A DNA stretch of 64,000 nt from Cetobacterium sp. 8H (GTDB lineage Bacteria > Fusobacteriota > Fusobacteriia > Fusobacteriales > Fusobacteriaceae): assembly GCF_014250675.1 (NCBI RefSeq), contig NZ_JACHTG010000004.1:1675501-1739500 (forward strand), written 5' to 3'. Below the pieces are notes generated by a model. That model was not told the origin of the DNA, made no database searches, and saw only the letters and a program-made list of their open reading frames with translations. The position numbers and the translations under genes were made by a program. Shown here in pieces: positions 1-64,000 of the stretch (position 1 is its first letter; each line of letters begins with the position of its first letter).

Positions 1-977
1 CCAAATAGCAATATCATTCCTATCATATGAAGTTTTTCTTCTAACTTTTTATCTACTTTTATTCCAACTAACTCTAAAATTACAAATATAATTCTACCAC
101 CATCTAAGGCTGGAAACGGTAAAAGATTAAAAATACCAACATTTATAGACAAAATTACAAGTAACCAAACTAAAATTCCTGAACTTCCACTTTTACTTGC
201 ATCTCCAACAACTTTCACAATTCCAACTGGTCCACTTATATCTTTAGCCTTAACTTTTCCAGTAACCAACATTTTTATTCCACTTAGTGTGTCTTTAAAA
301 ATTCCTGTAAATATTTTAAAAGATGCCTCCATTCCATCATTGAAATTATAGCTTTTAAATGTATATTCAGGAACAATTCCCATCATTAAAGGTCTGTTCT
401 CTTCAACCTTTGTAAGTGGAACTAAAAGATTTAATTTTCTTCCATCTCTTTCAACTACAACATCTAAAACATCTCTTCCTTTTGATTCTTTAGCTATAGT
501 CTCTCCTATATCTGACCAGTTCTGAATACTAAAGCCATCAATAGATTGAATTACATCATTCTTTTTTAAAACACTTGCCGCTTTAGTATCTTTTAAAACA
601 TTTCCAATTATAGGTTTAGTATTTTGAACTCCTTGCCCTGTGGTAAAAGTAATACCAATAACTAAAACTAATGCCATTAAGAAATTCATAAATACACCCG
701 CAAAAAGAACTACAAATCTTGCAAAAGGTGATTTACTGTTAAATCCATTCTCTACTTTACTGTCAACTTCCATCCCCTCTATACTCACAAATCCACCTAT
801 AGGTATTATTCTTAGAGAATATAAAGTTTTTCCTGTATAATAAGAATATAATTCTGGACCCATTCCTAGTGAAAATTCTGATATAGGCATTTTAAACAGT
901 CTTGCTGCTAAAAAATGTCCTAATTCGTGTATAAAAATTATTACTCCTAGTAACAACAATGCTATTAGTATATCCAT
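1..977 (-). CDS. rseP: RIP zinc metalloprotease RseP/site-2 protease, 3' end cut by window edge
   Basis: Membrane-embedded zinc protease that cuts transmembrane substrates such as anti-sigma factors and signal-peptide remnants. Translating the minus strand from the ATG at 977 gives about 325 residues. The first membrane segment carries the zinc-binding HELGH (residues 17-21), a PDZ-like domain follows (about 110-190), and the second metal motif FPALDGG lies in a late membrane segment. Only the last few residues are missing beyond base 1, judging by the usual length of about 340. It is the last visible gene of the uppS-cdsA-dxr-tmk-rseP series, a gene set commonly grouped with envelope biogenesis genes. 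A purine-rich GGGAGGAAAA precedes the start. The identification is firm; the substrate in this organism is unknown. Confidence 0.95.
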   Translation of the reverse strand, partial: MDILIALLLLGVIIFIHELGHFLAARLFKMPISEFSLGMGPELYSYYTGKTLYSLRIIPIGGFVSIEGMEVDSKVENGFNSKSPFARFVVLFAGVFMNFLMALVLVIGITFTTGQGVQNTKPIIGNVLKDTKAASVLKKNDVIQSIDGFSIQNWSDIGETIAKESKGRDVLDVVVERDGRKLNLLVPLTKVEENRPLMMGIVPEYTFKSYNFNDGMEASFKIFTGIFKDTLSGIKMLVTGKVKAKDISGPVGIVKVVGDASKSGSSGILVWLLVILSINVGIFNLLPFPALDGGRIIFVILELVGIKVDKKLEEKLHMIGMILLF

Positions 978-988
978 TTTTCCTCCCG

Positions 989-1684
989 TTATAATATTTC
1001 AGCTACAAGAGCATATACCTCTTCTGATATCTCTTCTATACTTTTTAATCTTCCATCTTCAACACATTTAACTTCAGACCAAGAATACTTGGCTGAAATT
1101 TCACAGGCATTTCTATGTGATTTTCTCAAATATTCACCATTTTTTTCATGAATATCTTTTTTATCCTCACCTGTTATTTTATTCTTTCTTTTCGCCATAA
1201 GCTCTTCGGCCATCTCTGTAGGCATATTTAAAAATATAATTAAATCTGGTTTTGGAATTCCCATCTTTTTGTATTCTAGATCCTCTAACCAGTTTAAATA
1301 ATCTTCTTTTTCCTTTGAATTATCTATCTTAGATGCTTGATGAACCATATTAGATGTTGTATATCTATCTGTAACTATAATCCCACCTTCATCATAAAAT
1401 TTACCCCAATCTTTTTTGTATGAAGCATATCTGTCAATTGCATACATCGTTGATACTGGGTATGGATTTACTTTTTCAGCATCTGTTCCAAATTCTCCAG
1501 CTAAATACATTTTTACTGGTTCACAAGCAGGACTCTCATAATTTGGGAAAGATATTTTTCTAACATTTTTTATATTTTCATTCAATTTTTCAAATAATAT
1601 TTTAGTTTGAGTTTCCTTTCCACTAGAATCAGTTCCTTCTATAACTATTAACTTACCTTTTTTAATTTCTTCCATAATTTTCAT
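989..1684 (-). CDS. tmk: Thymidylate kinase (dTMP kinase)
   Basis: Phosphorylates dTMP to dTDP in the cytoplasm for DNA synthesis. The 231-residue protein has an N-terminal P-loop (GTDSSGKET, residues 17-25), a DRY-type nucleotide-binding motif (VTDRYTTSN) in the middle, and a basic LID region ([12 protein letters not shown]). The P-loop differs from the usual GxDGxGKST in having SS and ET, so the assignment rests on overall pattern. The start at 1684 overlaps the 3' end of dxr by 23 bases, which suggests translational coupling; an in-frame ATG at 1675 is the alternative. No other nucleoside monophosphate kinase fits better. Confidence 0.88.
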
Positions 1685-2816
1685 AAACCCACTTTCTTGT
1701 TTCTTTATCTACTTTTTTTATAATTTCAAGACTTTCTATCTCTTCAATTTGATGACTTTTCATCGCTTCTTCTATAATTTCATATATCTCTAAAAATTTT
1801 ATCTTTCCTTTTAAAAATAACTCTACAGCGATCTCATTTGCAGAGTTGAAAACACAAGGCATTGTTTTTCCAGTCTTACCTGCTTCAAAAGCCAACTGAA
1901 CACCTTTAAAAACTTCATTATCCACTTGTGAGAAAGTTAATTCTTTTAACTTTTTTAAATTCAATCTTTCTAAAACTATATTGCTCTCTCTACTAGGATA
2001 AGTAAATGAATACTGAATAGGTAACTTCATATCTGGCACACCTATTTGAGCTATTATAGAGCTATCTTTAAATTCTACCATAGAGTGTATTATACTCTGT
2101 GGATGAACTAGAACTTCTATATTCTCATAATCTATTCCAAATAACATATGGGCTTCTATTACTTCTAATCCCTTATTTACAAGTGTTGATGAATCAATTG
2201 TTATCTTTTTTCCCATTGACCAATTTGGATGCTTTAAAGCTTGTTCAACAGTAACATCCTTTAACTCTTCTAGAGTTTTTCCTCTAAAAGTTCCACCAGA
2301 AGCTGTTATTATAAGTGTTTGAACCTCTTCTTTTCGACTTCCTTGCATACTTTGAAAAAGTGCTGAATGTTCACTATCCACTGGAATAATCTCTGCTTTT
2401 GGATACTTCTTTAAAAGCTTATTTATGTATTCACCTGCTGCAACCATTGTCTCTTTATTGGCTAATGCAATTCTTTTTTCCTTTTTAATCGCTTCTACAG
2501 TTGCTTCTATTCCTACTGCTCCACTTATCGCTGTTAAAACTATATCAGCTTCATCTAAAGCTCCCATAGCTTTTAATCCTTCATCTCCAAAATATATTTC
2601 TTTATCTGGATATTTACTTTTTAATAGATTTGCTTTTGACTCATCCCCAATACATATATATTTAGGATCAAATTTTTCTATTTGCTCTAAAAGAAGATTC
2701 AAATTTGAATAACCAGATATTGCTAAAACTTCAAACTGATTTGATTTCCCTTCTATAACTTTTAACGCATTTGTTCCAATGCTTCCTGTAGAACCTAATA
2801 TGGTTATCTTTTTCAT
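1662..2816 (-). CDS. dxr: 1-deoxy-D-xylulose 5-phosphate reductoisomerase (DXR/IspC)
   Basis: Second step of the MEP isoprenoid pathway: NADPH-dependent conversion of DXP to 2-C-methylerythritol 4-phosphate. The 384-residue protein starts with a Rossmann motif (GSTGSIG, residues 8-14), followed by LANKE, the metal-binding [10 protein letters not shown], the [15 protein letters not shown] segment and [10 protein letters not shown], all family hallmarks. I place the start at the ATG at 2816 rather than the upstream GTG at 2834, because AAGGAG lies 6 bases before this ATG and would be inside the longer reading frame. It supplies precursors for undecaprenyl phosphate made by UppS next door. A terminator hairpin sits upstream, between cdsA and dxr. 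Confidence 0.96.
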
Positions 2817-2857
2817 CTCTATCTCCTTATACACTTGAACTAATAAACTTTATCGCT

Positions 2858-2884
2858 AAAAAAAGGGTAGCTTTTTCAGCTACC
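2858..2884 (-). terminator. Hairpin terminator between cdsA and dxr
   Basis: On the minus strand, GGTAGCT and AGCTACC pair around a short GAAAA-type loop and are followed by a run of seven T. It lies after cdsA and before dxr, so it probably ends or attenuates the uppS-cdsA transcript before dxr-tmk-rseP. Confidence 0.8.
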
Positions 2885-2890
2885 TCATTT

Positions 2891-3706
2891 TTAATTAAAA
2901 AACTTTAATAAATAATATACAGTTGGCACTACAAATAACATACTATCAAAACGATCTAGTATTCCACCATGCTCTCCTAAAATTTTCCCTGAATCTTTTA
3001 TTTTAAATTCTCTTTTGAACATTGATTCTCCTAAATCACCAATCTGGGCAATTAAGCTAATTAAAAGTCCAAATAATAAAACCACAAAATTTGGAGTTTC
3101 AGCACTAAAGATTTTAAAATAATTATTTATTAAATAAATTGCTGCCATAGTAAATACTATTCCACCTATAGATCCTTCTACCGACTTTTTAGGGCTTATA
3201 GCACTAAATCCATTTTTAAAAATCTTTCTTCCAATTCCCATTCCTACAAAGTATGCAAAGGAATCACATACCCAAACTAGAACTTGAATAGTTAAAAGCC
3301 AGTGCCCACCTTTTGGTAGATAATTCATAAGTAAAAGATGACTAAAAAGTCCAGATACGTAAACAACTCCTAAAAGTGTTATCCCTATATCTCTACTTGA
3401 ATTTTCAACTTTATTTTGTAAAACTTTTTTTCCAATTAAAGCTACTACAAGTAAAACTATCGGCATCAAAATAATTTCTGTATTATCAGCTTTTGAAAAA
3501 TAAAGAAGATTAGGAATTGCTAATCCCGCTATATATCCTAAATTTACATCTGGCTTTTTCCCACCTATTTCTGCCATTTTATAAAATTCAAATAATCCAA
3601 CTAATATTACAAAATTTACAAACAATAATAGTAAAAACCCACCTTTTAAAAGTACCGTGACTAAAATTGGGATTCCTACTAAAGCTACTAATATTCTATT
3701 TAACAT
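2891..3706 (-). CDS. cdsA: Phosphatidate cytidylyltransferase (CDP-diglyceride synthase)
   Basis: Makes CDP-diacylglycerol from CTP and phosphatidate in the inner membrane, the precursor used by PssA (20248-20958). The 271-residue protein is very hydrophobic with about seven or eight membrane segments. Near the C-terminus it carries the family signature pattern KRxxKDxG...HGGxxDRxD (KREFKIKDSGKILG, then EHGGILDRFD). It starts one base after the stop of uppS, the classic uppS-cdsA pairing, and is followed by a hairpin terminator. Together with pssA and psd it gives a complete phosphatidylethanolamine route within the window. Confidence 0.96.
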   Translation of the reverse strand: MLNRILVALVGIPILVTVLLKGGFLLLLFVNFVILVGLFEFYKMAEIGGKKPDVNLGYIAGLAIPNLLYFSKADNTEIILMPIVLLVVALIGKKVLQNKVENSSRDIGITLLGVVYVSGLFSHLLLMNYLPKGGHWLLTIQVLVWVCDSFAYFVGMGIGRKIFKNGFSAISPKKSVEGSIGGIVFTMAAIYLINNYFKIFSAETPNFVVLLFGLLISLIAQIGDLGESMFKREFKIKDSGKILGEHGGILDRFDSMLFVVPTVYYLLKFFN

Positions 3707-4393
3707 CTATTTAACTCCTCCAAAACGCCTATCTCTTTTTTTATAACTCTCTATGGCTTTCATAAGTTCATCCTTATCAAAATCTGGCCAATGAGTTTCT
3801 GTTACATATATCTCAGAGTAAGCTATCTGCCATAATAAAAAGTTTGAAATTCTCATTTCTCCACTTGTTCTTATTAGTAACTCTGGATCAGGTAAATGAT
3901 TATAAAGATACTTCTCAACAATTTCTTCAGTTATATTTTTTTCATTGTTTTCTATTATCTTATTTATAGCATCAACTATCTCGGCTCTACTACCATAGTT
4001 AAATGCAATATTTAACGTTATTCCTGTGTTATTTTTAGTTTCCTCTTCAAGATTTTGAATTTCTTTTAAAAGGTCTTTACTCACTCCATCCTTTCTTCCT
4101 GAAACTATAAATCTCACATTATTTTTCATCAATGTTTTCTTCTCATTTTTTAAATATGTTTTAAATAAAAACATTAATGCATCTACTTCCTCTTTTGCTC
4201 TTTTCCAATTTTCAGTAGAAAAAGCATAAACGGTTAAATACTTCACACCAAGCTCCCCACAGTAAGTAAGTATTTTTCTCAACGTATCCGCTCCAGCCTT
4301 ATGTCCGTAGGTTCTTGGCATCCCTTTAGATTTTGCCCAACGCCCATTTCCGTCCATAATTATTGCTATATGATTTGGTATTCCTAAAGTCAT
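3707..4393 (-). CDS. uppS: Isoprenyl transferase (undecaprenyl diphosphate synthase)
   Basis: Cis-prenyltransferase that builds undecaprenyl diphosphate, the lipid carrier for peptidoglycan and O-polysaccharide. The 228-residue sequence contains MDGNGRWAK near the N-terminus (catalytic Asp and diphosphate-binding residues), STENWKR, and the C-terminal RTSGEMRISNFLLWQ motif, all diagnostic. It directly abuts cdsA. It is probably the first gene of its transcript, since the nadD terminator lies just upstream. The length is slightly below the E. coli enzyme but normal for the family. Confidence 0.96.
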   Translation of the reverse strand: MTLGIPNHIAIIMDGNGRWAKSKGMPRTYGHKAGADTLRKILTYCGELGVKYLTVYAFSTENWKRAKEEVDALMFLFKTYLKNEKKTLMKNNVRFIVSGRKDGVSKDLLKEIQNLEEETKNNTGITLNIAFNYGSRAEIVDAINKIIENNEKNITEEIVEKYLYNHLPDPELLIRTSGEMRISNFLLWQIAYSEIYVTETHWPDFDKDELMKAIESYKKRDRRFGGVK

Positions 4394-4479
4394 TACATAT
4401 CTCCTCTCAATAAATCACTTAAATTTTACCATATTTAGATCATTTTTTCCATATAAAAAACGATTCCTAATTAAACAAA

Positions 4480-4503
4480 AGAGGTAGTTTTTATGCTACC
4501 TCT
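4480..4503 (-). terminator. Terminator after nadD
   Basis: AGAGGTAG (4480-4487) pairs with CTACCTCT (4496-4503) around an 8-base loop. On the minus strand it is followed by TTTTG. It ends the long lpx/smc/nadD run before uppS. Confidence 0.8.
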
Positions 4504-4505
4504 CC

Positions 4506-5072
4506 TTATTTTTTGTATAATTTATTTTTTTTTATAAATTCTATAACCTCTTTAGGCACCATATCATCTATACTTTGTTCTGCTTTTATTCTTTCTCTAA
4601 CCCTAGTTGAAGAAAAATTTAAAAATGGATTTTTAACTTGAATAATATTCTCATCTTTAAGATTTGTTGTGTATCCTTCTCTTTGTAAAATAACAACTTT
4701 CGATTTTTTTAAAATCTCTTTATAATTTTTCCATTTATGAAAGTACGCTCCAGAATCCTCGCCTATTATTTCAAAATATTCATTTCCAGGATACCTATCT
4801 ATAATTTTTATTAAAGTATCATATGTATAACTAAGTTCTTTTGAGACTACCTCTATATCCAAGACCTCTATTTTTAAATCTTTTTTAAAAGCTTCTTTAC
4901 ACATCGTTATTCTTAGTTCACCATCAACTAAACTATTCTCTCTGTGAGATGGTTTTCCAACAGGAATAATAAATAACTTATCAAGTTTTAAATGTTTTAT
5001 AATAAATCTTGCCATATAAATATGCCCGTTATGGATAGGGTTGAAACTTCCACCATATATGCCTATTTTCAT
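4506..5072 (-). CDS. nadD: Nicotinate-nucleotide adenylyltransferase
   Basis: Adenylylates nicotinate mononucleotide to deamido-NAD in NAD synthesis. The 188-residue protein opens with the nucleotidyltransferase motif GGSFNPIHNGH (residues 7-17). It ends with the SSTRVRERI segment matching the family ISSTxIR motif. The gene immediately follows the PTS IIA gene with no spacer, so it is probably co-translated with it. It works in the same pathway as PncB (30399-31907), which supplies NaMN by salvage. Some family members are fused to a YqeK hydrolase; here there is no fusion. Confidence 0.95.
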   Translation of the reverse strand: MKIGIYGGSFNPIHNGHIYMARFIIKHLKLDKLFIIPVGKPSHRENSLVDGELRITMCKEAFKKDLKIEVLDIEVVSKELSYTYDTLIKIIDRYPGNEYFEIIGEDSGAYFHKWKNYKEILKKSKVVILQREGYTTNLKDENIIQVKNPFLNFSSTRVRERIKAEQSIDDMVPKEVIEFIKKNKLYKK

Positions 5073-5525
5073 CTATACTATCTCCGCTATTGCCTCTATC
5101 AAACACTCTCTTGTTGTACTTTCTAGTATACTATTTCTTATTTTTTTATCTCTGAATATTCTTGAAAGTGATGAAAGAAGCTCTAAATATTTTTTACTTT
5201 CTCCCTTAGGAGCACCAACAAGTATGATTATTTTAACCTTTTCCCCGTCTAAAGAATTAAAATCTACTGGATTTTTCAAAACCCATATCGATAGAACTAT
5301 CTCTTTAACTGATTCAGTTCTAGCATGAGGAATAGCCACTCCCATTCCAATTCCTGTTGTACCAACACTTTCTCTTTCTAAAATCTCAGAATAAAAAACA
5401 TCTTTATTTTCTATAGCTTCGCTATTTTCGGCCATATTTAAAACCATTTCTTTTAATATTTCATCCTTTGAAACCGATTTATTATCAAAAAAGTTGATCA
5501 TCTTTATATTAAAATAACTCAACAT
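5073..5525 (-). CDS. PTS EIIA (fructose/nitrogen type) domain protein
   Basis: A free-standing 150-residue PTS EIIA type 2 domain. The phosphorylatable histidine is H67 in VAIPHARTE, with a preceding GTTGIGMG loop. No membrane EIIB or EIIC gene is adjacent, so it resembles PtsN-like regulatory IIA proteins more than a sugar-specific component, but the substrate or regulatory target cannot be read from the sequence. It lies between a gene of unknown function and nadD in a cell-envelope operon. PtsN-like proteins in other bacteria affect potassium transport and envelope functions; that role here is only inferred. AAAGGGGGAAAAG precedes the ATG. Confidence 0.85.
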   Translation of the reverse strand: MLSYFNIKMINFFDNKSVSKDEILKEMVLNMAENSEAIENKDVFYSEILERESVGTTGIGMGVAIPHARTESVKEIVLSIWVLKNPVDFNSLDGEKVKIIILVGAPKGESKKYLELLSSLSRIFRDKKIRNSILESTTRECLIEAIAEIV

Positions 5526-5536
5526 CTTTTCCCCCT

Positions 5537-6259
5537 TTAAAACTTAATAGTTTTTAACATTTCATTTTCTACAGGAGAAATTGATAATTCTTCAACATCA
5601 TTTTTCCATTTAGAAAGCATCGATGCATATTTTTTTTCATTTTTATAGTCATACATATTTAAAACTTTTTTATAAGCTACTAGTTCTAGTATCTCAGGAA
5701 TATCAAAATCTTTATTTTCAACTTCTACCGCTGCTTCTAAAGAACTTAAGTCATATCTTTGTTTTGTAAAATAAGATATCACTAGGTATCCAATTTTATC
5801 ATTCCAACCTACAGTATCTAAAATCTCTTTCATAGCTAGTGCCATCAATGGCTTTTTAAAACTTATATTATCCATTAGAGATAGATTAAAAAGTGTTTTA
5901 TTAAACTCTTCTGCCTCTCTTAGTGCTAACTCCTTACCATATCTTTTTGCAAATTCAACCTCACCCTTTACAACTAATTTTGTAAAGTTCTCTTTTAATT
6001 TCTCTACAGTAAGGTTTGAAAGACGTTCGATTTTTTTCTCTTTCTCTCTCTCTCTTTTATCAGATTCTTTTTCTAAAGTTTCATCAAAAATAACTTCATC
6101 TGCACAAAACACCATAGCAGGAATTGTTAAATTCATTTCTTTTCTTTCAACACTTCCATCTCCATCTATAGTTAAATAAGCTCTCTTATCTAAAATTTCA
6201 GAATTTTCTAAAACTCTTAATAATCTATTTTCTATTCTATTTTTCATTTGCTTCACCAA
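5537..6259 (-). CDS. Uncharacterised protein between lpxK and the PTS IIA gene
   Basis: I do not recognise this 240-residue protein. It is charged and predominantly helical in appearance, with no signal peptide or membrane segment. The middle contains a Lys/Glu-rich stretch (residues about 65-85, KESDKREREKEKK) that looks like a short coiled coil. It overlaps the end of lpxK by 23 bases, suggesting coupling. The first possible start is GTG at 6259, and an ATG at 6247 four codons later is an equally reasonable choice. Its fixed position inside the lpx/smc run suggests a cytoplasmic housekeeping role, but nothing in the sequence names one. Confidence 0.7.
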   Translation of the reverse strand: MVKQMKNRIENRLLRVLENSEILDKRAYLTIDGDGSVERKEMNLTIPAMVFCADEVIFDETLEKESDKREREKEKKIERLSNLTVEKLKENFTKLVVKGEVEFAKRYGKELALREAEEFNKTLFNLSLMDNISFKKPLMALAMKEILDTVGWNDKIGYLVISYFTKQRYDLSSLEAAVEVENKDFDIPEILELVAYKKVLNMYDYKNEKKYASMLSKWKNDVEELSISPVENEMLKTIKF

Positions 6260-7253
6260 ATCCTTTTAAACTGTTATCTTCTAGCATTGTAAACTCTATT
6301 TTTAATACAAATATATTATCCAACTTTAAATCTTTTGGAAGTTTTACTAAATCTTTTTCTGTAGTTATTATAAAGTCTGCGTCCATTGACTCTGCTCTTT
6401 TTTTTATTACTTCAAAATCTTTTTCTTTAAAATTGTGATGGTCCATAAAATCTACTCTTTCAATATATTGTGGATTTAAAGATATCACGGTTTTTTCAAA
6501 ATTAAGTGGATTTGCAAGTCCAGAAAACAATAATACTCTTTTTCCAGCTACCCAAAATAACGGTTTTGCATTTCCTTTTATATCACAAAGTGATGTCACG
6601 CCGTGCTTTGCTGCAGACACAGGTTTTCTAAATTTAACTTTCAAAAATCTCTTTAAAGTCTCTAAATCACTTTCTGAAACAAGATCTGATTTTGTTATTA
6701 TAAATTCGCTAGCTCTCTCTCCAGCTTTCTGAAAATCTTCTCTTAAAGTTCCCTTTGGAAGTAGAGCTCCCCATCCAAAAGGATTAGTTGCATCAATTAA
6801 AACAATATCTCTATTTCTTTTCAATTTTCTATGTTGAAATCCATCATCCAGAATAATTGTATCTACCCCAAATTTTTCTACAGCAAATTTACATGCTTCA
6901 TATCTATTTTTTCCAACAACTACTGGAACTTTTAGATTTAAAGCATGAATATAAGGTTCATCCCCACTCTCTCTAGGTGTTACCCATATTTTTTTCCCAT
7001 CACTGACAATTAAAGGTTCAACCTTTCTCTTTCCTCTATAACCTCTAGAGACAATGGCAACCTTTCTCCCCATCTTTGTAAGCTTTTTTGCAAAAAACTG
7101 AACTGCTGGAGTTTTCCCAGTTCCTCCAACAGTTATGTTTCCTACACATAAAATATCAACACCTGGTATCTCATTTATTTTAAGATACCCTTTATCGTAA
7201 AGCCAATTTCGCACTGAGGTTATAAAAAAATATATATACGATAAAAGTCTCAT
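6237..7253 (-). CDS. lpxK: Tetraacyldisaccharide 4'-kinase
   Basis: Inner-membrane-associated kinase that adds the 4' phosphate to the lipid A disaccharide. The 338-residue protein begins with a hydrophobic N-terminal helix, then the P-loop GNITVGGTGKT (residues 38-48). VSRGYRG and DDGFQHRKLKR follow, both characteristic of LpxK. It acts directly downstream of LpxB, encoded about 7 kb away in the same gene run. It lies between smc and the unknown gene at 5537-6259. All other lipid A steps encoded here lie upstream in one block; LpxD is not in this window. Confidence 0.96.
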   Translation of the reverse strand: MRLLSYIYFFITSVRNWLYDKGYLKINEIPGVDILCVGNITVGGTGKTPAVQFFAKKLTKMGRKVAIVSRGYRGKRKVEPLIVSDGKKIWVTPRESGDEPYIHALNLKVPVVVGKNRYEACKFAVEKFGVDTIILDDGFQHRKLKRNRDIVLIDATNPFGWGALLPKGTLREDFQKAGERASEFIITKSDLVSESDLETLKRFLKVKFRKPVSAAKHGVTSLCDIKGNAKPLFWVAGKRVLLFSGLANPLNFEKTVISLNPQYIERVDFMDHHNFKEKDFEVIKKRAESMDADFIITTEKDLVKLPKDLKLDNIFVLKIEFTMLEDNSLKGFGEANEK

Positions 7254-7268
7254 TTTTTCCTCTCTTTA

Positions 7269-10200
7269 CTAAATTTTTACTGGAACTAACTTAGAGATTC
7301 CTATTTTTTTATTCATTGTTACTCCATATAGAGAATCCGAGGCCTTCATTGTTTCTTTATTGTGTGTTATAAGTATAAATTGAGATCTATCTGTAAACTC
7401 TTTTAGCTTCCCTATTAGTTTTCTTGTATTCTTTTCATCCAAAGCTGCTTCGATCTCATCTAAGAAAGTAAATGGACTTGGTTTATACATGAATATAGCC
7501 ATTATAAAAGCTATTGCAACCATTGATTTCTCTCCACCAGATAAAAGTGACAGTGCTTGTCTTTTTTTATTTTTATACTTTACTGATATCTCCACTCCAC
7601 AACTTGCAAAATCCTCTCCATTGTGAAGAGATAATTTTCCTTCTGAGTTATCTAGTGTTTCTATACACATCTCATTAAAGTTTTTATTAATCTCCTCATA
7701 AGCTTCATAGAACTTTTCCTCTATTGTTTCATCAATGTCTTTTATTAATAGAGATAAACTTTTTTCACCTTTTACCAAATCCTCTCTTTGAAGATCTATA
7801 AACTTATACTTATTATCTAGCTCTTTAAACTCTTCTATTGAAAGCAGATTAACTGAATCAAAACTTTTTAATTTCAGCTCTAACTCTCTAACTTTAGATC
7901 TGCTAGATTTCAAATCATCCTCTGATAAAACTACTCCTTCAACTTCTAACAGCTCTTCTAGCTGTTCTAAAATTTCATCTATCTCTTTTGTTATTCTCTC
8001 TTTTCTTTCCACTTCTCTATTCAAAATCTCTTTCTCTTTAAACAGATTAGTTTCAAACTCTCTTGAGTTTCTTATAAGTTCTTTTGATTTTTCTTCTAAA
8101 AGATGATCCTCTTTTTTCATCTCCTTTAGTTCTTGGTTTTCATTTTCAAACTTTGTATTTTTACTCTTTATCTCTTCACTTATAGTATGAGCCTTTTCTT
8201 GTAATTTTTCAAGTTCTTTTTTTATTTCTTCAATAATTTTTGATATTTTTTGCTTTTTATCTAGTAACTCTTCTTTTTCAAACTTCTCTTTAATCTCTTC
8301 CTTTTCGATTTGATTAAATCTATCTTGGCTATTTAAATAAAGTATTCTAATATCTGAAAATTCATTTTTCAGTGTATTTATTTCAGAATTCAAATTTTGA
8401 ATATGAGTATTTTCTATATCCAATTCATTTTTTAATTCAGATACTATTTTTTCTGTAATTCCCTTTTCACTTTGAGAATTCTCTACTCTCTTAGCGTATT
8501 CTACACTGTAATTTTCCTCTTCTTTTATCTCTATCTCTATAACTCTTCTCTCTTTTTCTATCTTTTGACCCTTGTCTTTTAAGTCTCTACAAAGCTCTTC
8601 AGCTAATTTAGTCTGTCTTCTAAGAGAATCTTCTAAGGCATCTATACCGCCAATTTCATCTTCATACTTTTCAAGACTTTTATTCATAGTTTCAACTTTT
8701 TCATTCCAGATCTTAAGTTTAGAATTTAAATCAGAAACTGTTTCTTCCAACCCTTTAATCTCTTTTTTTCTTTCAAAAATTTGACTTACAATCGAGTTTC
8801 CACTTTCTCCACCAGTTATTCTTCCTCTTGCACTTAAAAGTTCTCCTGAAATTGTAACTATGTTTCCACCAAAACTGTTGTCTTTTAAAATACTTAACGC
8901 TACATCCGTAGTTTCAACAATTAGAATATTTCCTAAAAGCATCTCTAAAACTTTAGTATATTTTTTATCTGCTGATACAAGATCTGAAGCTCTTCCAATA
9001 ACACCATCTTTTTTAGGTATCTCTCTTAAAGAACCAACTTTTATTGTATCTAATGCTAAAAATGAAGCTCTTCCTGCCTTTTTTTCTTTTAATATCTGAA
9101 TTCCTTTTTTTGCAACTTCACTTGTCGTAACAACTATGTCTTGTAAATTTCCTGGAATAGCTGCTTCGATAGCTTTTTGATAGTTTTCTGGAACTGTTAT
9201 AAGTGATATTACAGCTCCCTCAACTCCTTGAACCTTTGCATTTAAGATCTCTTTTACGCCCTTATAAAACCCTTCATTACTTTCTTGGACTCTATATAAT
9301 CCTTGAAGTCTTGCAGAAGACCTTCTCTCTTCAAATTCGGCATTTCTAATCAACTCTGAAGCTTTATTCATATCTTTGCTCAGATCACTTATCTCTTGCT
9401 CTAATTTTATTTGTCTTTCTTCAGTTTCTTTCAATTCTTTAGATTTTATATCTCTTTGTTTTGTTGCTTTTTCAAGTTCAGCAGTGTTCTCTTCAACTTT
9501 TTTATCGTACCCAGAAAGTTCTTCTTTCAACGAGTTGATTTTAAACTCACTACCTTTCATCCTTCTTGTTGAACTTTCAATCTCATTTAATAGTTTTAGT
9601 TTCTCAACCTCTAAATCCATTATTTTTCTTTTTTTCAATTCAACAGCTATCTCTTTATCCTTTTTTTGATTCTCTTTCTCTCCAATAATCTTTTCAAACT
9701 CTTTATTTTTATCTTCTATCTCTATAACTCTTTCTTTAACTCTTTCTTTCTCTTCTAAAAGCTTTGAAAAAATTTCATTTTTATTAGAAATAACTCTATC
9801 TAAAGTTTGATTCTCTTCATCTTTTTGTTTTAACTCTCTTTCAAAAGATGTATGTCTTTCTCTTACTCTTATCTCTTCTTTCTCTAATGATTCAATTTCA
9901 GATCTAAGTGTAGTATTACTTTCAGAGAAATTTTCTATCTTTATATATAGTTCTTTTCTTCTTTCTTCAATCTTATTTAATTCAGATTCACATTTTTTAA
10001 CTTCTGTTTCTAAATAGCTAACAGAGCTTATAAGTCTCTCATTTTCTTTTTCACCAGAGTTTATAATTTCCGTCTTTAAGTTTAAATCAAAACTTAAAAC
10101 ACCTTTTTGAAGAGTATTTTTTTCATCTTTAACTGCTAAGTATTCCATAGCTTTTTTAGACTGTCTTTCAACTCTTGATCTATTTTCTCCTATTTCTCCT

Positions 10201-10784
10201 AAAACTAACTCTATCTTTTCAAGTTCGTTTTGAACCTTTTCCAATCTTCTTTCAGCTTCTATCTTTTTATATTGAAACTTTTTAACTCCCGCTGCTTCTT
10301 CAATAATTCCTTTTATCTCTTTATTTGAAGATGAAATAATTCTTTCTACTTTTCCTTGACCAATTACTGAATAAGCACTTTTACCAACACCTGTATCTAA
10401 AAATAATTCACCTATATCTTTTAGTCTAACTTTTTTATCATTTAAAAGATAATCATTATCTCCATTTTGAGACATCTTTCTTGTTATCTTTATATTTTCA
10501 GCTTCTATTGGAAAGAAGTTATCTTTATTATCTATAAAAAGAGAAACTTCTGCATAACTTGCAGCTTTTTTACCCTCTCCACCAGAAAATATTATATCTT
10601 TACTCTCTTTTGCTCTTATATTTTTATATGATTGTTCTCCTAAAACCCATAATATTCCATCTAGTATATTTGATTTTCCACTTCCATTAGGTCCTACTAT
10701 TGATGTTATTCCACCATCAAAATCTATTCTTATTCTCTCTCCAAAAGATTTAAATCCATAAATTTCTACGCCTTTTAAATACAT
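7269..10784 (-). CDS. smc: Chromosome segregation ATPase SMC
   Basis: Structural maintenance of chromosomes protein, the ATPase core of bacterial condensin. Its 1171 residues show the full layout. The N-terminal Walker A is GPNGSGKSN (31-39). Long Glu/Lys-rich coiled coils flank a globular hinge (about 500-660, around the segment VPENYQKAIEAAIPG). The C-terminal head has the ABC signature LLSGGEKSMVA, Walker B and D-loop (FTFLDEIEAALDE). Its partner ScpA is encoded at 57252-57929; ScpB is not in the window. A terminator hairpin separates it from the upstream rdgB. ATTTTTTCTCC before the start reads as a GGAG ribosome binding site on the minus strand. Confidence 0.98.
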   Translation of the reverse strand: MYLKGVEIYGFKSFGERIRIDFDGGITSIVGPNGSGKSNILDGILWVLGEQSYKNIRAKESKDIIFSGGEGKKAASYAEVSLFIDNKDNFFPIEAENIKITRKMSQNGDNDYLLNDKKVRLKDIGELFLDTGVGKSAYSVIGQGKVERIISSSNKEIKGIIEEAAGVKKFQYKKIEAERRLEKVQNELEKIELVLGEIGENRSRVERQSKKAMEYLAVKDEKNTLQKGVLSFDLNLKTEIINSGEKENERLISSVSYLETEVKKCESELNKIEERRKELYIKIENFSESNTTLRSEIESLEKEEIRVRERHTSFERELKQKDEENQTLDRVISNKNEIFSKLLEEKERVKERVIEIEDKNKEFEKIIGEKENQKKDKEIAVELKKRKIMDLEVEKLKLLNEIESSTRRMKGSEFKINSLKEELSGYDKKVEENTAELEKATKQRDIKSKELKETEERQIKLEQEISDLSKDMNKASELIRNAEFEERRSSARLQGLYRVQESNEGFYKGVKEILNAKVQGVEGAVISLITVPENYQKAIEAAIPGNLQDIVVTTSEVAKKGIQILKEKKAGRASFLALDTIKVGSLREIPKKDGVIGRASDLVSADKKYTKVLEMLLGNILIVETTDVALSILKDNSFGGNIVTISGELLSARGRITGGESGNSIVSQIFERKKEIKGLEETVSDLNSKLKIWNEKVETMNKSLEKYEDEIGGIDALEDSLRRQTKLAEELCRDLKDKGQKIEKERRVIEIEIKEEENYSVEYAKRVENSQSEKGITEKIVSELKNELDIENTHIQNLNSEINTLKNEFSDIRILYLNSQDRFNQIEKEEIKEKFEKEELLDKKQKISKIIEEIKKELEKLQEKAHTISEEIKSKNTKFENENQELKEMKKEDHLLEEKSKELIRNSREFETNLFKEKEILNREVERKERITKEIDEILEQLEELLEVEGVVLSEDDLKSSRSKVRELELKLKSFDSVNLLSIEEFKELDNKYKFIDLQREDLVKGEKSLSLLIKDIDETIEEKFYEAYEEINKNFNEMCIETLDNSEGKLSLHNGEDFASCGVEISVKYKNKKRQALSLLSGGEKSMVAIAFIMAIFMYKPSPFTFLDEIEAALDEKNTRKLIGKLKEFTDRSQFILITHNKETMKASDSLYGVTMNKKIGISKLVPVKI

Positions 10785-10810
10785 TTTTTCTCCTAACTAA
10801 TTTTTTTCTT

Positions 10811-10835
10811 AAAAAAAGCTAACCCTGAGGTTAGC
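10811..10835 (-). terminator. Terminator between rdgB and smc
   Basis: GCTAACC/GGTTAGC arms (10818-10824 and 10829-10835) with a tight loop, followed on the minus strand by seven T. It overlaps the rdgB stop codon, so it ends or attenuates transcription between rdgB and smc. Confidence 0.8.
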
Positions 10836-11421
10836 CTATATTTAATATTTTATCAATCCCATCTTTTAAAGCATTTAAAGCTCTTGCTCTATGGCTAATT
10901 TGATTTTTTATTTCAGGCATTTCTGCAAATGTTTTATCATACTCTGGTAAATAGAAATGTGGGTCATATCCAAAGCCATCTTTCCCTCTCGCTTCATCTA
11001 TAATTATCCCTTCAATCTCTCCTCTAAAAGAGTAAAACTCTCCATTAGGCTTCCCTAAAGTTATAACTGTAACAAACTTCGCCTTTCTATTATTTACACC
11101 TTGTAAATTTTCAATTAGCTTTTTATTATTTTCTGCATCACTTGAATCTTCTCCTGCATATCTAGCAGAGTAAACTCCAGGAGCTCCATCTAAAGCTTCT
11201 ACACAAAGACCTGAATCATCTGAGATGGTTATCATATTCGTAAATTTTGCTATCTCTAAAGCTTTTTTTCTAGAGTTTTCTTCAAAAGTAGTTCCATCCT
11301 CTATAACCTCAGGAATCTCAATTCCATCTTTTATAGAAAGTATTTCGAATTCTGATCCATCAAGTATTTTTGACATCTCATCTATTTTCTTTTTATTTCC
11401 TGTGGCTAAAAATATTTTCAT
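10831..11421 (-). CDS. rdgB: XTP/dITP diphosphatase (RdgB/HAM1)
   Basis: House-cleaning pyrophosphatase that hydrolyses dITP, XTP and related non-canonical purine nucleotides. The 196-residue protein has the family N-terminus FLATGNKKKI, the central ISDDSGLCVEAL motif with catalytic acidic residues, and the C-terminal SHRARAL. It shares one base with the end of rph, a common rph-rdgB arrangement and a sign of translational coupling. The length is typical. Confidence 0.96.
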   Translation of the reverse strand: MKIFLATGNKKKIDEMSKILDGSEFEILSIKDGIEIPEVIEDGTTFEENSRKKALEIAKFTNMITISDDSGLCVEALDGAPGVYSARYAGEDSSDAENNKKLIENLQGVNNRKAKFVTVITLGKPNGEFYSFRGEIEGIIIDEARGKDGFGYDPHFYLPEYDKTFAEMPEIKNQISHRARALNALKDGIDKILNIG

Positions 11422-12152
11422 TACTTTGAAAACTCCTCCTCTATCTCTTTTCTTTGGATATCTATAAGCTCATAAATTCCTTTTTCAGCTAAATCAAGAA
11501 GATTATTTAACTCTTTTCTTGTAAATGTAGCTTCTTCTCCAGTTCCTTGAATCTCAACGAACTCGCCCTTATCATTCATAATTACGTTCATATCAACTTC
11601 AGCTTCTGAATCCTCAGTATACATTAAATCTAATACTGGTGTTCCCTTTACAACTCCTACTGAAATAGCTGCTATATTTGAAACAATTGGATTTTCAGCT
11701 AAAACGCCTTTTTCCATAAGTCTTCTCATAGCCATCTCTAAAGCTATAAATCCTCCTGTTATAGAAGTTGTTCTTGTTCCTCCATCAGCCTGAATTACAT
11801 CACAGTCGATTGTAACTGTTCTTTCTCCTAATTTTTCTAAATCTATACAAGCTCTTAAAGCTCTTCCTATAAGTCTTTGAATCTCCATAGTTCTTCCACC
11901 TAATTTACCTTTAGCAGCTTCTCTTTGGTTTCTTTCCCCTGTTGCTCTTGGTAACATTGAATACTCAGCTGTTATCCATCCTTTTCCTTGATTCTTTAAA
12001 AATGGTGGCACTTTATCAACAACTGTTGCAGTACATATAACTCTTGTATGTCCTACTTCTATTAAAACACACCCTTCTGCATATATTGTGTAGTTTCTAG
12101 TAATCTTTACTTCTCTTTTCTCGTCTGTTTTTCTTCCATCTTGTCTTATCAT
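11421..12152 (-). CDS. rph: Ribonuclease PH
   Basis: Phosphorolytic 3'-5' exoribonuclease that trims tRNA 3' ends. The 243-residue protein has the canonical order: [11 protein letters not shown] at the N-terminus, [20 protein letters not shown], then the phosphate and metal region with [17 protein letters not shown]-like spacing ([15 protein letters not shown]), and [16 protein letters not shown]. It follows msbA by 14 bases and is coupled to rdgB. No domain is missing and there is no sign of the frameshift seen in some E. coli strains. Confidence 0.97.
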
Positions 12153-12166
12153 TTTTTCTTCCTCTC

Positions 12167-14008
12167 TTATATATACTGTTCTAACGCTTCTAACTGTCCT
12201 TGCTCTATAAGTTCTGCCGTTTCTATTGGTTGTATTTTTCCAAATTGAATCTCATAAAGTTTTCTATAAATCCCATCATTTTTAAGTAGTTCTTGGTGGT
12301 TTCCAACCTCTTTTATCTCTCCATCCTCCATAACAACTATTTTATCAGCATTAATTATAGTTGATAATCTGTGAGCTATAACAAAAGTTGTTCTACCTTC
12401 CATTAATTTATCTAAAGCCTCTTGTACAAGTCTTTCCGACTCAGTATCAAGAGCTGATGTTGCCTCATCTAGTATCATTATACTTGGATTTTGAATTAAA
12501 GCTCTAGCTATTGCTATTCTTTGCTTTTGTCCTCCTGATAGAAGAACTCCTCTTTCTCCAACCTCTGTTTCGAATCGATTTGGTAATTCCATTATAAAGT
12601 CATATGCATTTGCCATTTTAGCCGCATTTTCAATCTCTTCTTGAGATACTTTATCTTTTCCAAATCCTATATTTTCTCCTATTGTTCCACTAAATAAAAA
12701 TGTTTCTTGCGGAACTATTCCTATATGATTTCTATATTTTTCTAGAGACATCTCTCTTATGTCTATTCCATTTATTTTTATACTTCCACCTGTGATATCA
12801 TAATATCTTGGTAAAAGGTTTACAAGTGTTGTTTTTCCACTTCCACTTTTTCCTACTAAAGCTACAACTTCTCCCGCTTTAACTTTTAGGTTGAAGCCTT
12901 TTAAAACTTTTTCATCCCCATCATCATATTTAAAATCTACATCTTTGAAGTTTATCGTTTCAATAACTTCAGGAACTGATTTTATAACTTCTCCGATATG
13001 GTCTGGCTCTAATGGAACATCAAATATCTCAATAACTCTATCTGCTGAAGGAAGTGCTTCTTGAAGCTCACTGTTTCTTTTAATTAAAGTTTTAAGTGGT
13101 TGCTGCATAAGTCCTATTGCGGTTATAAAAGATATTAAATCTCCTGGAGTCATACTTTGAACTACTATAATTTGATATCCACCATATGAAGCTACTAAAA
13201 GTATCATTATTGTAGCTAGAATCTCATTTATAGGAGATATTTTTGCCTTTATTTTAGTAGTTTTATATATTTTATCAAACTCCTCTTGTGTTACACCTTT
13301 ATATCTATCAATTATCTTATCACTTCTGTTAAACCCTTTAATAACTGATACACCAGATAAAGCTTCTTGTACAAAAGCAGTTACATCTCCCACTGTATCT
13401 TGTCTAACTCTTCCTGATTTTCTAATTTTTTTAGTGTACTTTTTTACCATCGATAAAATAGCAGGTAATACAGTTAAAGATATTAGTGCTAATACTATAT
13501 CTACTTGAAACATTCTTACAAGTAGTGCTAGTACTGTTACAAATTCTTTTAACATATCAAATAACATAAACCCTATTCTTCCAAGAGTTGTTGAATCCCC
13601 TGAAAGTCTTGCCATAATATCTCCCAATTTATTCTGTTTAAAATAAGCTATTGGAAGTTTTTGTAAGTGACTAAAAACATCTATTTTTATATCTCTTCTT
13701 ATCTTTTCAGTTATATAACCTGATGATATATCTGCAAAGTAATTTGTTACAACTTTTAAAATTGTAGAAGCAAAAATAGCTCCTATTACCATCATCATCA
13801 TCTGGGCATTCTTCTTCACTAAAACATCATCTATCAAATATTTACTTAGCCATGCTGGTACCGCACTCATAAGAGATGTGATTGTTGAAAGTATTATTAC
13901 TCCAGCCATAGCTCCTTTATATTTTAAACTATATTTTAAAAAAGTGTTTAAAGATTTATTCTTAAACAACCCCATTATTTTCTTGTCAAACTCATTTATT
14001 TTTTCCAT
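12167..14008 (-). CDS. msbA: ABC transporter, MsbA-like lipid A-core flippase
   Basis: Half-size ABC exporter of 613 residues. Six membrane helices occupy about residues 30-330, followed by a nucleotide-binding domain with Walker A ([11 protein letters not shown], about 398-410), signature [15 protein letters not shown], Walker [13 protein letters not shown] and H-loop IAHRLST. General ABC exporters share this design. Its position directly after lpxB in the lipid A operon makes lipid A flipping from the inner to the outer leaflet the likely job. The C-terminus runs about 20 residues past the usual end. Only two bases separate it from lpxB. Confidence 0.88.
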
Positions 14009-14009
14009 T

Positions 14010-15080
14010 TTATTTTCCTTTCAATAAAAATTCAGCATACTGTTTTGTAATTTCATTTCCAGAAAGCTTCTCTCTTATTCGTTGAATTTTCTCTTGAACA
14101 GAGTCTAAATTTTCTAAAATATCTTTCATATTTTGTTCTATCTCATCTGGATTGCATTTTTTCTGAAGTAATTCAGGAAAAACTTCCTCATTCAAAGTTA
14201 AATTTGGAAGCGATACAAATCCTACTTTCAGAATGTATTTAGCTATAAAATAATTAAAAAAATTAGTTTTATATATCACTATAGTAGGCATTCCAAGTAG
14301 TGCTAACTCTAAAGTTACTGTTCCAGATGCTGCAATAGCAAGCTTGCTCTCTTCTACAGCTTTTTTTAAGCTTATAATACAATTTACCTCTAAGTTTGAA
14401 TAACTCTCTAAATTCTCATCTATCCATTTCAAATGATCATTTGATGATAACTTAAGAAGATAATTTTGATTTGGATTTCTTTTTACTACTTCAAGCATAT
14501 CTGGAATTAAAGACTTTATCTCTTGCTTTCTACTTCCTGGCAATAGTAGTATTTTATCACCTGTATGCTCTACATTTTTATACCTCTCTGTAAAAGGATT
14601 CCCATAATAGACTACTTCAAGTCCATGTTTTTTATAAAAATCCACTTCCCAAGGAAATATTACCATGATATGATCTGCTAATTTTAATTTTTCTATTCTA
14701 TTCTCTCCCCAAATCCATAATTTCGGTGGAATATAGTAAAATATTTCTATATCTTCAATTTCTCTTTTTAACATTTCTAAAAACTTCAAATTAAATCCGC
14801 CATAATCTACCATTATTACTTTTTTAATCTTTTCTTTTTTTATAAACTCAAGATATTCTTTTACCTTATTCTTTAAAAAGTTATATTTTTTAATAGCTTC
14901 AGTAAATCCCATAATAGCGAGTTCATCAATATCTTGAACAATCTCTACTCCTACATTTTTACAATGTTTTCCAGCTACTCCATAAAATTTTACATTTTTG
15001 TCTAATTCTTTAACTTCTTTCACTAGATAGGATAGGTGTAAATCCCCTGATACCTCTCCTGTTGAAACAAATATTTTCAT
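14010..15080 (-). CDS. lpxB: Lipid-A-disaccharide synthase
   Basis: GT19 glycosyltransferase joining UDP-2,3-diacylglucosamine and lipid X into the lipid A disaccharide at the inner membrane. The 356-residue sequence has the N-terminal STGEVSGDLH, a central YYIPPKLWIWGE motif and the C-terminal nucleotide-binding segment LLLPGSRKQEIKSL with ASGTVTLELALLG. The start overlaps the end of lpxI by four bases (ATGA-type coupling). This keeps the two consecutive enzymes of the pathway together. Confidence 0.96.
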   Translation of the reverse strand: MKIFVSTGEVSGDLHLSYLVKEVKELDKNVKFYGVAGKHCKNVGVEIVQDIDELAIMGFTEAIKKYNFLKNKVKEYLEFIKKEKIKKVIMVDYGGFNLKFLEMLKREIEDIEIFYYIPPKLWIWGENRIEKLKLADHIMVIFPWEVDFYKKHGLEVVYYGNPFTERYKNVEHTGDKILLLPGSRKQEIKSLIPDMLEVVKRNPNQNYLLKLSSNDHLKWIDENLESYSNLEVNCIISLKKAVEESKLAIAASGTVTLELALLGMPTIVIYKTNFFNYFIAKYILKVGFVSLPNLTLNEEVFPELLQKKCNPDEIEQNMKDILENLDSVQEKIQRIREKLSGNEITKQYAEFLLKGK

Positions 15081-15880
15081 ATTTTCACTCCAATAATAAA
15101 GATATTGTTTTTTTCTGCTAATTCAATACACTCTTTAGAATCTAAAAATAGCATTTTTTTAGCTTCTGCAACTATACCCTTTGCTTTTATTTCTACAGCC
15201 TTTTTTACAGTCTGTATCCCAACTGCAGGTATATCTACTCTCATGTCTTGTTGGGGCCTAGCCATCTTTACTATAACGCATCCAGCTCCAGCATACTCTC
15301 CTGCTCTTTCAATAGTTTTATCTGTTCCTTCTATCCCTTCTAACGCTACAACAGAAGAATCTTTACACACTACAGTTTGACCTGCATCCACTTCACTCAA
15401 AGCTTTTGCTGCTTCTATTCCTATTTTTATGGTCTCCATGTCCTCTTTAGATGGAGATAATTTAGTATAACACTTATTTGAAAATATCATACTCCCTAAA
15501 AGGTGACTTTGAGGTAGAACTTTGATTTTATTTAATCTTAAAAAAGAGATTACACCAAAAAGAAGTGTTTCATCTTTTTTGTCTGGTAGTTTTTTCATCA
15601 ATTCTTCTCCAAAATAATCTAACTTCATTTCCTGAAAAAGAACCGATTTTTCTACCTTCCCAAGCATTACCACTTCTACTATATCATTTAGTAAAAGATA
15701 TTTTGTTATCTCTCCTATCTGACCTATATTAAATCTTTTATAATTTTTATGCTGTTTTATCTCATCTTCAATTGTATCAAAAAGTCCTATTATATATACC
15801 TCTATATCCTGAGCTTCCGCTTCTTTAAGGAAATATAGAGGTAACTTTCCGTTACCTACTATTATTCCAACTTTTTTCAT
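15077..15880 (-). CDS. lpxI: UDP-2,3-diacylglucosamine diphosphatase LpxI
   Basis: Hydrolyses UDP-2,3-diacylglucosamine to lipid X, doing the job of LpxH by an unrelated fold. The 267-residue protein matches the LpxI (formerly DUF1009) family. It has an N-terminal GIIVGNGKLPLYFLKEAE nucleotide-binding-like region, and a C-terminal catalytic region containing VDAGQTVVCKDSSVVALEG, EGTD and KMARPQQDMRVDIPAVG. It sits between lpxA and lpxB, the standard place for this enzyme when LpxH is absent. The choice of LpxI is one of the lineage hints in the window. Confidence 0.95.
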   Translation of the reverse strand: MKKVGIIVGNGKLPLYFLKEAEAQDIEVYIIGLFDTIEDEIKQHKNYKRFNIGQIGEITKYLLLNDIVEVVMLGKVEKSVLFQEMKLDYFGEELMKKLPDKKDETLLFGVISFLRLNKIKVLPQSHLLGSMIFSNKCYTKLSPSKEDMETIKIGIEAAKALSEVDAGQTVVCKDSSVVALEGIEGTDKTIERAGEYAGAGCVIVKMARPQQDMRVDIPAVGIQTVKKAVEIKAKGIVAEAKKMLFLDSKECIELAEKNNIFIIGVKI

Positions 15881-16653
15881 TATCTTGTAATCCCCCTATT
15901 GCTACCTTTTATAAATTCTACAAGATACTTTATATTTTTGTCCTCTGAGAATGAATCTTCTAATTCTGTTAACGCACTCTTTAAAGGAGTTCCATTTCTA
16001 AATATAATTTTATACGCTTTTTTTATATTTGAACGTTCCTCATCAGAGAACCCTTTTCTTCTAAGCCCTACACTATTTAATCCTCTTATTACAGCTTTAT
16101 TTCCTTCAGCCATAACGAATGGACAAATATCTTGATTAATTGCACTTCCTCCACCGGTCATAGAATAAGACCCTATTCTACAGAACTGATGTACTGGTGT
16201 TAATCCTCCTATTATAACATAATCATCAACTGTTACATGTCCAGCTAGAGTAACTCCATTAGCTAGTATACAGTGATTTCCTACTATAACATCATGAGCA
16301 ACATGAACATAAGCCATTAATAAATTATTATCCCCAATTCTTGTTTCCCATCTATCATCTGTTCCTCTGTGGATTGTAACAAACTCTCTTATGCTGTTGT
16401 TATTTCCTATTATAGTTTTAGTTGGTTCATTTTTATATTTCAAATCTTGAGATGCTTTTCCAATAGATACAAAAGAATATATTGTATTATTTTCTCCGAT
16501 CTCTGTTATCCCTTCAACTACAACATGAGATTGTAATACTGTATTCTTTCCTATTTTTACATCTTTTCCTACTATACAAAAAGCCCCTATTTTAACTCCA
16601 GGTTCTAGTATTGCTCCCTCTTCAACTATAGCAGTGCTATGAATTTCAATCAC
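15880..16653 (-). CDS. lpxA: UDP-N-acetylglucosamine O-acyltransferase LpxA
   Basis: First committed acylation of lipid A synthesis, adding a hydroxyacyl chain from ACP to UDP-GlcNAc. The 257-residue protein is built of left-handed beta-helix hexapeptide repeats over the first roughly 180 residues. The catalytic histidine lies in AYVHVAHDVIVGNHC. A helical C-terminal domain contains GLRRKGFSDEE. It shares a single base with lpxI and follows fabZ by 19 bases, keeping the common fabZ-lpxA order. Confidence 0.97.
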   Translation of the reverse strand: MIEIHSTAIVEEGAILEPGVKIGAFCIVGKDVKIGKNTVLQSHVVVEGITEIGENNTIYSFVSIGKASQDLKYKNEPTKTIIGNNNSIREFVTIHRGTDDRWETRIGDNNLLMAYVHVAHDVIVGNHCILANGVTLAGHVTVDDYVIIGGLTPVHQFCRIGSYSMTGGGSAINQDICPFVMAEGNKAVIRGLNSVGLRRKGFSDEERSNIKKAYKIIFRNGTPLKSALTELEDSFSEDKNIKYLVEFIKGSNRGITR

Positions 16654-16672
16654 TATTTTATCACCCTACTCT

Positions 16673-17098
16673 CTATTTATCCATAATAGTAAATGTAAAT
16701 GATGATTCTGTCACCACTTTCCCATCTACTTTTGCTACTCCTGTAGCTTTTACTATGTTTCTTCTTAATTTATCTACTTTTACTTCATATATAACTTGAT
16801 CTCCTGGTCTTACTGGAGCTTTAAATTTTACATTTTCAATAGCCGCAAAGTAAGGAACCTTTCCTTCAGTTTCATCTAAAACTAAAACACCTAAGCATTG
16901 AGCCATTCCTTCAACTATTAAAACACCTGGCATAATTGGATGCCCTGGAAAATGACCATTGAAAAATTGCTCATTTATTGTAACATTTTTTAATCCTCTA
17001 ATTGTCTGAGCCTCTTTGTCCATCTCTAAAATTCTATCTACCAATAAGAACGGGTATCTATGTGGTATTCTTTTCATTATCTCCATAACATCTAACAT
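16673..17098 (-). CDS. fabZ: 3-hydroxyacyl-ACP dehydratase FabZ
   Basis: Hot-dog fold dehydratase of type II fatty acid synthesis. The 141-residue protein contains the catalytic loop NGHFPGHPIMPGVL with the active-site His, and VEGMAQ with the catalytic Glu. It lies between lpxC and lpxA, where it competes with the lipid A pathway for hydroxyacyl-ACP. Regulation by this shared substrate is known elsewhere and inferred here. Confidence 0.97.
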   Translation of the reverse strand: MLDVMEIMKRIPHRYPFLLVDRILEMDKEAQTIRGLKNVTINEQFFNGHFPGHPIMPGVLIVEGMAQCLGVLVLDETEGKVPYFAAIENVKFKAPVRPGDQVIYEVKVDKLRRNIVKATGVAKVDGKVVTESSFTFTIMDK

Positions 17099-17111
17099 AT
17101 TTTTTTTCCTC

Positions 17112-17936
17112 CTACTTTTTTAATAATTTTGCAAACTCTATATCTAAAGCATGTCCTGCCTTGATAGCTATTATATGTCCTCTAATTGGTCTGTTTAGAA
17201 CTTTTAAATCTCCGATTAAATCTAAAATTTTATGTCTTACAAACTCGTCTTCATATCTTAATCCATCTGGATTTAGAACTCCGTCTTTCTTAACAACTAT
17301 TGCATTTTCTAAAGTTCCACCTAAAGCTAGGTTATTATTTTTCAAGTATTCTATTTCATAGTCAAATCCAAATGTTCTAGCTTTAGCTATCTCATTTTTA
17401 TATGATTCTAGATCAACTACAACTTCTAGCATCTGACTTTTTAAAAAGCTATGATCAAATTTTATTGTATAAGTTATTTTATATCCATCAAAAGGTAGTC
17501 CAACAATGTGTTTATCTCCAACTGTTAAATTTATAGGAGATTCTATTACAATCTCTTCTACATCCTCTTTAAGATCTTTTGTTCCAACACTTTCTAAAAG
17601 TTCTACAAATATCTTAGCACTTCCATCCAATATTGGTAGTTCATTTCCATCTAGCTCCACAATTAAATCTGTTATATTCATTATATAAAGTGCTGATAAA
17701 AAGTGTTCAATAGTATAAACAGAAGCACCAAACTCATTTCTAAGATTTGTTCCTCTTGTAAGATCAAAACTATTTTCAATATCCATTAAAATCTCATTTT
17801 TTCCCTCTTCTAAATCCACCCTTTTAAAAACAATTCCACCATTTTCAGCAGGAATCAATCTTAATTTTATATCTTCACCTTTATGAAGCCCTATCCCCTT
17901 ATAAAAAATTTCTTCTCTAAGAGTTTTTCTTTTCAT
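17112..17936 (-). CDS. lpxC: UDP-3-O-acyl-N-acetylglucosamine deacetylase
   Basis: Zinc hydrolase catalysing the committed step of lipid A synthesis. The 274-residue protein carries the zinc ligands in VYTIEHFLSALY and RHKILDLIGDL. The C-terminal GHALDIEF supplies the catalytic His, and the middle has ARTFGFDYEIEYL. It is the first lipid A gene after pcrA, 12 bases away. No lpxD is present between these genes, unlike in many proteobacteria. Confidence 0.97.
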   Translation of the reverse strand: MKRKTLREEIFYKGIGLHKGEDIKLRLIPAENGGIVFKRVDLEEGKNEILMDIENSFDLTRGTNLRNEFGASVYTIEHFLSALYIMNITDLIVELDGNELPILDGSAKIFVELLESVGTKDLKEDVEEIVIESPINLTVGDKHIVGLPFDGYKITYTIKFDHSFLKSQMLEVVVDLESYKNEIAKARTFGFDYEIEYLKNNNLALGGTLENAIVVKKDGVLNPDGLRYEDEFVRHKILDLIGDLKVLNRPIRGHIIAIKAGHALDIEFAKLLKK

Positions 17937-17948
17937 TTTTTCTCCTCA

Positions 17949-20138
17949 CTATGCTTTTGACAGGAATTTTGTTGCTAAAGCTAGAGCTATATCTCTTTTT
18001 CCATCAACAAACTGTACTCCTATTTTTTTCTCCGATATTTCAACTACTTTCCCTAATCCAAATTTTGAATGAATAACTTTTTCTCCCATTTTAAATGGTG
18101 AATTTTCAAAGCTCTTCATTTTTTTCAAATCTTCAGCTGAGATTATATTTTTGAATCCTGTTAATTTCTTTTTATCTTCGCCTAATCTTGATTTCGGTAA
18201 AAGGTTATTTATTCTCTCCTCTTGTTCAACCACTTCAGATGGAAGCTCGTTAATGAATCTTGATTTTACTTTTCCAATCATTTCACCATACGTAAATCTA
18301 CTTCTTGCATGAGTTATATAAAGCTTATCCTCAGCTCTTGTTATGGCAACATAGCACAATCTTCTTTCCTCTTCTAATTCTTCTGGATTATACAAAAGTT
18401 TTTTAGTCCCAGGAAATATATCATCTTCAACTCCAGTTAAAAATACTATTGGAAACTCTAATCCTTTTGAGTTATGGATCGTCATCAGTTTAACATAGTC
18501 TGTTTCTGCATCTAAATCATCTGTAGCACTTACTAAAGAAATATTTTCTAAATACTCTCTTAAAGTTAAAAAATCAACTGTCTTCTCAAGTTCTACTATC
18601 GAGTTTTTTAATTCCTCAACGTTTTCAATTCTTCCTTCAGCTTCAACTCCATAACTTGAGTTTAAATACGAGAAATATCCTATTCTTTTTATCAATTCAT
18701 CAAAAACTTCACTTACAGTTGACTCTTGTGTCATCTCTATAAGATCTGATAAAGTTGTAGATAGTTCATCTAAAGCTATTTTTACTCCTGCTGTTAAACC
18801 TGGTATTTCATTACCTTTTTTAAGAGCTTCGAACATTGAAATTCTCTCTTCATCAGCATAAGCTTTTATTTTCTCTATACTTTTGTCACCCAATTTTCTT
18901 TTAGGAACATTTATGATTCTATTTAGATTAATTGTATCTTGTGGATTATTTATAACTGTTAAATAAGCTATAATATCTTTTATTTCAGCTCTTTGATAGA
19001 ATTGCATTCCACCAAAAACTTTATATGGAATATTATACTTTAAAAATCCTTCTTCAAATACTCTTGACTGAGCATTAGTTCTATATAAAATAGTAAAATC
19101 TTTATATACCTTTCCGAAGTTTTTTCTTTTTATAATTTCTTCTATTACAAAGTTTGCTTCTTCTCTACCATCTTGACATTCTTTTATAGTTATTAATTCC
19201 CCTTGAGGTTTTTTAGTCCACAAATTTTTATCTTTAGATGTTTTATTATTTTTTATTACTTCATTAGCTGCTGTCAATATAGCTGATGTAGAACGATAAT
19301 TCTCTTCTAACTTCACAACTAATGCATCTTTATATTCCTTTTCAAAATCCAATATATTTTTTATATTAGCCCCTCTAAAACCATAAATACTCTGATTTTC
19401 ATCTCCTACAACACATATGTTTCTATATTTAGAAGCTATCTTTGTTATAATATTATATTGGATATTATTGGTATCTTGATACTCATCAACCATTATATAA
19501 TGAAACTTGTCTTGTAATTTTTCTAAAACTTCTGGTATTTCAAGAAGTTTATACAAGTTCACTAAAATATCTGAAAAATCCATACCATTATTTTCTTTAA
19601 GAACAACATTATATTTTCTATAACATTCTAAAATTATTTTATGATTTATATCAAATCTATTCTCTTTTTCATAGTCTGAAGGAGATACACTGTTCTCTTT
19701 TAATTTTGAAATAATAGATACAACTGTTCCTTCAGTTAAAGATTTATCTTTTACAACGAACTCTTTCATTATATTTCTTATAACTCTTTTTTGATCGTCT
19801 GTATCATAGATTGTAAAATTCGAGTTATAACCTAATTTCTCACCATAAACTCTTAAAAGTCTAACTCCAAAAGAGTGGAATGTAGAGATCATCGCTTTAT
19901 GAGCATCATCACCTATTAAAGTTTCTACTCTTTCCCTCATCTCTTTAGCTGCTTTATTTGTAAATGTCACTGCTAAAATTTTATAAGGTGATATCCCTTT
20001 TTCATTTATCATGTGAGCTATTCTATATGTTATTGTTCTTGTTTTACCTGAACCTGCTCCCGCAAGTATCAAAAGTGGACCTTCTATTTTTTGAGCGGCC
20101 TCTCTTTGCTTTTCATTTAACTTATCTAATATACTCAT
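17949..20138 (-). CDS. pcrA: ATP-dependent DNA helicase PcrA/UvrD
   Basis: Superfamily 1A 3'-5' helicase for repair and replication restart. From the ATG at 20138 it has 729 residues with Walker A LAGAGSGKTRTITYR, Walker B VDEYQDTN, GDENQSIYGFRGA and the C-terminal motifs KLMTIHNSKGLEFPIVF and YVAITRAED. A Tudor-like tail (GEKVIHSKFGLGKVVEI) is typical of PcrA and binds RNA polymerase in relatives. The reading frame is open upstream to 20204, but AAAGGAG lies just before 20138, which fixes the start. A good promoter lies just upstream, so this gene probably leads the lpx run. Confidence 0.95.
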   Translation of the reverse strand: MSILDKLNEKQREAAQKIEGPLLILAGAGSGKTRTITYRIAHMINEKGISPYKILAVTFTNKAAKEMRERVETLIGDDAHKAMISTFHSFGVRLLRVYGEKLGYNSNFTIYDTDDQKRVIRNIMKEFVVKDKSLTEGTVVSIISKLKENSVSPSDYEKENRFDINHKIILECYRKYNVVLKENNGMDFSDILVNLYKLLEIPEVLEKLQDKFHYIMVDEYQDTNNIQYNIITKIASKYRNICVVGDENQSIYGFRGANIKNILDFEKEYKDALVVKLEENYRSTSAILTAANEVIKNNKTSKDKNLWTKKPQGELITIKECQDGREEANFVIEEIIKRKNFGKVYKDFTILYRTNAQSRVFEEGFLKYNIPYKVFGGMQFYQRAEIKDIIAYLTVINNPQDTINLNRIINVPKRKLGDKSIEKIKAYADEERISMFEALKKGNEIPGLTAGVKIALDELSTTLSDLIEMTQESTVSEVFDELIKRIGYFSYLNSSYGVEAEGRIENVEELKNSIVELEKTVDFLTLREYLENISLVSATDDLDAETDYVKLMTIHNSKGLEFPIVFLTGVEDDIFPGTKKLLYNPEELEEERRLCYVAITRAEDKLYITHARSRFTYGEMIGKVKSRFINELPSEVVEQEERINNLLPKSRLGEDKKKLTGFKNIISAEDLKKMKSFENSPFKMGEKVIHSKFGLGKVVEISEKKIGVQFVDGKRDIALALATKFLSKA

Positions 20139-20153
20139 AGTTTCTCCTTTAAA

Positions 20154-20183
20154 ATTATACCATATAATTGTACTACTATTCAA
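20154..20183 (-). promoter_or_regulatory. Promoter for pcrA and the downstream lpx genes
   Basis: Minus strand -35 TTGAAT (20178-20183), 18-base spacer, -10 TATAAT (20154-20159), with an extended -10 TGG just upstream. It lies 16 bases before the pcrA start codon region and after the pssA terminator, so the pcrA-lpxC run appears to have its own start. Confidence 0.7.
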
Positions 20184-20187
20184 ATAA

Positions 20188-20232
20188 AATACCCGATTTT
20201 CCAATAGTTTTTTTGGATTTTATCGGGTATCA
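20188..20232 (-). terminator. Terminator after pssA
   Basis: ATACCCGAT and ATCGGGTAT arms with an internal loop and a second short TCCAA/TTGGA pairing, followed on the minus strand by TTTATTT. It separates pssA from pcrA. Confidence 0.7.
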
Positions 20233-20247
20233 TAGTAATTTATTTTT

Positions 20248-20958
20248 TTATTCTATTTCATCCTTTGATCTGTCTGTAAAAAATTTAATTAAGTTTACAA
20301 GAATGTAATAACATGTAACAATGAACATGCTGTATTTTAATGTCGCTAAAATCACTAGGATAAAAGGTAACATCATTTTTTTCGGAATAAAGCTAAATAC
20401 TTTATCTGGAGTTTTAAACGGAATTGTACTAACCATTAAAATGGCTGCAATCAGTGTTAACCCTACAAACATTTCAACTGAAAACAAATTCATTCCAAAG
20501 TTATTTCTTACTACTTCAACAAATAATAAGTAAGAACAAACAACTGAAGCTCCCGATGGAATTGGCATTCCACTAAAATCATCTTTTTCACTTGATGCTG
20601 TTGTTACTATATTGAATTTTACTAATCTCATTACCCCACACAGTGCATATATAAAAGATATTGGCACTACAAATGAGCTTATATTTGCTGATTTATTAAG
20701 AACCGAATAAACAAGTATTGCTGGTGCTAATCCAAAAGTTATTGCATCACAGAAAGAGTCAAACTCTTTTCCAAATTCACTAAATGCATCTAGTTTTCTG
20801 GCTGTTTTACCATCTAAACCATCACACACCATCCCTAGTATTATAAACCAAATAGCTTTTGAGAAATCTCCAGCTATTGAAGCTGTGATACTTAGATATC
20901 CTAAAAACATATTCGCTGCTGTAATTGCATTTGGTGCAATATACTTTCTTTCTACCAT
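20248..20958 (-). CDS. pssA: CDP-diacylglycerol-serine O-phosphatidyltransferase
   Basis: Inner-membrane enzyme making phosphatidylserine from CDP-diacylglycerol and serine. The 236-residue protein has about eight membrane segments. It carries the exact CDP-alcohol phosphotransferase signature, DGLDGKTAR followed by eight residues, then GKEFDSFCD, with all four Asp residues. Its product feeds Psd (29028-29927). It is transcribed alone, from a promoter that coincides with a perfect inverted repeat shared with the divergent S4-domain gene, and it ends in a hairpin. Confidence 0.95.
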   Translation of the reverse strand: MVERKYIAPNAITAANMFLGYLSITASIAGDFSKAIWFIILGMVCDGLDGKTARKLDAFSEFGKEFDSFCDAITFGLAPAILVYSVLNKSANISSFVVPISFIYALCGVMRLVKFNIVTTASSEKDDFSGMPIPSGASVVCSYLLFVEVVRNNFGMNLFSVEMFVGLTLIAAILMVSTIPFKTPDKVFSFIPKKMMLPFILVILATLKYSMFIVTCYYILVNLIKFFTDRSKDEIE

Positions 20959-20990
20959 TTTTAATCATCTCCCTGTTTTTACAAATCTAT

Positions 20991-21022
20991 TTGATTTTAT
21001 CACATATATAGGATAAAATCAA
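20991..21022. promoter_or_regulatory. Symmetric divergent promoter/operator between pssA and the S4-domain gene
   Basis: TGATTTTATC (20992-21001) and its reverse complement (21012-21021) are separated by 10 bases. Because of this symmetry each strand carries the same promoter, TTGATT, 17 bases, TAAAAT: plus strand 20991-20996 and 21014-21019, minus strand 21017-21022 and 20994-20999. The arms could also bind a dimeric regulator. The promoter reading is well supported by spacing; an operator role is speculation. Confidence 0.6.
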
Positions 21023-21070
21023 TATGTGGATAGTTTATAAAATAACATAAAGAAAGTGAGAATATATTTA

Positions 21071-21847
21071 ATGGATAGAAATTTTTTCTTTAATCTTTTC
21101 CCAAATGAAGATGAATTTTTAATTGCATCTCTTTGGGATGATCTAATGCTTTGTTTAGAAATAGAATTTCCAATCTATAGTTCAAGTTTTGTATCACCTC
21201 AAATTTGGACAAAATTGTGTGAAGTTAGTAACCAACTTAAAGTTGAAGTTTTTACTATTGGTCTGACACCTGTTTCTGAAAAAAAAATAATTGCTTTTGC
21301 TCCTAAAAATTTTTCTGAAATTGATCTTGAATTTCCTATAAAATTTTTTAAAATTATTGCAACAAATAAATTTAAAACTCTTCAACATAAAGATTTTTTA
21401 GGTTCAATAATGAGTTTAGGGTTGAAAAGAGAATCTTTAGGAGATATTTTAGTTAAAGATAATGTTGGTTATTGTATAGCTTTTCAAGATATTTACACCA
21501 TTATTAAAAATAATTTACAACAAATAAATACAATCCCAATAAAGATTTCTGATATTGACCCTACAGAAATTCCTGAACCTCAATTTAAAGAGATTTCTGA
21601 TACTGTTAGTTCTTTTCGTTTAGACTCTATAATTGCTGCTATTGCTAATGTTTCTAGAAATATCAGTGTTGATCTTATAGAATCTGGTGATATATTAGTA
21701 AACTACTTACCTGAAAAAAATAAAAGTAAAATAATCAATATAAATTCTGTTATTACCATTAAAAAGAAAGGTAAGTTTATTTTGTATAAAAATTTAGGAG
21801 AAACTAAAAAAGGTAAATTTAAAATCATTATTAAACAATATATATAG
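21071..21847 (+). CDS. S4-domain RNA-binding protein, YlmH-like
   Basis: A 258-residue protein with an RNA-binding S4 domain in the C-terminal third (about residues 170-250, RLDSIIAAIANVSRNISVDLIESGDILVN in short pieces such as RLDSIIAA and IESGDILVN). The central GLKRESLGDILV matches the conserved GxKRExxGDI of YlmH proteins. YlmH-type proteins act on stalled ribosomes or cell division in Firmicutes; that function is inferred from family only. I start it at the ATG at 21071 rather than the GTG at 21056, as the purine stretch AGAAAGTGAG lies 10 bases upstream. It is followed closely by the molybdopterin-binding gene. Confidence 0.8.
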   Translation: MDRNFFFNLFPNEDEFLIASLWDDLMLCLEIEFPIYSSSFVSPQIWTKLCEVSNQLKVEVFTIGLTPVSEKKIIAFAPKNFSEIDLEFPIKFFKIIATNKFKTLQHKDFLGSIMSLGLKRESLGDILVKDNVGYCIAFQDIYTIIKNNLQQINTIPIKISDIDPTEIPEPQFKEISDTVSSFRLDSIIAAIANVSRNISVDLIESGDILVNYLPEKNKSKIININSVITIKKKGKFILYKNLGETKKGKFKIIIKQYI

Positions 21848-21861
21848 GGGGTACACAGAAT

Positions 21862-22875
21862 ATGAAAACCGTAAAAACTATTGACGCTGCCGGAATGATA
21901 CTTTGCCATGACATCACAAAAATAGTTCCTGGTGAATTTAAAGGAGTTGCTTTTAAAAAAGGACATATCATTACAGAAAATGATATTCCTGAACTTTTAA
22001 AACTTGGGAAAGATAATATTTTCGTTTGGGAACATCAAGAGGGAACTCTTCATGAAAATGATGCTGCGATTAGAATAAAAAATCATATTGCTGGTAAAGG
22101 GTTAGAGTTTTCTTCAATTAAAGAAGGAAAAATAGATTTTATAGCTCAAAATAACGGTCTTTTAAAAGTTGATGTTGAAGAACTTCTAAAAATAAATATG
22201 TTGGGTGAAATTATCGTTGCAACACTTCAAAATAATACTCCTGTTAAAAAGGGAACTAAAGTTGCTGGAACTAGAGTTATTCCTCTTGTTATTGATGAGG
22301 AAAAAATAAATCATATGGAAAATATATCGAAAAAAGAGATTATTAAAATTTTACCTCTAATTCCTAAAAAAGTAGCTATTATAAGCACTGGAAACGAAGT
22401 TTATTATGGAAGAATTCAGGATAAATTTGGACCTATCTTAACTGAAAAAGTTAAAGAATATGGGTGTGAAGTCGTTTATCATACATTTTCATCAGATGAT
22501 AAAGAGATGATTAAAGATAAAATAAAAGAAGCTCTTTTAAGTGGTACAGATCTTATCCTTTGTACTGGTGGAATGTCTGTTGATCCCGATGATAGAACCC
22601 CTCTTGCTATAAAAGAGATGGGTGGAGAACTTATTACTTATGGTTCCCCTGTTTTACCTGGGGCTATGCTTCTTCTTGCATATCATGGAGATAAAGCTAT
22701 TCTTGGGCTTCCTGGATGCGTTATGCACTCGAAAAGAACTGCTTTTGACTTAGTTCTTCCTAGAATTTTAGCTGAAGAAAAAATAACTTTTAGAGACATT
22801 GCTAGTTATGGTCATGGCGGACTTTGTTTGAACTGTCCAATTTGTACATTCCCACACTGTTCTTTTGGAAAATAA
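21862..22875 (+). CDS. Molybdopterin-binding (MoeA/MoCF-like) protein with C-terminal cysteine cluster
   Basis: A 337-residue protein. The second half is a MoCF-biosynthesis fold: KVAIISTGNEVYYGR, then LCTGGMSVDPDDRTP and the pterin-binding-like ILGLPGCVMH. The N-terminal half lacks the full MoeA domain arrangement, so it is not a canonical MoeA. The protein ends in a striking cysteine cluster, CLNCPICTFPHC. I recall similar tails on molybdopterin-binding proteins of anaerobes. Presumed role: handling of the molybdenum cofactor or its precursors. No other Moco gene lies in the window. GGGGG precedes the start by nine bases, and a hairpin terminates the gene. Confidence 0.75.
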   Translation: MKTVKTIDAAGMILCHDITKIVPGEFKGVAFKKGHIITENDIPELLKLGKDNIFVWEHQEGTLHENDAAIRIKNHIAGKGLEFSSIKEGKIDFIAQNNGLLKVDVEELLKINMLGEIIVATLQNNTPVKKGTKVAGTRVIPLVIDEEKINHMENISKKEIIKILPLIPKKVAIISTGNEVYYGRIQDKFGPILTEKVKEYGCEVVYHTFSSDDKEMIKDKIKEALLSGTDLILCTGGMSVDPDDRTPLAIKEMGGELITYGSPVLPGAMLLLAYHGDKAILGLPGCVMHSKRTAFDLVLPRILAEEKITFRDIASYGHGGLCLNCPICTFPHCSFGK

Positions 22876-22889
22876 CGAATGGAAACTTA

Positions 22890-22926
22890 AAAGATCGCCG
22901 ATAAATAATATCGACGATCTTTTTTA
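22890..22926. terminator. Bidirectional terminator
   Basis: AAAGATCG and CGATCTTT arms around an AT-rich loop that itself holds a GATA/TATC pair. T or A tracts on both sides let it serve the convergent molybdopterin-binding and aldose epimerase-like genes. Confidence 0.8.
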
Positions 22927-23808
22927 ATAAAATCTTATATTTTGAGAATATCTCTTTATCTCAAAAGAATTTAATATTTGAATATATTTTTTATCTTCAA
23001 CTTTTGATGAATTTTCTGTAAAATCTGTTATTCCAGCCCATGGCTCTAAACATATAAATTCACTCGAATCTACGTTTGTCCAGAGAGTTAACACTGGTAG
23101 ATTTTCAAATATAAACTCAATTCCATGATTAGAATTTTCATGTTTTATATTTACTACACTACTCTTCATCCCATCAAAAACTAAAGCATCTTTTTTAAAC
23201 TTCTCTTTAGATAGATTAAACTTTTTAGGAATATCCACCTCTTCAAAGTCTTTAGATAAAAAAGCATTATTTCTTTCATCTAATTTGTATAGACGACACT
23301 TTTCACTTTCAAAATTTAGATAATAATTTTCAAAATTTAAATCTCCATTAAAATTGCAATAAAAAGCTGTATGTCCTCCTACATGATAATACATGGTATT
23401 ACTATCCATATTTTCAACAATGTATTCATGAGTTAAAATATCATCTTTTAACTCATATATAACTTTGAACGAAAATTTATAAGGATATCTTTCCTTTGTA
23501 TATTCACTTGGAGTCAATTCAAATATAGCTTTTGTCTGGTTATTCTCAATAAGTTTAAACTCTAAATCTCTAGCAAAACCATGCTTAGTCATCGGTAAAA
23601 TTTTTCTTTCTCCATCAACAGGATAATCCACTTCACCATTTGCTATATTTCCTATAAAAGGAAATAAATTTGGAGCACTCTTTTTGAAACTTCCACTTGT
23701 ACCTGGCCAGATATATTCAATTTCGTTATCTTTTCTGACAACACTTTTTAATTCTGCCCCATACTCATTTATTAAAACTATCAACTTATCATTTTCAATT
23801 TTTATCAT
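22924..23808 (-). CDS. Aldose 1-epimerase family protein (LacX-like)
   Basis: A 294-residue beta-rich protein of the galactose mutarotase superfamily. Conserved features include EYGAELKSV near the N-terminus, KHGFARDLEF, the central GGHTAFYC with the likely catalytic His, and CLEPWAGITDF near the end. It has no signal peptide, so it acts in the cytoplasm on hexoses or hexose 6-phosphates; the substrate is not evident. It appears to be the last gene of the minus-strand group starting near psd, 25 bases after the PPIase gene. Confidence 0.85.
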   Translation of the reverse strand: MIKIENDKLIVLINEYGAELKSVVRKDNEIEYIWPGTSGSFKKSAPNLFPFIGNIANGEVDYPVDGERKILPMTKHGFARDLEFKLIENNQTKAIFELTPSEYTKERYPYKFSFKVIYELKDDILTHEYIVENMDSNTMYYHVGGHTAFYCNFNGDLNFENYYLNFESEKCRLYKLDERNNAFLSKDFEEVDIPKKFNLSKEKFKKDALVFDGMKSSVVNIKHENSNHGIEFIFENLPVLTLWTNVDSSEFICLEPWAGITDFTENSSKVEDKKYIQILNSFEIKRYSQNIRFY

Positions 23809-23833
23809 GAGAGTTCTCTCTCCTTTAATTTTA

Positions 23834-24496
23834 TTAATATTGAACTAAGTTAGGGAATTGAGAATCTAAGATCTCATCCATTTCTGCAGTGAACTCTGCA
23901 TTCTCTTCATTCTTTAAGAATTTCTCTACATCACCAGTAATTTCTATTCTCTCGATTATATCTCCTTGCTTAACTGAATCTACAACTTTTTGGTCAGCTT
24001 CAGAAACAACTTCTCCAAATATTGTATGCTTGTAGTTTAACCATGGAGTCTCAACGTGAGTGATAAAGAATTGAGAACCATTTGTTTCTGGTCCTGCATT
24101 AGCCATTGCTAAAACTCCTTTTTTATCAAAAACTACTCCTTCTTTAAACTCATCAATAAATTGGTATCCTGGTCCACCTGTTCCTGTTCCAGTAGGATCT
24201 CCTCCTTGTACCATAAAGTCCTCAATAACTCTATGGAATTTAATTCCATTGTAGTACCCTCTCATTGCTAAGTGAGCAAAGTTTAATACAGTTACTGGTG
24301 CAACCTCTGGGAATAATACTAAATTAATTTCTCCTCTTGTTGTAACTATTTTTGCATTTAATTTTACATCTTTCATACTCTTTACCTCCATTTTTTTTCC
24401 TAAAACAACCCTTGGTTTTGCAAACATCTTTTTCGAAGCGAAAAAGACAACAAATACTGATAGTAAGATTAAAATTTGTTTAAAACCTTTATCCAT
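23834..24496 (-). CDS. Membrane-anchored cyclophilin-type peptidyl-prolyl isomerase
   Basis: A 220-residue protein with one N-terminal membrane segment (about residues 8-22, [16 protein letters not shown]) and no obvious signal peptidase site. It is probably tethered with its catalytic domain in the periplasm. The cyclophilin domain spans about 50-200 with [19 protein letters not shown] and NGSQFFITH, which hold the active-site residues. It should assist folding of exported proteins. It lies four bases after the coiled-coil gene upstream. Confidence 0.92.
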
Positions 24497-24500
24497 TCTT

Positions 24501-25154
24501 CTAGTCCTCCATCTTAAATGCTTCTTTATATGTTTCTAAAAGCTCCTCCTCGGAAATAACACCATATATTTCATAAGGCCATTTCGATTCTAGCTTTCTT
24601 TTTAACTCATTGATATCTTTTTCAACTTTTACGTATTTTATCTCTATATCTCTAAGCTTTTCTCTCACTGGTTGCAACTTATAGATTATATCAAATTGGT
24701 CCTCTTCTTGTATAGTATCTTTTAATAAGTTTTCTAATTTTTGTTCTTCAGCAGCTAAAGAGTTATAAATCTCTTCAACTTTTGATTTCTTATCTAACAA
24801 TCTATTCAAGTTATATTTATAGAATTTTTCTACAACTTTTGCTCCTGAATGTCCTTTAAATTCCATTCTTTTTTTCATAGACTTTTGTATTGCATCGACA
24901 TCTAAATCATTTTTCACTCTCAACTCTTCTACCATCTCTTTAAAAGAGTTAAACTCTTCGTCGGACATTTTATCAACGTTCATCTCTAAAAGTGCCCCAT
25001 ATATTCTTTCGTATGGAGATATAACTTTCTCTTGCAAAATTTCTGTTCCAGAAAGGTCCCCAATCTCTTTTAACTTATCCATTTGAGTTGAAGAAACCTT
25101 TAAAACTGTAAGAGCTACCTCTAATGCATAGTCTTTAAAATCCTCTCTTCTCAT
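24501..25154 (-). CDS. Uncharacterised coiled-coil protein
   Basis: I do not recognise this 217-residue protein. It is highly charged with no signal peptide or membrane segment. The C-terminal half (about residues 115-190) is rich in Glu, Lys and Leu with coiled-coil spacing, ending in KWPYEIYG. The N-terminal part is helical and acidic. It sits between a flavoprotein gene (15 bases upstream) and the PPIase gene (4 bases downstream), so it is co-transcribed with them. The start is supported by AAGGAGAAG. Confidence 0.7.
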
Positions 25155-25169
25155 AACTTCTTCTCCTTA

Positions 25170-26390
25170 TTACTTTGTCATAGATTTAGCGGCTAACACT
25201 CCCATAGAGCAAGCTCCTTGAATATTATAGCCGCCCGTATCTCCATCTATATCTAAAATTTCTCCTGCAAAGTACAGCCCTTTTACTTTTTTTGATTCCA
25301 TAGTTTTAGAATTTACCTCTTCTAAAGAAACCCCGCCTTTTGTAACCATAGCCATTTCAAAATTACCTACTTTACTTATTTCCATCTTATTAGATGTTAA
25401 CATCTTTGCTAATTCTTCTCTTTTTATCTTCGACAGTTCAGATAATTTAATATCTTCTTGTATTTCTGATATTTTTAATATTTTTTTTACAAATCTTTCA
25501 GGTAAAGAATATTTTAGTAAATATTTTTTTATAGTTTTTTTACCATCTTCATTTATAGATTCGATTATATCTTTGTTAAAAACTTCATACTCTAGGCCTA
25601 TATAATTTATTTCTAAACTAGTTTCGCTTTGAACATATCTTGAATTATCTAAAATTCCTGGTCCACTAAAATTAGTATGTGTTAATAATACCGATCCTAT
25701 TTTTTCTATAAGTTTTCTATTTTCTTTCCAGAATGTTATTTTAACATCTTGAAAACTTATACCTGATAGCTCCTCAAAAGCATATTCTTTTACGTATATT
25801 GGCGCTAAAGCAGGTTGAGGTGGTACTATTTTATGTCCTAAACTTTTTGCAAATACATATCCGTCGCCAGTTGTTCCAACACCTGGATAAGACTTCCCAC
25901 CCGTTGCAAGTAAAACATTTTTAGCTCTATATTCCTCTTTATCGCTTACTATATGAAATTCATCGCCCATTTTTAAAATTTCTTCTATTTTAAAGCTTTC
26001 AACAATTTGAACATTTAATCTTATCAACGTTTCTTTTAGCAGATTTACAACATCTACTGAACTAAATGTAGCTGGAAAAAACTTTCCACTTTCCTCTATT
26101 AAAACTAGTGGTAAGCCATTGTCAGCAAAAAATTCTTTCAGTTTATCTGGAGAAAATTTATTTAAAGCTTCTTTTAAAAATTTTCCGCTATCTCCATATT
26201 TATCTAAAAAATCCTTGGGTTTACCTGTATGAGTTAAATTACACTTTCCACTTCCAGCAACTAAAATCTTATTTCCTATTCTTTTGTTTTTTTCTAAAAG
26301 AGCTACTTTAAAACCTTTTTCTGCTGCAGTTATAGCCGCAAATATTCCTCCAGGACCTCCCCCCACTACAATCAGATCAAAATTTTTCAT
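25170..26390 (-). CDS. HI0933/YhiN-family FAD-dependent oxidoreductase
   Basis: A 406-residue flavoprotein. It has the N-terminal FAD dinucleotide motif GGGPGGIFAAITAAEKG, KILVAGSGKCNLT, the middle LATGGKSYPGVGTTGDGY, and a C-terminal second FAD contact, GLYFAGEILDIDGDTGGYN. These mark the HI0933-like (BaiN/YhiN) family, whose physiological reaction is largely unknown. It overlaps the start region of the neighbouring methyltransferase by one base, implying coupling. The protein is full length. Confidence 0.88.
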   Translation of the reverse strand: MKNFDLIVVGGGPGGIFAAITAAEKGFKVALLEKNKRIGNKILVAGSGKCNLTHTGKPKDFLDKYGDSGKFLKEALNKFSPDKLKEFFADNGLPLVLIEESGKFFPATFSSVDVVNLLKETLIRLNVQIVESFKIEEILKMGDEFHIVSDKEEYRAKNVLLATGGKSYPGVGTTGDGYVFAKSLGHKIVPPQPALAPIYVKEYAFEELSGISFQDVKITFWKENRKLIEKIGSVLLTHTNFSGPGILDNSRYVQSETSLEINYIGLEYEVFNKDIIESINEDGKKTIKKYLLKYSLPERFVKKILKISEIQEDIKLSELSKIKREELAKMLTSNKMEISKVGNFEMAMVTKGGVSLEEVNSKTMESKKVKGLYFAGEILDIDGDTGGYNIQGACSMGVLAAKSMTK

Positions 26391-27523
26391 TATCTAGCTC
26401 CGTAATATTGATAATAGTGACATTTTATTCCACCATTATATAGCTTTCTATTTTTTGTTGCTTTCTTTCCAAAACTTTTTTCAAAGTTCTCGTAAGATGT
26501 AATTATATAGTAAGACCATTTAGGGAATCTCATCATAAATATATCTCCCATAAGACCATATAGTCTTTCAACTGCATCATCATCTAAAAGACGATCTCCA
26601 TATGGAGGATTTGTTATTAAACAACCTTTTTCTGCCATATTTTCTAATTCAAGGAAGTTCATACATTTAAATTCGATCTCTTCATCTACTCCAGCTCTTA
26701 TTGCATTTAGTCTTGCTATTTCAATTGTCCCCTCATCTAAATCTGAAGCATAAATTTTAACTTCTTTGTCATAGTCTTCTTTTGAAAAGGCCTCATCTCT
26801 TAAATCTACCCATAAATTTTCTGGAATTATACTCCATTTTTCAGAAGCGAAGTTTCTATTTACTCCAGGTGCAACATTTCTTGCTATCATTGCAGCTTCT
26901 ATCGCTATCGTTCCTGTTCCACACATTGGATCTAACATAGCACGATCTCCACCTTTCCAACGACTTAAAAGTACTAGTGCTGCAGCCATTGTCTCTTTCA
27001 TCGGAGCTTCATTTATTAAGTTTCTATATCCTCTTTTATGAAGTCCTTCTCCACTTGTATCTAACATTATTAAGAATATATCATTGTGAGCTTGAATTTT
27101 CACTCTATATTGAGCTCCTGTCTCTACAAGTTCATCTGTTTGATATGCCATTCTTAATCTCTCAACTATTGCTTTTTTTACAATTCTTTGAATATCAGAT
27201 TTTGAAAACAGTTTACACTTTACTGAACTTACCCAACTAATAGGAAATTCTCCATCAACTGTTATAATATTTTCCCAAGGTATTCTTTTAATATTCTCAA
27301 ATAAATTGTCAAATGTTAAAGCTTTGAACTCTCCCATTTTTACAAACACTCTATCTGCACATCTTAGATGTAGGTTAGCCTTAACTATATCCTCTTCATT
27401 TCCATCAAATTCTACTCTTCCATTGAATGTAGTTACATTTTCAAATCCTAACTCTTTGCATTCATCTTTTACAACGCTTTCTAACCCCATTGTTGCTGAG
27501 GCTATTAATGTATATTTTTTCAT
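26390..27523 (-). CDS. THUMP-domain rRNA/tRNA N2-guanine methyltransferase (RlmL N-half/YpsC-like)
   Basis: A 377-residue RNA methyltransferase. An N-terminal THUMP domain (about residues 45-160) is followed by a Rossmann methyltransferase domain with the SAM-binding MLDPMCGTGTIAIEAA and the catalytic motif ITNPPYGDRL. The organisation is that of the COG0116 family, which modifies guanine in 23S rRNA. The E. coli RlmKL fusion has a second methyltransferase half that is absent here. It overlaps the flavoprotein gene by one base and abuts the AI-2E family gene. Confidence 0.9.
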   Translation of the reverse strand: MKKYTLIASATMGLESVVKDECKELGFENVTTFNGRVEFDGNEEDIVKANLHLRCADRVFVKMGEFKALTFDNLFENIKRIPWENIITVDGEFPISWVSSVKCKLFSKSDIQRIVKKAIVERLRMAYQTDELVETGAQYRVKIQAHNDIFLIMLDTSGEGLHKRGYRNLINEAPMKETMAAALVLLSRWKGGDRAMLDPMCGTGTIAIEAAMIARNVAPGVNRNFASEKWSIIPENLWVDLRDEAFSKEDYDKEVKIYASDLDEGTIEIARLNAIRAGVDEEIEFKCMNFLELENMAEKGCLITNPPYGDRLLDDDAVERLYGLMGDIFMMRFPKWSYYIITSYENFEKSFGKKATKNRKLYNGGIKCHYYQYYGAR

Positions 27524-28603
27524 CTATTCACTCCTTCTATTCAAACACTCTATATATATAAATTTTATAACAACAAACACTGGAACACCTAAAAACATTC
27601 CTAAAGGTCCAAAAAAACTTCCACATACCATAACTGCGATGATACTCCAGAAACTGCTCATTCCTACAGATTCCTGCATTATTTTTGGTCCTATTAAAAA
27701 CCCGTCAACTGTTTGACCAATAGCTATTGCTATAAAAAGATAGACAACCTTTAATGGGGCTGCAAGTATAATTAAAAATGTAGCTATTGTTCCCGCCACA
27801 ATAGAACCTACATATGGTATCATATTTCCAACTCCAACCATAACCGCACTTAACAAAGCATACGGAACCTTTGCTATAAGCAACACTATAAAAACAACTA
27901 ATCCAACAACTGCTGATGTAACTATTCTTCCTAAAATATATTTTAAAAATATATCATTTACTCTTCTTACAAAATTAACTCCATATAATGCTTTTTCTTT
28001 TGTTGTAAATAGTTTAAATATATTTTCTAAAAAATTCATAAAATATTCTTTGCTGTACATTAAATATAGGGATATAAATACTCCGATAAAAAATGTAGCA
28101 ACTCCCATTATACTTCTAAGAACTCCTGCTCCAAAACCAAATGCTAAGTTTTTAAAATTACCTACATTTGTTCTTATAAAATTAGTTAAATTTGTTTCAA
28201 TCTCTTTAGGATTGAAAAACAGCATATCCTTTTCCTTCAAATAATCTATTAGATGAGTTGTGTTAGAACTCAAACTTCTTAACATATCTGGAAATTTTTC
28301 AACTAAGTCCGTTACACTACTTATTATATTTGGAATTACAATAAAAAATAGACCAGTTATAGCTGAGAAAACAACAATTAAACTTAATCCAATTGCTAAT
28401 GATCTTTTCATTTTAATTTTATTTTCAAAAATTTTTACCAATGGACTCACTAAAACTGCTATAAAGACAGCGTATATAAAAGGTTTTATTGATGAAAACA
28501 TCTCTCCCATAATAGATGTAAACTCACTATTATATTGTAAAAATGTTTGAATCAATATGAGTAAAAAACCTACAAAAAAAATATTTACACACTCTTTTTT
28601 CAT
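27524..28603 (-). CDS. AI-2E family transporter
   Basis: A 359-residue integral membrane protein of the AI-2E/PerM family with about eight membrane segments. Characteristic late motifs include VGNMIPYVGSIVAG and IGPKIMQESVGMSS, followed by GSFFGPLGMFLGVPVF. Family members have been linked to autoinducer-2 export, sodium/proton exchange or solute efflux, so the substrate is open. It lies directly between the NusG-domain gene and the methyltransferase with no spacing to the latter. Confidence 0.9.
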   Translation of the reverse strand: MKKECVNIFFVGFLLILIQTFLQYNSEFTSIMGEMFSSIKPFIYAVFIAVLVSPLVKIFENKIKMKRSLAIGLSLIVVFSAITGLFFIVIPNIISSVTDLVEKFPDMLRSLSSNTTHLIDYLKEKDMLFFNPKEIETNLTNFIRTNVGNFKNLAFGFGAGVLRSIMGVATFFIGVFISLYLMYSKEYFMNFLENIFKLFTTKEKALYGVNFVRRVNDIFLKYILGRIVTSAVVGLVVFIVLLIAKVPYALLSAVMVGVGNMIPYVGSIVAGTIATFLIILAAPLKVVYLFIAIAIGQTVDGFLIGPKIMQESVGMSSFWSIIAVMVCGSFFGPLGMFLGVPVFVVIKFIYIECLNRRSE

Positions 28604-28617
28604 AATAACACTCCTTT

Positions 28618-29019
28618 TTATCTAATAATAAAATCCATATCTTCTGAATCTATTTTTTTACTTTTCCCGATAACTTTAATTATCAATCTATCTGGAACTC
28701 CAATTATTACTTCGCCTGGATTTCCTATCCAACCTTGTTTTACATTTAACTTTAGTGGTGAATTTGATGTCGTCACCCTAATTTTTTTATCTTTTATCTT
28801 AATATTAACTCCACCAATATCCGTTGCTACAAATAGGTCCCTTTCCTCTTCTTGGAGTGGATAAACATATTTTAGTTCATTATTTACATAGACTTCTGCA
28901 TTTGATGCATCTGAAGCTTTAAATTCTGTTATTTTAAATCCTAATACAGCAAACACTAATATTAATAGTGAATAAATTAAAATATCCCCTTTTCTAAAGT
29001 ATCTTTTTTTATTGTTCAC
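28618..29019 (-). CDS. NusG domain II-containing membrane-anchored protein
   Basis: A 133-residue protein with an N-terminal membrane segment (about residues 13-31) and an extracytoplasmic beta domain matching NusG domain II (SNSPLKLNVKQGWIGNPGEVI and PDRLIIKVIG, in parts). It starts with GTG at 29019, preceded by TAGGTG. Such free-standing domain II proteins are common in Firmicutes and anaerobes, often beside quinone-reductase or thiamine genes; their function is unknown. Here it follows psd by nine bases. Confidence 0.8.
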   Translation of the reverse strand: MNNKKRYFRKGDILIYSLLILVFAVLGFKITEFKASDASNAEVYVNNELKYVYPLQEEERDLFVATDIGGVNIKIKDKKIRVTTSNSPLKLNVKQGWIGNPGEVIIGVPDRLIIKVIGKSKKIDSEDMDFIIR

Positions 29020-29027
29020 AGATTCAC

Positions 29028-29927
29028 CTACTTAGCAACCCCTATTTTTTCTCCCATATAAACTTTTGTTTCAATTCCTTTTCTACTATTCTCTAAAAGA
29101 TCCTCATCAAAAACAACCTTGTCCTTTTCAAATAATAAAACACAAGATGATCCTCCAAAGAAGAAGAAACCTTTTTCATCCCCTTTTTTAACAAAATTTT
29201 CAGGTTTATATGTTTGAGTTATTCCTCCAACCATAGTTGCTCCTATTTCACTTAAAACTATATCTCCAAACTTTTCAGTTTTTAAAATAGAAACTTCTCT
29301 CTTATTTTCGCAATATATTCTAAAATTCTTTTTTATTGCATATGGTGATACTGAATAGTAATATCCATCTATTAATTTTGAATTTGAAATTACTCCATCC
29401 GCTGGAAAATGAAATCTATGATAATCTACAGGTGCAAGTCTTATTATCATAAGTGTTCCACCTTCAAATTTCTTAGCTTCGTTTTCATCTTTTAAAAATT
29501 CACCTAGCGTAAACTGATCTCCTTTTAAGAAGAATTCTGTTGTTTCCTTTAGGTCAGAAAAAATTAAAACTTTTCCATCAGCTGGAGAAACTAATATATC
29601 GTCTCCTTTTGCAATAACTCTTGCTTCAGGTTTTAGTTCTCTTATAAAAAAATCATTAAAAGATGTAAACTCATCTATACTTTTTTTAGATTCTGTCATA
29701 TCTATATTATTTTCTTTAACAAATGGTGCTATCTTAGCTATTGAATTTTTTTCAGACATTTTTTTCCCATAAAATTCTGTTAATATTTTTTTTCTAACAA
29801 CTAAATTCAACGGTAATTTTCCAAATGGACTATAATATAAAAACTTTAAAAATCCTTCACCTGGTGGATTTTCTGTTTTAAGTTCTTTACTTTTTCTCTC
29901 AATATAAATAATTTTATCAAAATTCAT
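29028..29927 (-). CDS. psd: Phosphatidylserine decarboxylase proenzyme
   Basis: Makes phosphatidylethanolamine from phosphatidylserine in the inner membrane. The 299-residue proenzyme has SPADGKVL and the catalytic-site region [13 protein letters not shown]. Near the C-terminus lies the self-cleavage site within [10 protein letters not shown], where the Ser becomes the pyruvoyl group (the usual motif is LGST; here GGSS). It heads the minus-strand group 22924-29927, and AAAGGAGTAAG precedes its ATG. Works after CdsA and PssA encoded in the same window. Confidence 0.94.
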
Positions 29928-29961
29928 ACACTTACTCCTTTTATATATTAATTTTTTATTG

Positions 29962-29967
29962 TATAAT
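29962..29967 (+). promoter_or_regulatory. -10 element upstream of mgsA
   Basis: TATAAT lies 32 bases before the mgsA start in a short intergenic region shared with the divergent psd. The matching -35 is weak, so only the -10 is asserted. Confidence 0.45.
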
Positions 29968-29998
29968 ATCCTTAGAAGAAAAACTTATGGAGGTTACA

Positions 29999-30367
29999 AT
30001 GAAAAAAATTGCACTAATCGCTCATGATAATATGAAACCTGAAATGGTAACGTTTGCAAAAAAAAATGAGCACATCTTGGCGAAATATCCTCTTGTTTCA
30101 ACTGGTACAACAGGTCTTAGAATTATGGAAACTACAGGTCTGACTATACATCGCTTCAAATCGGGTCCAATAGGTGGAGACCAACAAATTGGTGCCGAAG
30201 TTGCTATGGATAATATTAAAGCTATCTTGTTTTTTAGAGACCCTCTTACTTCTCAGCCTCATGAGCCTGATATTTCAGCACTTATAAGAATTGCAGATGT
30301 ACACAAAGTTCCGATTGCCACAAATTTAGCAACAGCAGAACTTCTTATTCTAGGTCTTGATAAATGA
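29999..30367 (+). CDS. mgsA: Methylglyoxal synthase
   Basis: Converts dihydroxyacetone phosphate to methylglyoxal, a bypass that releases phosphate when sugar phosphates accumulate. The 122-residue protein has ALIAHDNMK, the phosphate-binding [17 protein letters not shown] and [14 protein letters not shown] with the catalytic Asp. I use the ATG at 29999 because GGAGG lies six bases before it; the frame is open from 29987. The single gene ends with a strong hairpin and faces pncB. Confidence 0.96.
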
Positions 30368-30371
30368 TTAT

Positions 30372-30398
30372 AATAGGCTGATAAAATCAGCCTATTTT
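30372..30398. terminator. Bidirectional terminator between mgsA and pncB
   Basis: AATAGGCTGA (30372-30381) pairs perfectly with TCAGCCTATT (30387-30396) over a five-base loop. T6 follows on the plus strand. Confidence 0.88.
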
Positions 30399-31907
30399 TT
30401 AATTTATTTGACTTTTTATCTCTTTTATTAAATCATATTTCAAATCTCTTAAATCTTTAGACAAATCTACTTTGTATTGATGAGGGTTCTCTAGTCTTTT
30501 TCTTTCTTCTGAAAGCTTCTCTAAAGATTTTAAATAATAATTTCTAGAACCTATTACATCTTCTAATTTAGACGCATTGTCATTTATTATACCATTTTTT
30601 ACAAATTCACAAGTCAATTTTTTATAACTGTATTCACCACTTTTTAATACACTTGATTTAAATTCATATTTTTCATCTCTAATCATTAAATCTTGCCCAT
30701 TTAAAAGAGTCTCTTTATCTTGATCGTTATTTACCAAAGTTATTAAATCTGCATAAGCAAATTCATCTTTATCATATAATCTATAAACCTCTTTAAATCC
30801 AGGATTTGATATTTTAATTACATCTTCAGATAACTTTATAACTGGCTTTTCATCTATTTCAACAATTTTATAAACTCCTCCAAAACAAGGGTTTGATTTA
30901 CTTACAGCGATTGCATCTCCTACACCAAAAATGTCTACACAAGCTCCTTGCTCTTTTAAGGATTTTATTAAAGATTCATTTAATGAATTTGTTAAAAATA
31001 TTTTCGCCTTTTTGAATCCTGCTTGATCTAACTCAAATCTACATTTTTTAGATAGATATGCCAGATCTCCGGAATCTATTCTAACTCCATAGTTCCCTTT
31101 ATAAGAATCATCTATTCCATTATCTTTAAAGCTTTGAATTGCATTTTTTAATCCTATCCCTATTGTATTGTATGTATCTATCAAAAGAACTAAACTGTTA
31201 GCTTTTCTTTCTCTTCTGTGCTTTATGAAAGTATCAAAAGCCTCTTTTTCAGCTTTTGCTCCCACACCAAATGCTTGGATAAACGAATGAGCCATAGTTC
31301 CAACACTAGGCACTTTATATCTATACTCCGTCACTAAATTTGAATGAGATAAACATCCTCCTATTATTGAAGCCTTAGTTCCTGTAACAGCACTGTCAAA
31401 TCCATGAGCTCTTCTACTTCCAAAAGAACTTACCGGAATTGGATATGCCGCTCTTGTTATTCTTGAGGCTTTTGTAGCTATTGCAAGCTGCATATTCATC
31501 AAATTTAAGATTGGCGTTTCTAAAATTTTAGCTTGAATTAAAGGAGCTTTTATTGTTAAGATTGGTTCGTTTGGATAAACAATTTCTCCATCTCTCATAG
31601 CATAAAGGTCTCCTGTAAATTTCATCTTTACAAGGTATTCCAAAAGATGTTCTTCTTCTATTATTTCAGAAAAATATCTTCTTTTTTCCTCTTCACTTGT
31701 TTTGTTAAGTATTTCAATTAACTCTATAACCTCTTGAATTCCAGATACTACAGCGAACCCGCCATCCTCTGTCTTTCTAAAATACATATCAAATACAGCC
31801 TCTTTAGACTCCATTTTTTCCATCAAAAATATATCACTTTCTGTGTATTGATATCTGTCTGAGTTAATTACCCTTGCAAAATCAGTTAAAACTCTATCTC
31901 TCCCCAT
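30399..31907 (-). CDS. pncB: Nicotinate phosphoribosyltransferase
   Basis: Salvages nicotinate to nicotinate mononucleotide, the substrate of NadD. The 502-residue protein has the N-terminal TDFARVINSDRYQYTE, the core SSFGSRRAHGFDSAV containing the active-site His, GVRIDSGDLAYLSKK and FGVGDAIAVSK. The length fits the longer NAPRTase family found in Firmicutes and anaerobes. AAGAGGTAAG precedes the start. It is divergent from dtd and ends at the shared terminator with mgsA. Confidence 0.93.
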   Translation of the reverse strand: MGRDRVLTDFARVINSDRYQYTESDIFLMEKMESKEAVFDMYFRKTEDGGFAVVSGIQEVIELIEILNKTSEEEKRRYFSEIIEEEHLLEYLVKMKFTGDLYAMRDGEIVYPNEPILTIKAPLIQAKILETPILNLMNMQLAIATKASRITRAAYPIPVSSFGSRRAHGFDSAVTGTKASIIGGCLSHSNLVTEYRYKVPSVGTMAHSFIQAFGVGAKAEKEAFDTFIKHRRERKANSLVLLIDTYNTIGIGLKNAIQSFKDNGIDDSYKGNYGVRIDSGDLAYLSKKCRFELDQAGFKKAKIFLTNSLNESLIKSLKEQGACVDIFGVGDAIAVSKSNPCFGGVYKIVEIDEKPVIKLSEDVIKISNPGFKEVYRLYDKDEFAYADLITLVNNDQDKETLLNGQDLMIRDEKYEFKSSVLKSGEYSYKKLTCEFVKNGIINDNASKLEDVIGSRNYYLKSLEKLSEERKRLENPHQYKVDLSKDLRDLKYDLIKEIKSQIN

Positions 31908-31971
31908 AGTCTTACCTCTTTTAGTTATTATTTTATTTTTATTTTCCTTAATAATTATATCATTTTTATGA

Positions 31972-31977
31972 TATAAT
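31972..31977 (+). promoter_or_regulatory. Extended -10 promoter of dtd
   Basis: TGATATAAT gives an extended -10 with TATAAT at 31972-31977, 31 bases before the dtd start. No clear -35 is visible. Confidence 0.5.
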
Positions 31978-32008
31978 ACCTAATAAAAAAATAGAAAAGG
32001 AGCACAAT

Positions 32009-32461
32009 ATGAGAGCTGTTGTACAAAGAGTTAAGCATGCTAGTGTAGCTGTTGATGGGGAAATAGTTGGGAAAATAGACCAAGGTTTCCTTGTTCTTTT
32101 AGGAGTTACACACACTGATACAGAAAAAGAAATTGAGTGGTTATCAAAAAAAATAACTGATTTAAGAGTTTTTAACGATGCTGATGAAAAAATGAATCTT
32201 GGCTTAAAAGATATTAATGGAGATCTTTTAATTATTTCTCAATTCACTCTATATGGAAATTGTATTAAAGGTCGTCGTCCATCTTTTATAGATGCTGCCA
32301 AACCTGATTTAGCAAATGATCTTTATGAGAAATTCCTAAAAAAATGTAGAGATTTAGGATTTAAAACGGAAGCTGGTATTTTTGGTGCCGATATGAAAGT
32401 TGAACTTTTTAACGATGGTCCTGTAACTTTAATCATCGATACTGATGATTTAAAAAAATAA
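32009..32461 (+). CDS. dtd: D-aminoacyl-tRNA deacylase
   Basis: Removes D-amino acids, and glycine mischarged on tRNA-Ala, from tRNA. The 150-residue protein has the family start [18 protein letters not shown], the SQFTLYGN motif, KGRRPSF and the cross-subunit [10 protein letters not shown]. Single gene with AAAAGGAGC before the ATG and a strong bidirectional terminator behind. Confidence 0.97.
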
Positions 32462-32470
32462 AACTACTAA

Positions 32471-32503
32471 AAAAGAGATAGGTTTTAGCTATCTCTTTTT
32501 TCA
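32471..32503. terminator. Bidirectional terminator between dtd and the RND pump gene
   Basis: AAAAGAGATAG and CTATCTCTTTT arms over a seven-base loop, flanked by A and T tracts. It overlaps the 3' end of the pump gene. Confidence 0.85.
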
Positions 32504-35500
32504 AATACAACTAAATATATTAATGGAAATATAAAGAGTGTTAAGATAGTTGAAGCGAACAATCCAAAAATAATTGTTGCCGCCATATCTCCATAAAGTG
32601 GGTCTGTTAATAGTGTAATCATTCCAAAAATAGTTGTTATCGCAGCTAAACTGACTGCTCTTATTCTCCCTATGGCTGATTTTACAACTATCTCTCTCAA
32701 TTTTTCATTTTTATTTTCTCTTTCATAATTTATCTCATCAACTAAAACTATTACATTTTTTATCATCATCCCAGAAAGAGCTATAACTCCTATCGTTGAC
32801 ATAAATCCAAAACTTCTTCCTAAAATAAAAAGTCCTGGAGATATACCTATCATACACAATGGAAGAGTTAAAAATATTAAAATAGCCAACTTTACATCTG
32901 CAAATAAAAAAACACATATTGTAAACATAATTGTAAGTGTTAGTGGGACATTCTTTAAAATTCCGATTACATTTTTTTCTTGCTCTTGGTATTCACCACC
33001 CCACCTTAGATTATAGCCTTTAGGAAGAGTTATCTTTTCAATCTCATTTTTAAACTCATTTCGAACCTCATCCGCTTTCATACTTATAGGAATATCACAT
33101 TGAATTTTTATTGTTCTAACTCTGTTTTTTCTCCATATTTCGTTTTCTTTAAATTTAAGAGTTGACCCTTTTAAAAAAGTAGATAATGGATTTCCTTCTG
33201 TACTAACTCCCCATACTCCTGATTGTCCTATATTTTTCAGATTGTCCTTTCCTTTATTTTTTAAAAAAATAGGGATTAACTTATCCTCCTCTTGAACTCT
33301 ACCTAAAACCATTCCATCAGAAAACATCATAGTAGAAACTACTAAATCCATCGGTAAAACCCCTATGTTTTTTGAATAAACTTGGGATATATCCCCCTCC
33401 CATGATAGAACAGGTGTTCTCCAATTTGTTTTTACATTTAATGTATTGGGAGTTTTTTTCATTATATCTTTAACTTCATCTGAAATTCTACGTAACTTCT
33501 CTATATCATTTCCTGATATTTCAACCTCTATGGGATACTCTGTAGGAACTCCATTTGGATATTTCTTTACTCCTACCCTAACTCCTGGCATAGACTCATT
33601 TGAAAATTTTTCTATTTTTTGATAAATCTCCTCTATTCTGTCTAATTTATCAACACTAACTATCAGTTGTGCAAAACTACTATTTCCAACTTGTGGAATA
33701 GTAGCTACATAATATCTTGGTGGGGATGCTCCGATAGATTCAACCACTTTTCCAACCCCTTCTTGTTCTAATAAAAATTCTGTTAATTTATCAGATTCTT
33801 TTTCAACTATTTGGATATCCTTTCCCTCACGAGTCCATATATTTACGACAAATCCTTTTTTATCTGAATCTGGAAAAAACGTCTTCGGAATTTTCAAAAA
33901 TAGAGCTATTGATAGAGTCAATAAAATTCCAACAATTATAAATACTATTCTCTTATTATCAACAAAATTTCTTAAAAGTTTTTCTGATTTTTCCAGTGCC
34001 TTTTTCTCCCAGTGTTTTTGCTCTTTAAATTCCTCTTTTTTTAAATAAAGTTTACAATAAACTGGTGTTTGAGTTAAGCATAAAATCCAACTCAGCAATA
34101 AGGAAACGCCAATAATCCAAAATGACGAACCCACATACTCTCCAGCATATGTTGGCATAAGTGCTCCTGGCAAAAAAGCTATTGCCGCTATTATTGTAGC
34201 TCCTAACAGTGGAATTGATGATTTTTTAGCTATTTTTTCTGCTGAATTTTCAACTTCTTCTCCTTTTATAATTTCATTTAATACTCCATCTACAACTACA
34301 ATTGAATTATCTACAAGCATTCCCATAGCAATTATAAAAGACCCTAATGATACTCTCTGTAAATCTGTTCCCATAGGAACCATTAAAATCAATGTTCCTA
34401 AAATTGATAGCACTAATCCACTTCCTATTATCAGCCCACTTTTAATCCCCATAGTTATTAATAAAACTCCAACAACAGTTATTACAGATAGAATTAAATT
34501 CCATACAAAATTATTTATTGCTGAAGTTACAAGCTCTGGTTGGTAATAAATTTTTTCTATGGATATTCCTATAGGCAATTCTTCTTTTAGTCTTTCTATC
34601 TTAGCATCTATTCTTTTTCCAGTCTCAACTACATTACTTCCTTTTTCGGGTGACATAGATAAGCCTATTGCCATTTTTTTATTATATTTTAATTTTTGAT
34701 TGTACGGCTCTACGTACCCTCTTTTTATTTCCACAAGTTCTTTTAATCTTAAAACTTCATTTTCTCCACTAGGAAGTTTTTTTGAAAGCACCACCAATTC
34801 TTCTAGTTTTTTTAAATTATCTATATCGTTATCAAAAGATATTGCAATTCTATTTCCATCACTATTTAAACTTGCTCCACCCGAAATTAAATTTTCTGAA
34901 ACAATTACTGCTGATATTGTTTTGGGATTGATACCTAGATTTATTAACTTAGCTTTATCTGCTTCTAAATAGATAGCTTCTTTTTGTTTTCCAAACTCTT
35001 CTACTTTAGATATTCCAGGTATTGAACTCAACTCTTTTTTTATAAAATCTGAATAATTTTCTAGTTCAGAGTATGAAAATCCGTCACTTGTAATAGCAAA
35101 AAACATCCCATACACAGCGCCATAGTCATCTAGTACTATTGGCGACATCGCTCCTATCGGTAGTTTTATCTTTTCATCTAAAACCTTTTTTCTTAAGTCA
35201 TCCCAATGTTGATCTATACTATCGCTGGTTATAGATTCATTTAACTTCACCTTAACTTGAGAGTAACTATTTTTTGAAACACTTTCAACGTACTCCACAT
35301 CTGGAATTTTTTGTGCTGCTTCTTCTATTTTATTTGTTACTAGAGCCTCCACTTTCTGAGCATCTGCACCAGGATATAAGGTTACTACAATCGCTTCTTT
35401 TATTTTAAATTCTGGATCTTCTAGCTTTCCTAATTTAAAGTATGAAAAAAGTCCACCTATGACAACAACAAAAATTATAAATCTTGTAACTCCTGTATTT

Positions 35501-35526
35501 TTAATTGAATATTTTATGAAGTCCAT
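32485..35526 (-). CDS. RND-family efflux pump, inner-membrane permease
   Basis: A 1013-residue AcrB/MexB-like proton-driven exporter. It shows the twofold RND layout: a single N-terminal helix (about 13-30), a large periplasmic loop, a helix bundle (about 335-540), then the same again (TM7 about 530, second bundle about 850-1010). GMLVDNSIVVVDG in TM4 carries the proton-relay acidic site, with Asn in place of the second Asp of AcrB. IKNVIVLVDEIN lies in the second half. It is the last gene of a three-gene efflux operon. Substrates cannot be predicted. Confidence 0.93.
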   Translation of the reverse strand: MDFIKYSIKNTGVTRFIIFVVVIGGLFSYFKLGKLEDPEFKIKEAIVVTLYPGADAQKVEALVTNKIEEAAQKIPDVEYVESVSKNSYSQVKVKLNESITSDSIDQHWDDLRKKVLDEKIKLPIGAMSPIVLDDYGAVYGMFFAITSDGFSYSELENYSDFIKKELSSIPGISKVEEFGKQKEAIYLEADKAKLINLGINPKTISAVIVSENLISGGASLNSDGNRIAISFDNDIDNLKKLEELVVLSKKLPSGENEVLRLKELVEIKRGYVEPYNQKLKYNKKMAIGLSMSPEKGSNVVETGKRIDAKIERLKEELPIGISIEKIYYQPELVTSAINNFVWNLILSVITVVGVLLITMGIKSGLIIGSGLVLSILGTLILMVPMGTDLQRVSLGSFIIAMGMLVDNSIVVVDGVLNEIIKGEEVENSAEKIAKKSSIPLLGATIIAAIAFLPGALMPTYAGEYVGSSFWIIGVSLLLSWILCLTQTPVYCKLYLKKEEFKEQKHWEKKALEKSEKLLRNFVDNKRIVFIIVGILLTLSIALFLKIPKTFFPDSDKKGFVVNIWTREGKDIQIVEKESDKLTEFLLEQEGVGKVVESIGASPPRYYVATIPQVGNSSFAQLIVSVDKLDRIEEIYQKIEKFSNESMPGVRVGVKKYPNGVPTEYPIEVEISGNDIEKLRRISDEVKDIMKKTPNTLNVKTNWRTPVLSWEGDISQVYSKNIGVLPMDLVVSTMMFSDGMVLGRVQEEDKLIPIFLKNKGKDNLKNIGQSGVWGVSTEGNPLSTFLKGSTLKFKENEIWRKNRVRTIKIQCDIPISMKADEVRNEFKNEIEKITLPKGYNLRWGGEYQEQEKNVIGILKNVPLTLTIMFTICVFLFADVKLAILIFLTLPLCMIGISPGLFILGRSFGFMSTIGVIALSGMMIKNVIVLVDEINYERENKNEKLREIVVKSAIGRIRAVSLAAITTIFGMITLLTDPLYGDMAATIIFGLFASTILTLFIFPLIYLVVFEKRDS

Positions 35527-36615
35527 CTACATCACCTCTGTAACTTGTTTTACGCTCTGTCCTTCACTAAGCTCATTTACTCCTTTTGTTACAACACTTT
35601 CTCCCTCTATCACTCCCTCTCCTAAAATATTTTTCAAATCATATACTTGAATGTTATTTATCTCTTTTTTCATTACTTTCCCATCTTTTAATACCCATAC
35701 ATACATTTTTTCTTTCTCACCAAATATTGCCTCTAACGGAATTAAATTTCTGCCTTTTATATCATTTTCTAAAGTTATTTTCACTATACCTTCTAAATCT
35801 GATGTTAATACATTCTCCTCTAAAAAATTAAAAACAACAGGATAAGCCACTTCATTTATCCCTTTTACTCTACTTGCAACAAGTTTTTCTAGCATGAACT
35901 TTTTTTCACTTATCAAAAATTCTGCCTTTCTCATTTTTTCTATCTTATCTAAATCTGAATCTGAAACATTTATTTTTACACGATTTTTATCTTGAGATGA
36001 CAGAGTGACTATCGGTATTCCCACTCCTATTATACTTCCCTCATCAAAATATATCTTAGATATATATCCCGAAAATGGCGAAATTAATGTTGTGTCTGAA
36101 AGTTGATTCCTAGCATTTTTTACACCTTCTAAAGCTGCTTCATATTGAGATAAACTAGCTAACTCTGAAGAGGCTGCAGCTTTCATTTTCGATAACGTCT
36201 CTTCATAAATTTTCTTAGATATAGCTTTTTCATTATATAATTTTTTAACTCTTTTAAATTGTGAATTCGCATTTTCAGATATTGCTGTAGCTGCTAGATA
36301 CATATTTTTAGCAGCAGATACTTTTTTTTCTGCCATTTCTAGCTGAACTATATAATCTCTATCATCAATTTTAGCTATTAAATCCCCTTCTCTCACATAA
36401 TCCCCAACATTTAAATCCATTTTTTTTACCGGTCCTGAAACTCTAAAGGCTATTGAACTTTCTTTCTTCGGAATAACTACTCCCAAATATTCATATTCAA
36501 TATTTTCTGGTGTTTTTTGAATTGTCTTTACTACAACCGGTCTAATGATCTCTTTTGGTTTTTTTTCACAAGAAAATAACATAAAACTTAATATTACACA
36601 AATCCATTTTTTCAT
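35527..36615 (-). CDS. RND efflux periplasmic adaptor, lipoprotein
   Basis: A 362-residue membrane-fusion protein. The N-terminal signal ends in a lipobox (FMLFSC, Cys about residue 16), so it is anchored by lipid. A lipoyl-like/biotinyl half (VGDYVREGDLIAKIDDRDY), an alpha-helical hairpin (about 75-160, KKVSAAKNMYLAATA) and the second lipoyl half (DTTLISPFSGYISKIYFDEG in parts) precede beta-barrel and membrane-proximal domains. It overlaps the TolC-like gene by four bases and touches the permease start, forming one pump. Confidence 0.92.
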   Translation of the reverse strand: MKKWICVILSFMLFSCEKKPKEIIRPVVVKTIQKTPENIEYEYLGVVIPKKESSIAFRVSGPVKKMDLNVGDYVREGDLIAKIDDRDYIVQLEMAEKKVSAAKNMYLAATAISENANSQFKRVKKLYNEKAISKKIYEETLSKMKAAASSELASLSQYEAALEGVKNARNQLSDTTLISPFSGYISKIYFDEGSIIGVGIPIVTLSSQDKNRVKINVSDSDLDKIEKMRKAEFLISEKKFMLEKLVASRVKGINEVAYPVVFNFLEENVLTSDLEGIVKITLENDIKGRNLIPLEAIFGEKEKMYVWVLKDGKVMKKEINNIQVYDLKNILGEGVIEGESVVTKGVNELSEGQSVKQVTEVM

Positions 36616-37955
36616 ATTTTTTCCCCCATAGTTCTACTCGGATTAAGTCCCATCGCTACAAAAAGAACTGCCCTACTAACTATATACTCATACTTTGCTT
36701 TTAGTAGTCGTGAATTAGCCTTTTCTCGCTCTGTTGCAACTTCTAAAAATTCAACCTCTCCTATCTCTCCTAATTCGTATTCAACTCTCTTCTGTTTCAA
36801 TCTACCATCTTCAGATTTTAATTTTAATGTATATGTATCCACAATCTCTTCAATTGTTTCTAATTTTTTATATGCTTTTGCGGTCTCAATAATTGTTTTT
36901 ACAATCTCTTTTTCTAATTTCAAATCCCCTATTTCTTTATTTTTAACAGCTTTTTTATATTCATTTATATTTTTAAATCCATTAAACACACTCAAAATTC
37001 CACTCACATTTCCATATAAGAAATCTGGATCGGCTAATATATGATTACTATCATTTATATAACCACCTCCCAAAACAATTTTTGGTAGAAAATTGGTAAT
37101 TGCTATTTTTATCAAATTTGAATCTATCTCTGTCTTTATTTCTGATATTTTTATATTGTCATTACTCTTTAAAGATATCAGAATACACTCCTCTAAACTA
37201 TGCCTCTGTTTTAAATTTATCTCCTCTTCTAAAAGACTCACTTGAGAAAATACATCCACATTTAAGGCTTCTAGTAATTTCATTTTTGCTATTTCTAGCT
37301 CTCTTTCATTTATATTTTTTAAAACTTTTTTATTTTTTTGATAAACTAAAACTTCTTCATATTCCCAAGGAAGAATCCCATCTATTTCAAGTGAAATTTT
37401 TGCTCTTTTTTCCAAAGCATTTGTCATTTGTATATCTTTATCTATGAATTCTTTTTGGGACTCTAAACTTAATACTTGATAAAATTGATTGATCGTATTT
37501 AATTCTATTAACTTTCCACTAAAATCAACTATTTTTTCACTTATATCTTCTCTATTTTTTTTAGCACTATAAATATACCAAAGTGATGGTACAAATATTG
37601 GTATCGTTGCACCTATTGTAAAATTAGAAAACTCTTTATCTATAAAACTTGGCTCTATCTTTCCAATCATCGGAACTTTCATCTCTATAGCAATATCATC
37701 ATTAAGCATCGTATATCCCATCCCTAAATTAATTGCTGGTAAAAAATTTCCAAAAGAAATATTCTTATCTAAAGTAGATATCTCTTTTTCTAATTCTTTT
37801 ATTTTTAAATCTAAATTTCTATTTTTAGCTATATCTATAGCTTTTTCTAAACTTAATACTCCATCATATTTATATGTCATTGGTTTTTTTTCAATATTTT
37901 TATTTGAGCACCCTAGAAATATTGGAATGCATATCAAGATCATTTTTTTCTTCAC
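36612..37955 (-). CDS. TolC-family outer-membrane efflux lipoprotein
   Basis: A 447-residue TolC-like protein with a lipoprotein signal (PIFLGC, Cys about residue 16). Two repeated halves of long amphipathic helices follow, recognisable from LSLEKAIDIAKNRNLDLKI and the second-half equivalent starting HSLEECILISLKSNDNIKI. It is the first gene of the efflux operon. GTG at 37955 is preferred as start because GGGAGGGG lies directly before it; an ATG at 37943 is the alternative. No regulator gene accompanies the operon. Confidence 0.88.
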   Translation of the reverse strand: MKKKMILICIPIFLGCSNKNIEKKPMTYKYDGVLSLEKAIDIAKNRNLDLKIKELEKEISTLDKNISFGNFLPAINLGMGYTMLNDDIAIEMKVPMIGKIEPSFIDKEFSNFTIGATIPIFVPSLWYIYSAKKNREDISEKIVDFSGKLIELNTINQFYQVLSLESQKEFIDKDIQMTNALEKRAKISLEIDGILPWEYEEVLVYQKNKKVLKNINERELEIAKMKLLEALNVDVFSQVSLLEEEINLKQRHSLEECILISLKSNDNIKISEIKTEIDSNLIKIAITNFLPKIVLGGGYINDSNHILADPDFLYGNVSGILSVFNGFKNINEYKKAVKNKEIGDLKLEKEIVKTIIETAKAYKKLETIEEIVDTYTLKLKSEDGRLKQKRVEYELGEIGEVEFLEVATEREKANSRLLKAKYEYIVSRAVLFVAMGLNPSRTMGEKI

Positions 37956-38007
37956 TTTCCCCTCCCAAACTTCTTTTTACTATACTACTACTTTTTTAAA
38001 CTTTTCC

Positions 38008-38036
38008 TTGATAAGATTTTATTATAAGAATATAAT
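38008..38036 (+). promoter_or_regulatory. Promoter of the FMN oxidoreductase-tpx pair
   Basis: TTGATA (38008-38013), 17-base spacer, TATAAT (38031-38036), ending 31 bases before the start codon. One of the best promoter matches in the window. Confidence 0.75.
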
Positions 38037-38067
38037 TAATTAGAGATTTTATTTAGCGGGAGGAAGT

Positions 38068-39093
38068 ATGGATATAAAAGAGATTAAAAAAAATGCAAAG
38101 GAAAGGATGAAAGAGTTTTGTATATTATGTCCAGAGTGTAATGGGCGTTGGTGTGCAGGAAAAGTTCCAGGAATGGGTGGAGCTGTTAGTGGCGGAAGTT
38201 TTCAAAGAGCATTTGACAAATTAAAAGAAGTTAAAATTGCAATGAGAACTCTTCATAGTGTAGTAGACCCTAAGCTTGAGTGCAACTTTTTTGGAGAAAA
38301 CCTTTCTTTTCCAGCAATGATTGCACCAATCACAGGAACAAAGTTCAATATGGGTGGATATGTTACTGACGAAGAATATTCAAACGACGTTGTTTTAGGA
38401 GCTGTTGATGCTGGTACTATCGCTATGATTGGAGATACAGGAGATCCTAACTGTTTTCAAGTTGGAATAGAAGCTATTAAAAAAGCTAATGGTAAAGGAA
38501 TAGCAATTATTAAGCCTAGAGAAAATTCTGAGATTATAAAGAGAATTAAAGTTGCTGAAGAGGCTGGAGCTATTGCTGTTGGGGTTGACGTAGATGGAGC
38601 AGGACTTGTAACTATGAAACTTTTCGGACAACCAGTTGGTCCAAAATCTCTTGATGATTTAAAGACTATCATCTCTTCTACAAAACTTCCTTTTATTGTA
38701 AAAGGAATTCTTACTGTTGATGAAGCAAAGCTTTGTGTTGAAGCTGGAGCTTACGCCATAGTTGTATCAAATCATGGTGGACGTTGCTTAAATGAAACTT
38801 TTGCTCCTGCAGAAGTTTTAAAAGACATAGCTGAGGCTGTCGGAAATGATATTATAATTTTAGCTGATGGTGCTATCAGAGAAGGAATAGATATTTTAAA
38901 ATATCTTGCTTTAGGGGCAGATGCTGTTCTTATAGGAAGACCTATTATTTGGGGATCTATTGGTGGTAGACAAGAGGGTGTTAAAATAACTTTAGACACT
39001 TTAAAATCTCAGCTTTATCAGGGAATGATACTTTCTGGTGCTGATGATGTTAATAATTCTAAAACATTCTCTCGTATTTTGTGTACAAAATAA
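38068..39093 (+). CDS. FMN-dependent alpha-hydroxyacid oxidase/dehydrogenase-like protein
   Basis: A 341-residue TIM-barrel flavoprotein of the LldD/lactate oxidase superfamily. The catalytic SNHGGR with the base His and substrate-binding Arg is present, as are PFIVKGILTVDEA and LADGAIREGIDILKYLALGADAVLIGRP for FMN phosphate binding. The N-terminus is unusual, with four Cys in CILCPECNGRWC, which could bind a metal or Fe-S cluster. Substrate not evident. It is co-transcribed with tpx, suggesting a link to peroxide formed by flavin oxidation; that link is inference. Strong GGGAGGAAG ribosome site. Confidence 0.85.
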   Translation: MDIKEIKKNAKERMKEFCILCPECNGRWCAGKVPGMGGAVSGGSFQRAFDKLKEVKIAMRTLHSVVDPKLECNFFGENLSFPAMIAPITGTKFNMGGYVTDEEYSNDVVLGAVDAGTIAMIGDTGDPNCFQVGIEAIKKANGKGIAIIKPRENSEIIKRIKVAEEAGAIAVGVDVDGAGLVTMKLFGQPVGPKSLDDLKTIISSTKLPFIVKGILTVDEAKLCVEAGAYAIVVSNHGGRCLNETFAPAEVLKDIAEAVGNDIIILADGAIREGIDILKYLALGADAVLIGRPIIWGSIGGRQEGVKITLDTLKSQLYQGMILSGADDVNNSKTFSRILCTK

Positions 39094-39124
39094 TAATTTT
39101 TAATTATAAAATAGGAGGTTATTT

Positions 39125-39631
39125 ATGGAAAGAAAAGATGCAATTACATTTGGTGGGAGTCCTTTAACTTTGATAGGAAAAGAGCTTCTTGTTGGAGATA
39201 CTGCTCCTAATTTTACTGTGACTAAAACTGATTTATCTCCATTATCACTAAAGGAGTTCTTAGGAAAAACTATTGTTATTTCAGCTATGCCTTCAATCGA
39301 TACTCCTGTTTGTGAAATACAAACAATTCGATTTAATAAAGAGATTGAAAAATTACAGGATGTTGTTCTTCTTACTATATCTATGGACTTACCTTTTGCG
39401 CTTAATAGATTTTGTGGGGCTAAAGATATAAAAAATGCTATCACAACATCTGATTATAAAGATAGAGAGTTTTCTCACAACTATGGTCTATATATAAAAG
39501 AGCTTGGGCTAATTTCAAGAGCCGTTATTATAATTGACAAAAATGGAAAAATTAGATATACAGAATATTTAAAAGAGATTACAGAAGAACCTGATTATAC
39601 AAAAGCTCTTGAGGCTCTTAAAAAGTACTAA
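39125..39631 (+). CDS. tpx: Thiol peroxidase Tpx
   Basis: A 168-residue atypical 2-Cys peroxiredoxin that reduces peroxides using thioredoxin. The peroxidatic Cys lies in PSIDTPVCEIQT and the resolving Cys in ALNRFCGAKDI, the Tpx spacing. GDTAPNFTVTK opens the thioredoxin fold. It follows the FMN oxidoreductase gene by 31 bases with AATAGGAGG as ribosome site. A very stable hairpin ends the unit. Confidence 0.95.
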   Translation: MERKDAITFGGSPLTLIGKELLVGDTAPNFTVTKTDLSPLSLKEFLGKTIVISAMPSIDTPVCEIQTIRFNKEIEKLQDVVLLTISMDLPFALNRFCGAKDIKNAITTSDYKDREFSHNYGLYIKELGLISRAVIIIDKNGKIRYTEYLKEITEEPDYTKALEALKKY

Positions 39632-39665
39632 AATCAAAAGAATTATGACCTTCTATGGTACGAAA

Positions 39666-39717
39666 AAAATAAAAATGGTTCTTTCCAACATTAGTTGGTT
39701 AGAACCATTTTTATTTT
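39666..39717. terminator. Long bidirectional terminator after tpx
   Basis: A 17-base arm reading AAATAAAAATGGTTCT repeats in inverse at 39701-39716 with further inner pairing. It separates tpx from the EAL gene and can serve both. Confidence 0.85.
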
Positions 39718-39772
39718 AACATTTACAGAATATTTATCTAAATCCAAAATATAAAGCTTGAAAAAGACCTAT

Positions 39773-40495
39773 TTAAATAAAAAAATTAGAAAATTCACTT
39801 TCTGAAATAGGTTTTCCTATAAAGTATCCTTGAACTAAATCTACATTTATTTTTTTTAAAAATTCTAATTCTTCAGACGTTTCTACTCCCTCAGCAGTTA
39901 TAATATTATTCTTAGTTTTTAAAAAATTAACAATATTTCTATATGTATCTCTCTCTTTTTTTTGATTTATATTTTTTAATAAATTTTTATCAATTTTAAC
40001 ATCCTGGATTTGTGCTTTCATAAAATTTTCTCTATTCGAACTTCCAATTGGAAAATCATCCATTACCACTTTAATACCTAATTTATTAAGTAATAAAATT
40101 GCTGTATTTAAATCGTCGTAATCGAAAGTTCCTCTTTCAACTATTTCAATTATTAAGTTTTCACTTCCTTTTAATAAATGTAATCTCTTTAAAAATTGTT
40201 TTCTTAACATTGTTTTAAACGATATATTTATCGCTAATTTTACATTAGAGTTTTTTAAATATTTTTCTATCTTTTTAAGTACTAAAAAATCTAAAAGATA
40301 TATTTTATCTATTATCTCTAGTTGTTCTATAATCTCTATAGTAGAAATATTATCTAAAGCAAATCTAGATAAAACTTCGTAGCTTACTACTTTATTTTCT
40401 TCTAAGGAATAAACGGGTTGAAAAACTATTGATAATGTTTTTTCTAGTTCTTCTTCGGAAATTTCGCCAAATATTTCTTCTCCAATATTTTTCAT
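39773..40495 (-). CDS. EAL-domain cyclic-di-GMP phosphodiesterase
   Basis: A 240-residue stand-alone EAL domain that should hydrolyse c-di-GMP to pGpG in the cytoplasm. All catalytic and metal-site motifs appear intact: E40 in EVLSR, N90 in AINIS, E117 in IIEIVE, D146-D147 in DDFPIG, K167 in VKIDK, E202 in AEGVE and Q222 in VQGY. There is no sensor, GGDEF or membrane domain. It follows the giant surface-protein gene by 42 bases with no terminator between them, and GGGAGGAAAAAAG precedes its ATG. It is therefore the last gene of the operon led by the c-di-GMP riboswitch. Negative feedback on the signal is the obvious inference. Confidence 0.9.
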   Translation of the reverse strand: MKNIGEEIFGEISEEELEKTLSIVFQPVYSLEENKVVSYEVLSRFALDNISTIEIIEQLEIIDKIYLLDFLVLKKIEKYLKNSNVKLAINISFKTMLRKQFLKRLHLLKGSENLIIEIVERGTFDYDDLNTAILLLNKLGIKVVMDDFPIGSSNRENFMKAQIQDVKIDKNLLKNINQKKERDTYRNIVNFLKTKNNIITAEGVETSEELEFLKKINVDLVQGYFIGKPISESEFSNFFI

Positions 40496-40537
40496 ACTTC
40501 TTTTTTCCTCCCATTTTTATCTTTTAATTTTGAATAA

Positions 40538-43500
40538 TTATTGTATATGAATTAACAATTGAAGTGTTTTTTCATATTGTCCTGGAGGTGTATTTTTTAT
40601 ACTCTCACCATCTATTATTCCTGTAAGTTTTATATTTCTTTTTCTAGAGTCACTACTATCTATATATTCCTCACCAAGCACAAATTTTTTGATTAGTAAA
40701 TTATTAGAATCATCCAAATAAAGAGTACCGTTCTCTGGAATACCTTTATCAATATCTAAAGAATACGTTGCTCTAATGTTTCCATCATTATAATATAACT
40801 CTATATCAGCTTCACCTATAACATCTTTAGGATTACCTATCTTATAAATCTTTCCAAAATTTAAAGCTCCACTTGATGCAACGAAAAAGTTTGGTGTCTT
40901 TATGTTAAATTTATATTTTTCAAGAATCTCATTGTTACTATTTTTATAAATCAGATTGAAACTATCGCTTTGATTATTATCTCTCCAATAGAAAGGATTT
41001 ATAAAAATATCTTCATTTTTATATTTTGTTATATCTATTTGTGTTCCGTTTGTTAAAATTTTTCGTAACATATCAATTAATTGAAATTCGCCTTCATGCG
41101 TTTCAAGAAAAATATTTTCGACACTTTGATTTGGCTTATAAGGAAAATCTCCCTTAATTAAATTTAAATCTAAAACCTCTTTAGGATACGTAATTTCACC
41201 ATCTTTTAATAAAATACCCCTTCCACCAAAAGAATTATATCTAGAACTTATAACTAAATCAATCTCTCCTTCTTTATAAGAATCTTTGTCTTCACTATTA
41301 GTTTTCAAAGCTATATTATACTTTCGTCTAGTATCACCAGATGCTTCAATATGCTCAAGAGAGATATTAAAAGCTTCCTGTCCTTTAATATCTTTTAAAG
41401 ATAATGAGGCATTCAAAGTGTTATAACTTATATTTAAAGTGGCTTCAGCTCCATTTTTAGTCATTTTTATCTCAATAGGTGCTATATTTCCTAAAGAATC
41501 TGTTTCATACTCTGTCATACCAGAAAAAATAGTTCCATCTGATGAAGATATTTTAATTTTATTTTTAAAATTAATTCCATATAAAACACCTTCTTCATAA
41601 ATTGTATTTTCAACACCTTCTGGGATAGTTATAGAATCTTTTTTTAAAACTATTTTTGTATTATTTACATATGTTTTTAAAAAGTTTAGAGCTAAATTCT
41701 TTGTAAAACTATCTTTTTCAATGATTATATCTTTATAATTGAAATATCCAACTCTACTATCAACTGGCACGTTTATATTATCGGTAGGTAGATAAAACTT
41801 GTCTCCAGAACCATTATTATTACCAACTCTTTTTGAGTGTATTAAAGCTATTTTGTTATTATTATCATTAGGATTAGCTCTTAAAACAACCCTATTTCCA
41901 CTTATTTGTCTAGCTTTATCTAAAATATTTTCAGTAAGAGTTAAATAAATTTCAGATTCTACTTTTTCAAGTGTAGAAGAGAGATGTGAGCCTATGATTA
42001 CTATTTTGCTATTACCATCTACTTTTTTATAAGCCTTAGTATTTGTAGTCATTGTATAAATTTCACCTATAAAAGTTCTAAAAGTAAAAATTTCATTATT
42101 CGGATCGTTTTCAAAAGAGTATTTAGTGTAAGCTTTTTGTCTAACTGTTGAATCATCAAATGGTTCGCCTTCAACCTCCCATCCTAAAGCTTCCCTATTA
42201 CCTACAGCGATTGCTGGAAATGCATGAGTCCCATCACTTTGGAAAGGTAGACTTTCTTGTTTTAAACTAACTTTCCCCATGCTTGGATCCACAGGTATGC
42301 TTTTACTATCATTAATTATAATCTCTTTTAAGTTTGATATAGCAGTAAAGTTAGGAAGAGTTAAATTTGTATCTATAGGTGTTCCAGTTATTTCAAACCA
42401 CTCAATTATATTTTCTGTTAAATTAGATGTTTTTATTGTAACAAGAGGTATAGCTCCTTTATAAGAGTACGTTTTACTAGCTTCTATTATTCCAGAAGTT
42501 ACAGTAAATACTAATTTTCCTAACTCATTTGGATTTTGTAGTGATGATTTATCTCCACCAAAACTTAGTTTTCCCTTAATAACACGAGGATTCCAGTCGT
42601 TAGAAGATAATTGAATCTCTTGATCATTTATAGATATTTTAACTCCTATACTATCACTTGTTGATTTTGTAATCTCTTTATCATAGTTCTTTAATTGAAA
42701 ATCTATAAGAGGAACTCTTTGAGTTCCAGTTTCTATTGATTTTACTAATTTTTTATCCGGCGGTATAGGATTAGGTAATGCTAAATAAGTAAGTATATTA
42801 AACGGTTGTATGATCACTCTATATTTATCTCTATGTGTTACTCTTCCAGAAGAATTTTTATGTTCTAATATAAGTATTTCTTCATATTGAATTGTTCTAT
42901 TTAAATCCCAGCTTTCTAAACCAATAGCAACTAAACTATTTTTTCCTTTTTTTAATACATAGGAATACTTCTCTCCATTTTGTATTTGAATATTATCTTT
43001 TAAGGTTCCATCATTATTTGTTGTAATTGTTTTAATAAAATTAGTTACCCCATCTCTTAAAACCTTTACATCAATCTTATGATACTCATTTATTTTTGAA
43101 TAACCTTGCCACTCTGAAGTTACTCCACTTATATTAAGAGACTCAGGATGTTCTAGTGTATATGACATATCATTTGGCAATTTTAAACCATCACTATTTA
43201 TATCAAAACTTCCTTTTAAATTTAAGTCACTTTTTGGAACTGGATTTTTAAATGTTGCAGTGACTATATTCTCTTTTATCTCTTCACCTTTTAAAACATA
43301 AACCTTAGGAAAAGCTATCTCTTCAAGGATATTAGCTGAATTAATTTTGAATCCATTTATATCTCTTTCTCCTTTTATAGCATATATTTTATGAATTTCA
43401 TCCTCAATACTAGAGTACGGTATCAAAACTTTAGCCTCAGATTTGGTTTGTGCATATCTCCAAATATCATCTAAATCTTTTTGAGAGAAATCTATTTTAA

Positions 43501-46000
43501 ATGTCGTTTTAACTTTATTTTTATCTCCTTCATCTAACTTTTTAGTATATCCTCCTACTGCTATATTTCTATTCCCTAATTCACCAATATTATAAATAAA
43601 AAACTTCTCTGTATTTTGATACGGTGTTTCTTTTAAATTTACTGGTATTTTTCTAATGGTTTTTAATCTCTCATCTATGATAAAACTCGCCCAAGGTCTT
43701 CCTTCTATCGGATTAAACGAATGAATTGTAGTCATTTCCCACTTATCCTTAAAATTTAAAGATATCACAGGAAACAGTGTTGAATCTTTTGAAAATTGAG
43801 TCATATCTATCCAATTTTCAGGATATTCAACTACAAAACCATCATTTTCTTTTCTTATTATAATATCTCTTATACTCGATATCACTTCAAACTCCTTAGT
43901 TGAGACAATTGGATCTTCAAGATTGATATTCAAAGTGTAATTTATTCTTTCTAAAGTACTAGGTTCATAATGAATTATATTTAAATTATATATTCCAGCT
44001 TTGGCAACATCAAGTATTTTAATTTCAGGGTATCCGTTTTTATATTGAATCGATATCTTTAATTCATTTGAATCATTATTTATAATCACTTCACTTTGTA
44101 AATTGGAGGTCCCAGCTTCATTTACATTTATTGGTCCTGACTCATTTAACCCAGCTTTTAATTTAAATACACTTGCAAAATGTAATCCTTTTAAATTTCT
44201 TGTATTTGTAGAGTCTAAACTAACTCCTGGAATGGAATTTATTCCTGAATCTATAAAAATAATAGAATTATCTATGTTAAAATCTTTAGTTATATTTAAA
44301 GTCAAATTTTCTTCTATGTGAGTCTTTTTTAAGATTATTTTAGGATAATTTAAATATTCTATTTTTTTATCGGTCACTAAACTAGAATTTAAATCACTGT
44401 TAGATGGTACATAATAATAATTATTCATGCCCTCAGTTTTTCTTTGTCCAACTATATAGGATATTTGCTCATCATAAGCTGAATTTGATTCTAAAACCAC
44501 CTCATACCTATTTAAATTTCTAAATTCATTTAGTAAACTATTCAAATTTAAAGTTATTTTCCCCTTTAGAGAAGTATTCATTTTTTCTCGTTTTGCATCA
44601 CTAAAAGCACCTATAACTGTCTCTGGGTTACCTTTTTTTAATAAAGTCACTCTACCTCCTGTATTTGTTTCAGATGCTGTTGTATCTGAGAAATACATTT
44701 GCATATTTATACTGCTTAAATTACTTGAATTATAAATTGTTTTAACTGCATCCCTTATTTTTTGAGAAGATAAGTTACTCTTGAAACTCCATCCATCTGA
44801 TGAATTAACTATTCCTTGTTTCCCTAAAGCTAGGGTAGGAAAAGGATTACTCTTATCTATTAAATCACTTCCTTCTCCTATTTGTTCCATCCCCAAAGTT
44901 CCAAAATTATACTCAGTATCTATATTTAAGTATTCTGTATCCTCAATAATAATATCGTTTAAAGAAAAAGTTCTATCCATAAGTTGTCTTGAAGGTTGAA
45001 TTTGTTTTTGCGAATTTATTATTAATGTATGGTTCTTTGTTTGCCCTCCTGATATATGAGTAATATGGAAGGTATAGCTTTTGGCTCCTGTAGAATTTAT
45101 TTGTTGCAATCTTAACTTAAGAGATCCATCTCCATTGTACATAAAAACAAAACCTTCGTGATTAGGATCATTAAAATAAATTTGTAATTCTACTGGTTGG
45201 TTTAAAGTTTTTTTGACGCTATTCGAAGAAATAGCATTGCCACTAGCATTAATATAAGATATTTTTATTTCTGTTTCTCCAGAAAAAGAATTTATAAATC
45301 CATCTTCCTTTATAATTCCAACTTCATTCTGAGGGATTTCTGAATTTATTAAGTCGCCTCCTAAATTAAAAGCTAGTGTCTTATTCGTATATGTTTCTAC
45401 TCCATTTTTTAGATTAATTATCACAGTTTTAGTTTCTATTATAGCTTTCTCATTTGCTAGAAATGCTCTCTCGATATTAGCATTATAAACTTTTATAACT
45501 TGATTATTTTCTTGAATAGATATATATAGTTTTTCGGGTTCATTTTCATATGGGATTTTTAAGACTTTCTTTCCTTTATATTCCACTACCTCATAATTCA
45601 TAATTTGTGAAGCACTTTTATTTCTGCCTTTACTTCTTCCATTTACTTCACTACTGCCTTGAACATTTTCACTTACTATTAAATTATATTTTTTTTCTAA
45701 ATCTTCAGCATTTCTAATTCCTTTAAGAGCTTGCTCTCTTTTTTTAGAGAAATCTACATAGATATTTTTATTTTTTCTATCTATATACACCTCTTCTAAA
45801 GGTTCACTTTTTATCTTTGTAACCTCTATATTTAGTTCTGCTGGCTTTGTCCTTCTTGGAAGTGCATCTATTTGCTCTAATTCTCGTGCTATTTTTTCTG
45901 GTAAATCTAGTGAATTATTACTCCCAATAACTCTTGAAAATAGAATTGAAAATATTACAATAAAAAAGAGCTTGTGGAAGCTCTTTAACCTTTTACTCAT
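40538..46000 (-). CDS. Giant secreted modular protein with C-terminal pilin-like domain, putative tip adhesin
   Basis: A 1820-residue protein with a signal peptide (MSKRLKSFHK, then a hydrophobic stretch ending near residue 28). After an Ile/Glu-rich N-terminal region, three divergent modules can be aligned by eye at about residues 347-693, 709-1065 and 1224-1566. Each has an L(K/R)xIII strand, FPxLALG-like motif, Trp, a long beta region and a closing HIxxSG...YxIxI hairpin. The last 115 residues resemble a fimbrial subunit (LNFGKIYKIG, ADIELYYNDG, PPGQYEKTLQLLI). No cysteines were noticed in that domain. The ATG at 46000 is chosen because GGGGAGGG lies inside the longer frame from 46033. By position and layout it is probably a fibre tip adhesin; no named family is asserted. 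Confidence 0.75.
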   Translation of the reverse strand: MSKRLKSFHKLFFIVIFSILFSRVIGSNNSLDLPEKIARELEQIDALPRRTKPAELNIEVTKIKSEPLEEVYIDRKNKNIYVDFSKKREQALKGIRNAEDLEKKYNLIVSENVQGSSEVNGRSKGRNKSASQIMNYEVVEYKGKKVLKIPYENEPEKLYISIQENNQVIKVYNANIERAFLANEKAIIETKTVIINLKNGVETYTNKTLAFNLGGDLINSEIPQNEVGIIKEDGFINSFSGETEIKISYINASGNAISSNSVKKTLNQPVELQIYFNDPNHEGFVFMYNGDGSLKLRLQQINSTGAKSYTFHITHISGGQTKNHTLIINSQKQIQPSRQLMDRTFSLNDIIIEDTEYLNIDTEYNFGTLGMEQIGEGSDLIDKSNPFPTLALGKQGIVNSSDGWSFKSNLSSQKIRDAVKTIYNSSNLSSINMQMYFSDTTASETNTGGRVTLLKKGNPETVIGAFSDAKREKMNTSLKGKITLNLNSLLNEFRNLNRYEVVLESNSAYDEQISYIVGQRKTEGMNNYYYVPSNSDLNSSLVTDKKIEYLNYPKIILKKTHIEENLTLNITKDFNIDNSIIFIDSGINSIPGVSLDSTNTRNLKGLHFASVFKLKAGLNESGPINVNEAGTSNLQSEVIINNDSNELKISIQYKNGYPEIKILDVAKAGIYNLNIIHYEPSTLERINYTLNINLEDPIVSTKEFEVISSIRDIIIRKENDGFVVEYPENWIDMTQFSKDSTLFPVISLNFKDKWEMTTIHSFNPIEGRPWASFIIDERLKTIRKIPVNLKETPYQNTEKFFIYNIGELGNRNIAVGGYTKKLDEGDKNKVKTTFKIDFSQKDLDDIWRYAQTKSEAKVLIPYSSIEDEIHKIYAIKGERDINGFKINSANILEEIAFPKVYVLKGEEIKENIVTATFKNPVPKSDLNLKGSFDINSDGLKLPNDMSYTLEHPESLNISGVTSEWQGYSKINEYHKIDVKVLRDGVTNFIKTITTNNDGTLKDNIQIQNGEKYSYVLKKGKNSLVAIGLESWDLNRTIQYEEILILEHKNSSGRVTHRDKYRVIIQPFNILTYLALPNPIPPDKKLVKSIETGTQRVPLIDFQLKNYDKEITKSTSDSIGVKISINDQEIQLSSNDWNPRVIKGKLSFGGDKSSLQNPNELGKLVFTVTSGIIEASKTYSYKGAIPLVTIKTSNLTENIIEWFEITGTPIDTNLTLPNFTAISNLKEIIINDSKSIPVDPSMGKVSLKQESLPFQSDGTHAFPAIAVGNREALGWEVEGEPFDDSTVRQKAYTKYSFENDPNNEIFTFRTFIGEIYTMTTNTKAYKKVDGNSKIVIIGSHLSSTLEKVESEIYLTLTENILDKARQISGNRVVLRANPNDNNNKIALIHSKRVGNNNGSGDKFYLPTDNINVPVDSRVGYFNYKDIIIEKDSFTKNLALNFLKTYVNNTKIVLKKDSITIPEGVENTIYEEGVLYGINFKNKIKISSSDGTIFSGMTEYETDSLGNIAPIEIKMTKNGAEATLNISYNTLNASLSLKDIKGQEAFNISLEHIEASGDTRRKYNIALKTNSEDKDSYKEGEIDLVISSRYNSFGGRGILLKDGEITYPKEVLDLNLIKGDFPYKPNQSVENIFLETHEGEFQLIDMLRKILTNGTQIDITKYKNEDIFINPFYWRDNNQSDSFNLIYKNSNNEILEKYKFNIKTPNFFVASSGALNFGKIYKIGNPKDVIGEADIELYYNDGNIRATYSLDIDKGIPENGTLYLDDSNNLLIKKFVLGEEYIDSSDSRKRNIKLTGIIDGESIKNTPPGQYEKTLQLLIHIQ

Positions 46001-46016
46001 AGCCCTCCCCCCTCGC

Positions 46017-46544
46017 TTAATTTTGTATCTCATCTGGAGATATTGGTAAAATTTGTGGTTTATTCGCTAAATTGTTATCTTCAGGTGAGGGTTCTACTGG
46101 TTTTGTATTCACATTCACAAGTGAATACACTCCCATAATTATTGGTAATTGACCAACATACTCTCCCTCTATAACCTCAATAGTTTCACCCCTATCTAAC
46201 TCATGTCTGTCTAAAATAGCATAGAACTTAACTAACTCTCTCTCATTTTCAAGCATTATCTCATTTTGTTTTCTATCCATTCCAACTCTTTCAACCTTTA
46301 TCCACTTTTTTCTATTTGTTAGATTTATAAAATTAGGAAACTTAAAGGTTATTCTTTTCCCTAAATCCTTTTTTTTATCAGTTGTATAGATCTCTACATG
46401 AGATACAGCCACAACTTGATTAGGTCCAACCTCTGTTTGATTTATATCTCGAAATCTTAGTGGTTCAACTATTTTTACTTTTATCTCACTAAAACTCATT
46501 GAAAAAATAGTCATAAAGACTATCAGAACTATATTTTTTCTCAT
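46017..46544 (-). CDS. Small secreted protein, possible minor fibre subunit
   Basis: A 175-residue protein with a signal peptide (IVLIVFMTIFSMSFS). The body is beta-rich and ends with a strand pattern typical of fimbrial subunits, GEYVGQLPIIMGVY, then a Pro-rich tail ANKPQILPISPDEIQN. It lies between the other small secreted protein (2 bases) and the giant protein gene (16 bases), so it is co-expressed. I infer a minor pilin or adaptor between shaft and tip. The tail resembles the N-terminal ILPLLPED of its neighbour, suggesting a shared interaction motif. Confidence 0.65.
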   Translation of the reverse strand: MRKNIVLIVFMTIFSMSFSEIKVKIVEPLRFRDINQTEVGPNQVVAVSHVEIYTTDKKKDLGKRITFKFPNFINLTNRKKWIKVERVGMDRKQNEIMLENERELVKFYAILDRHELDRGETIEVIEGEYVGQLPIIMGVYSLVNVNTKPVEPSPEDNNLANKPQILPISPDEIQN

Positions 46545-46546
46545 GA

Positions 46547-47110
46547 CTATCTCCTCTCGTTTAATTCCACTGTTATATAAACCTTTTTCTTGTGTATCCC
46601 TTCTCTAGTTATATTTTTTCCATCAATAAAGAGAGTATTATCAGCAACTAACTTTTTATTTATATATTTTGGAGAGTATATAAATGTGTCTAAAGTCCCA
46701 TCCCCATCTATGTCTATCTCTGTTTCACTATAATTTAAAATATAGAAGTTTTGCTTATCAGGCTCTTTATTCATCTCTAGTTCAAATGGTATTGTTAGCT
46801 GCTCATCATCTATAATAAGTGCTTTTATATCTACATCTGTTATAATCTCTAGAGGTACAACTGCTTTAACTTTCGTATCTAAATGTATTGTATATGAATC
46901 TTCTAACTTCCATTTTACCTCTTCGCCAATTCCATCTGTTGTAGACTCTTTACTAGGTAAAGCTGGAATAAGAGGTATAGCTGGTAAAAGATTTGGCTGG
47001 CTCTCATAGTCCTCTGGTAAAAGAGGCAAGATTGTCGGTATATGAACCAACTCACTCGCCAATATATTACAACTTATAAGGGCTGGAATTAGAACTAATA
47101 ACTTTTTCAT
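46547..47110 (-). CDS. Small secreted protein with Pro-rich N-terminus and calcium-loop-like motif
   Basis: A 187-residue protein with a signal peptide ending near ILAS. A Pro/Leu-rich stretch (PTILPLLPED and LLPAIPLIPALP, about residues 25-52) follows. The beta-rich remainder carries DIDGDGTLDT (about residues 132-141), a dockerin/EF-hand-like calcium loop. It overlaps the 3' end of the usher-like gene by 44 bases, so translation is coupled. I do not recognise a family; an accessory or minor-subunit role in the surface structure is inferred from context only. Confidence 0.65.
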   Translation of the reverse strand: MKKLLVLIPALISCNILASELVHIPTILPLLPEDYESQPNLLPAIPLIPALPSKESTTDGIGEEVKWKLEDSYTIHLDTKVKAVVPLEIITDVDIKALIIDDEQLTIPFELEMNKEPDKQNFYILNYSETEIDIDGDGTLDTFIYSPKYINKKLVADNTLFIDGKNITREGIHKKKVYITVELNERR

Positions 47111-49724
47111 ACTTTCCTCCCTCGCTTAAGAATATCTGTTTAAGTGTTAATCTATCTCTATCTAAGTGAATAATAAATCTATTCTCTCTATCATCATAGT
47201 ACCCTAACACTACGTTTTCAGCGATTTTTTTTGCTTTATTATCCACACCTATATATTTAATTTGTAACATATACTTTCTGGCATATAAGCCACTAACTTC
47301 AAATGTTCCATCACTTTCTGGATTTAAATACTCTATTAGCTTTCCTTTTTCATCTAAAACTTTTATAAGTATATTTTCAAATAGACCCTCTTTTTCTTTA
47401 CAGTCTAAATTTAAACTTTTATCAACTTGAATCTCACCAACTATAGTAACCATAGGTTTTATAGGAATGTGAGCTGTTACTGTTCCAACTTGTTGTCCTA
47501 GTATTTTTATCTTTGTATCTCCAATTGTATATGATGGTTTTCTAATTATTGGTTTCATATCATAAACTATTTTGTTTGGAACTCCAAAGAACATAGCCTC
47601 TCCATTTTCATCTGTATCTATTTCTTGATCTCCAATTTTTACAGCTACATAGTCCACTCTTTCCTCATCATCCTCCATAACTCCGTTGTCATTTTTATCT
47701 AGAAAAGTTACAACTTTAACTCTAGTACTATCAATACTTTCTAATGGTTTTTTAATATTTTTCAAATCCACAACTCTATTTATACCAGCAGAGTATCTTT
47801 GAGCACCAGTTTCATCAAAGTTAACTTCACCTCTAAACCAGTTATCATAATCTAAAGTAAATCTAAATGTAAATTTCTCTTTGTACGAATCTGAATATCC
47901 AAACTCCAACGAGTAATCAAGTATGCTAAAGATATTTTTATTCGATAGTCTTAACGTTGTTTCTAAATCCTTTCCATCCTCTAGCCAGTAGTTTGTAAGT
48001 TGTACGTTATATTTTTTTAATCCATTGTAATACATATTAACTTCATAGCTATCCTCTTGATTTAAAGATTTGTTGTAATCTAGAGAAAGTAAAAAATCTT
48101 TCCAACCTTTGCTAATATTTAATCCAACACTTTCATCATTATTATCATTTTGCTCTATATTATATTTTGTCTTACTCCACTCATAGTTAATTTGAAAAAC
48201 TCCTGTTGGATTGTATGTTATAGAGTAGCTTTCATCTGATTTTTCATCAAAATATTTTCCATAGTGTGCTCTATCAACTATATATCTAAAATCTTTTATA
48301 TCAATTTGAAACGTTCCATCATATGAATATCTATCTTTGTTACTAACTCCCTCGTCATTAACTACACTTGTATTTAGTGCTCGCTCTGTTCCAAGAACTA
48401 AAGTATATGGAAATCTATAAATATAGTTACTATATACAACCTCTCCTCTAATATGTTCCAAATACTCAATTCGATCATCTCCAACATCCTCAGGTTCATG
48501 AACATATCCTAATCCTAAAGTTAGGTTTTGAGTGATACCATGATACAGATTAGCGTTTATTGAGTATTTATCATATTGATCCACTTCACGGAAAGATATA
48601 TCATATTCTGTCTCTCCTTTGTTTTGTTGGAAGTAGTTCGCAGCGGTATCTATATCTATTGTATATATTCTTCCATCTGGTTGATAAACTCTTAAAGTGT
48701 AACGTCTATTCTCTTGAATCTCTGAGTTATCAAACTCCACTGTTCCATCAACAGCGTCTTTTACTTCAATTGGAAACCCTAAGTATAGGAGTTCTACTTT
48801 ACTACCTATTGGTACTGTTTCTTGAATCACATAGTTTTTACCTTTAATGTAGTAACCACGCTCTTTTCTAAAACTTGCTGCCCACTCCCTTGCTCCTCCA
48901 CTACCATTATTTTCAAATTCTAAAGAATGATTCATATATATATCAGGATAATATAAACTTGTATTTCCTAGTTCATTGTTTCTCACATCATAAGCTGCTG
49001 TAAACTCCCCGTAAAGTAGTGGTCCTTGATATTCTAAATTTCCTGTCCAATCAGTCTCCATTTTTCTATCATTAGAATCTTTTCCAGCTTTATTTAAAAC
49101 TCCTTGAAAGTCAAAACGCATGTATCCCACATCAAATAAAGTACGCTCACTTGTAAACATAAGTTCTCCAGCATTCTGGGCATCAATTAATCCATCTTTA
49201 ACATTTGCTAAATATGTCTCTATCTCTGCTGACGTTTCAAAGCTAAGTCTCATTGAAATACTAGAGCTCTCTTGGTCTATATGTAGTTCTCTTAAAAATA
49301 ACTCCTTAAACTCTTCACTCTCTACAAAGAAATCACTTTGCTCAACTATAACATAGGAATCACTAGGTTTTAGTTCAATCTCTTTAACATCTGTTCCTAA
49401 AGTTGCTTTTAAAATCTCACTTTGTATTGAATAGTCTTTAAATCCTATTGCATTAAATAGATTTATAGCAGGGAGGTATATTTTATTGTCTTGAATTATA
49501 ATTGGATATACATCACTAACTTTTACACCATTAACTTTTAAATTGAAAAAATCTTCTCTTTCTTGAACTCCTTGGAGTTCATTAGAAAAAATTTCATACT
49601 CTTCTTCTGTTATCATATTTAAACGCTTTAATTCATTTAGTTCTTCTAAAGTAAATTCTGATGAATATGTTAGTAACGAAAAACATATAAATGCTAGTAG
49701 ATATATGTTTAATCTTAATTTCAA
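47067..49724 (-). CDS. Outer-membrane usher-like beta-barrel protein
   Basis: An 885-residue secreted protein. After the signal peptide, an N-terminal domain (about 55-150) contains NGVKVSDVYPIIIQDNKIYL-like strands. A long run of alternating aromatic beta strands (about 160-660, for example GNLEYQGPLLYGEFTAAYDV) forms a large barrel, interrupted by a plug-like segment. The C-terminus has two beta-sandwich domains: one with the calcium-like FLDKNDNGVMEDDEE (from about 666), and a carboxypeptidase-regulatory-like domain (762-830). This is the layout of CS1/alternate-type ushers (CfaC/CooC), without named-family proof. TTG at 49724 is preferred since GGGGGGTG precedes it; the ATG at 49739 has no ribosome site. 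Confidence 0.72.
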   Translation of the reverse strand: MKLRLNIYLLAFICFSLLTYSSEFTLEELNELKRLNMITEEEYEIFSNELQGVQEREDFFNLKVNGVKVSDVYPIIIQDNKIYLPAINLFNAIGFKDYSIQSEILKATLGTDVKEIELKPSDSYVIVEQSDFFVESEEFKELFLRELHIDQESSSISMRLSFETSAEIETYLANVKDGLIDAQNAGELMFTSERTLFDVGYMRFDFQGVLNKAGKDSNDRKMETDWTGNLEYQGPLLYGEFTAAYDVRNNELGNTSLYYPDIYMNHSLEFENNGSGGAREWAASFRKERGYYIKGKNYVIQETVPIGSKVELLYLGFPIEVKDAVDGTVEFDNSEIQENRRYTLRVYQPDGRIYTIDIDTAANYFQQNKGETEYDISFREVDQYDKYSINANLYHGITQNLTLGLGYVHEPEDVGDDRIEYLEHIRGEVVYSNYIYRFPYTLVLGTERALNTSVVNDEGVSNKDRYSYDGTFQIDIKDFRYIVDRAHYGKYFDEKSDESYSITYNPTGVFQINYEWSKTKYNIEQNDNNDESVGLNISKGWKDFLLSLDYNKSLNQEDSYEVNMYYNGLKKYNVQLTNYWLEDGKDLETTLRLSNKNIFSILDYSLEFGYSDSYKEKFTFRFTLDYDNWFRGEVNFDETGAQRYSAGINRVVDLKNIKKPLESIDSTRVKVVTFLDKNDNGVMEDDEERVDYVAVKIGDQEIDTDENGEAMFFGVPNKIVYDMKPIIRKPSYTIGDTKIKILGQQVGTVTAHIPIKPMVTIVGEIQVDKSLNLDCKEKEGLFENILIKVLDEKGKLIEYLNPESDGTFEVSGLYARKYMLQIKYIGVDNKAKKIAENVVLGYYDDRENRFIIHLDRDRLTLKQIFLSEGGKYEKVISSNSSPYKL

Positions 49725-49745
49725 GATTACACCCCCCATTTTTAG

Positions 49746-50474
49746 CTATTTTATTTTTTCTTCATATAAGACTTTTTTGCTTAGAGAATCTCTAATTATC
49801 AATGTATTATACTTGGAAAAATTTTTCATTAAATCTTTATCATGTTTTACTAATTTTTGGTTTAGTTTTGATGCTTCAATCTTTTCATTTTTTAGTAGCC
49901 TTAGATTACCAATATAAGCTGTATTTTCCCCCTTATTTTCAGCTAAATAGAAATCTAATGTTCCTCTTCTTTCACCAATATTAGCTATTAATCCATAAAA
50001 ATTAAGATTATTTTCTTTTAGAGCAACTGAAAAATCTTTCAAAAATATTTTAGGATTTAAATCTCCAATATATCCTGCTAAATCCATTTTTAAATGTGTT
50101 AAAATTTGAACTGTAGAATTTTCTTTTGAATTTAATTTAGGTAATGCTATCTCCTTTACACCAACTGTAACTAGATATTCACCTTTTGGTACACCTTTTG
50201 GAGCTTTTACAAAAACTTTAAATTTTCCACTACGTCCTGGTTTTAAAGTAACTGTTGTAGGATATATCTCTATCCAATTTTTCATAGATTTTTCTATCTC
50301 TTCATCTGTTAGATAAAGTTGATACTTTAAGGTGTTTTGAGTTGGATTATACAAAGTGTATTCTTGAACCTCTCCTTTACCATCTATTTTTTTATCAAAG
50401 GTAACAGGATTTATATTTATATATCCAAAGGTATTTACTACTGAAAGGAAAAAAAGAATAAAAATGTTTTTCAT
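49746..50474 (-). CDS. Periplasmic fimbrial chaperone-like protein B
   Basis: A 242-residue secreted protein with a short signal peptide (IFILFFLSVVNTFG). The first domain is Ig-like: VTFDKKIDGKGEVQEYTLYN, WIEIYPTTVTLKPGRSGKFK and KAPKGVPKGEYLVTVGVKE follow the strand order of pilus chaperones, and a second beta domain begins near residue 135. It is clearly homologous to the protein at 51222-51947 (same motifs at the same places), so the system has two chaperones. It lies after the pilin terminator and 21 bases before the usher-like gene. Confidence 0.75.
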   Translation of the reverse strand: MKNIFILFFLSVVNTFGYININPVTFDKKIDGKGEVQEYTLYNPTQNTLKYQLYLTDEEIEKSMKNWIEIYPTTVTLKPGRSGKFKVFVKAPKGVPKGEYLVTVGVKEIALPKLNSKENSTVQILTHLKMDLAGYIGDLNPKIFLKDFSVALKENNLNFYGLIANIGERRGTLDFYLAENKGENTAYIGNLRLLKNEKIEASKLNQKLVKHDKDLMKNFSKYNTLIIRDSLSKKVLYEEKIK

Positions 50475-50514
50475 AAAATTGCCCCCGCATTTTAATTTAA
50501 TATATAATTCTCTT

Positions 50515-50542
50515 AAAAAAAGAGAGAAGAGAGCTTCTCTCT
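50515..50542 (-). terminator. Internal terminator directly after the pilin-like gene
   Basis: AGAGAGAAG (50521-50529) pairs fully with CTTCTCTCT (50534-50542) over a four-base loop. On the minus strand T6 follows. The operon continues beyond it, so it likely lowers expression of chaperone B, usher and tip relative to the shaft subunit. Confidence 0.82.
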
Positions 50543-50563
50543 AATTTTAAAAGAATTATTTTG

Positions 50564-51160
50564 TTATTTTGTAAAAGTTCCGTTTGCTGAATAAGTTACT
50601 GATAATGTTGGCATAGCTCCAGTAACTTTGTTATCATAAGCTCCTGCTTCTGCTACTGGAAGTGATTCTGCTGCTATTGTAGATGTTATTGTTCCTAAAT
50701 GCTCTCCAGATTTTAGTCCTGCTATGTATTCATTCGATTCTACTAGATTTACTCCATTTACAAGTCTTAAAGTTGATTTTATAGTCTTTGTTCCTCCAAC
50801 TTTTGTTAAAGTTGTAGTTGTATTATCTAAATTAATAGTAACCATATGAGAATTTTCCCCCGTACTAGTTATATCCTTATCAACGTCTCCATCAGTGCCA
50901 GTCACTTTAACCTTAAAATTTTTAGCTATTACTGAATCTCCTGTTGCAGTTCCACCAACAATTTTATGATCCAATAGTAGTTCATCTAATATTGTCCCTG
51001 CTTCATCTGTTATAACTAGTGCACTAGCTGGTTTTACAACCTCTGCTATAACTCTTACTGGTACTGATGCTGTTTTAGCTCCTTCTCCTATTATAGTTCC
51101 TGGGTTTGCTGCAAATGCTGTCATTGATAATGTCATGATTCCGAATAAAACTTTTTTCAT
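50564..51160 (-). CDS. Major pilin-like subunit
   Basis: A 198-residue secreted protein rich in Thr, Val, Ala and Gly, without cysteine. The signal peptide ends at AFA (MKKVLFGIMTLSMTAFA). The mature start has an alternating strand VPVRVIAEVVKPASALVI followed by TDEAGTILDELLLDH, and the end has HLGTITSTIAAE and MPTLSVTYSANGTF. This resembles CS1-type (alternate chaperone-usher) pilins by pattern. The ATG at 51160 is used because GGGAGGG lies in the longer frame starting at 51175. It lies between the two chaperone genes and is followed by a terminator, as expected for the abundant subunit. Confidence 0.75.
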   Translation of the reverse strand: MKKVLFGIMTLSMTAFAANPGTIIGEGAKTASVPVRVIAEVVKPASALVITDEAGTILDELLLDHKIVGGTATGDSVIAKNFKVKVTGTDGDVDKDITSTGENSHMVTINLDNTTTTLTKVGGTKTIKSTLRLVNGVNLVESNEYIAGLKSGEHLGTITSTIAAESLPVAEAGAYDNKVTGAMPTLSVTYSANGTFTK

Positions 51161-51221
51161 TTTGTTCCCTCCCATGTATTTTTTTATTTATGTTCCCTAA
51201 TATATATCAAGTTTTTTGATA

Positions 51222-51947
51222 TTAAAGTTTTTTCTTAGTTATTTCCTCATGTGTTGATGAATCTCTAAGTCTAATTCCAGATATATCGCTCTTTTTCATT
51301 TTTTTCATAGTTAGAACTACATCCTGTGTTGCTTCAATTCCTATTCTTCCTTTTTCCAATGTTTCATATCCATCATTATTACCAATGATATCTATGTTAT
51401 ACCAAACACCTCTTTTAGAAGTATTGTTCTTTACTTTAAAAGATATTACTGTTTCTTTCTCTTTATTTTCACTTATTTTTAAGGTGCTTATTTCTAATTT
51501 TGGTTTTAAATCTCCTACATAGGCTACAATTTCTAAATTAACATTTAATGCCATACGCGCTGCTGCTGCAACATTTTTCCCATCATCTTTTGCTAACTCT
51601 GGTACAGGAACTGATTTAAAGTTTAAAAATGTTGAGTATTCTCCCTCAGGAGTACCTTTAGGTGCTTTTATATAAACTTTTAAAGTGCTCTGACTTCTTG
51701 GTTTAATTGTTATTATTTTAGGACTAAATTCAATCCATTTATCCATGTGCCCTTTATATTCACCTGTTCCAGGTAGTGGTGTTATTTTAAATCGTTGTGT
51801 TTTTGTGCTGTTGTTATACATGATAAACTCTTGGTATCCCCCACCAGAATCTATACGTTTCTCAAAAAATGTTGGTGTAATATGAAATGAAAATGTTGTA
51901 AAAAAAACTAATAAAAACATAGAAACGAATAGGCCATTCCTTTTCAT
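51222..51947 (-). CDS. Periplasmic fimbrial chaperone-like protein A
   Basis: First gene after the c-di-GMP riboswitch. The 241-residue secreted protein (signal LFVSMFLLVFFTTFS) has the same Ig-like plan as chaperone B: TFFEKRIDSGGGYQEFIMYN, WIEFSPKIITIKPRSQSTLK and KAPKGTPEGEYSTFLNFKSV, then a second domain with SFKVKNNTSKRGVWYN. Such proteins donate a strand to fold pilin subunits and deliver them to the usher. Pairing it with the adjacent pilin-like gene is inference. AAAGGGGGATTAAA precedes the ATG; a small AT-rich hairpin lies after the stop. Confidence 0.75.
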   Translation of the reverse strand: MKRNGLFVSMFLLVFFTTFSFHITPTFFEKRIDSGGGYQEFIMYNNSTKTQRFKITPLPGTGEYKGHMDKWIEFSPKIITIKPRSQSTLKVYIKAPKGTPEGEYSTFLNFKSVPVPELAKDDGKNVAAAARMALNVNLEIVAYVGDLKPKLEISTLKISENKEKETVISFKVKNNTSKRGVWYNIDIIGNNDGYETLEKGRIGIEATQDVVLTMKKMKKSDISGIRLRDSSTHEEITKKKL

Positions 51948-51993
51948 TTTAATCCCCCTTTAAATTTTACAGTTTATTTTTTTAATAATTTAG

Positions 51994-52046
51994 AAATAAA
52001 AAAGCACTCAATTATTACAAAATAAATTTTGTAATAAATCGAGTGC
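51994..52046 (-). terminator. Riboswitch expression-platform terminator
   Basis: On the minus strand GCACTC plus an AT-rich arm containing TTATTACAAAA pairs with its complement, ending GAGTGC, for a stem of roughly 19 pairs followed by TTTTTTATTT. Its 5' arm begins at the very 3' edge of the aptamer (shared bases 52045-52046), the arrangement expected for ligand-controlled termination. Confidence 0.85.
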
Positions 52047-52125
52047 AACTGGCTGCCATTTTAAAGGCCCTTTAGCTTTGCGTCATATAGTTTCCTATAT
52101 TTTGCCATTATTATATTATCGAAAT
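52045..52125 (-). promoter_or_regulatory. Cyclic-di-GMP class I (GEMM-I) riboswitch aptamer
   Basis: Read on the minus strand, the leader has the conserved order of GEMM-I: ATGGCAAA (GGCAAA at 52101-52106); a hairpin ATATAG-GAAA-CTATAT with the canonical GNRA loop (52085-52100); the invariant GACGCAAAGC (52075-52084); a short second stem with GGGCCT; then GGCAGCCAGTTGC (52045-52057), the tetraloop-receptor and closing side. It lies about 100-180 bases before the chaperone A start and is followed at once by a terminator. Its target is the fibre operon ending in an EAL phosphodiesterase gene. The aptamer call is strong; whether ligand turns expression on or off is not proven. Confidence 0.92.
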
Positions 52126-52179
52126 TTAAATCCCTTGTACTTTATTCGACAAAATATATCACTTTCCTTTTTTTATTAT

Positions 52180-52208
52180 ATAATATTACTTTTTTATATA
52201 TAATTCAA
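52180..52208 (-). promoter_or_regulatory. Promoter of the fibre operon
   Basis: Minus strand TTGAAT (52203-52208), 17-base spacer, TATTAT (52180-52185). Transcription would start near 52173, giving a leader of about 225 bases that contains the whole riboswitch and terminator. Confidence 0.6.
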
Positions 52209-52219
52209 GTTAAAAAAAA

Positions 52220-52963
52220 TTAGTGAGTAAAAAGCATAGCTGATATTTCAAATAATGAAACTACTATTATTCCTACAATAAAGTGTAATGTACAACTTCT
52301 ATATTTATTTAAAAGTATATTTATAGCTTTTGATACCAACACTAATCCTATTGCCGTTCCACCAGCAAAAAATATTAATGGTGTTATATTAAAACTTTTA
52401 ATATAGTTCATTATATTATAGTATTCTCCTAAAATCATAAGTAAAAGTGATCCAGAAATACCTGGTATTACCATAGCTCCCGCTGCTATAAGCCCACACA
52501 CAAATAATTTTCCACCATAAGCTAAATTAAATCCAGCTGTTCTTATAACCTCTTCATTCCCTGCAAATAATTTTGTTATATAAATAAAAATAACCGTAAA
52601 TACTATTCCAGCTATAAATGAAATTATATTATCTCTTTTAAAAAATTTCTCTCCTTTTAATATAACAGGAATAGAAGGTAAAATTAAAAGTAAAAACACA
52701 ATTGTTGTTCCTCTTGGATATGTTTCATACATTTTAGATATAATCCCTGCAAAAGCAACTATCCCTATAACTGCTCCAAACCCTATCTGAGCTAAAAACT
52801 TCAAGTATTCTATTTTCTTTGATAATGGTGCCGTAAAGAAGTTCCCTATAGCTTCTGTCAACTTATCATAAACATTTAAAACCACTGCTAATGTTCCACC
52901 AGAAACACCTGGCAATACATTGGCAATCCCTATAACAATCCCTTTTAAAAAATTTTTTAACAT
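52220..52963 (-). CDS. DUF368/PopT-family membrane protein (undecaprenyl phosphate translocase family)
   Basis: A 247-residue polytopic membrane protein. The N-terminal GIANVLPGVSGGTLAVVL and the repeated AAGAMVIPGISGSLLLMILG in the second half are the duplicated PGxSGG signature of DUF368. Members (PopT) were recently shown to recycle undecaprenyl phosphate across the inner membrane. That function would match UppS made elsewhere in the window. It follows the transposase-like gene by 13 bases with CAGGAGATGAG as ribosome site, so the two are likely co-transcribed, and it ends just before the fibre operon promoter. Confidence 0.88.
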   Translation of the reverse strand: MLKNFLKGIVIGIANVLPGVSGGTLAVVLNVYDKLTEAIGNFFTAPLSKKIEYLKFLAQIGFGAVIGIVAFAGIISKMYETYPRGTTIVFLLLILPSIPVILKGEKFFKRDNIISFIAGIVFTVIFIYITKLFAGNEEVIRTAGFNLAYGGKLFVCGLIAAGAMVIPGISGSLLLMILGEYYNIMNYIKSFNITPLIFFAGGTAIGLVLVSKAINILLNKYRSCTLHFIVGIIVVSLFEISAMLFTH

Positions 52964-52976
52964 CTCATCTCCTGTA

Positions 52977-54029
52977 TCATTTTATTATTTTTGCTTCTCC
53001 TATAAATATTTCATCCATATAAACTTCTACTTTTTCTGTAGAAAACTCACTGTAAGCAACATCTACAATATTCCCCTCAATCTCCTTCAAAACACTACTA
53101 TTATAAACAGAGTTTTTAACTCTAACTCCACAATTATAAACTTTTCTTTTATACCAAGTAAAAAAATAATTTAATTTCTTTTCAAATTCACTTTTTTCTA
53201 CTTTTTCTTCTGAGGAAATAAATAGATATCTTTTTAAAAAACAGATTATCTCTTCTATTTCTTTGGGTTTTTTTAGATAAAACTCTTTTAATATATCTGT
53301 ATCCATATACCCTAAATAATTTATTATCTCTCTATCTGGGTCTTCTTGAATTAAATTTATCTTTGTTTCAAAGTAAATTTTCCTTAAGATTGCTTTTGTA
53401 ACTCCAGCAATTTTTGTGTCTATTGATATATTTTTAGGATATTCTCCTTCTATTATAATACTTTCTCTTATAAAATTAAATAATTTTGTTAAATCTCTTG
53501 AATTTTCCTCAAAGATAAAATTAATTATCTTATAATTTTCCTTGTTATAATATATTGTTAAATAATATATCTTATTTCTATTATTAAAGAAAGGAATTGG
53601 AATTGATTTTTGTATAATAGCATATTCATATATTTTATCTTTTTTTATGGAATTTATTGAATTTCCTCTAATATTTTCATCTAGATTATTAATAATTCTA
53701 AAAAATGTAGGATAACTTATCATCGAATTGTAGTTTATTAGTGTAGTTTTGGCCTTGTCATAGAGTTTTGTTATGGGTAAATTATGATACTCTTTATATA
53801 AATTTTTTAAATGGAATAGCACTTCATCATTTATTTTTTTAAAGCTATTCTTATCGGATCTTTCTTTTTTTTCTAATCCATCTACTCCATAATCCTTATA
53901 TTGACTAACCCATCTTTTCAAGGTTGCATAAGAGATTTCTGTCTCTTTTTCTATATCTTTGAGCTTTTTTTCTTTTTTGAAAAAGGGCTCAATTATCTTA
54001 TATTTATTATTATTTTCTTTATTTTTCAA
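52977..54029 (-). CDS. Degenerate Mu-type transposase-like DNA-binding protein
   Basis: About 350 residues. The N-terminus is a helix-turn-helix (DIEKETEISYATLKRWVSQY, then KDYGVDGLEKKER) as in MuA/IS481-type transposases. The middle follows the order of an integrase core, but the acidic catalytic residues look mostly lost: the first position reads TIYYNKENYKI, the second ISIDTKIAG keeps an Asp, and the Glu is not evident. The C-terminal 54 residues match the Mu transposase C-terminal barrel pattern (YNCGVRVKNSVYNSS and YMDEIFIGEAKI). No terminal repeats or target duplications were seen. TTG at 54029 is the preferred start; TTG 54050 would be nearly leaderless after TATAAT at 54064-54069. Possibly domesticated as a regulator. 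Confidence 0.62.
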   Translation of the reverse strand: MKNKENNNKYKIIEPFFKKEKKLKDIEKETEISYATLKRWVSQYKDYGVDGLEKKERSDKNSFKKINDEVLFHLKNLYKEYHNLPITKLYDKAKTTLINYNSMISYPTFFRIINNLDENIRGNSINSIKKDKIYEYAIIQKSIPIPFFNNRNKIYYLTIYYNKENYKIINFIFEENSRDLTKLFNFIRESIIIEGEYPKNISIDTKIAGVTKAILRKIYFETKINLIQEDPDREIINYLGYMDTDILKEFYLKKPKEIEEIICFLKRYLFISSEEKVEKSEFEKKLNYFFTWYKRKVYNCGVRVKNSVYNSSVLKEIEGNIVDVAYSEFSTEKVEVYMDEIFIGEAKIIK

Positions 54030-54117
54030 AATAAAACACACCCTTTTCAAATTATTTTGTTAAATTATAACACATTTGATGCGTAAAAAAAAGGCTCATT
54101 TATTTTGATAATTTTCT

Positions 54118-54145
54118 TGACTTTTTTAAAATTAAAATGTATTCT
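54118..54145 (+). promoter_or_regulatory. Promoter of the PTS IICB gene
   Basis: TTGACT (54118-54123), 16-base spacer, TATTCT (54140-54145), about 46 bases before the start codon. Confidence 0.55.
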
Positions 54146-54191
54146 TTTAATGACTTAATGATTTATTATTATCAATTTATGGAGGAATTTT

Positions 54192-55670
54192 ATGAAAATA
54201 TTTGCTGAAGTTCAAAAAATCGGTAAAGCATTAATGACACCGGTTGCTATTCTACCTGCTGCTGGTATATTTCTTGCTGCTGGTAATAAGTTAGGAATAC
54301 CTTTAATGGAGCAAGCTGGAGGAGTTATATTTGGTAACTTACCATTATTATTTGCTGTTGGAGCCGCTATAGGTCTTGTTGGAGGAGACGGTATCGCTGC
54401 CTTAGCTGCTATTGTTGCTCTACTTATTATGAATACTACTATGGGAATTCTTACTGATGCGGCGGCTGGTATCGCTGCTGGAAACCCTGCCTTCTCTGAA
54501 GTTTTAGGAATACCTACTCTTCAAACTGGAGTTTTTGGAGGTTTAATTGCCGGTATTATCGCTGCTGTTTGTTACAAGAAATTTTACAGAACTGAATTAC
54601 CTGCATTCTTAGGATTCTTTGCTGGTAAAAGATTAGTTCCAATAATGACTGCTATTGTTGCTTTCCTAGTTGGTATGGCTATGCCTTATATATGGCAACC
54701 AGTTCAAGCTGGATTAGCTCAACTTTCTTACTTAGCAAACGAAACAAATACGAATATTTCTACATTCCTATTTGGAGTTACTGAAAGAGCATTAATCCCA
54801 TTTGGATTACACCATATTTTCTATGCACCTTTCTGGTTCCAATTTGGAGATTATACAAATGCTGCTGGACAAATTGTTAACGGTGACCAAGCTATATGGT
54901 TTGCAATGTTAAAAGATGGAGTTCACTCATTTAACTCTGCTACTTATGCTGGAGCTGGAAAATTTATGACTGGTAAATTCCCATTCATGATGTTTGGATT
55001 ACCTGCTGCTGCTCTTGCTATGTATAACGAAGCTAAAACTGAAAATAAAAAGATGGCTGCTGGAATTTTATTCTCTGCTGCTTTAACATCTTTCTTAACA
55101 GGAATAACTGAGCCTTTAGAGTTCTCATTCTTATTCGTAGCACCTATTCTTTATGGAATTCACTGTGTTTTTGCAGGACTTTCATTTATGCTTATGAATA
55201 TGTTTAAAGTTAGAATTGGTATGACATTCTCTGGTGGAGTTATTGACTATATTATGTTTGGAGTTTTACCTGGTAGTGAAGGTTTTGAGACAAACTGGCC
55301 TATGGTTATCATTGTTGGTATCGGATTCTCTGTAATATACTACTTTGGATTTAGATTCTTCATCAGAAAGTTTAATCTTATGACTCCTGGAAGAGAAGTT
55401 GTTACTGATACAGATAACTCTCAACCTAAAGCACAAGGAAGTGAATTAGCTACATTAGTTCTTGCTGCACTTGGTGGAAAAGAAAATGTAATTTCTGTTG
55501 ATGCTTGTATCACAAGATTAAGACTAGAAGTTAAAGATACAGCTCTAGTAAATGATGCTGAACTTAAAAAATTAGGAGCTTCTGGAGTTCTTAAAGTTGG
55601 TCAAAATGGAGTTCAAGCTATATTTGGTGCAAAGGCACAATTTATTGCAAACGATATAAAAGCATTATAA
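54192..55670 (+). CDS. PTS glucose/N-acetylglucosamine-type EIICB
   Basis: A 492-residue sugar transporter with an N-terminal EIIC channel of about ten membrane segments ([20 protein letters not shown] at the start, [16 protein letters not shown] and [12 protein letters not shown] in the middle). A C-terminal EIIB domain (about 415-492) has its phosphorylated Cys in [12 protein letters not shown]. No EIIA is attached or adjacent, so it must borrow a soluble glucose-type IIA. The sugar is most likely glucose (PtsG type), with N-acetylglucosamine as the alternative. Single gene with strong GGAGGAA site; a perfect terminator follows. Confidence 0.9.
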
Positions 55671-55691
55671 TATAATAATAAATAATAAAAG

Positions 55692-55718
55692 AAGGAGGAG
55701 CTAATACAGCTCCTCCTT
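55692..55718. terminator. Bidirectional terminator between PTS and methyltransferase genes
   Basis: AAGGAGGAGCT (55692-55702) and AGCTCCTCCTT (55708-55718), perfect 11-base arms with a five-base loop. It overlaps the end of the convergent methyltransferase gene. Confidence 0.88.
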
Positions 55719-57248
55719 TAAGTTTATCTCAAGTTTTTTGTCAAAATAATTATCAATCTCTTTTTGAACCTCTTCCTTATACTCTTCTAATTGTTGTTTT
55801 ACTAAACATTCTACATACAATAACTCTTTTTTATCTTCGGGGTAATATATAGGGCTTTCTTTTAAAGGTGTTGAATAAAACTCTAAATTCTTTCCTTTTT
55901 TCTTTCCAATATAGTTAAACCAATAGAAAAAAGCTTTTGAATTTAGATATCCTAAGAGATAAAATAAATTTATATCCGAAGTTTTCCCTGTCAAATAATA
56001 TATATCTGCACTTCCATAAAACTCTTTATCTGTATAAGCAAAATTATTTGTTTTACAACGTTGACGAACTATTATTTTAGGTTTTATAAAAATATCTTCA
56101 TCTCTTGCCCACTGAAGCTCCCACCAATTAATTCTCTCATAAGCTACTTCTCTTCTTTTAGAAAGAAGTTGTTTAAACTCTTCTAAATATTCAAAAGTTG
56201 TTTCATTTAGCTTACTCTTAGCATTCAAGTATAATATCCAAAAAGGAGGAGTTTCTGTTATATGGTATTTTCCTATGTCTCTATTCTTGTAAAATGGTTT
56301 TAAATATTCTTTAAACTTTTCTTCATACTCTTTAAAAACAAAGACTTTATCTGCTCCACTAACTATCCCTTGATTTACATTTACTAAATCTCCCAACCTA
56401 AAATTACCTTTATCTCGAATTTTATTTATACTTTCCTTCCACATAGGTGGAATTAAAACTATTTTGTTATGCTCTTTTGTAAAGATACTACTTTGTTCAA
56501 CATTATACTTATTTTCATCCTCTATAACTTCAATTATTTTTTCATCTCCATTTTTTATCCATGAAAAAATAACGTTATGTTGTCCCATTGCATCTTTGAA
56601 TATAGAATAACTATAGTTTTCAATTCTAAAAAATTCTCCTTCTTTTTTTAATTTATCCCTCAAATTTTCTGCACTATCCGCTTTAAGCCAATAATTTGTT
56701 GTCAGATAAACTAAAATTCCTTTATCTTTTAAAATATCTATACCTTTTTCTATAAAGAAATAAAAATAATCCATCTTAGGCTGATAATACTTTTTCCCAA
56801 AATTGGTTTCCTTTATATTTTGAAATACTTCTTTATGATTTTTCTCACCTAAGTATGGTGGATTTCCAAGTACAATATCGTATCTTTTATCTATACTTTC
56901 ATAAAGCGAATCACATCTTTTTATATTTAATTCACCTTGAATTTTGTACTCAAAAAAAAGAGCAGCAGCTCTTTTTTTAAATAATTCCAAAGCTTTTTCA
57001 TCTATATCATAACCTGTAATCCATTTTTCATTATATCTATATTCTCCGTGAAGTTGTTTAGAAATCTTTAAAAGCTCTTCTAAAATTGCTAATAAAAGAT
57101 TTCCTGATCCACACGAGATATCAATTACTCTAATTTCATCTATTTTTTCTTTAGAAAAGTTTTCTAAGTATTTTTCTATAGCTATCTTAGCAATACTTAT
57201 CGCATATTGCTCTGGGGTATATATTTTATAATTGTAGTCACCTTTCAA
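55701..57248 (-). CDS. Orphan adenine-specific DNA methyltransferase (TaqI/Eco57I-like)
   Basis: A 515-residue N6-adenine DNA methyltransferase. SAM-binding motif I is DISCGSGN (43-50) and catalytic motif IV is NPPY (129-132), followed by MDYFYFFIEKGIDIL and YLTTNYW. The C-terminal half (from about 270) resembles the TaqI-like target recognition domain (VNQGIVSGADKVFV, IIVRQR, YYLTG). No restriction endonuclease gene is adjacent and no nuclease motif was seen in this protein, so it looks like an orphan methylase. It is packed four bases from scpA in a housekeeping operon, unlike a mobile restriction system. Confidence 0.85.
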   Translation of the reverse strand: MKGDYNYKIYTPEQYAISIAKIAIEKYLENFSKEKIDEIRVIDISCGSGNLLLAILEELLKISKQLHGEYRYNEKWITGYDIDEKALELFKKRAAALFFEYKIQGELNIKRCDSLYESIDKRYDIVLGNPPYLGEKNHKEVFQNIKETNFGKKYYQPKMDYFYFFIEKGIDILKDKGILVYLTTNYWLKADSAENLRDKLKKEGEFFRIENYSYSIFKDAMGQHNVIFSWIKNGDEKIIEVIEDENKYNVEQSSIFTKEHNKIVLIPPMWKESINKIRDKGNFRLGDLVNVNQGIVSGADKVFVFKEYEEKFKEYLKPFYKNRDIGKYHITETPPFWILYLNAKSKLNETTFEYLEEFKQLLSKRREVAYERINWWELQWARDEDIFIKPKIIVRQRCKTNNFAYTDKEFYGSADIYYLTGKTSDINLFYLLGYLNSKAFFYWFNYIGKKKGKNLEFYSTPLKESPIYYPEDKKELLYVECLVKQQLEEYKEEVQKEIDNYFDKKLEINLKEELY

Positions 57249-57251
57249 TAG

Positions 57252-57929
57252 TTACCTCCTAAAGAGTTTCAAACCATTTTCACCCTCTATTAATATTATT
57301 CCATCTCTGTATAAATCTAAAATTGCTAAAAACATATACACTAAATGAGTCCTATTTTCAGCTCTTCCAAATATCTCTTCTATTTTTTTCTCAGAGGTAT
57401 ATAAAATAACTTTTATTCTATCCATCTCTTCTTTCAATGAATATCTCTTTTCCAATTCTATCTCTAAGAATTCCTCTTCTTTCGGAAGGTATTTAACATA
57501 ACTATTAAATACATCTTGTAATTTTAGAGTTGTTAAATCAAACTCTTTTGGTATATTCTTAGTTATTTTTCTTCCTTCACCTCTTGAGTATGAAATATTA
57601 TATTCACATTCAATTTCAGAAATCACATGTGCTACTTCTTTGAAAACTTTATAATCCTCTAATCTTCTCTTTAAATCTTTTTCTTTTTCTACCTCTTTTT
57701 CTACACTTAGTATTGAAAAAGCCTTTATTTCTAACAATTCTGAAGCAATTTCTAAAAATTCAACTTTAATATTTAGATTATCTGTCTTTGCTTTTTCTAT
57801 ATATAAAATATACTCGTCTATTATCTGAGAAACTTTTATTTCAGATATCTTCATCTTTTTTTTCTCAATCAAGTGTAGTAGAAGGTCTAATGGCCCTTCA
57901 AAATTATCTATTTTTAATACTATTTCCAT
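57252..57929 (-). CDS. scpA: Segregation and condensation protein A
   Basis: Kleisin subunit that bridges the SMC heads in bacterial condensin. The 225-residue protein begins with the family motif FEGPLDLLLHLIEKKKM. It has a helical N-domain, a charged linker, and a C-terminal winged helix with FLAILDLYRDG. Partner SMC is encoded at 7269-10784. The usual neighbour scpB is not present. The start overlaps the end of ribF by 26 bases. Confidence 0.93.
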   Translation of the reverse strand: MEIVLKIDNFEGPLDLLLHLIEKKKMKISEIKVSQIIDEYILYIEKAKTDNLNIKVEFLEIASELLEIKAFSILSVEKEVEKEKDLKRRLEDYKVFKEVAHVISEIECEYNISYSRGEGRKITKNIPKEFDLTTLKLQDVFNSYVKYLPKEEEFLEIELEKRYSLKEEMDRIKVILYTSEKKIEEIFGRAENRTHLVYMFLAILDLYRDGIILIEGENGLKLFRR

Positions 57930-58863
57930 TATTTATTCCTTTGATTTTATTTTTCCAATTCAAAACATCATTTTTTATAGTCTCTTTCAACTCTTCCATT
58001 GAATTAAACTTTTTTTCCTCTCTCAAAAATTCCATTAAAGAAACATATATTTTTTTCCCATAAATATCTTTTTCAAAATCTAATATATGAACCTCTATAC
58101 TTCTTTCATCTGGTTTTAATGTTGGATTTTTTCCAATATTAATAACCGCATGCCAAAATTTATCTTCACCTTCTATTCTAACCTTCCCACCATAAATTCC
58201 AAAAGGAGGATAAATTTTATTTAAAATTTTAAGATTGGCTGTTGGAAATCCCATAACTCTTCCTAATTTTCTTCCATGAACAACCTCTCCAATAACAAGA
58301 AAAGGTTGCCCTAAAGACCTGTTAGCTATATCTAATTTTCCTAGAGCTAGCATCTCTCTTATAAAAGTTGAACTTATAACTTGATCTTTTAATTTAATTG
58401 CTTCTATTACATTTATTTTTATATCATCTTTTTGCCCGAAATTTTTTAAATTTTCAATACTTCCCCTTCCACCTTTACCAAAAGAAAAATTGAATCCTAC
58501 GAACACCTCTTTAGCATTTAAAATATCTCTTAGTATTTCATCTACAAACTCCTCTGGTGTCTTGTTAGAGAACTCTTTTGTAAAAGGCTGCATAATTAAA
58601 TAGTCTACCCCTAAAGATTCTATTATGTGCTTCTTTTCCTCTAAAGAATTTATTAGTTTTGGAGCATTAGTTCTATTAGTTACCTCCATAGGATGGTTTA
58701 AAAATGTAAATACAACCGATTTCCCACCTTTTTCTTTAGCTTTTTTTACAGCTCTAGAAATAAGCTCCCTATGTCCCATATGTATCCCGTCAAACGCTCC
58801 GATAGCTATGTAAGTATCTTTAAATTTTTCATCAGTAAGCAAAATATCTTCTACTATTTTCAT
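57904..58863 (-). CDS. ribF: Bifunctional riboflavin kinase/FAD synthetase
   Basis: Converts riboflavin to FMN and FAD. The 319-residue protein has an N-terminal FAD synthetase domain (AIGAFDGIHMGHRELI, about residues 21-36; SSTFIREML) and a C-terminal riboflavin kinase domain (GRKLGRVMGFPTANL from about 195). FMN and FAD made here would serve the several flavoproteins in the window. It overlaps scpA and follows whiA by 11 bases. AAGGGAGTACGAG precedes the ATG. Confidence 0.96.
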   Translation of the reverse strand: MKIVEDILLTDEKFKDTYIAIGAFDGIHMGHRELISRAVKKAKEKGGKSVVFTFLNHPMEVTNRTNAPKLINSLEEKKHIIESLGVDYLIMQPFTKEFSNKTPEEFVDEILRDILNAKEVFVGFNFSFGKGGRGSIENLKNFGQKDDIKINVIEAIKLKDQVISSTFIREMLALGKLDIANRSLGQPFLVIGEVVHGRKLGRVMGFPTANLKILNKIYPPFGIYGGKVRIEGEDKFWHAVINIGKNPTLKPDERSIEVHILDFEKDIYGKKIYVSLMEFLREEKKFNSMEELKETIKNDVLNWKNKIKGINNGNSIKNR

Positions 58864-58874
58864 CTCGTACTCCC

Positions 58875-59777
58875 TTAGGCCTCTCTTCCTTTTTCTAAAA
58901 GTTCGTTATATATCTCTTCTATTCTTCTAAATCTATTTCTTATTCCTGACTTTGATATTCCTATTATTTCTCCTAGTTCTTGCAAAGACGCTTCTGGATT
59001 TTCAAGTCTTAAAAAAGCGATCTCTTCAAGAACAGGGCTTAATTCTTGAAGCCCAATCTCTCTTCCTATTAGGTTTATCATTATTATCTGTTTTCTTGCG
59101 GTGTCTAAAGTCTTAGTTTCGTTAGCCACTTCCCAATTCATTTCTCTTATAGTTTTATTTTTCAAATCTTTTATCATTGTTGTTTCTTCATAGTTATAAA
59201 ACTCTTTCATAGAACCGATTAAAACAATTATATCCATGATATCCTCAGCATTTCTCATATAAACTAAGGGTTTATTTCTTTTGATAGTTTTATACACTCT
59301 TTTCCCCATTTTTATCAAAAGATTATATAATTCTTCAGCAAGCTCTTCACTGTCTATAAAAAAATCCAAAGCATATTCTTTCTCTGGAGATTTTATATAA
59401 CCACATCCTAAAAACATCCCCCTTATAAAACCCTCTTCTACTTTTTCACTAGCCTTTTTTCCATTACATCCATACTCTAAAAGCTTTTCAATGAATGACT
59501 TAAAGCCTGGCTGAGCAGGTATTGTTATAACATATATATTATGTTCTCCAAATTTTTTACTTTTAGAATATTTAATGAAAATTTTAAGAGATGTCAATTC
59601 TTTTAAAATAGCATAAACTCTCTCAGCTATCTCTTTATTTTCTAATTTTAATTCTATGCTATTATCCTTAATTGAATGTTTTAATAAGAGCATTGCTCTT
59701 ACCTCTGCATACTTTTCCTCTTCAACTAATTTATAACGATGTAGTATCTCGTTTTTTACTTTATAAGTATACGACAC
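58875..59777 (-). CDS. whiA: DNA-binding protein WhiA
   Basis: A 300-residue WhiA-family protein with an N-terminal LAGLIDADG-type domain (GFIRGMFLGCGYIKSPEKEY at about 105-125) and a C-terminal helix-turn-helix (ASLQELGEIIGISKSGIRNR). WhiA is typical of Gram-positive bacteria, where it affects division and chromosome segregation; its occurrence here fits Fusobacteriota. It starts with GTG at 59777, eight bases after GGAGGA. It lies between polA and ribF, not with the usual rapZ/yvcK neighbours. Confidence 0.93.
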   Translation of the reverse strand: MSYTYKVKNEILHRYKLVEEEKYAEVRAMLLLKHSIKDNSIELKLENKEIAERVYAILKELTSLKIFIKYSKSKKFGEHNIYVITIPAQPGFKSFIEKLLEYGCNGKKASEKVEEGFIRGMFLGCGYIKSPEKEYALDFFIDSEELAEELYNLLIKMGKRVYKTIKRNKPLVYMRNAEDIMDIIVLIGSMKEFYNYEETTMIKDLKNKTIREMNWEVANETKTLDTARKQIIMINLIGREIGLQELSPVLEEIAFLRLENPEASLQELGEIIGISKSGIRNRFRRIEEIYNELLEKGREA

Positions 59778-59785
59778 TGTTCCTC

Positions 59786-62464
59786 CTATTTTGTTTCAGA
59801 CCAATTCTCTCCAATAGAACTATTTACTTCTAATTTTACTTTTGAAAACTTAATGCTTTCTTTCATTATTTTTTCTATTAAATCTTTATATTCTAAAGCT
59901 TTTTCTTTTTCAACTTCAAATATAAGTTCATCATGAACTTGTAAAAGCATATGAATATCATTTTTATCTTTTAGAACATCATAAAGATTTATCATAACTT
60001 TTTTTAGAATCTCTGCTGCAGTTCCTTGAATAACCGTATTTACAGCCATTCTTTCAGCTTGACTTTTTATAACTCTATTTTTCGAATTGATTCCTTCAAT
60101 TATTCTTTTTCTTTTAAAATACGTTTCTACATATCCGTGCTCTTCTGCATACATTATTATCTCTTTCTCTAAATGTTTAACAGATGGATATTGATCAAAA
60201 TACCTACTGATATATTCCGATGCCTCTTTAGGACTTATCTTTAATTCTTGAGATAATCCAAAAGCTGTTTTCCCATATATTATACTGAAATTTACCGTTT
60301 TAGCGGCGTCTCTTTGCTCTCTTGTTACCTCTTCATCTATATCTAGCTCAAATAATTTTCTCGCTGTTAAACTATGAAGATCTTGATTTTCTGCATAAGC
60401 TTTTATTAGACTTTCATCTTGTGATATCTCTGCTAGAACTCTTAGTTCTATTTGAGAGTAATCTATACCTAATAAAACATGATCTGTTTCTGCTATAAAA
60501 CCTCTTCTAATTTTCATTCCTTCCTCTGTACGTACTGGTATATTTTGAAGGTTTGGATCTGAAGATGACAGTCTTCCTGTTGCTGTTCCAGTTTGATTAA
60601 ATGTTGTATGTAATCTATTATTTTCATCCACCATTTTAGGTAATGGATCCACATATGTTGATTTTAACTTACTCAATCTTCTATATTCTAAAATTGATTC
60701 CGCTATTTCATGCCCTTGCTCTCTCAACTTTTCTAAAACTTCACTATCTGTTGAAAAACCTGTCTTTGTTTTTTTAACAGGTGGAATATTTAAATTTAAA
60801 AATAAAACTTCTCCTAACTGTTTTGGAGAATTTATATTGAACTCGCCACCAGCTATTTCATATATTTTTTCAGTTAATTGATTTAATCTCAACTCTAACT
60901 CTTCACTATAATTAGAAAAATATTCTGGTGATATTTTTATTCCTTCGTTTTCCATGCTAGCTAAAACTTTTATAAGAGGCATCTCTATCTCTTGTAAAAC
61001 TTCTAAAAGATTATTATTTTCAAGTTCTTTTAAAAGTTCAGGATAAGCTACTAACATCCCTCTTGTTCTTTTTACTAAAAATTTACCATAATCTTCATTT
61101 GATAATTCTAAAACTTTAGTTTTAGCAAAAACTTCCGTATATTTTTCTATATCCTCTTCAATTACATTTTTTAACATAACTTCAATCTCTTCTCTAGTTT
61201 GGGAAGTTAAAAGATGATATGCAAGCATTGTATCTAAATCCATATTTTTTATATCATATCCTTTTCTTAAAATATTTTTAAATCCATATGATATAAATTT
61301 GATATCTGAAGTTAAAACTTTTTTTAAACTATCTTTGCTAAGATCATCTTCTAACGGAAGATAGTAATCTTTATTTTTTATAGATACTGCCAATCCTTTT
61401 TCACCTAAATAAAGAAATGCTTTTTCATCAATTCTTTTTAAAAGTTTTTTTTCTATCTCTGTTCCTACTAAAACTTCAAATGCTTTTTCTTCTTCTATCT
61501 CAACCGGTGCTTGGAAGCTAAAAAGACCAAGTTGCATTCCTTCTGACATTTTTGATGTATTATTTATTACTGGAGTTTCTGCTCCATTTTCTAATCCCAT
61601 CTTTTTTATTAAAGACTTAAACTCTAGTTTTTTAAATAGTTCTAAAAGTTTTTTATCGTCCTCTTTATATTTCAATTGCTCTTCTGTGATATTTAAAGGA
61701 ACAATCTCTATTGTAGCTAAATCACGACTCATAAAAGCCAACTCTTTATCTTCAACCAGATTGGTAACCAATGATTTTCCAATACCAGGTAATTCTGTTA
61801 AAGAGTCTATATTTTCATAAATCCCTTCTAAATTCCCATATTTTTCTAACATAGGTACTGCTTTTTTTGTTCCAATTTTTCTAACACCAGGGATTCCATC
61901 ACTTGTATCACCTATAAGTCCGAATAGATCTGGAATCATATTTGGTTTTACACCTAATTGCTCGACAACATCCTCTTCAGTTCTCAATACTTTAAGTCCA
62001 CCACCATCTCCTTTTCCAAGAAGAGCTATATTTATATTTTTATCCAATATTTGAGAGAGGTCTTTATCTCCAGTTATAACATAAGTTTCTATCCCCTTAG
62101 CACTTAGCTCTTCAGCTAAACTTCCTAAAACGTCATCTGCCTCATATCCATCTATTTTAAATCTTTCGATCCCAAAACAATCTAAAAGTTCTTCTATTCT
62201 AGGAATTTGAACAACTAGATCTTCTGGTGCCGCATCTCTTTTTGCTTTATATTCTTTATACACTTCACTACGTCTAAGTGTTGACCTTTTTACATCAAAT
62301 GCCGCTCCAATATAATCTGGCTCAAACTGATTTATTATACTAAGAAGAGTATTTACGAATCCATAAACAGCTCCTGTCGGTTCATTTTTTGTTTTAAAAT
62401 TTAAATTTCCATAAAAGGCTCTATACATTATTGCACTAACGTCTAATAAAACTGCTTTTTTCAT
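59786..62464 (-). CDS. polA: DNA polymerase I without functional proofreading motif
   Basis: 892 residues. The N-terminal 5' nuclease domain (about 1-290) has GYEADDVLGSLA and ITGDKDLSQ. The middle domain (about 320-490) keeps the exonuclease fold position but lacks the acidic DxE motif I (the place reads AFLYLGEKGLAVS), so proofreading is probably absent, as in Bacillus. The polymerase domain (about 500-892) has LGIDYSQIELRVLA, KTVNFSIIYG and the catalytic HDELIFEV. The ATG at 62464 is chosen because GGAGAGGGG precedes it; the frame is open to 62497. Confidence 0.95.
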   Translation of the reverse strand: MKKAVLLDVSAIMYRAFYGNLNFKTKNEPTGAVYGFVNTLLSIINQFEPDYIGAAFDVKRSTLRRSEVYKEYKAKRDAAPEDLVVQIPRIEELLDCFGIERFKIDGYEADDVLGSLAEELSAKGIETYVITGDKDLSQILDKNINIALLGKGDGGGLKVLRTEEDVVEQLGVKPNMIPDLFGLIGDTSDGIPGVRKIGTKKAVPMLEKYGNLEGIYENIDSLTELPGIGKSLVTNLVEDKELAFMSRDLATIEIVPLNITEEQLKYKEDDKKLLELFKKLEFKSLIKKMGLENGAETPVINNTSKMSEGMQLGLFSFQAPVEIEEEKAFEVLVGTEIEKKLLKRIDEKAFLYLGEKGLAVSIKNKDYYLPLEDDLSKDSLKKVLTSDIKFISYGFKNILRKGYDIKNMDLDTMLAYHLLTSQTREEIEVMLKNVIEEDIEKYTEVFAKTKVLELSNEDYGKFLVKRTRGMLVAYPELLKELENNNLLEVLQEIEMPLIKVLASMENEGIKISPEYFSNYSEELELRLNQLTEKIYEIAGGEFNINSPKQLGEVLFLNLNIPPVKKTKTGFSTDSEVLEKLREQGHEIAESILEYRRLSKLKSTYVDPLPKMVDENNRLHTTFNQTGTATGRLSSSDPNLQNIPVRTEEGMKIRRGFIAETDHVLLGIDYSQIELRVLAEISQDESLIKAYAENQDLHSLTARKLFELDIDEEVTREQRDAAKTVNFSIIYGKTAFGLSQELKISPKEASEYISRYFDQYPSVKHLEKEIIMYAEEHGYVETYFKRKRIIEGINSKNRVIKSQAERMAVNTVIQGTAAEILKKVMINLYDVLKDKNDIHMLLQVHDELIFEVEKEKALEYKDLIEKIMKESIKFSKVKLEVNSSIGENWSETK

Positions 62465-62500
62465 TTTTTCCCCTCTCCATATTTTTTCATTCTTCATTTC

Positions 62501-62506
62501 ATTATA
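62501..62506 (-). promoter_or_regulatory. Extended -10 promoter of polA
   Basis: Minus strand TGGTATAAT with TATAAT at 62501-62506, and a TTGAAA 15 bases further upstream. The same ATATGGTATAAT block occurs before pcrA. Confidence 0.55.
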
Positions 62507-62572
62507 CCATATACTCTAGATTTTCAAAAAAAATTATTTAATAAAACAATATTAATTTCTTGCATTTTCTGT

Positions 62573-62578
62573 TATAAT
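62573..62578 (+). promoter_or_regulatory. Extended -10 promoter of ssb
   Basis: TGTTATAAT with TATAAT at 62573-62578, 35 bases before the ssb start; the -35 region is poor. Confidence 0.55.
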
Positions 62579-62613
62579 TTAGGCGTTATTATTTAAATTT
62601 ATAGGAGGTAATT

Positions 62614-63039
62614 ATGAACCTAGTTGTTTTAATAGGACGTTTAACTAGAGATCCTGAACTTAAGTTCGGTCAAAGTGGTAAAGCATACTCTAAATTTAGT
62701 TTAGCTGTTGACAGACCTTTTGCTAAAGGTGAAGCTGATTTTATAAACTGTGTTGCTTTTGGAAAAACTGCTGAACTTATAGGTGAGTACTTAAGAAAAG
62801 GAAGAAAAGTTGCCATCAATGGTAAACTTCAAATGAATAGATATGAAGTTAACGGTGAAAAGAGAACTTCTTATGATGTTGTTGTTGACTCTATGGAGTT
62901 TATCGAAGCTAGAGGAGGAGATAGTTCTTCTGAATTCTCAGCTCCTGCACCATCTTACGCTGCTCCAAAGGCTGCTGAATCATCTCAAGGTGATTTTAGC
63001 CCATCATCATCATTTGATGAAGACGAATTTCCGTTCTAA
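62614..63039 (+). CDS. ssb: Single-stranded DNA-binding protein
   Basis: A 141-residue SSB with an OB-fold (residues 1-105: MNLVVLIGRLTRDPELKF, FINCVAFGKTAE, KVAINGKLQMNRYE). A flexible Ser/Ala/Pro linker and the acidic C-terminal tip DEDEFPF, which recruits repair and replication proteins, complete it. Single gene, divergent from polA, with AGGAGG before the start. Confidence 0.96.
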   Translation: MNLVVLIGRLTRDPELKFGQSGKAYSKFSLAVDRPFAKGEADFINCVAFGKTAELIGEYLRKGRKVAINGKLQMNRYEVNGEKRTSYDVVVDSMEFIEARGGDSSSEFSAPAPSYAAPKAAESSQGDFSPSSSFDEDEFPF

Positions 63040-63057
63040 TTATTAAAATTTAATTTA

Positions 63058-63141
63058 AAACTACTAGGGGTGCCTATAATATAGGCTGAGATTTTACCCT
63101 TAGAACCTGATCTAGTTAATACTAGCGTAGGGAAGTAGTTT
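63058..63141 (+). promoter_or_regulatory. Thiamine pyrophosphate (THI-box) riboswitch
   Basis: The conserved TPP aptamer elements occur in order: ACTAGGGGTGCC (P1/P2 start), GGCTGAGA (63083-63090), ACCCTTAGAACCTGATCTAG and TAGCGTAGGGAAGTAG closing P1. It precedes tenA by about 95 bases and is followed by a terminator, so TPP should stop transcription of tenA and the ABC genes after it. Confidence 0.95.
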
Positions 63142-63169
63142 ATATCTACACTTTTTTTGTGTATATATT

Positions 63170-63204
63170 AGCTATTTTCTTATTTTAAGAAAATAGCTTT
63201 TTTT
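63170..63204 (+). terminator. TPP riboswitch terminator
   Basis: AGCTATTTTCTTA (63170-63182) and TAAGAAAATAGCT (63186-63198) form a 13-pair stem followed by T7. Confidence 0.88.
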
Positions 63205-63236
63205 ATTTATAACTTTTTTAAATACTAGGAGGAATC

Positions 63237-63890
63237 ATGAAATTTACACAAGAGCTTTATATCAATGCTAAAGATATCTGGGATACATATTATACCCATC
63301 CATTTGTAGATGAACTTGGAAAAGGAACTTTAAGTAAAGAAAAATTTAAATTCTATATAATACAAGACTACCTGTATTTATTAGAATATGCAAAACTCTT
63401 TGCTTTAGGAGTTATTAAAAGTAAGTCTGAATATGATATGAAACAATTTGCAAATCTAACTGATGGAATACTTAATTCTGAAATGGGTATACATAAGGTT
63501 TATATGGAAAAACTAAATATTACCAATGAGGATATTGATAATCATAGACCAACTCTTGATAACACTTCATATACAAGTTATATGCTTGCTGTTTCTCACT
63601 CTGGTGATATTAAAGAGATTGCTGTAGCTGCTCTTTCATGTATGTGGAGTTATAAAATGATTGGTGATAAGTTAAACGAAACTTATGGATGCAATCACGA
63701 ATTCTATGGTGAATGGATTAAAACATATTCATCTGATAGATATAGCTCTTTAAATGATTGGAATTTAGAACTTGTTGAAAAGCATACGAAATATATAAGT
63801 GAAGATGATAGAGCCCATCTTATAAATATATTTAGAAATTGTAGTATCTATGAATATAAGTTTTGGGATATGTCTTACAAAGGAGCTTAA
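63237..63890 (+). CDS. tenA: TenA-family aminopyrimidine aminohydrolase (thiaminase II)
   Basis: A 217-residue all-helical protein that salvages the pyrimidine moiety of degraded thiamine. The catalytic Cys lies in AALSCMWSYKMIG and a conserved Glu in CSIYEYKFWDMSY. FIIQDYLYLLEYAKLFALG is the typical N-terminal region (FYIIQDYLYLLEYAK). It is controlled by the upstream TPP riboswitch. It is followed after one base by an ABC ATPase gene, which suggests uptake of a thiamine precursor such as HMP together with salvage. Confidence 0.94.
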   Translation: MKFTQELYINAKDIWDTYYTHPFVDELGKGTLSKEKFKFYIIQDYLYLLEYAKLFALGVIKSKSEYDMKQFANLTDGILNSEMGIHKVYMEKLNITNEDIDNHRPTLDNTSYTSYMLAVSHSGDIKEIAVAALSCMWSYKMIGDKLNETYGCNHEFYGEWIKTYSSDRYSSLNDWNLELVEKHTKYISEDDRAHLINIFRNCSIYEYKFWDMSYKGA

Positions 63891-63891
63891 T

Positions 63892-64000
63892 ATGAATATA
63901 CTTAATATTAAAAATCTTACATTTGGTTATAAGAATAACGGTTCTCATAATTTAATTATTCAAGATCTTTCTCTGAAATTAGATAAAAATGAATTAATAT
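63892..64000 (+). CDS. ABC transporter ATP-binding protein, 5' end only
   Basis: The first 36 codons from the ATG at 63892 read MNILNIKNLTFGYKN and continue into LIIQDLSLKLDKNELI, the standard start of an ABC ATPase before its Walker A. It is cut by the window end. Placed one base after tenA under a TPP riboswitch, it is probably the ATPase of a thiamine-precursor importer (ThiZ-like). Confidence 0.8.
   Translation, partial: MNILNIKNLTFGYKNNGSHNLIIQDLSLKLDKNELI

Follow-up and report, generated by a model that had tools for sequence, protein, structure and literature searches.

Does a run of seven genes for secreted proteins in Cetobacterium sp. 8H encode a chaperone-usher adhesive fibre, and where among such systems would it belong? 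Cetobacterium is a major genus of the fish gut, and the chaperone-usher route has been described only in other phyla. Archaic chaperone-usher fibres are on record from Proteobacteria, Cyanobacteria and Deinococcus-Thermus (PMC4654587); fibres of the classical and alternative types are known only from beta- and gamma-Proteobacteria (PMC9452303). A literature search, with subscription journals mostly outside its reach, returned no paper linking chaperone-usher systems to Fusobacteriota and no mention of the domain family DUF4402, which recurs below; the papers that mention both chaperone-usher and Fusobacterium are, by title, reviews or unrelated works. From sequence and predicted structures, we consider it very probable that the operon encodes such a fibre. 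The operon is real, conserved and of a divergent chaperone-usher type. A first-pass annotation had proposed a divergent system of this type, perhaps a new clade, and was right in substance, as judged from the fold and homology of the usher, the PapD-type chaperones, the pilin fold and the pilin-like end of the giant protein. The present analysis adds the proof of homology, a riboswitch, the distribution across Fusobacteriaceae and the separate position of their ushers.

Organization and conservation of the operon

The window, a stretch of 64,000 nucleotides from a 2.57-Mb genome, carries the seven open reading frames on the minus strand; they extend from 51947 to 40538, and neighbours overlap or are separated by small gaps. 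Chaperone A comes first, followed by the pilin, chaperone B, the usher, P0005, P0006 and the giant protein. All seven consecutive genes for secreted proteins called earlier from the letters were recovered in place and on one strand. The features of the region are:

52041..52116, minus strand: c-di-GMP-I riboswitch aptamer (RF01051), found by cmscan in the operon leader
52004..52046, minus strand: intrinsic terminator hairpin and T run, from sequence, inverted repeat and fold energy
51222..51947, minus strand: chaperone A (P0001, 241 aa), predicted PapD-type
50564..51160, minus strand: predicted major pilin (P0002), from AlphaFold model, Foldseek and VIA
49746..50474, minus strand: chaperone B (P0003, 242 aa), predicted PapD-type, 27% identity to chaperone A
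47067..49724 (alternative start 49739), minus strand: predicted usher (P0004, 885 aa), from model, fold matches and homology chain
48648..48854 (residues about 291-359), minus strand: predicted plug domain of the usher, from DSSP of the model and profile matches to the FaeD and CsuD plugs
46547..47110, minus strand: small secreted protein P0005 (187 aa), conserved, without family match
46017..46544, minus strand: small secreted protein P0006 (175 aa), conserved alongside P0005, without convincing family match
40538..46000, minus strand: giant secreted protein (P0007; length about 1820 aa, counted from the likely start), encoded last in the operon
40541..40966, minus strand: predicted C-terminal pilin-like (DUF4402-like) domain of the giant protein, from DUF4402 in the C-termini of relatives
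39773..40495, minus strand: EAL-domain protein (P0008), PF00563 with E 1.1e-40

The order from chaperone A to the large protein is repeated, not always exactly, at about 20 loci of related Fusobacteriaceae genomes, so the seven-gene arrangement is not due to chance. In three close relatives, identity to the window is 92% for the usher, 90-92% for P0005, 88-90% for P0006, 86-87% for chaperone B and 69-74% for chaperone A, and falls to 43-49% for the pilin and 37-39% for the giant protein. The nearest named relative, with an usher 92% identical, is a Cetobacterium MAG. This is a pattern of conserved predicted machinery and fast-changing putative surface parts. A search for an invertible promoter turned up none. 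Upstream of the operon lies a 357-aa open reading frame (52977-54050, minus strand, TTG start) with a helix-turn-helix and transposase/integrase-like sequence, which may be a decayed mobile element. Elsewhere in the window, a HlyD-like lipoprotein and a TolC-like outer-membrane lipoprotein (35527-37955, minus strand) probably belong to an efflux set.

The 885-residue protein is predicted to be an usher

The AlphaFold model of P0004 (20 sequences; pLDDT 78.7, pTM 0.55) shows by DSSP six strands in residues 201-287, an inserted domain at about 291-359, eighteen strands up to residue 653 and two small beta domains thereafter. In all, the modelled barrel comprises 24 strands, and the plug lies between the sixth and the seventh. 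Likewise, PapC and FimD have a 24-strand barrel with the plug after strand 6. The first-pass annotation had described an 885-residue barrel with a plug-like region and two C-terminal beta-sandwiches, to be checked by structure prediction, and a plugged 24-strand barrel with two such domains is what was predicted. In a Foldseek search of the PDB, FimD and PapC occupy the first 16 ranks (E 1.4e-24 to 1.6e-10), and the next rank is a different protein (E 1e-8). With VIA, ushers fill ranks 1 to 15, with Z 14.4-17.2 and alignments reaching residue 860; just below, from Z 13.7 downward, follow other barrels, many of them unrelated. As these stand so close behind, the usher claim is carried by the Foldseek ranking and the sequence chain. 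Solved ushers align to P0004 only from residue 191 in VIA, leaving residues 1-190 unaligned to solved usher N-domains; a small alpha/beta domain is predicted at 57-160, and its homologue occurs in a Polaromonas protein.

No usher was recovered when P0004 itself was searched against Pfam, NCBIfam and PDB sequences. Neither Pfam Usher nor PapC_N matched it, PF00577 (Pfam Usher) had no match anywhere in the window's genome, and tblastn of P0004 against plasmids was likewise without a match. The missing Pfam match is bridged by intermediate relatives. Of 98 Fusobacteriota genomes, 42 have members found by a Fusobacteriaceae usher profile; nearly all the matches are full-length, and all fall within one bacterial family. 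Pfam Usher, too, matches at some of the sites. For instance, the usher of a related locus, L089, reaches 49.1 bits with Pfam Usher (E 5.5e-13; cut-off 27.1), and the profile of the window's clade aligns with it over its full length (744 columns, E 5.1e-28). A profile of the related ushers moreover matched the plug of FaeD (E 1.2e-6) and that of CsuD (E 2e-4). In other profile comparisons, the plug of FimD reached only E 0.021, and single EcpC, EcpB and FimC sequences gave nothing useful. On model and sequence chain together, P0004 is classed as an usher.

Two predicted PapD-type chaperones

Two related chaperone-like proteins had been noted at first reading, and this is confirmed by their identity of 27% and by profile matches to the PapD_N family and to CsuC. 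PapD_N matches chaperone A by itself with E 1e-3, chaperone B with E 0.018, and 10 of the 23 members of the chaperone family with a best E of 5.4e-7. The profile of this family matches a PapD chaperone of Polaromonas (E 3.3e-10) that is annotated as a fimbrial chaperone and itself scores above the PapD_N cut-off. In the PDB, the sole fimbrial chaperone matched was CsuC (E 0.006, profile positions 30-199). The lengths of 241 and 242 residues fit two domains, and the fold was examined by sequence profiles; by these, chaperones A and B are classed as PapD-type. A correlation of gene distances, run to pair the chaperones with subunits, did not discriminate.

Weak matches to WxLIP_PGBD, a domain of Gram-positive WxL-interacting proteins, were found in 6 of the 23 family members (best 6.6e-4) and possibly reflect a shared Ig-like ancestor. 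In some related loci, a chaperone B of a single domain (136-142 aa) lies near the adhesin gene and ends close to the strand donated to the subunit: L049 2788-3216 and 16237-16665, L050 5847-6266, L051 13117-13530 and L053 7606-8016. PapD-type chaperones of one domain would be unusual. An archaic operon on a Palleronia plasmid has an annotated chaperone of only 143 aa (L096 3317-3748), possibly truncated or one-domain.

The major pilin

P0002, the start of which is probably at 51160, has a mature form of 181 residues without cysteine. A cysteine-free, pilin-like subunit had been noted from the sequence, and the AlphaFold model of the mature form (pLDDT 82, pTM 0.79) does match chaperone-usher pilins. 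The best Foldseek match is self-complemented FimA (E 2.7e-5), followed by CfaB, CS17 and CooA. With VIA, CsuA/B and FimA come first at modest Z scores of 8.5-8.0, nearly all of the fifty rows are chaperone-usher subunits, and archaic and classical subunits are fitted equally well. The N-terminal strand SVPVRVIAEV (residues 15-24) shows an alternation like that of a donor strand. As modelled, P0002 is a pilin with the incomplete Ig fold and an N-terminal donor strand. The CS1 Pfam family matched none of 24 pilins, and the spore-coat-U family (SCPU) matched none of the window's subunits.

Small secreted proteins and the giant protein

P0005, P0006 and the giant protein begin with signal-like peptides, in agreement with the earlier description of two small secreted proteins and a giant one. 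P0005 is found in nearly all loci at the same position (mean pairwise identity 57%) and P0006 is conserved with it (52%); no other small gene in the set is conserved as well. P0005 matched no family and P0006 none convincingly, and no profile match connects either to the pilins. A match between the pilin and P0005 profiles was rejected as it covered the signal peptide only, and one between the end of the giant protein and P0006 (E 0.015) was not relied on. P0005 is a probable minor subunit and P0006 a probable minor (adaptor) subunit.

The giant protein probably starts at 46000, as its relatives begin with MSKRLKSF or MSKKLKSF. It is the fastest-evolving gene; its counterparts are mostly 820-2129 aa long, with one of 392 aa. 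An internal repeat pairs residues 435-755 with 1309-1634, a module of about 320 residues (z 9.8). Of 15 homologous C-termini, 5 carry DUF4402, the best with E 8e-9, but the family did not match the C-terminus of the window's own giant protein; one relative's adhesin end has a weak SCPU match (E 0.015). The pilin-like end seen at first reading thus carries the DUF4402 signature in relatives, and by homology the C-terminus is classed as a DUF4402-like pilin domain. Cu_amine_oxidN1 and similar weak Pfam matches were taken as chance or generic folds. The long N-terminal part and the pilin-like end correspond to the two-domain plan of a tip adhesin, which is the probable role of P0007.

The giant protein dominates the operon, and one might therefore ask whether the barrel is a dedicated secretion pore for it alone, with no fibre being made. 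Some ushers do secrete non-pilin cargo, as with CupB3 and CupB5. However, a pilin with the fold and donor strand of a chaperone-usher major subunit stands beside the chaperones in nearly all loci, and we regard such a pore as highly improbable. A P-usher is cited in PMC4793230. The fibre remains the preferred interpretation.

A c-di-GMP riboswitch in the operon leader

A c-di-GMP-I riboswitch (RF01051; 60.5 bits at a cut-off of 35, E 2.4e-9) and a terminator directly precede the first gene, chaperone A, which starts at 51947. The terminator hairpin has about 19 pairs followed by a T run, shares 6 nt with the 3′ end of the aptamer, contains a perfect inverted repeat (52012-52037) and folds with −33.8 kcal/mol (z −4.3). 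Both elements were absent from the first-pass finding and are new here. Riboswitches of the same class stand before chaperone A in L037, L038, L039, L040, L043, L044, L045 and L055, and another heads the third usher locus of the window's genome. P0008, the EAL-domain protein encoded downstream of the operon on the same strand, is by its family match a probable c-di-GMP phosphodiesterase, and EAL genes also lie near the operons of L037, L041 and L044. Together, EAL gene and riboswitch suggest a c-di-GMP circuit. A TPP riboswitch (89.7 bits) lies elsewhere in the window, at 63056-63150 on the plus strand.

Distribution and position of the ushers

Usher-bearing Fusobacteriota genomes, 42 in number, usually have ushers at several loci, and that of the window has two further ones. 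The second (L006 4979-10197; G000:C4 about 457-462 kb) comprises a chaperone, a 171-aa pilin with several cysteines, proteins of 281 and 114 aa, an usher, a TlpA-like thioredoxin, which may serve the disulphides of this pilin, and a barrel-like protein of 1185 aa. The third (L005 9478-18308; G000:C4 about 204-213 kb) adjoins an rRNA operon and, beside its riboswitch, has genes for a solute-binding and HD-GYP-like protein, a peptide-binding protein, a DUF4402 subunit, an usher, a MORN-like protein and a chaperone.

In a tree of 23 ushers with, for reference, two each of classical and archaic ushers and four alternative ones, with long branches and thin sampling, all Fusobacteriaceae ushers group together (99/98), and two proteobacterial ushers that lack such an annotation join them (100/99). 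On the other side stand the three known groups, classical, archaic and alternative (100/99). The alternative ushers form a clade of their own (100/99) that leaves out the window's group; an assignment to the CS1/alternate type, as made at first reading, is therefore not upheld. An ordinary alternative (alpha/CS1-type) system that has merely diverged in sequence would agree with the CFA/I order chaperone-pilin-usher-adhesin at L089, the smallest relative, with the two chaperones of the E. coli common pilus (ECP) and with the matches of the pilin model to CfaB, CS17 and CooA. The position of the alternative clade speaks against it, as do the EcpC sequence, which gave no profile match where FaeD and CsuD did, and the equally good fit of the pilin to archaic and classical subunits. 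We thus consider it improbable.

Placing the window's group with the classical ushers (FimD/FaeD) was rejected (p-AU 0.013). A position as sister to the archaic ushers was not (p-AU 0.143), and a deep archaic (sigma) member would come from the sole group known beyond beta- and gamma-Proteobacteria. CsuC as the sole chaperone-usher chaperone matched in the PDB, the DUF4402 matches and the one weak SCPU match in an adhesin end point the same way. Nevertheless, the best tree puts CsuD and the Palleronia archaic usher with the classical ushers (99/97), away from the window's group, and the operon contains no SCPU subunit. We regard a deep archaic membership as rather unlikely, though less so than an alternative one. 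The lineage of the window's usher appears to be separate from all three known clades. With branches this long and sampling this thin, a fourth lineage is the preferred reading but falls short of demonstration. More broadly, the chances seem evenly balanced that Fusobacteriaceae and some unannotated proteobacterial operons form a fourth major chaperone-usher lineage that Pfam Usher fails to detect and that has giant tip adhesins, partly one-domain chaperones and often direct control by a c-di-GMP riboswitch.

Proposed assembly and significance

In the proposed mechanism, the subunits would reach the periplasm by Sec, where chaperones A and B would complete their fold by donor-strand complementation and deliver them to the usher. 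The giant protein would be recruited first and come to lie at the fibre tip, P0006 and P0005 would join it to the rod, and the pilin would polymerise through the usher pore by donor-strand exchange. Expression would be set by c-di-GMP through the riboswitch, which probably acts as an ON switch by preventing the terminator, a direction deduced from the overlap of aptamer and terminator and from the usual role of c-di-GMP. The EAL protein would close a feedback loop.

With this operon, Cetobacterium would have a candidate attachment organelle that is open to experiment and to which c-di-GMP is directly connected. The predicted pore protein forms its own branch, and the Fusobacteriaceae ushers can serve as outgroups for usher evolution. 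They also show that a whole set of ushers escapes the standard usher profile.

Comparison with known chaperone-usher systems

Type 1 and P pili resemble the window's system in the barrel, plug and C-terminal domains of the usher, which match FimD and PapC. For type 1 pili, the likeness extends to the pilin model, which matches self-complemented FimA, and to gene order: P0005, P0006 and the putative adhesin follow the usher as fimF, fimG and fimH do, P0005 and P0006 standing where FimF and FimG stand. In contrast to these systems, P0004 has no match to Pfam Usher and membership of the classical clade is rejected, and the operon has two chaperones, a giant putative adhesin, a cysteine-free pilin and predicted riboswitch control. 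Of the alternative systems, CFA/I shares its gene order with the relative L089 and ECP its two chaperones with the window's operon, but the window's usher falls outside the alpha clade and no CS1 family match was found. The archaic Csu pili of A. baumannii provide the nearest solved chaperone by profile (CsuC), a matched plug (CsuD) and, tied with FimA, the top of the pilin's VIA list (CsuA/B), whereas the usher does not group with CsuD in the tree and the subunits are not SCPU.

An operon on plasmid 2 of Polaromonas sp. JS666 encodes, in order, a DUF4402 protein, a hypothetical protein, a second DUF4402 protein, a PapD chaperone and a 'carboxypeptidase-like regulatory' protein. It differs in having one chaperone, DUF4402 subunits in place of the window's pilin, no giant protein and an usher not annotated as such. 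Nevertheless, its 896-aa protein can be aligned with the usher profiles from end to end (E 2e-20 and 6.8e-9), and its chaperone matches the chaperone profile (E 3.3e-10). Operons of Polaromonas (L073 1241-6582) and Pseudoalteromonas (L074 2587-7158) have usher-like proteins for which the annotation says no more than carboxypeptidase-like or SdrD B-like, and these operons look like overlooked chaperone-usher systems.
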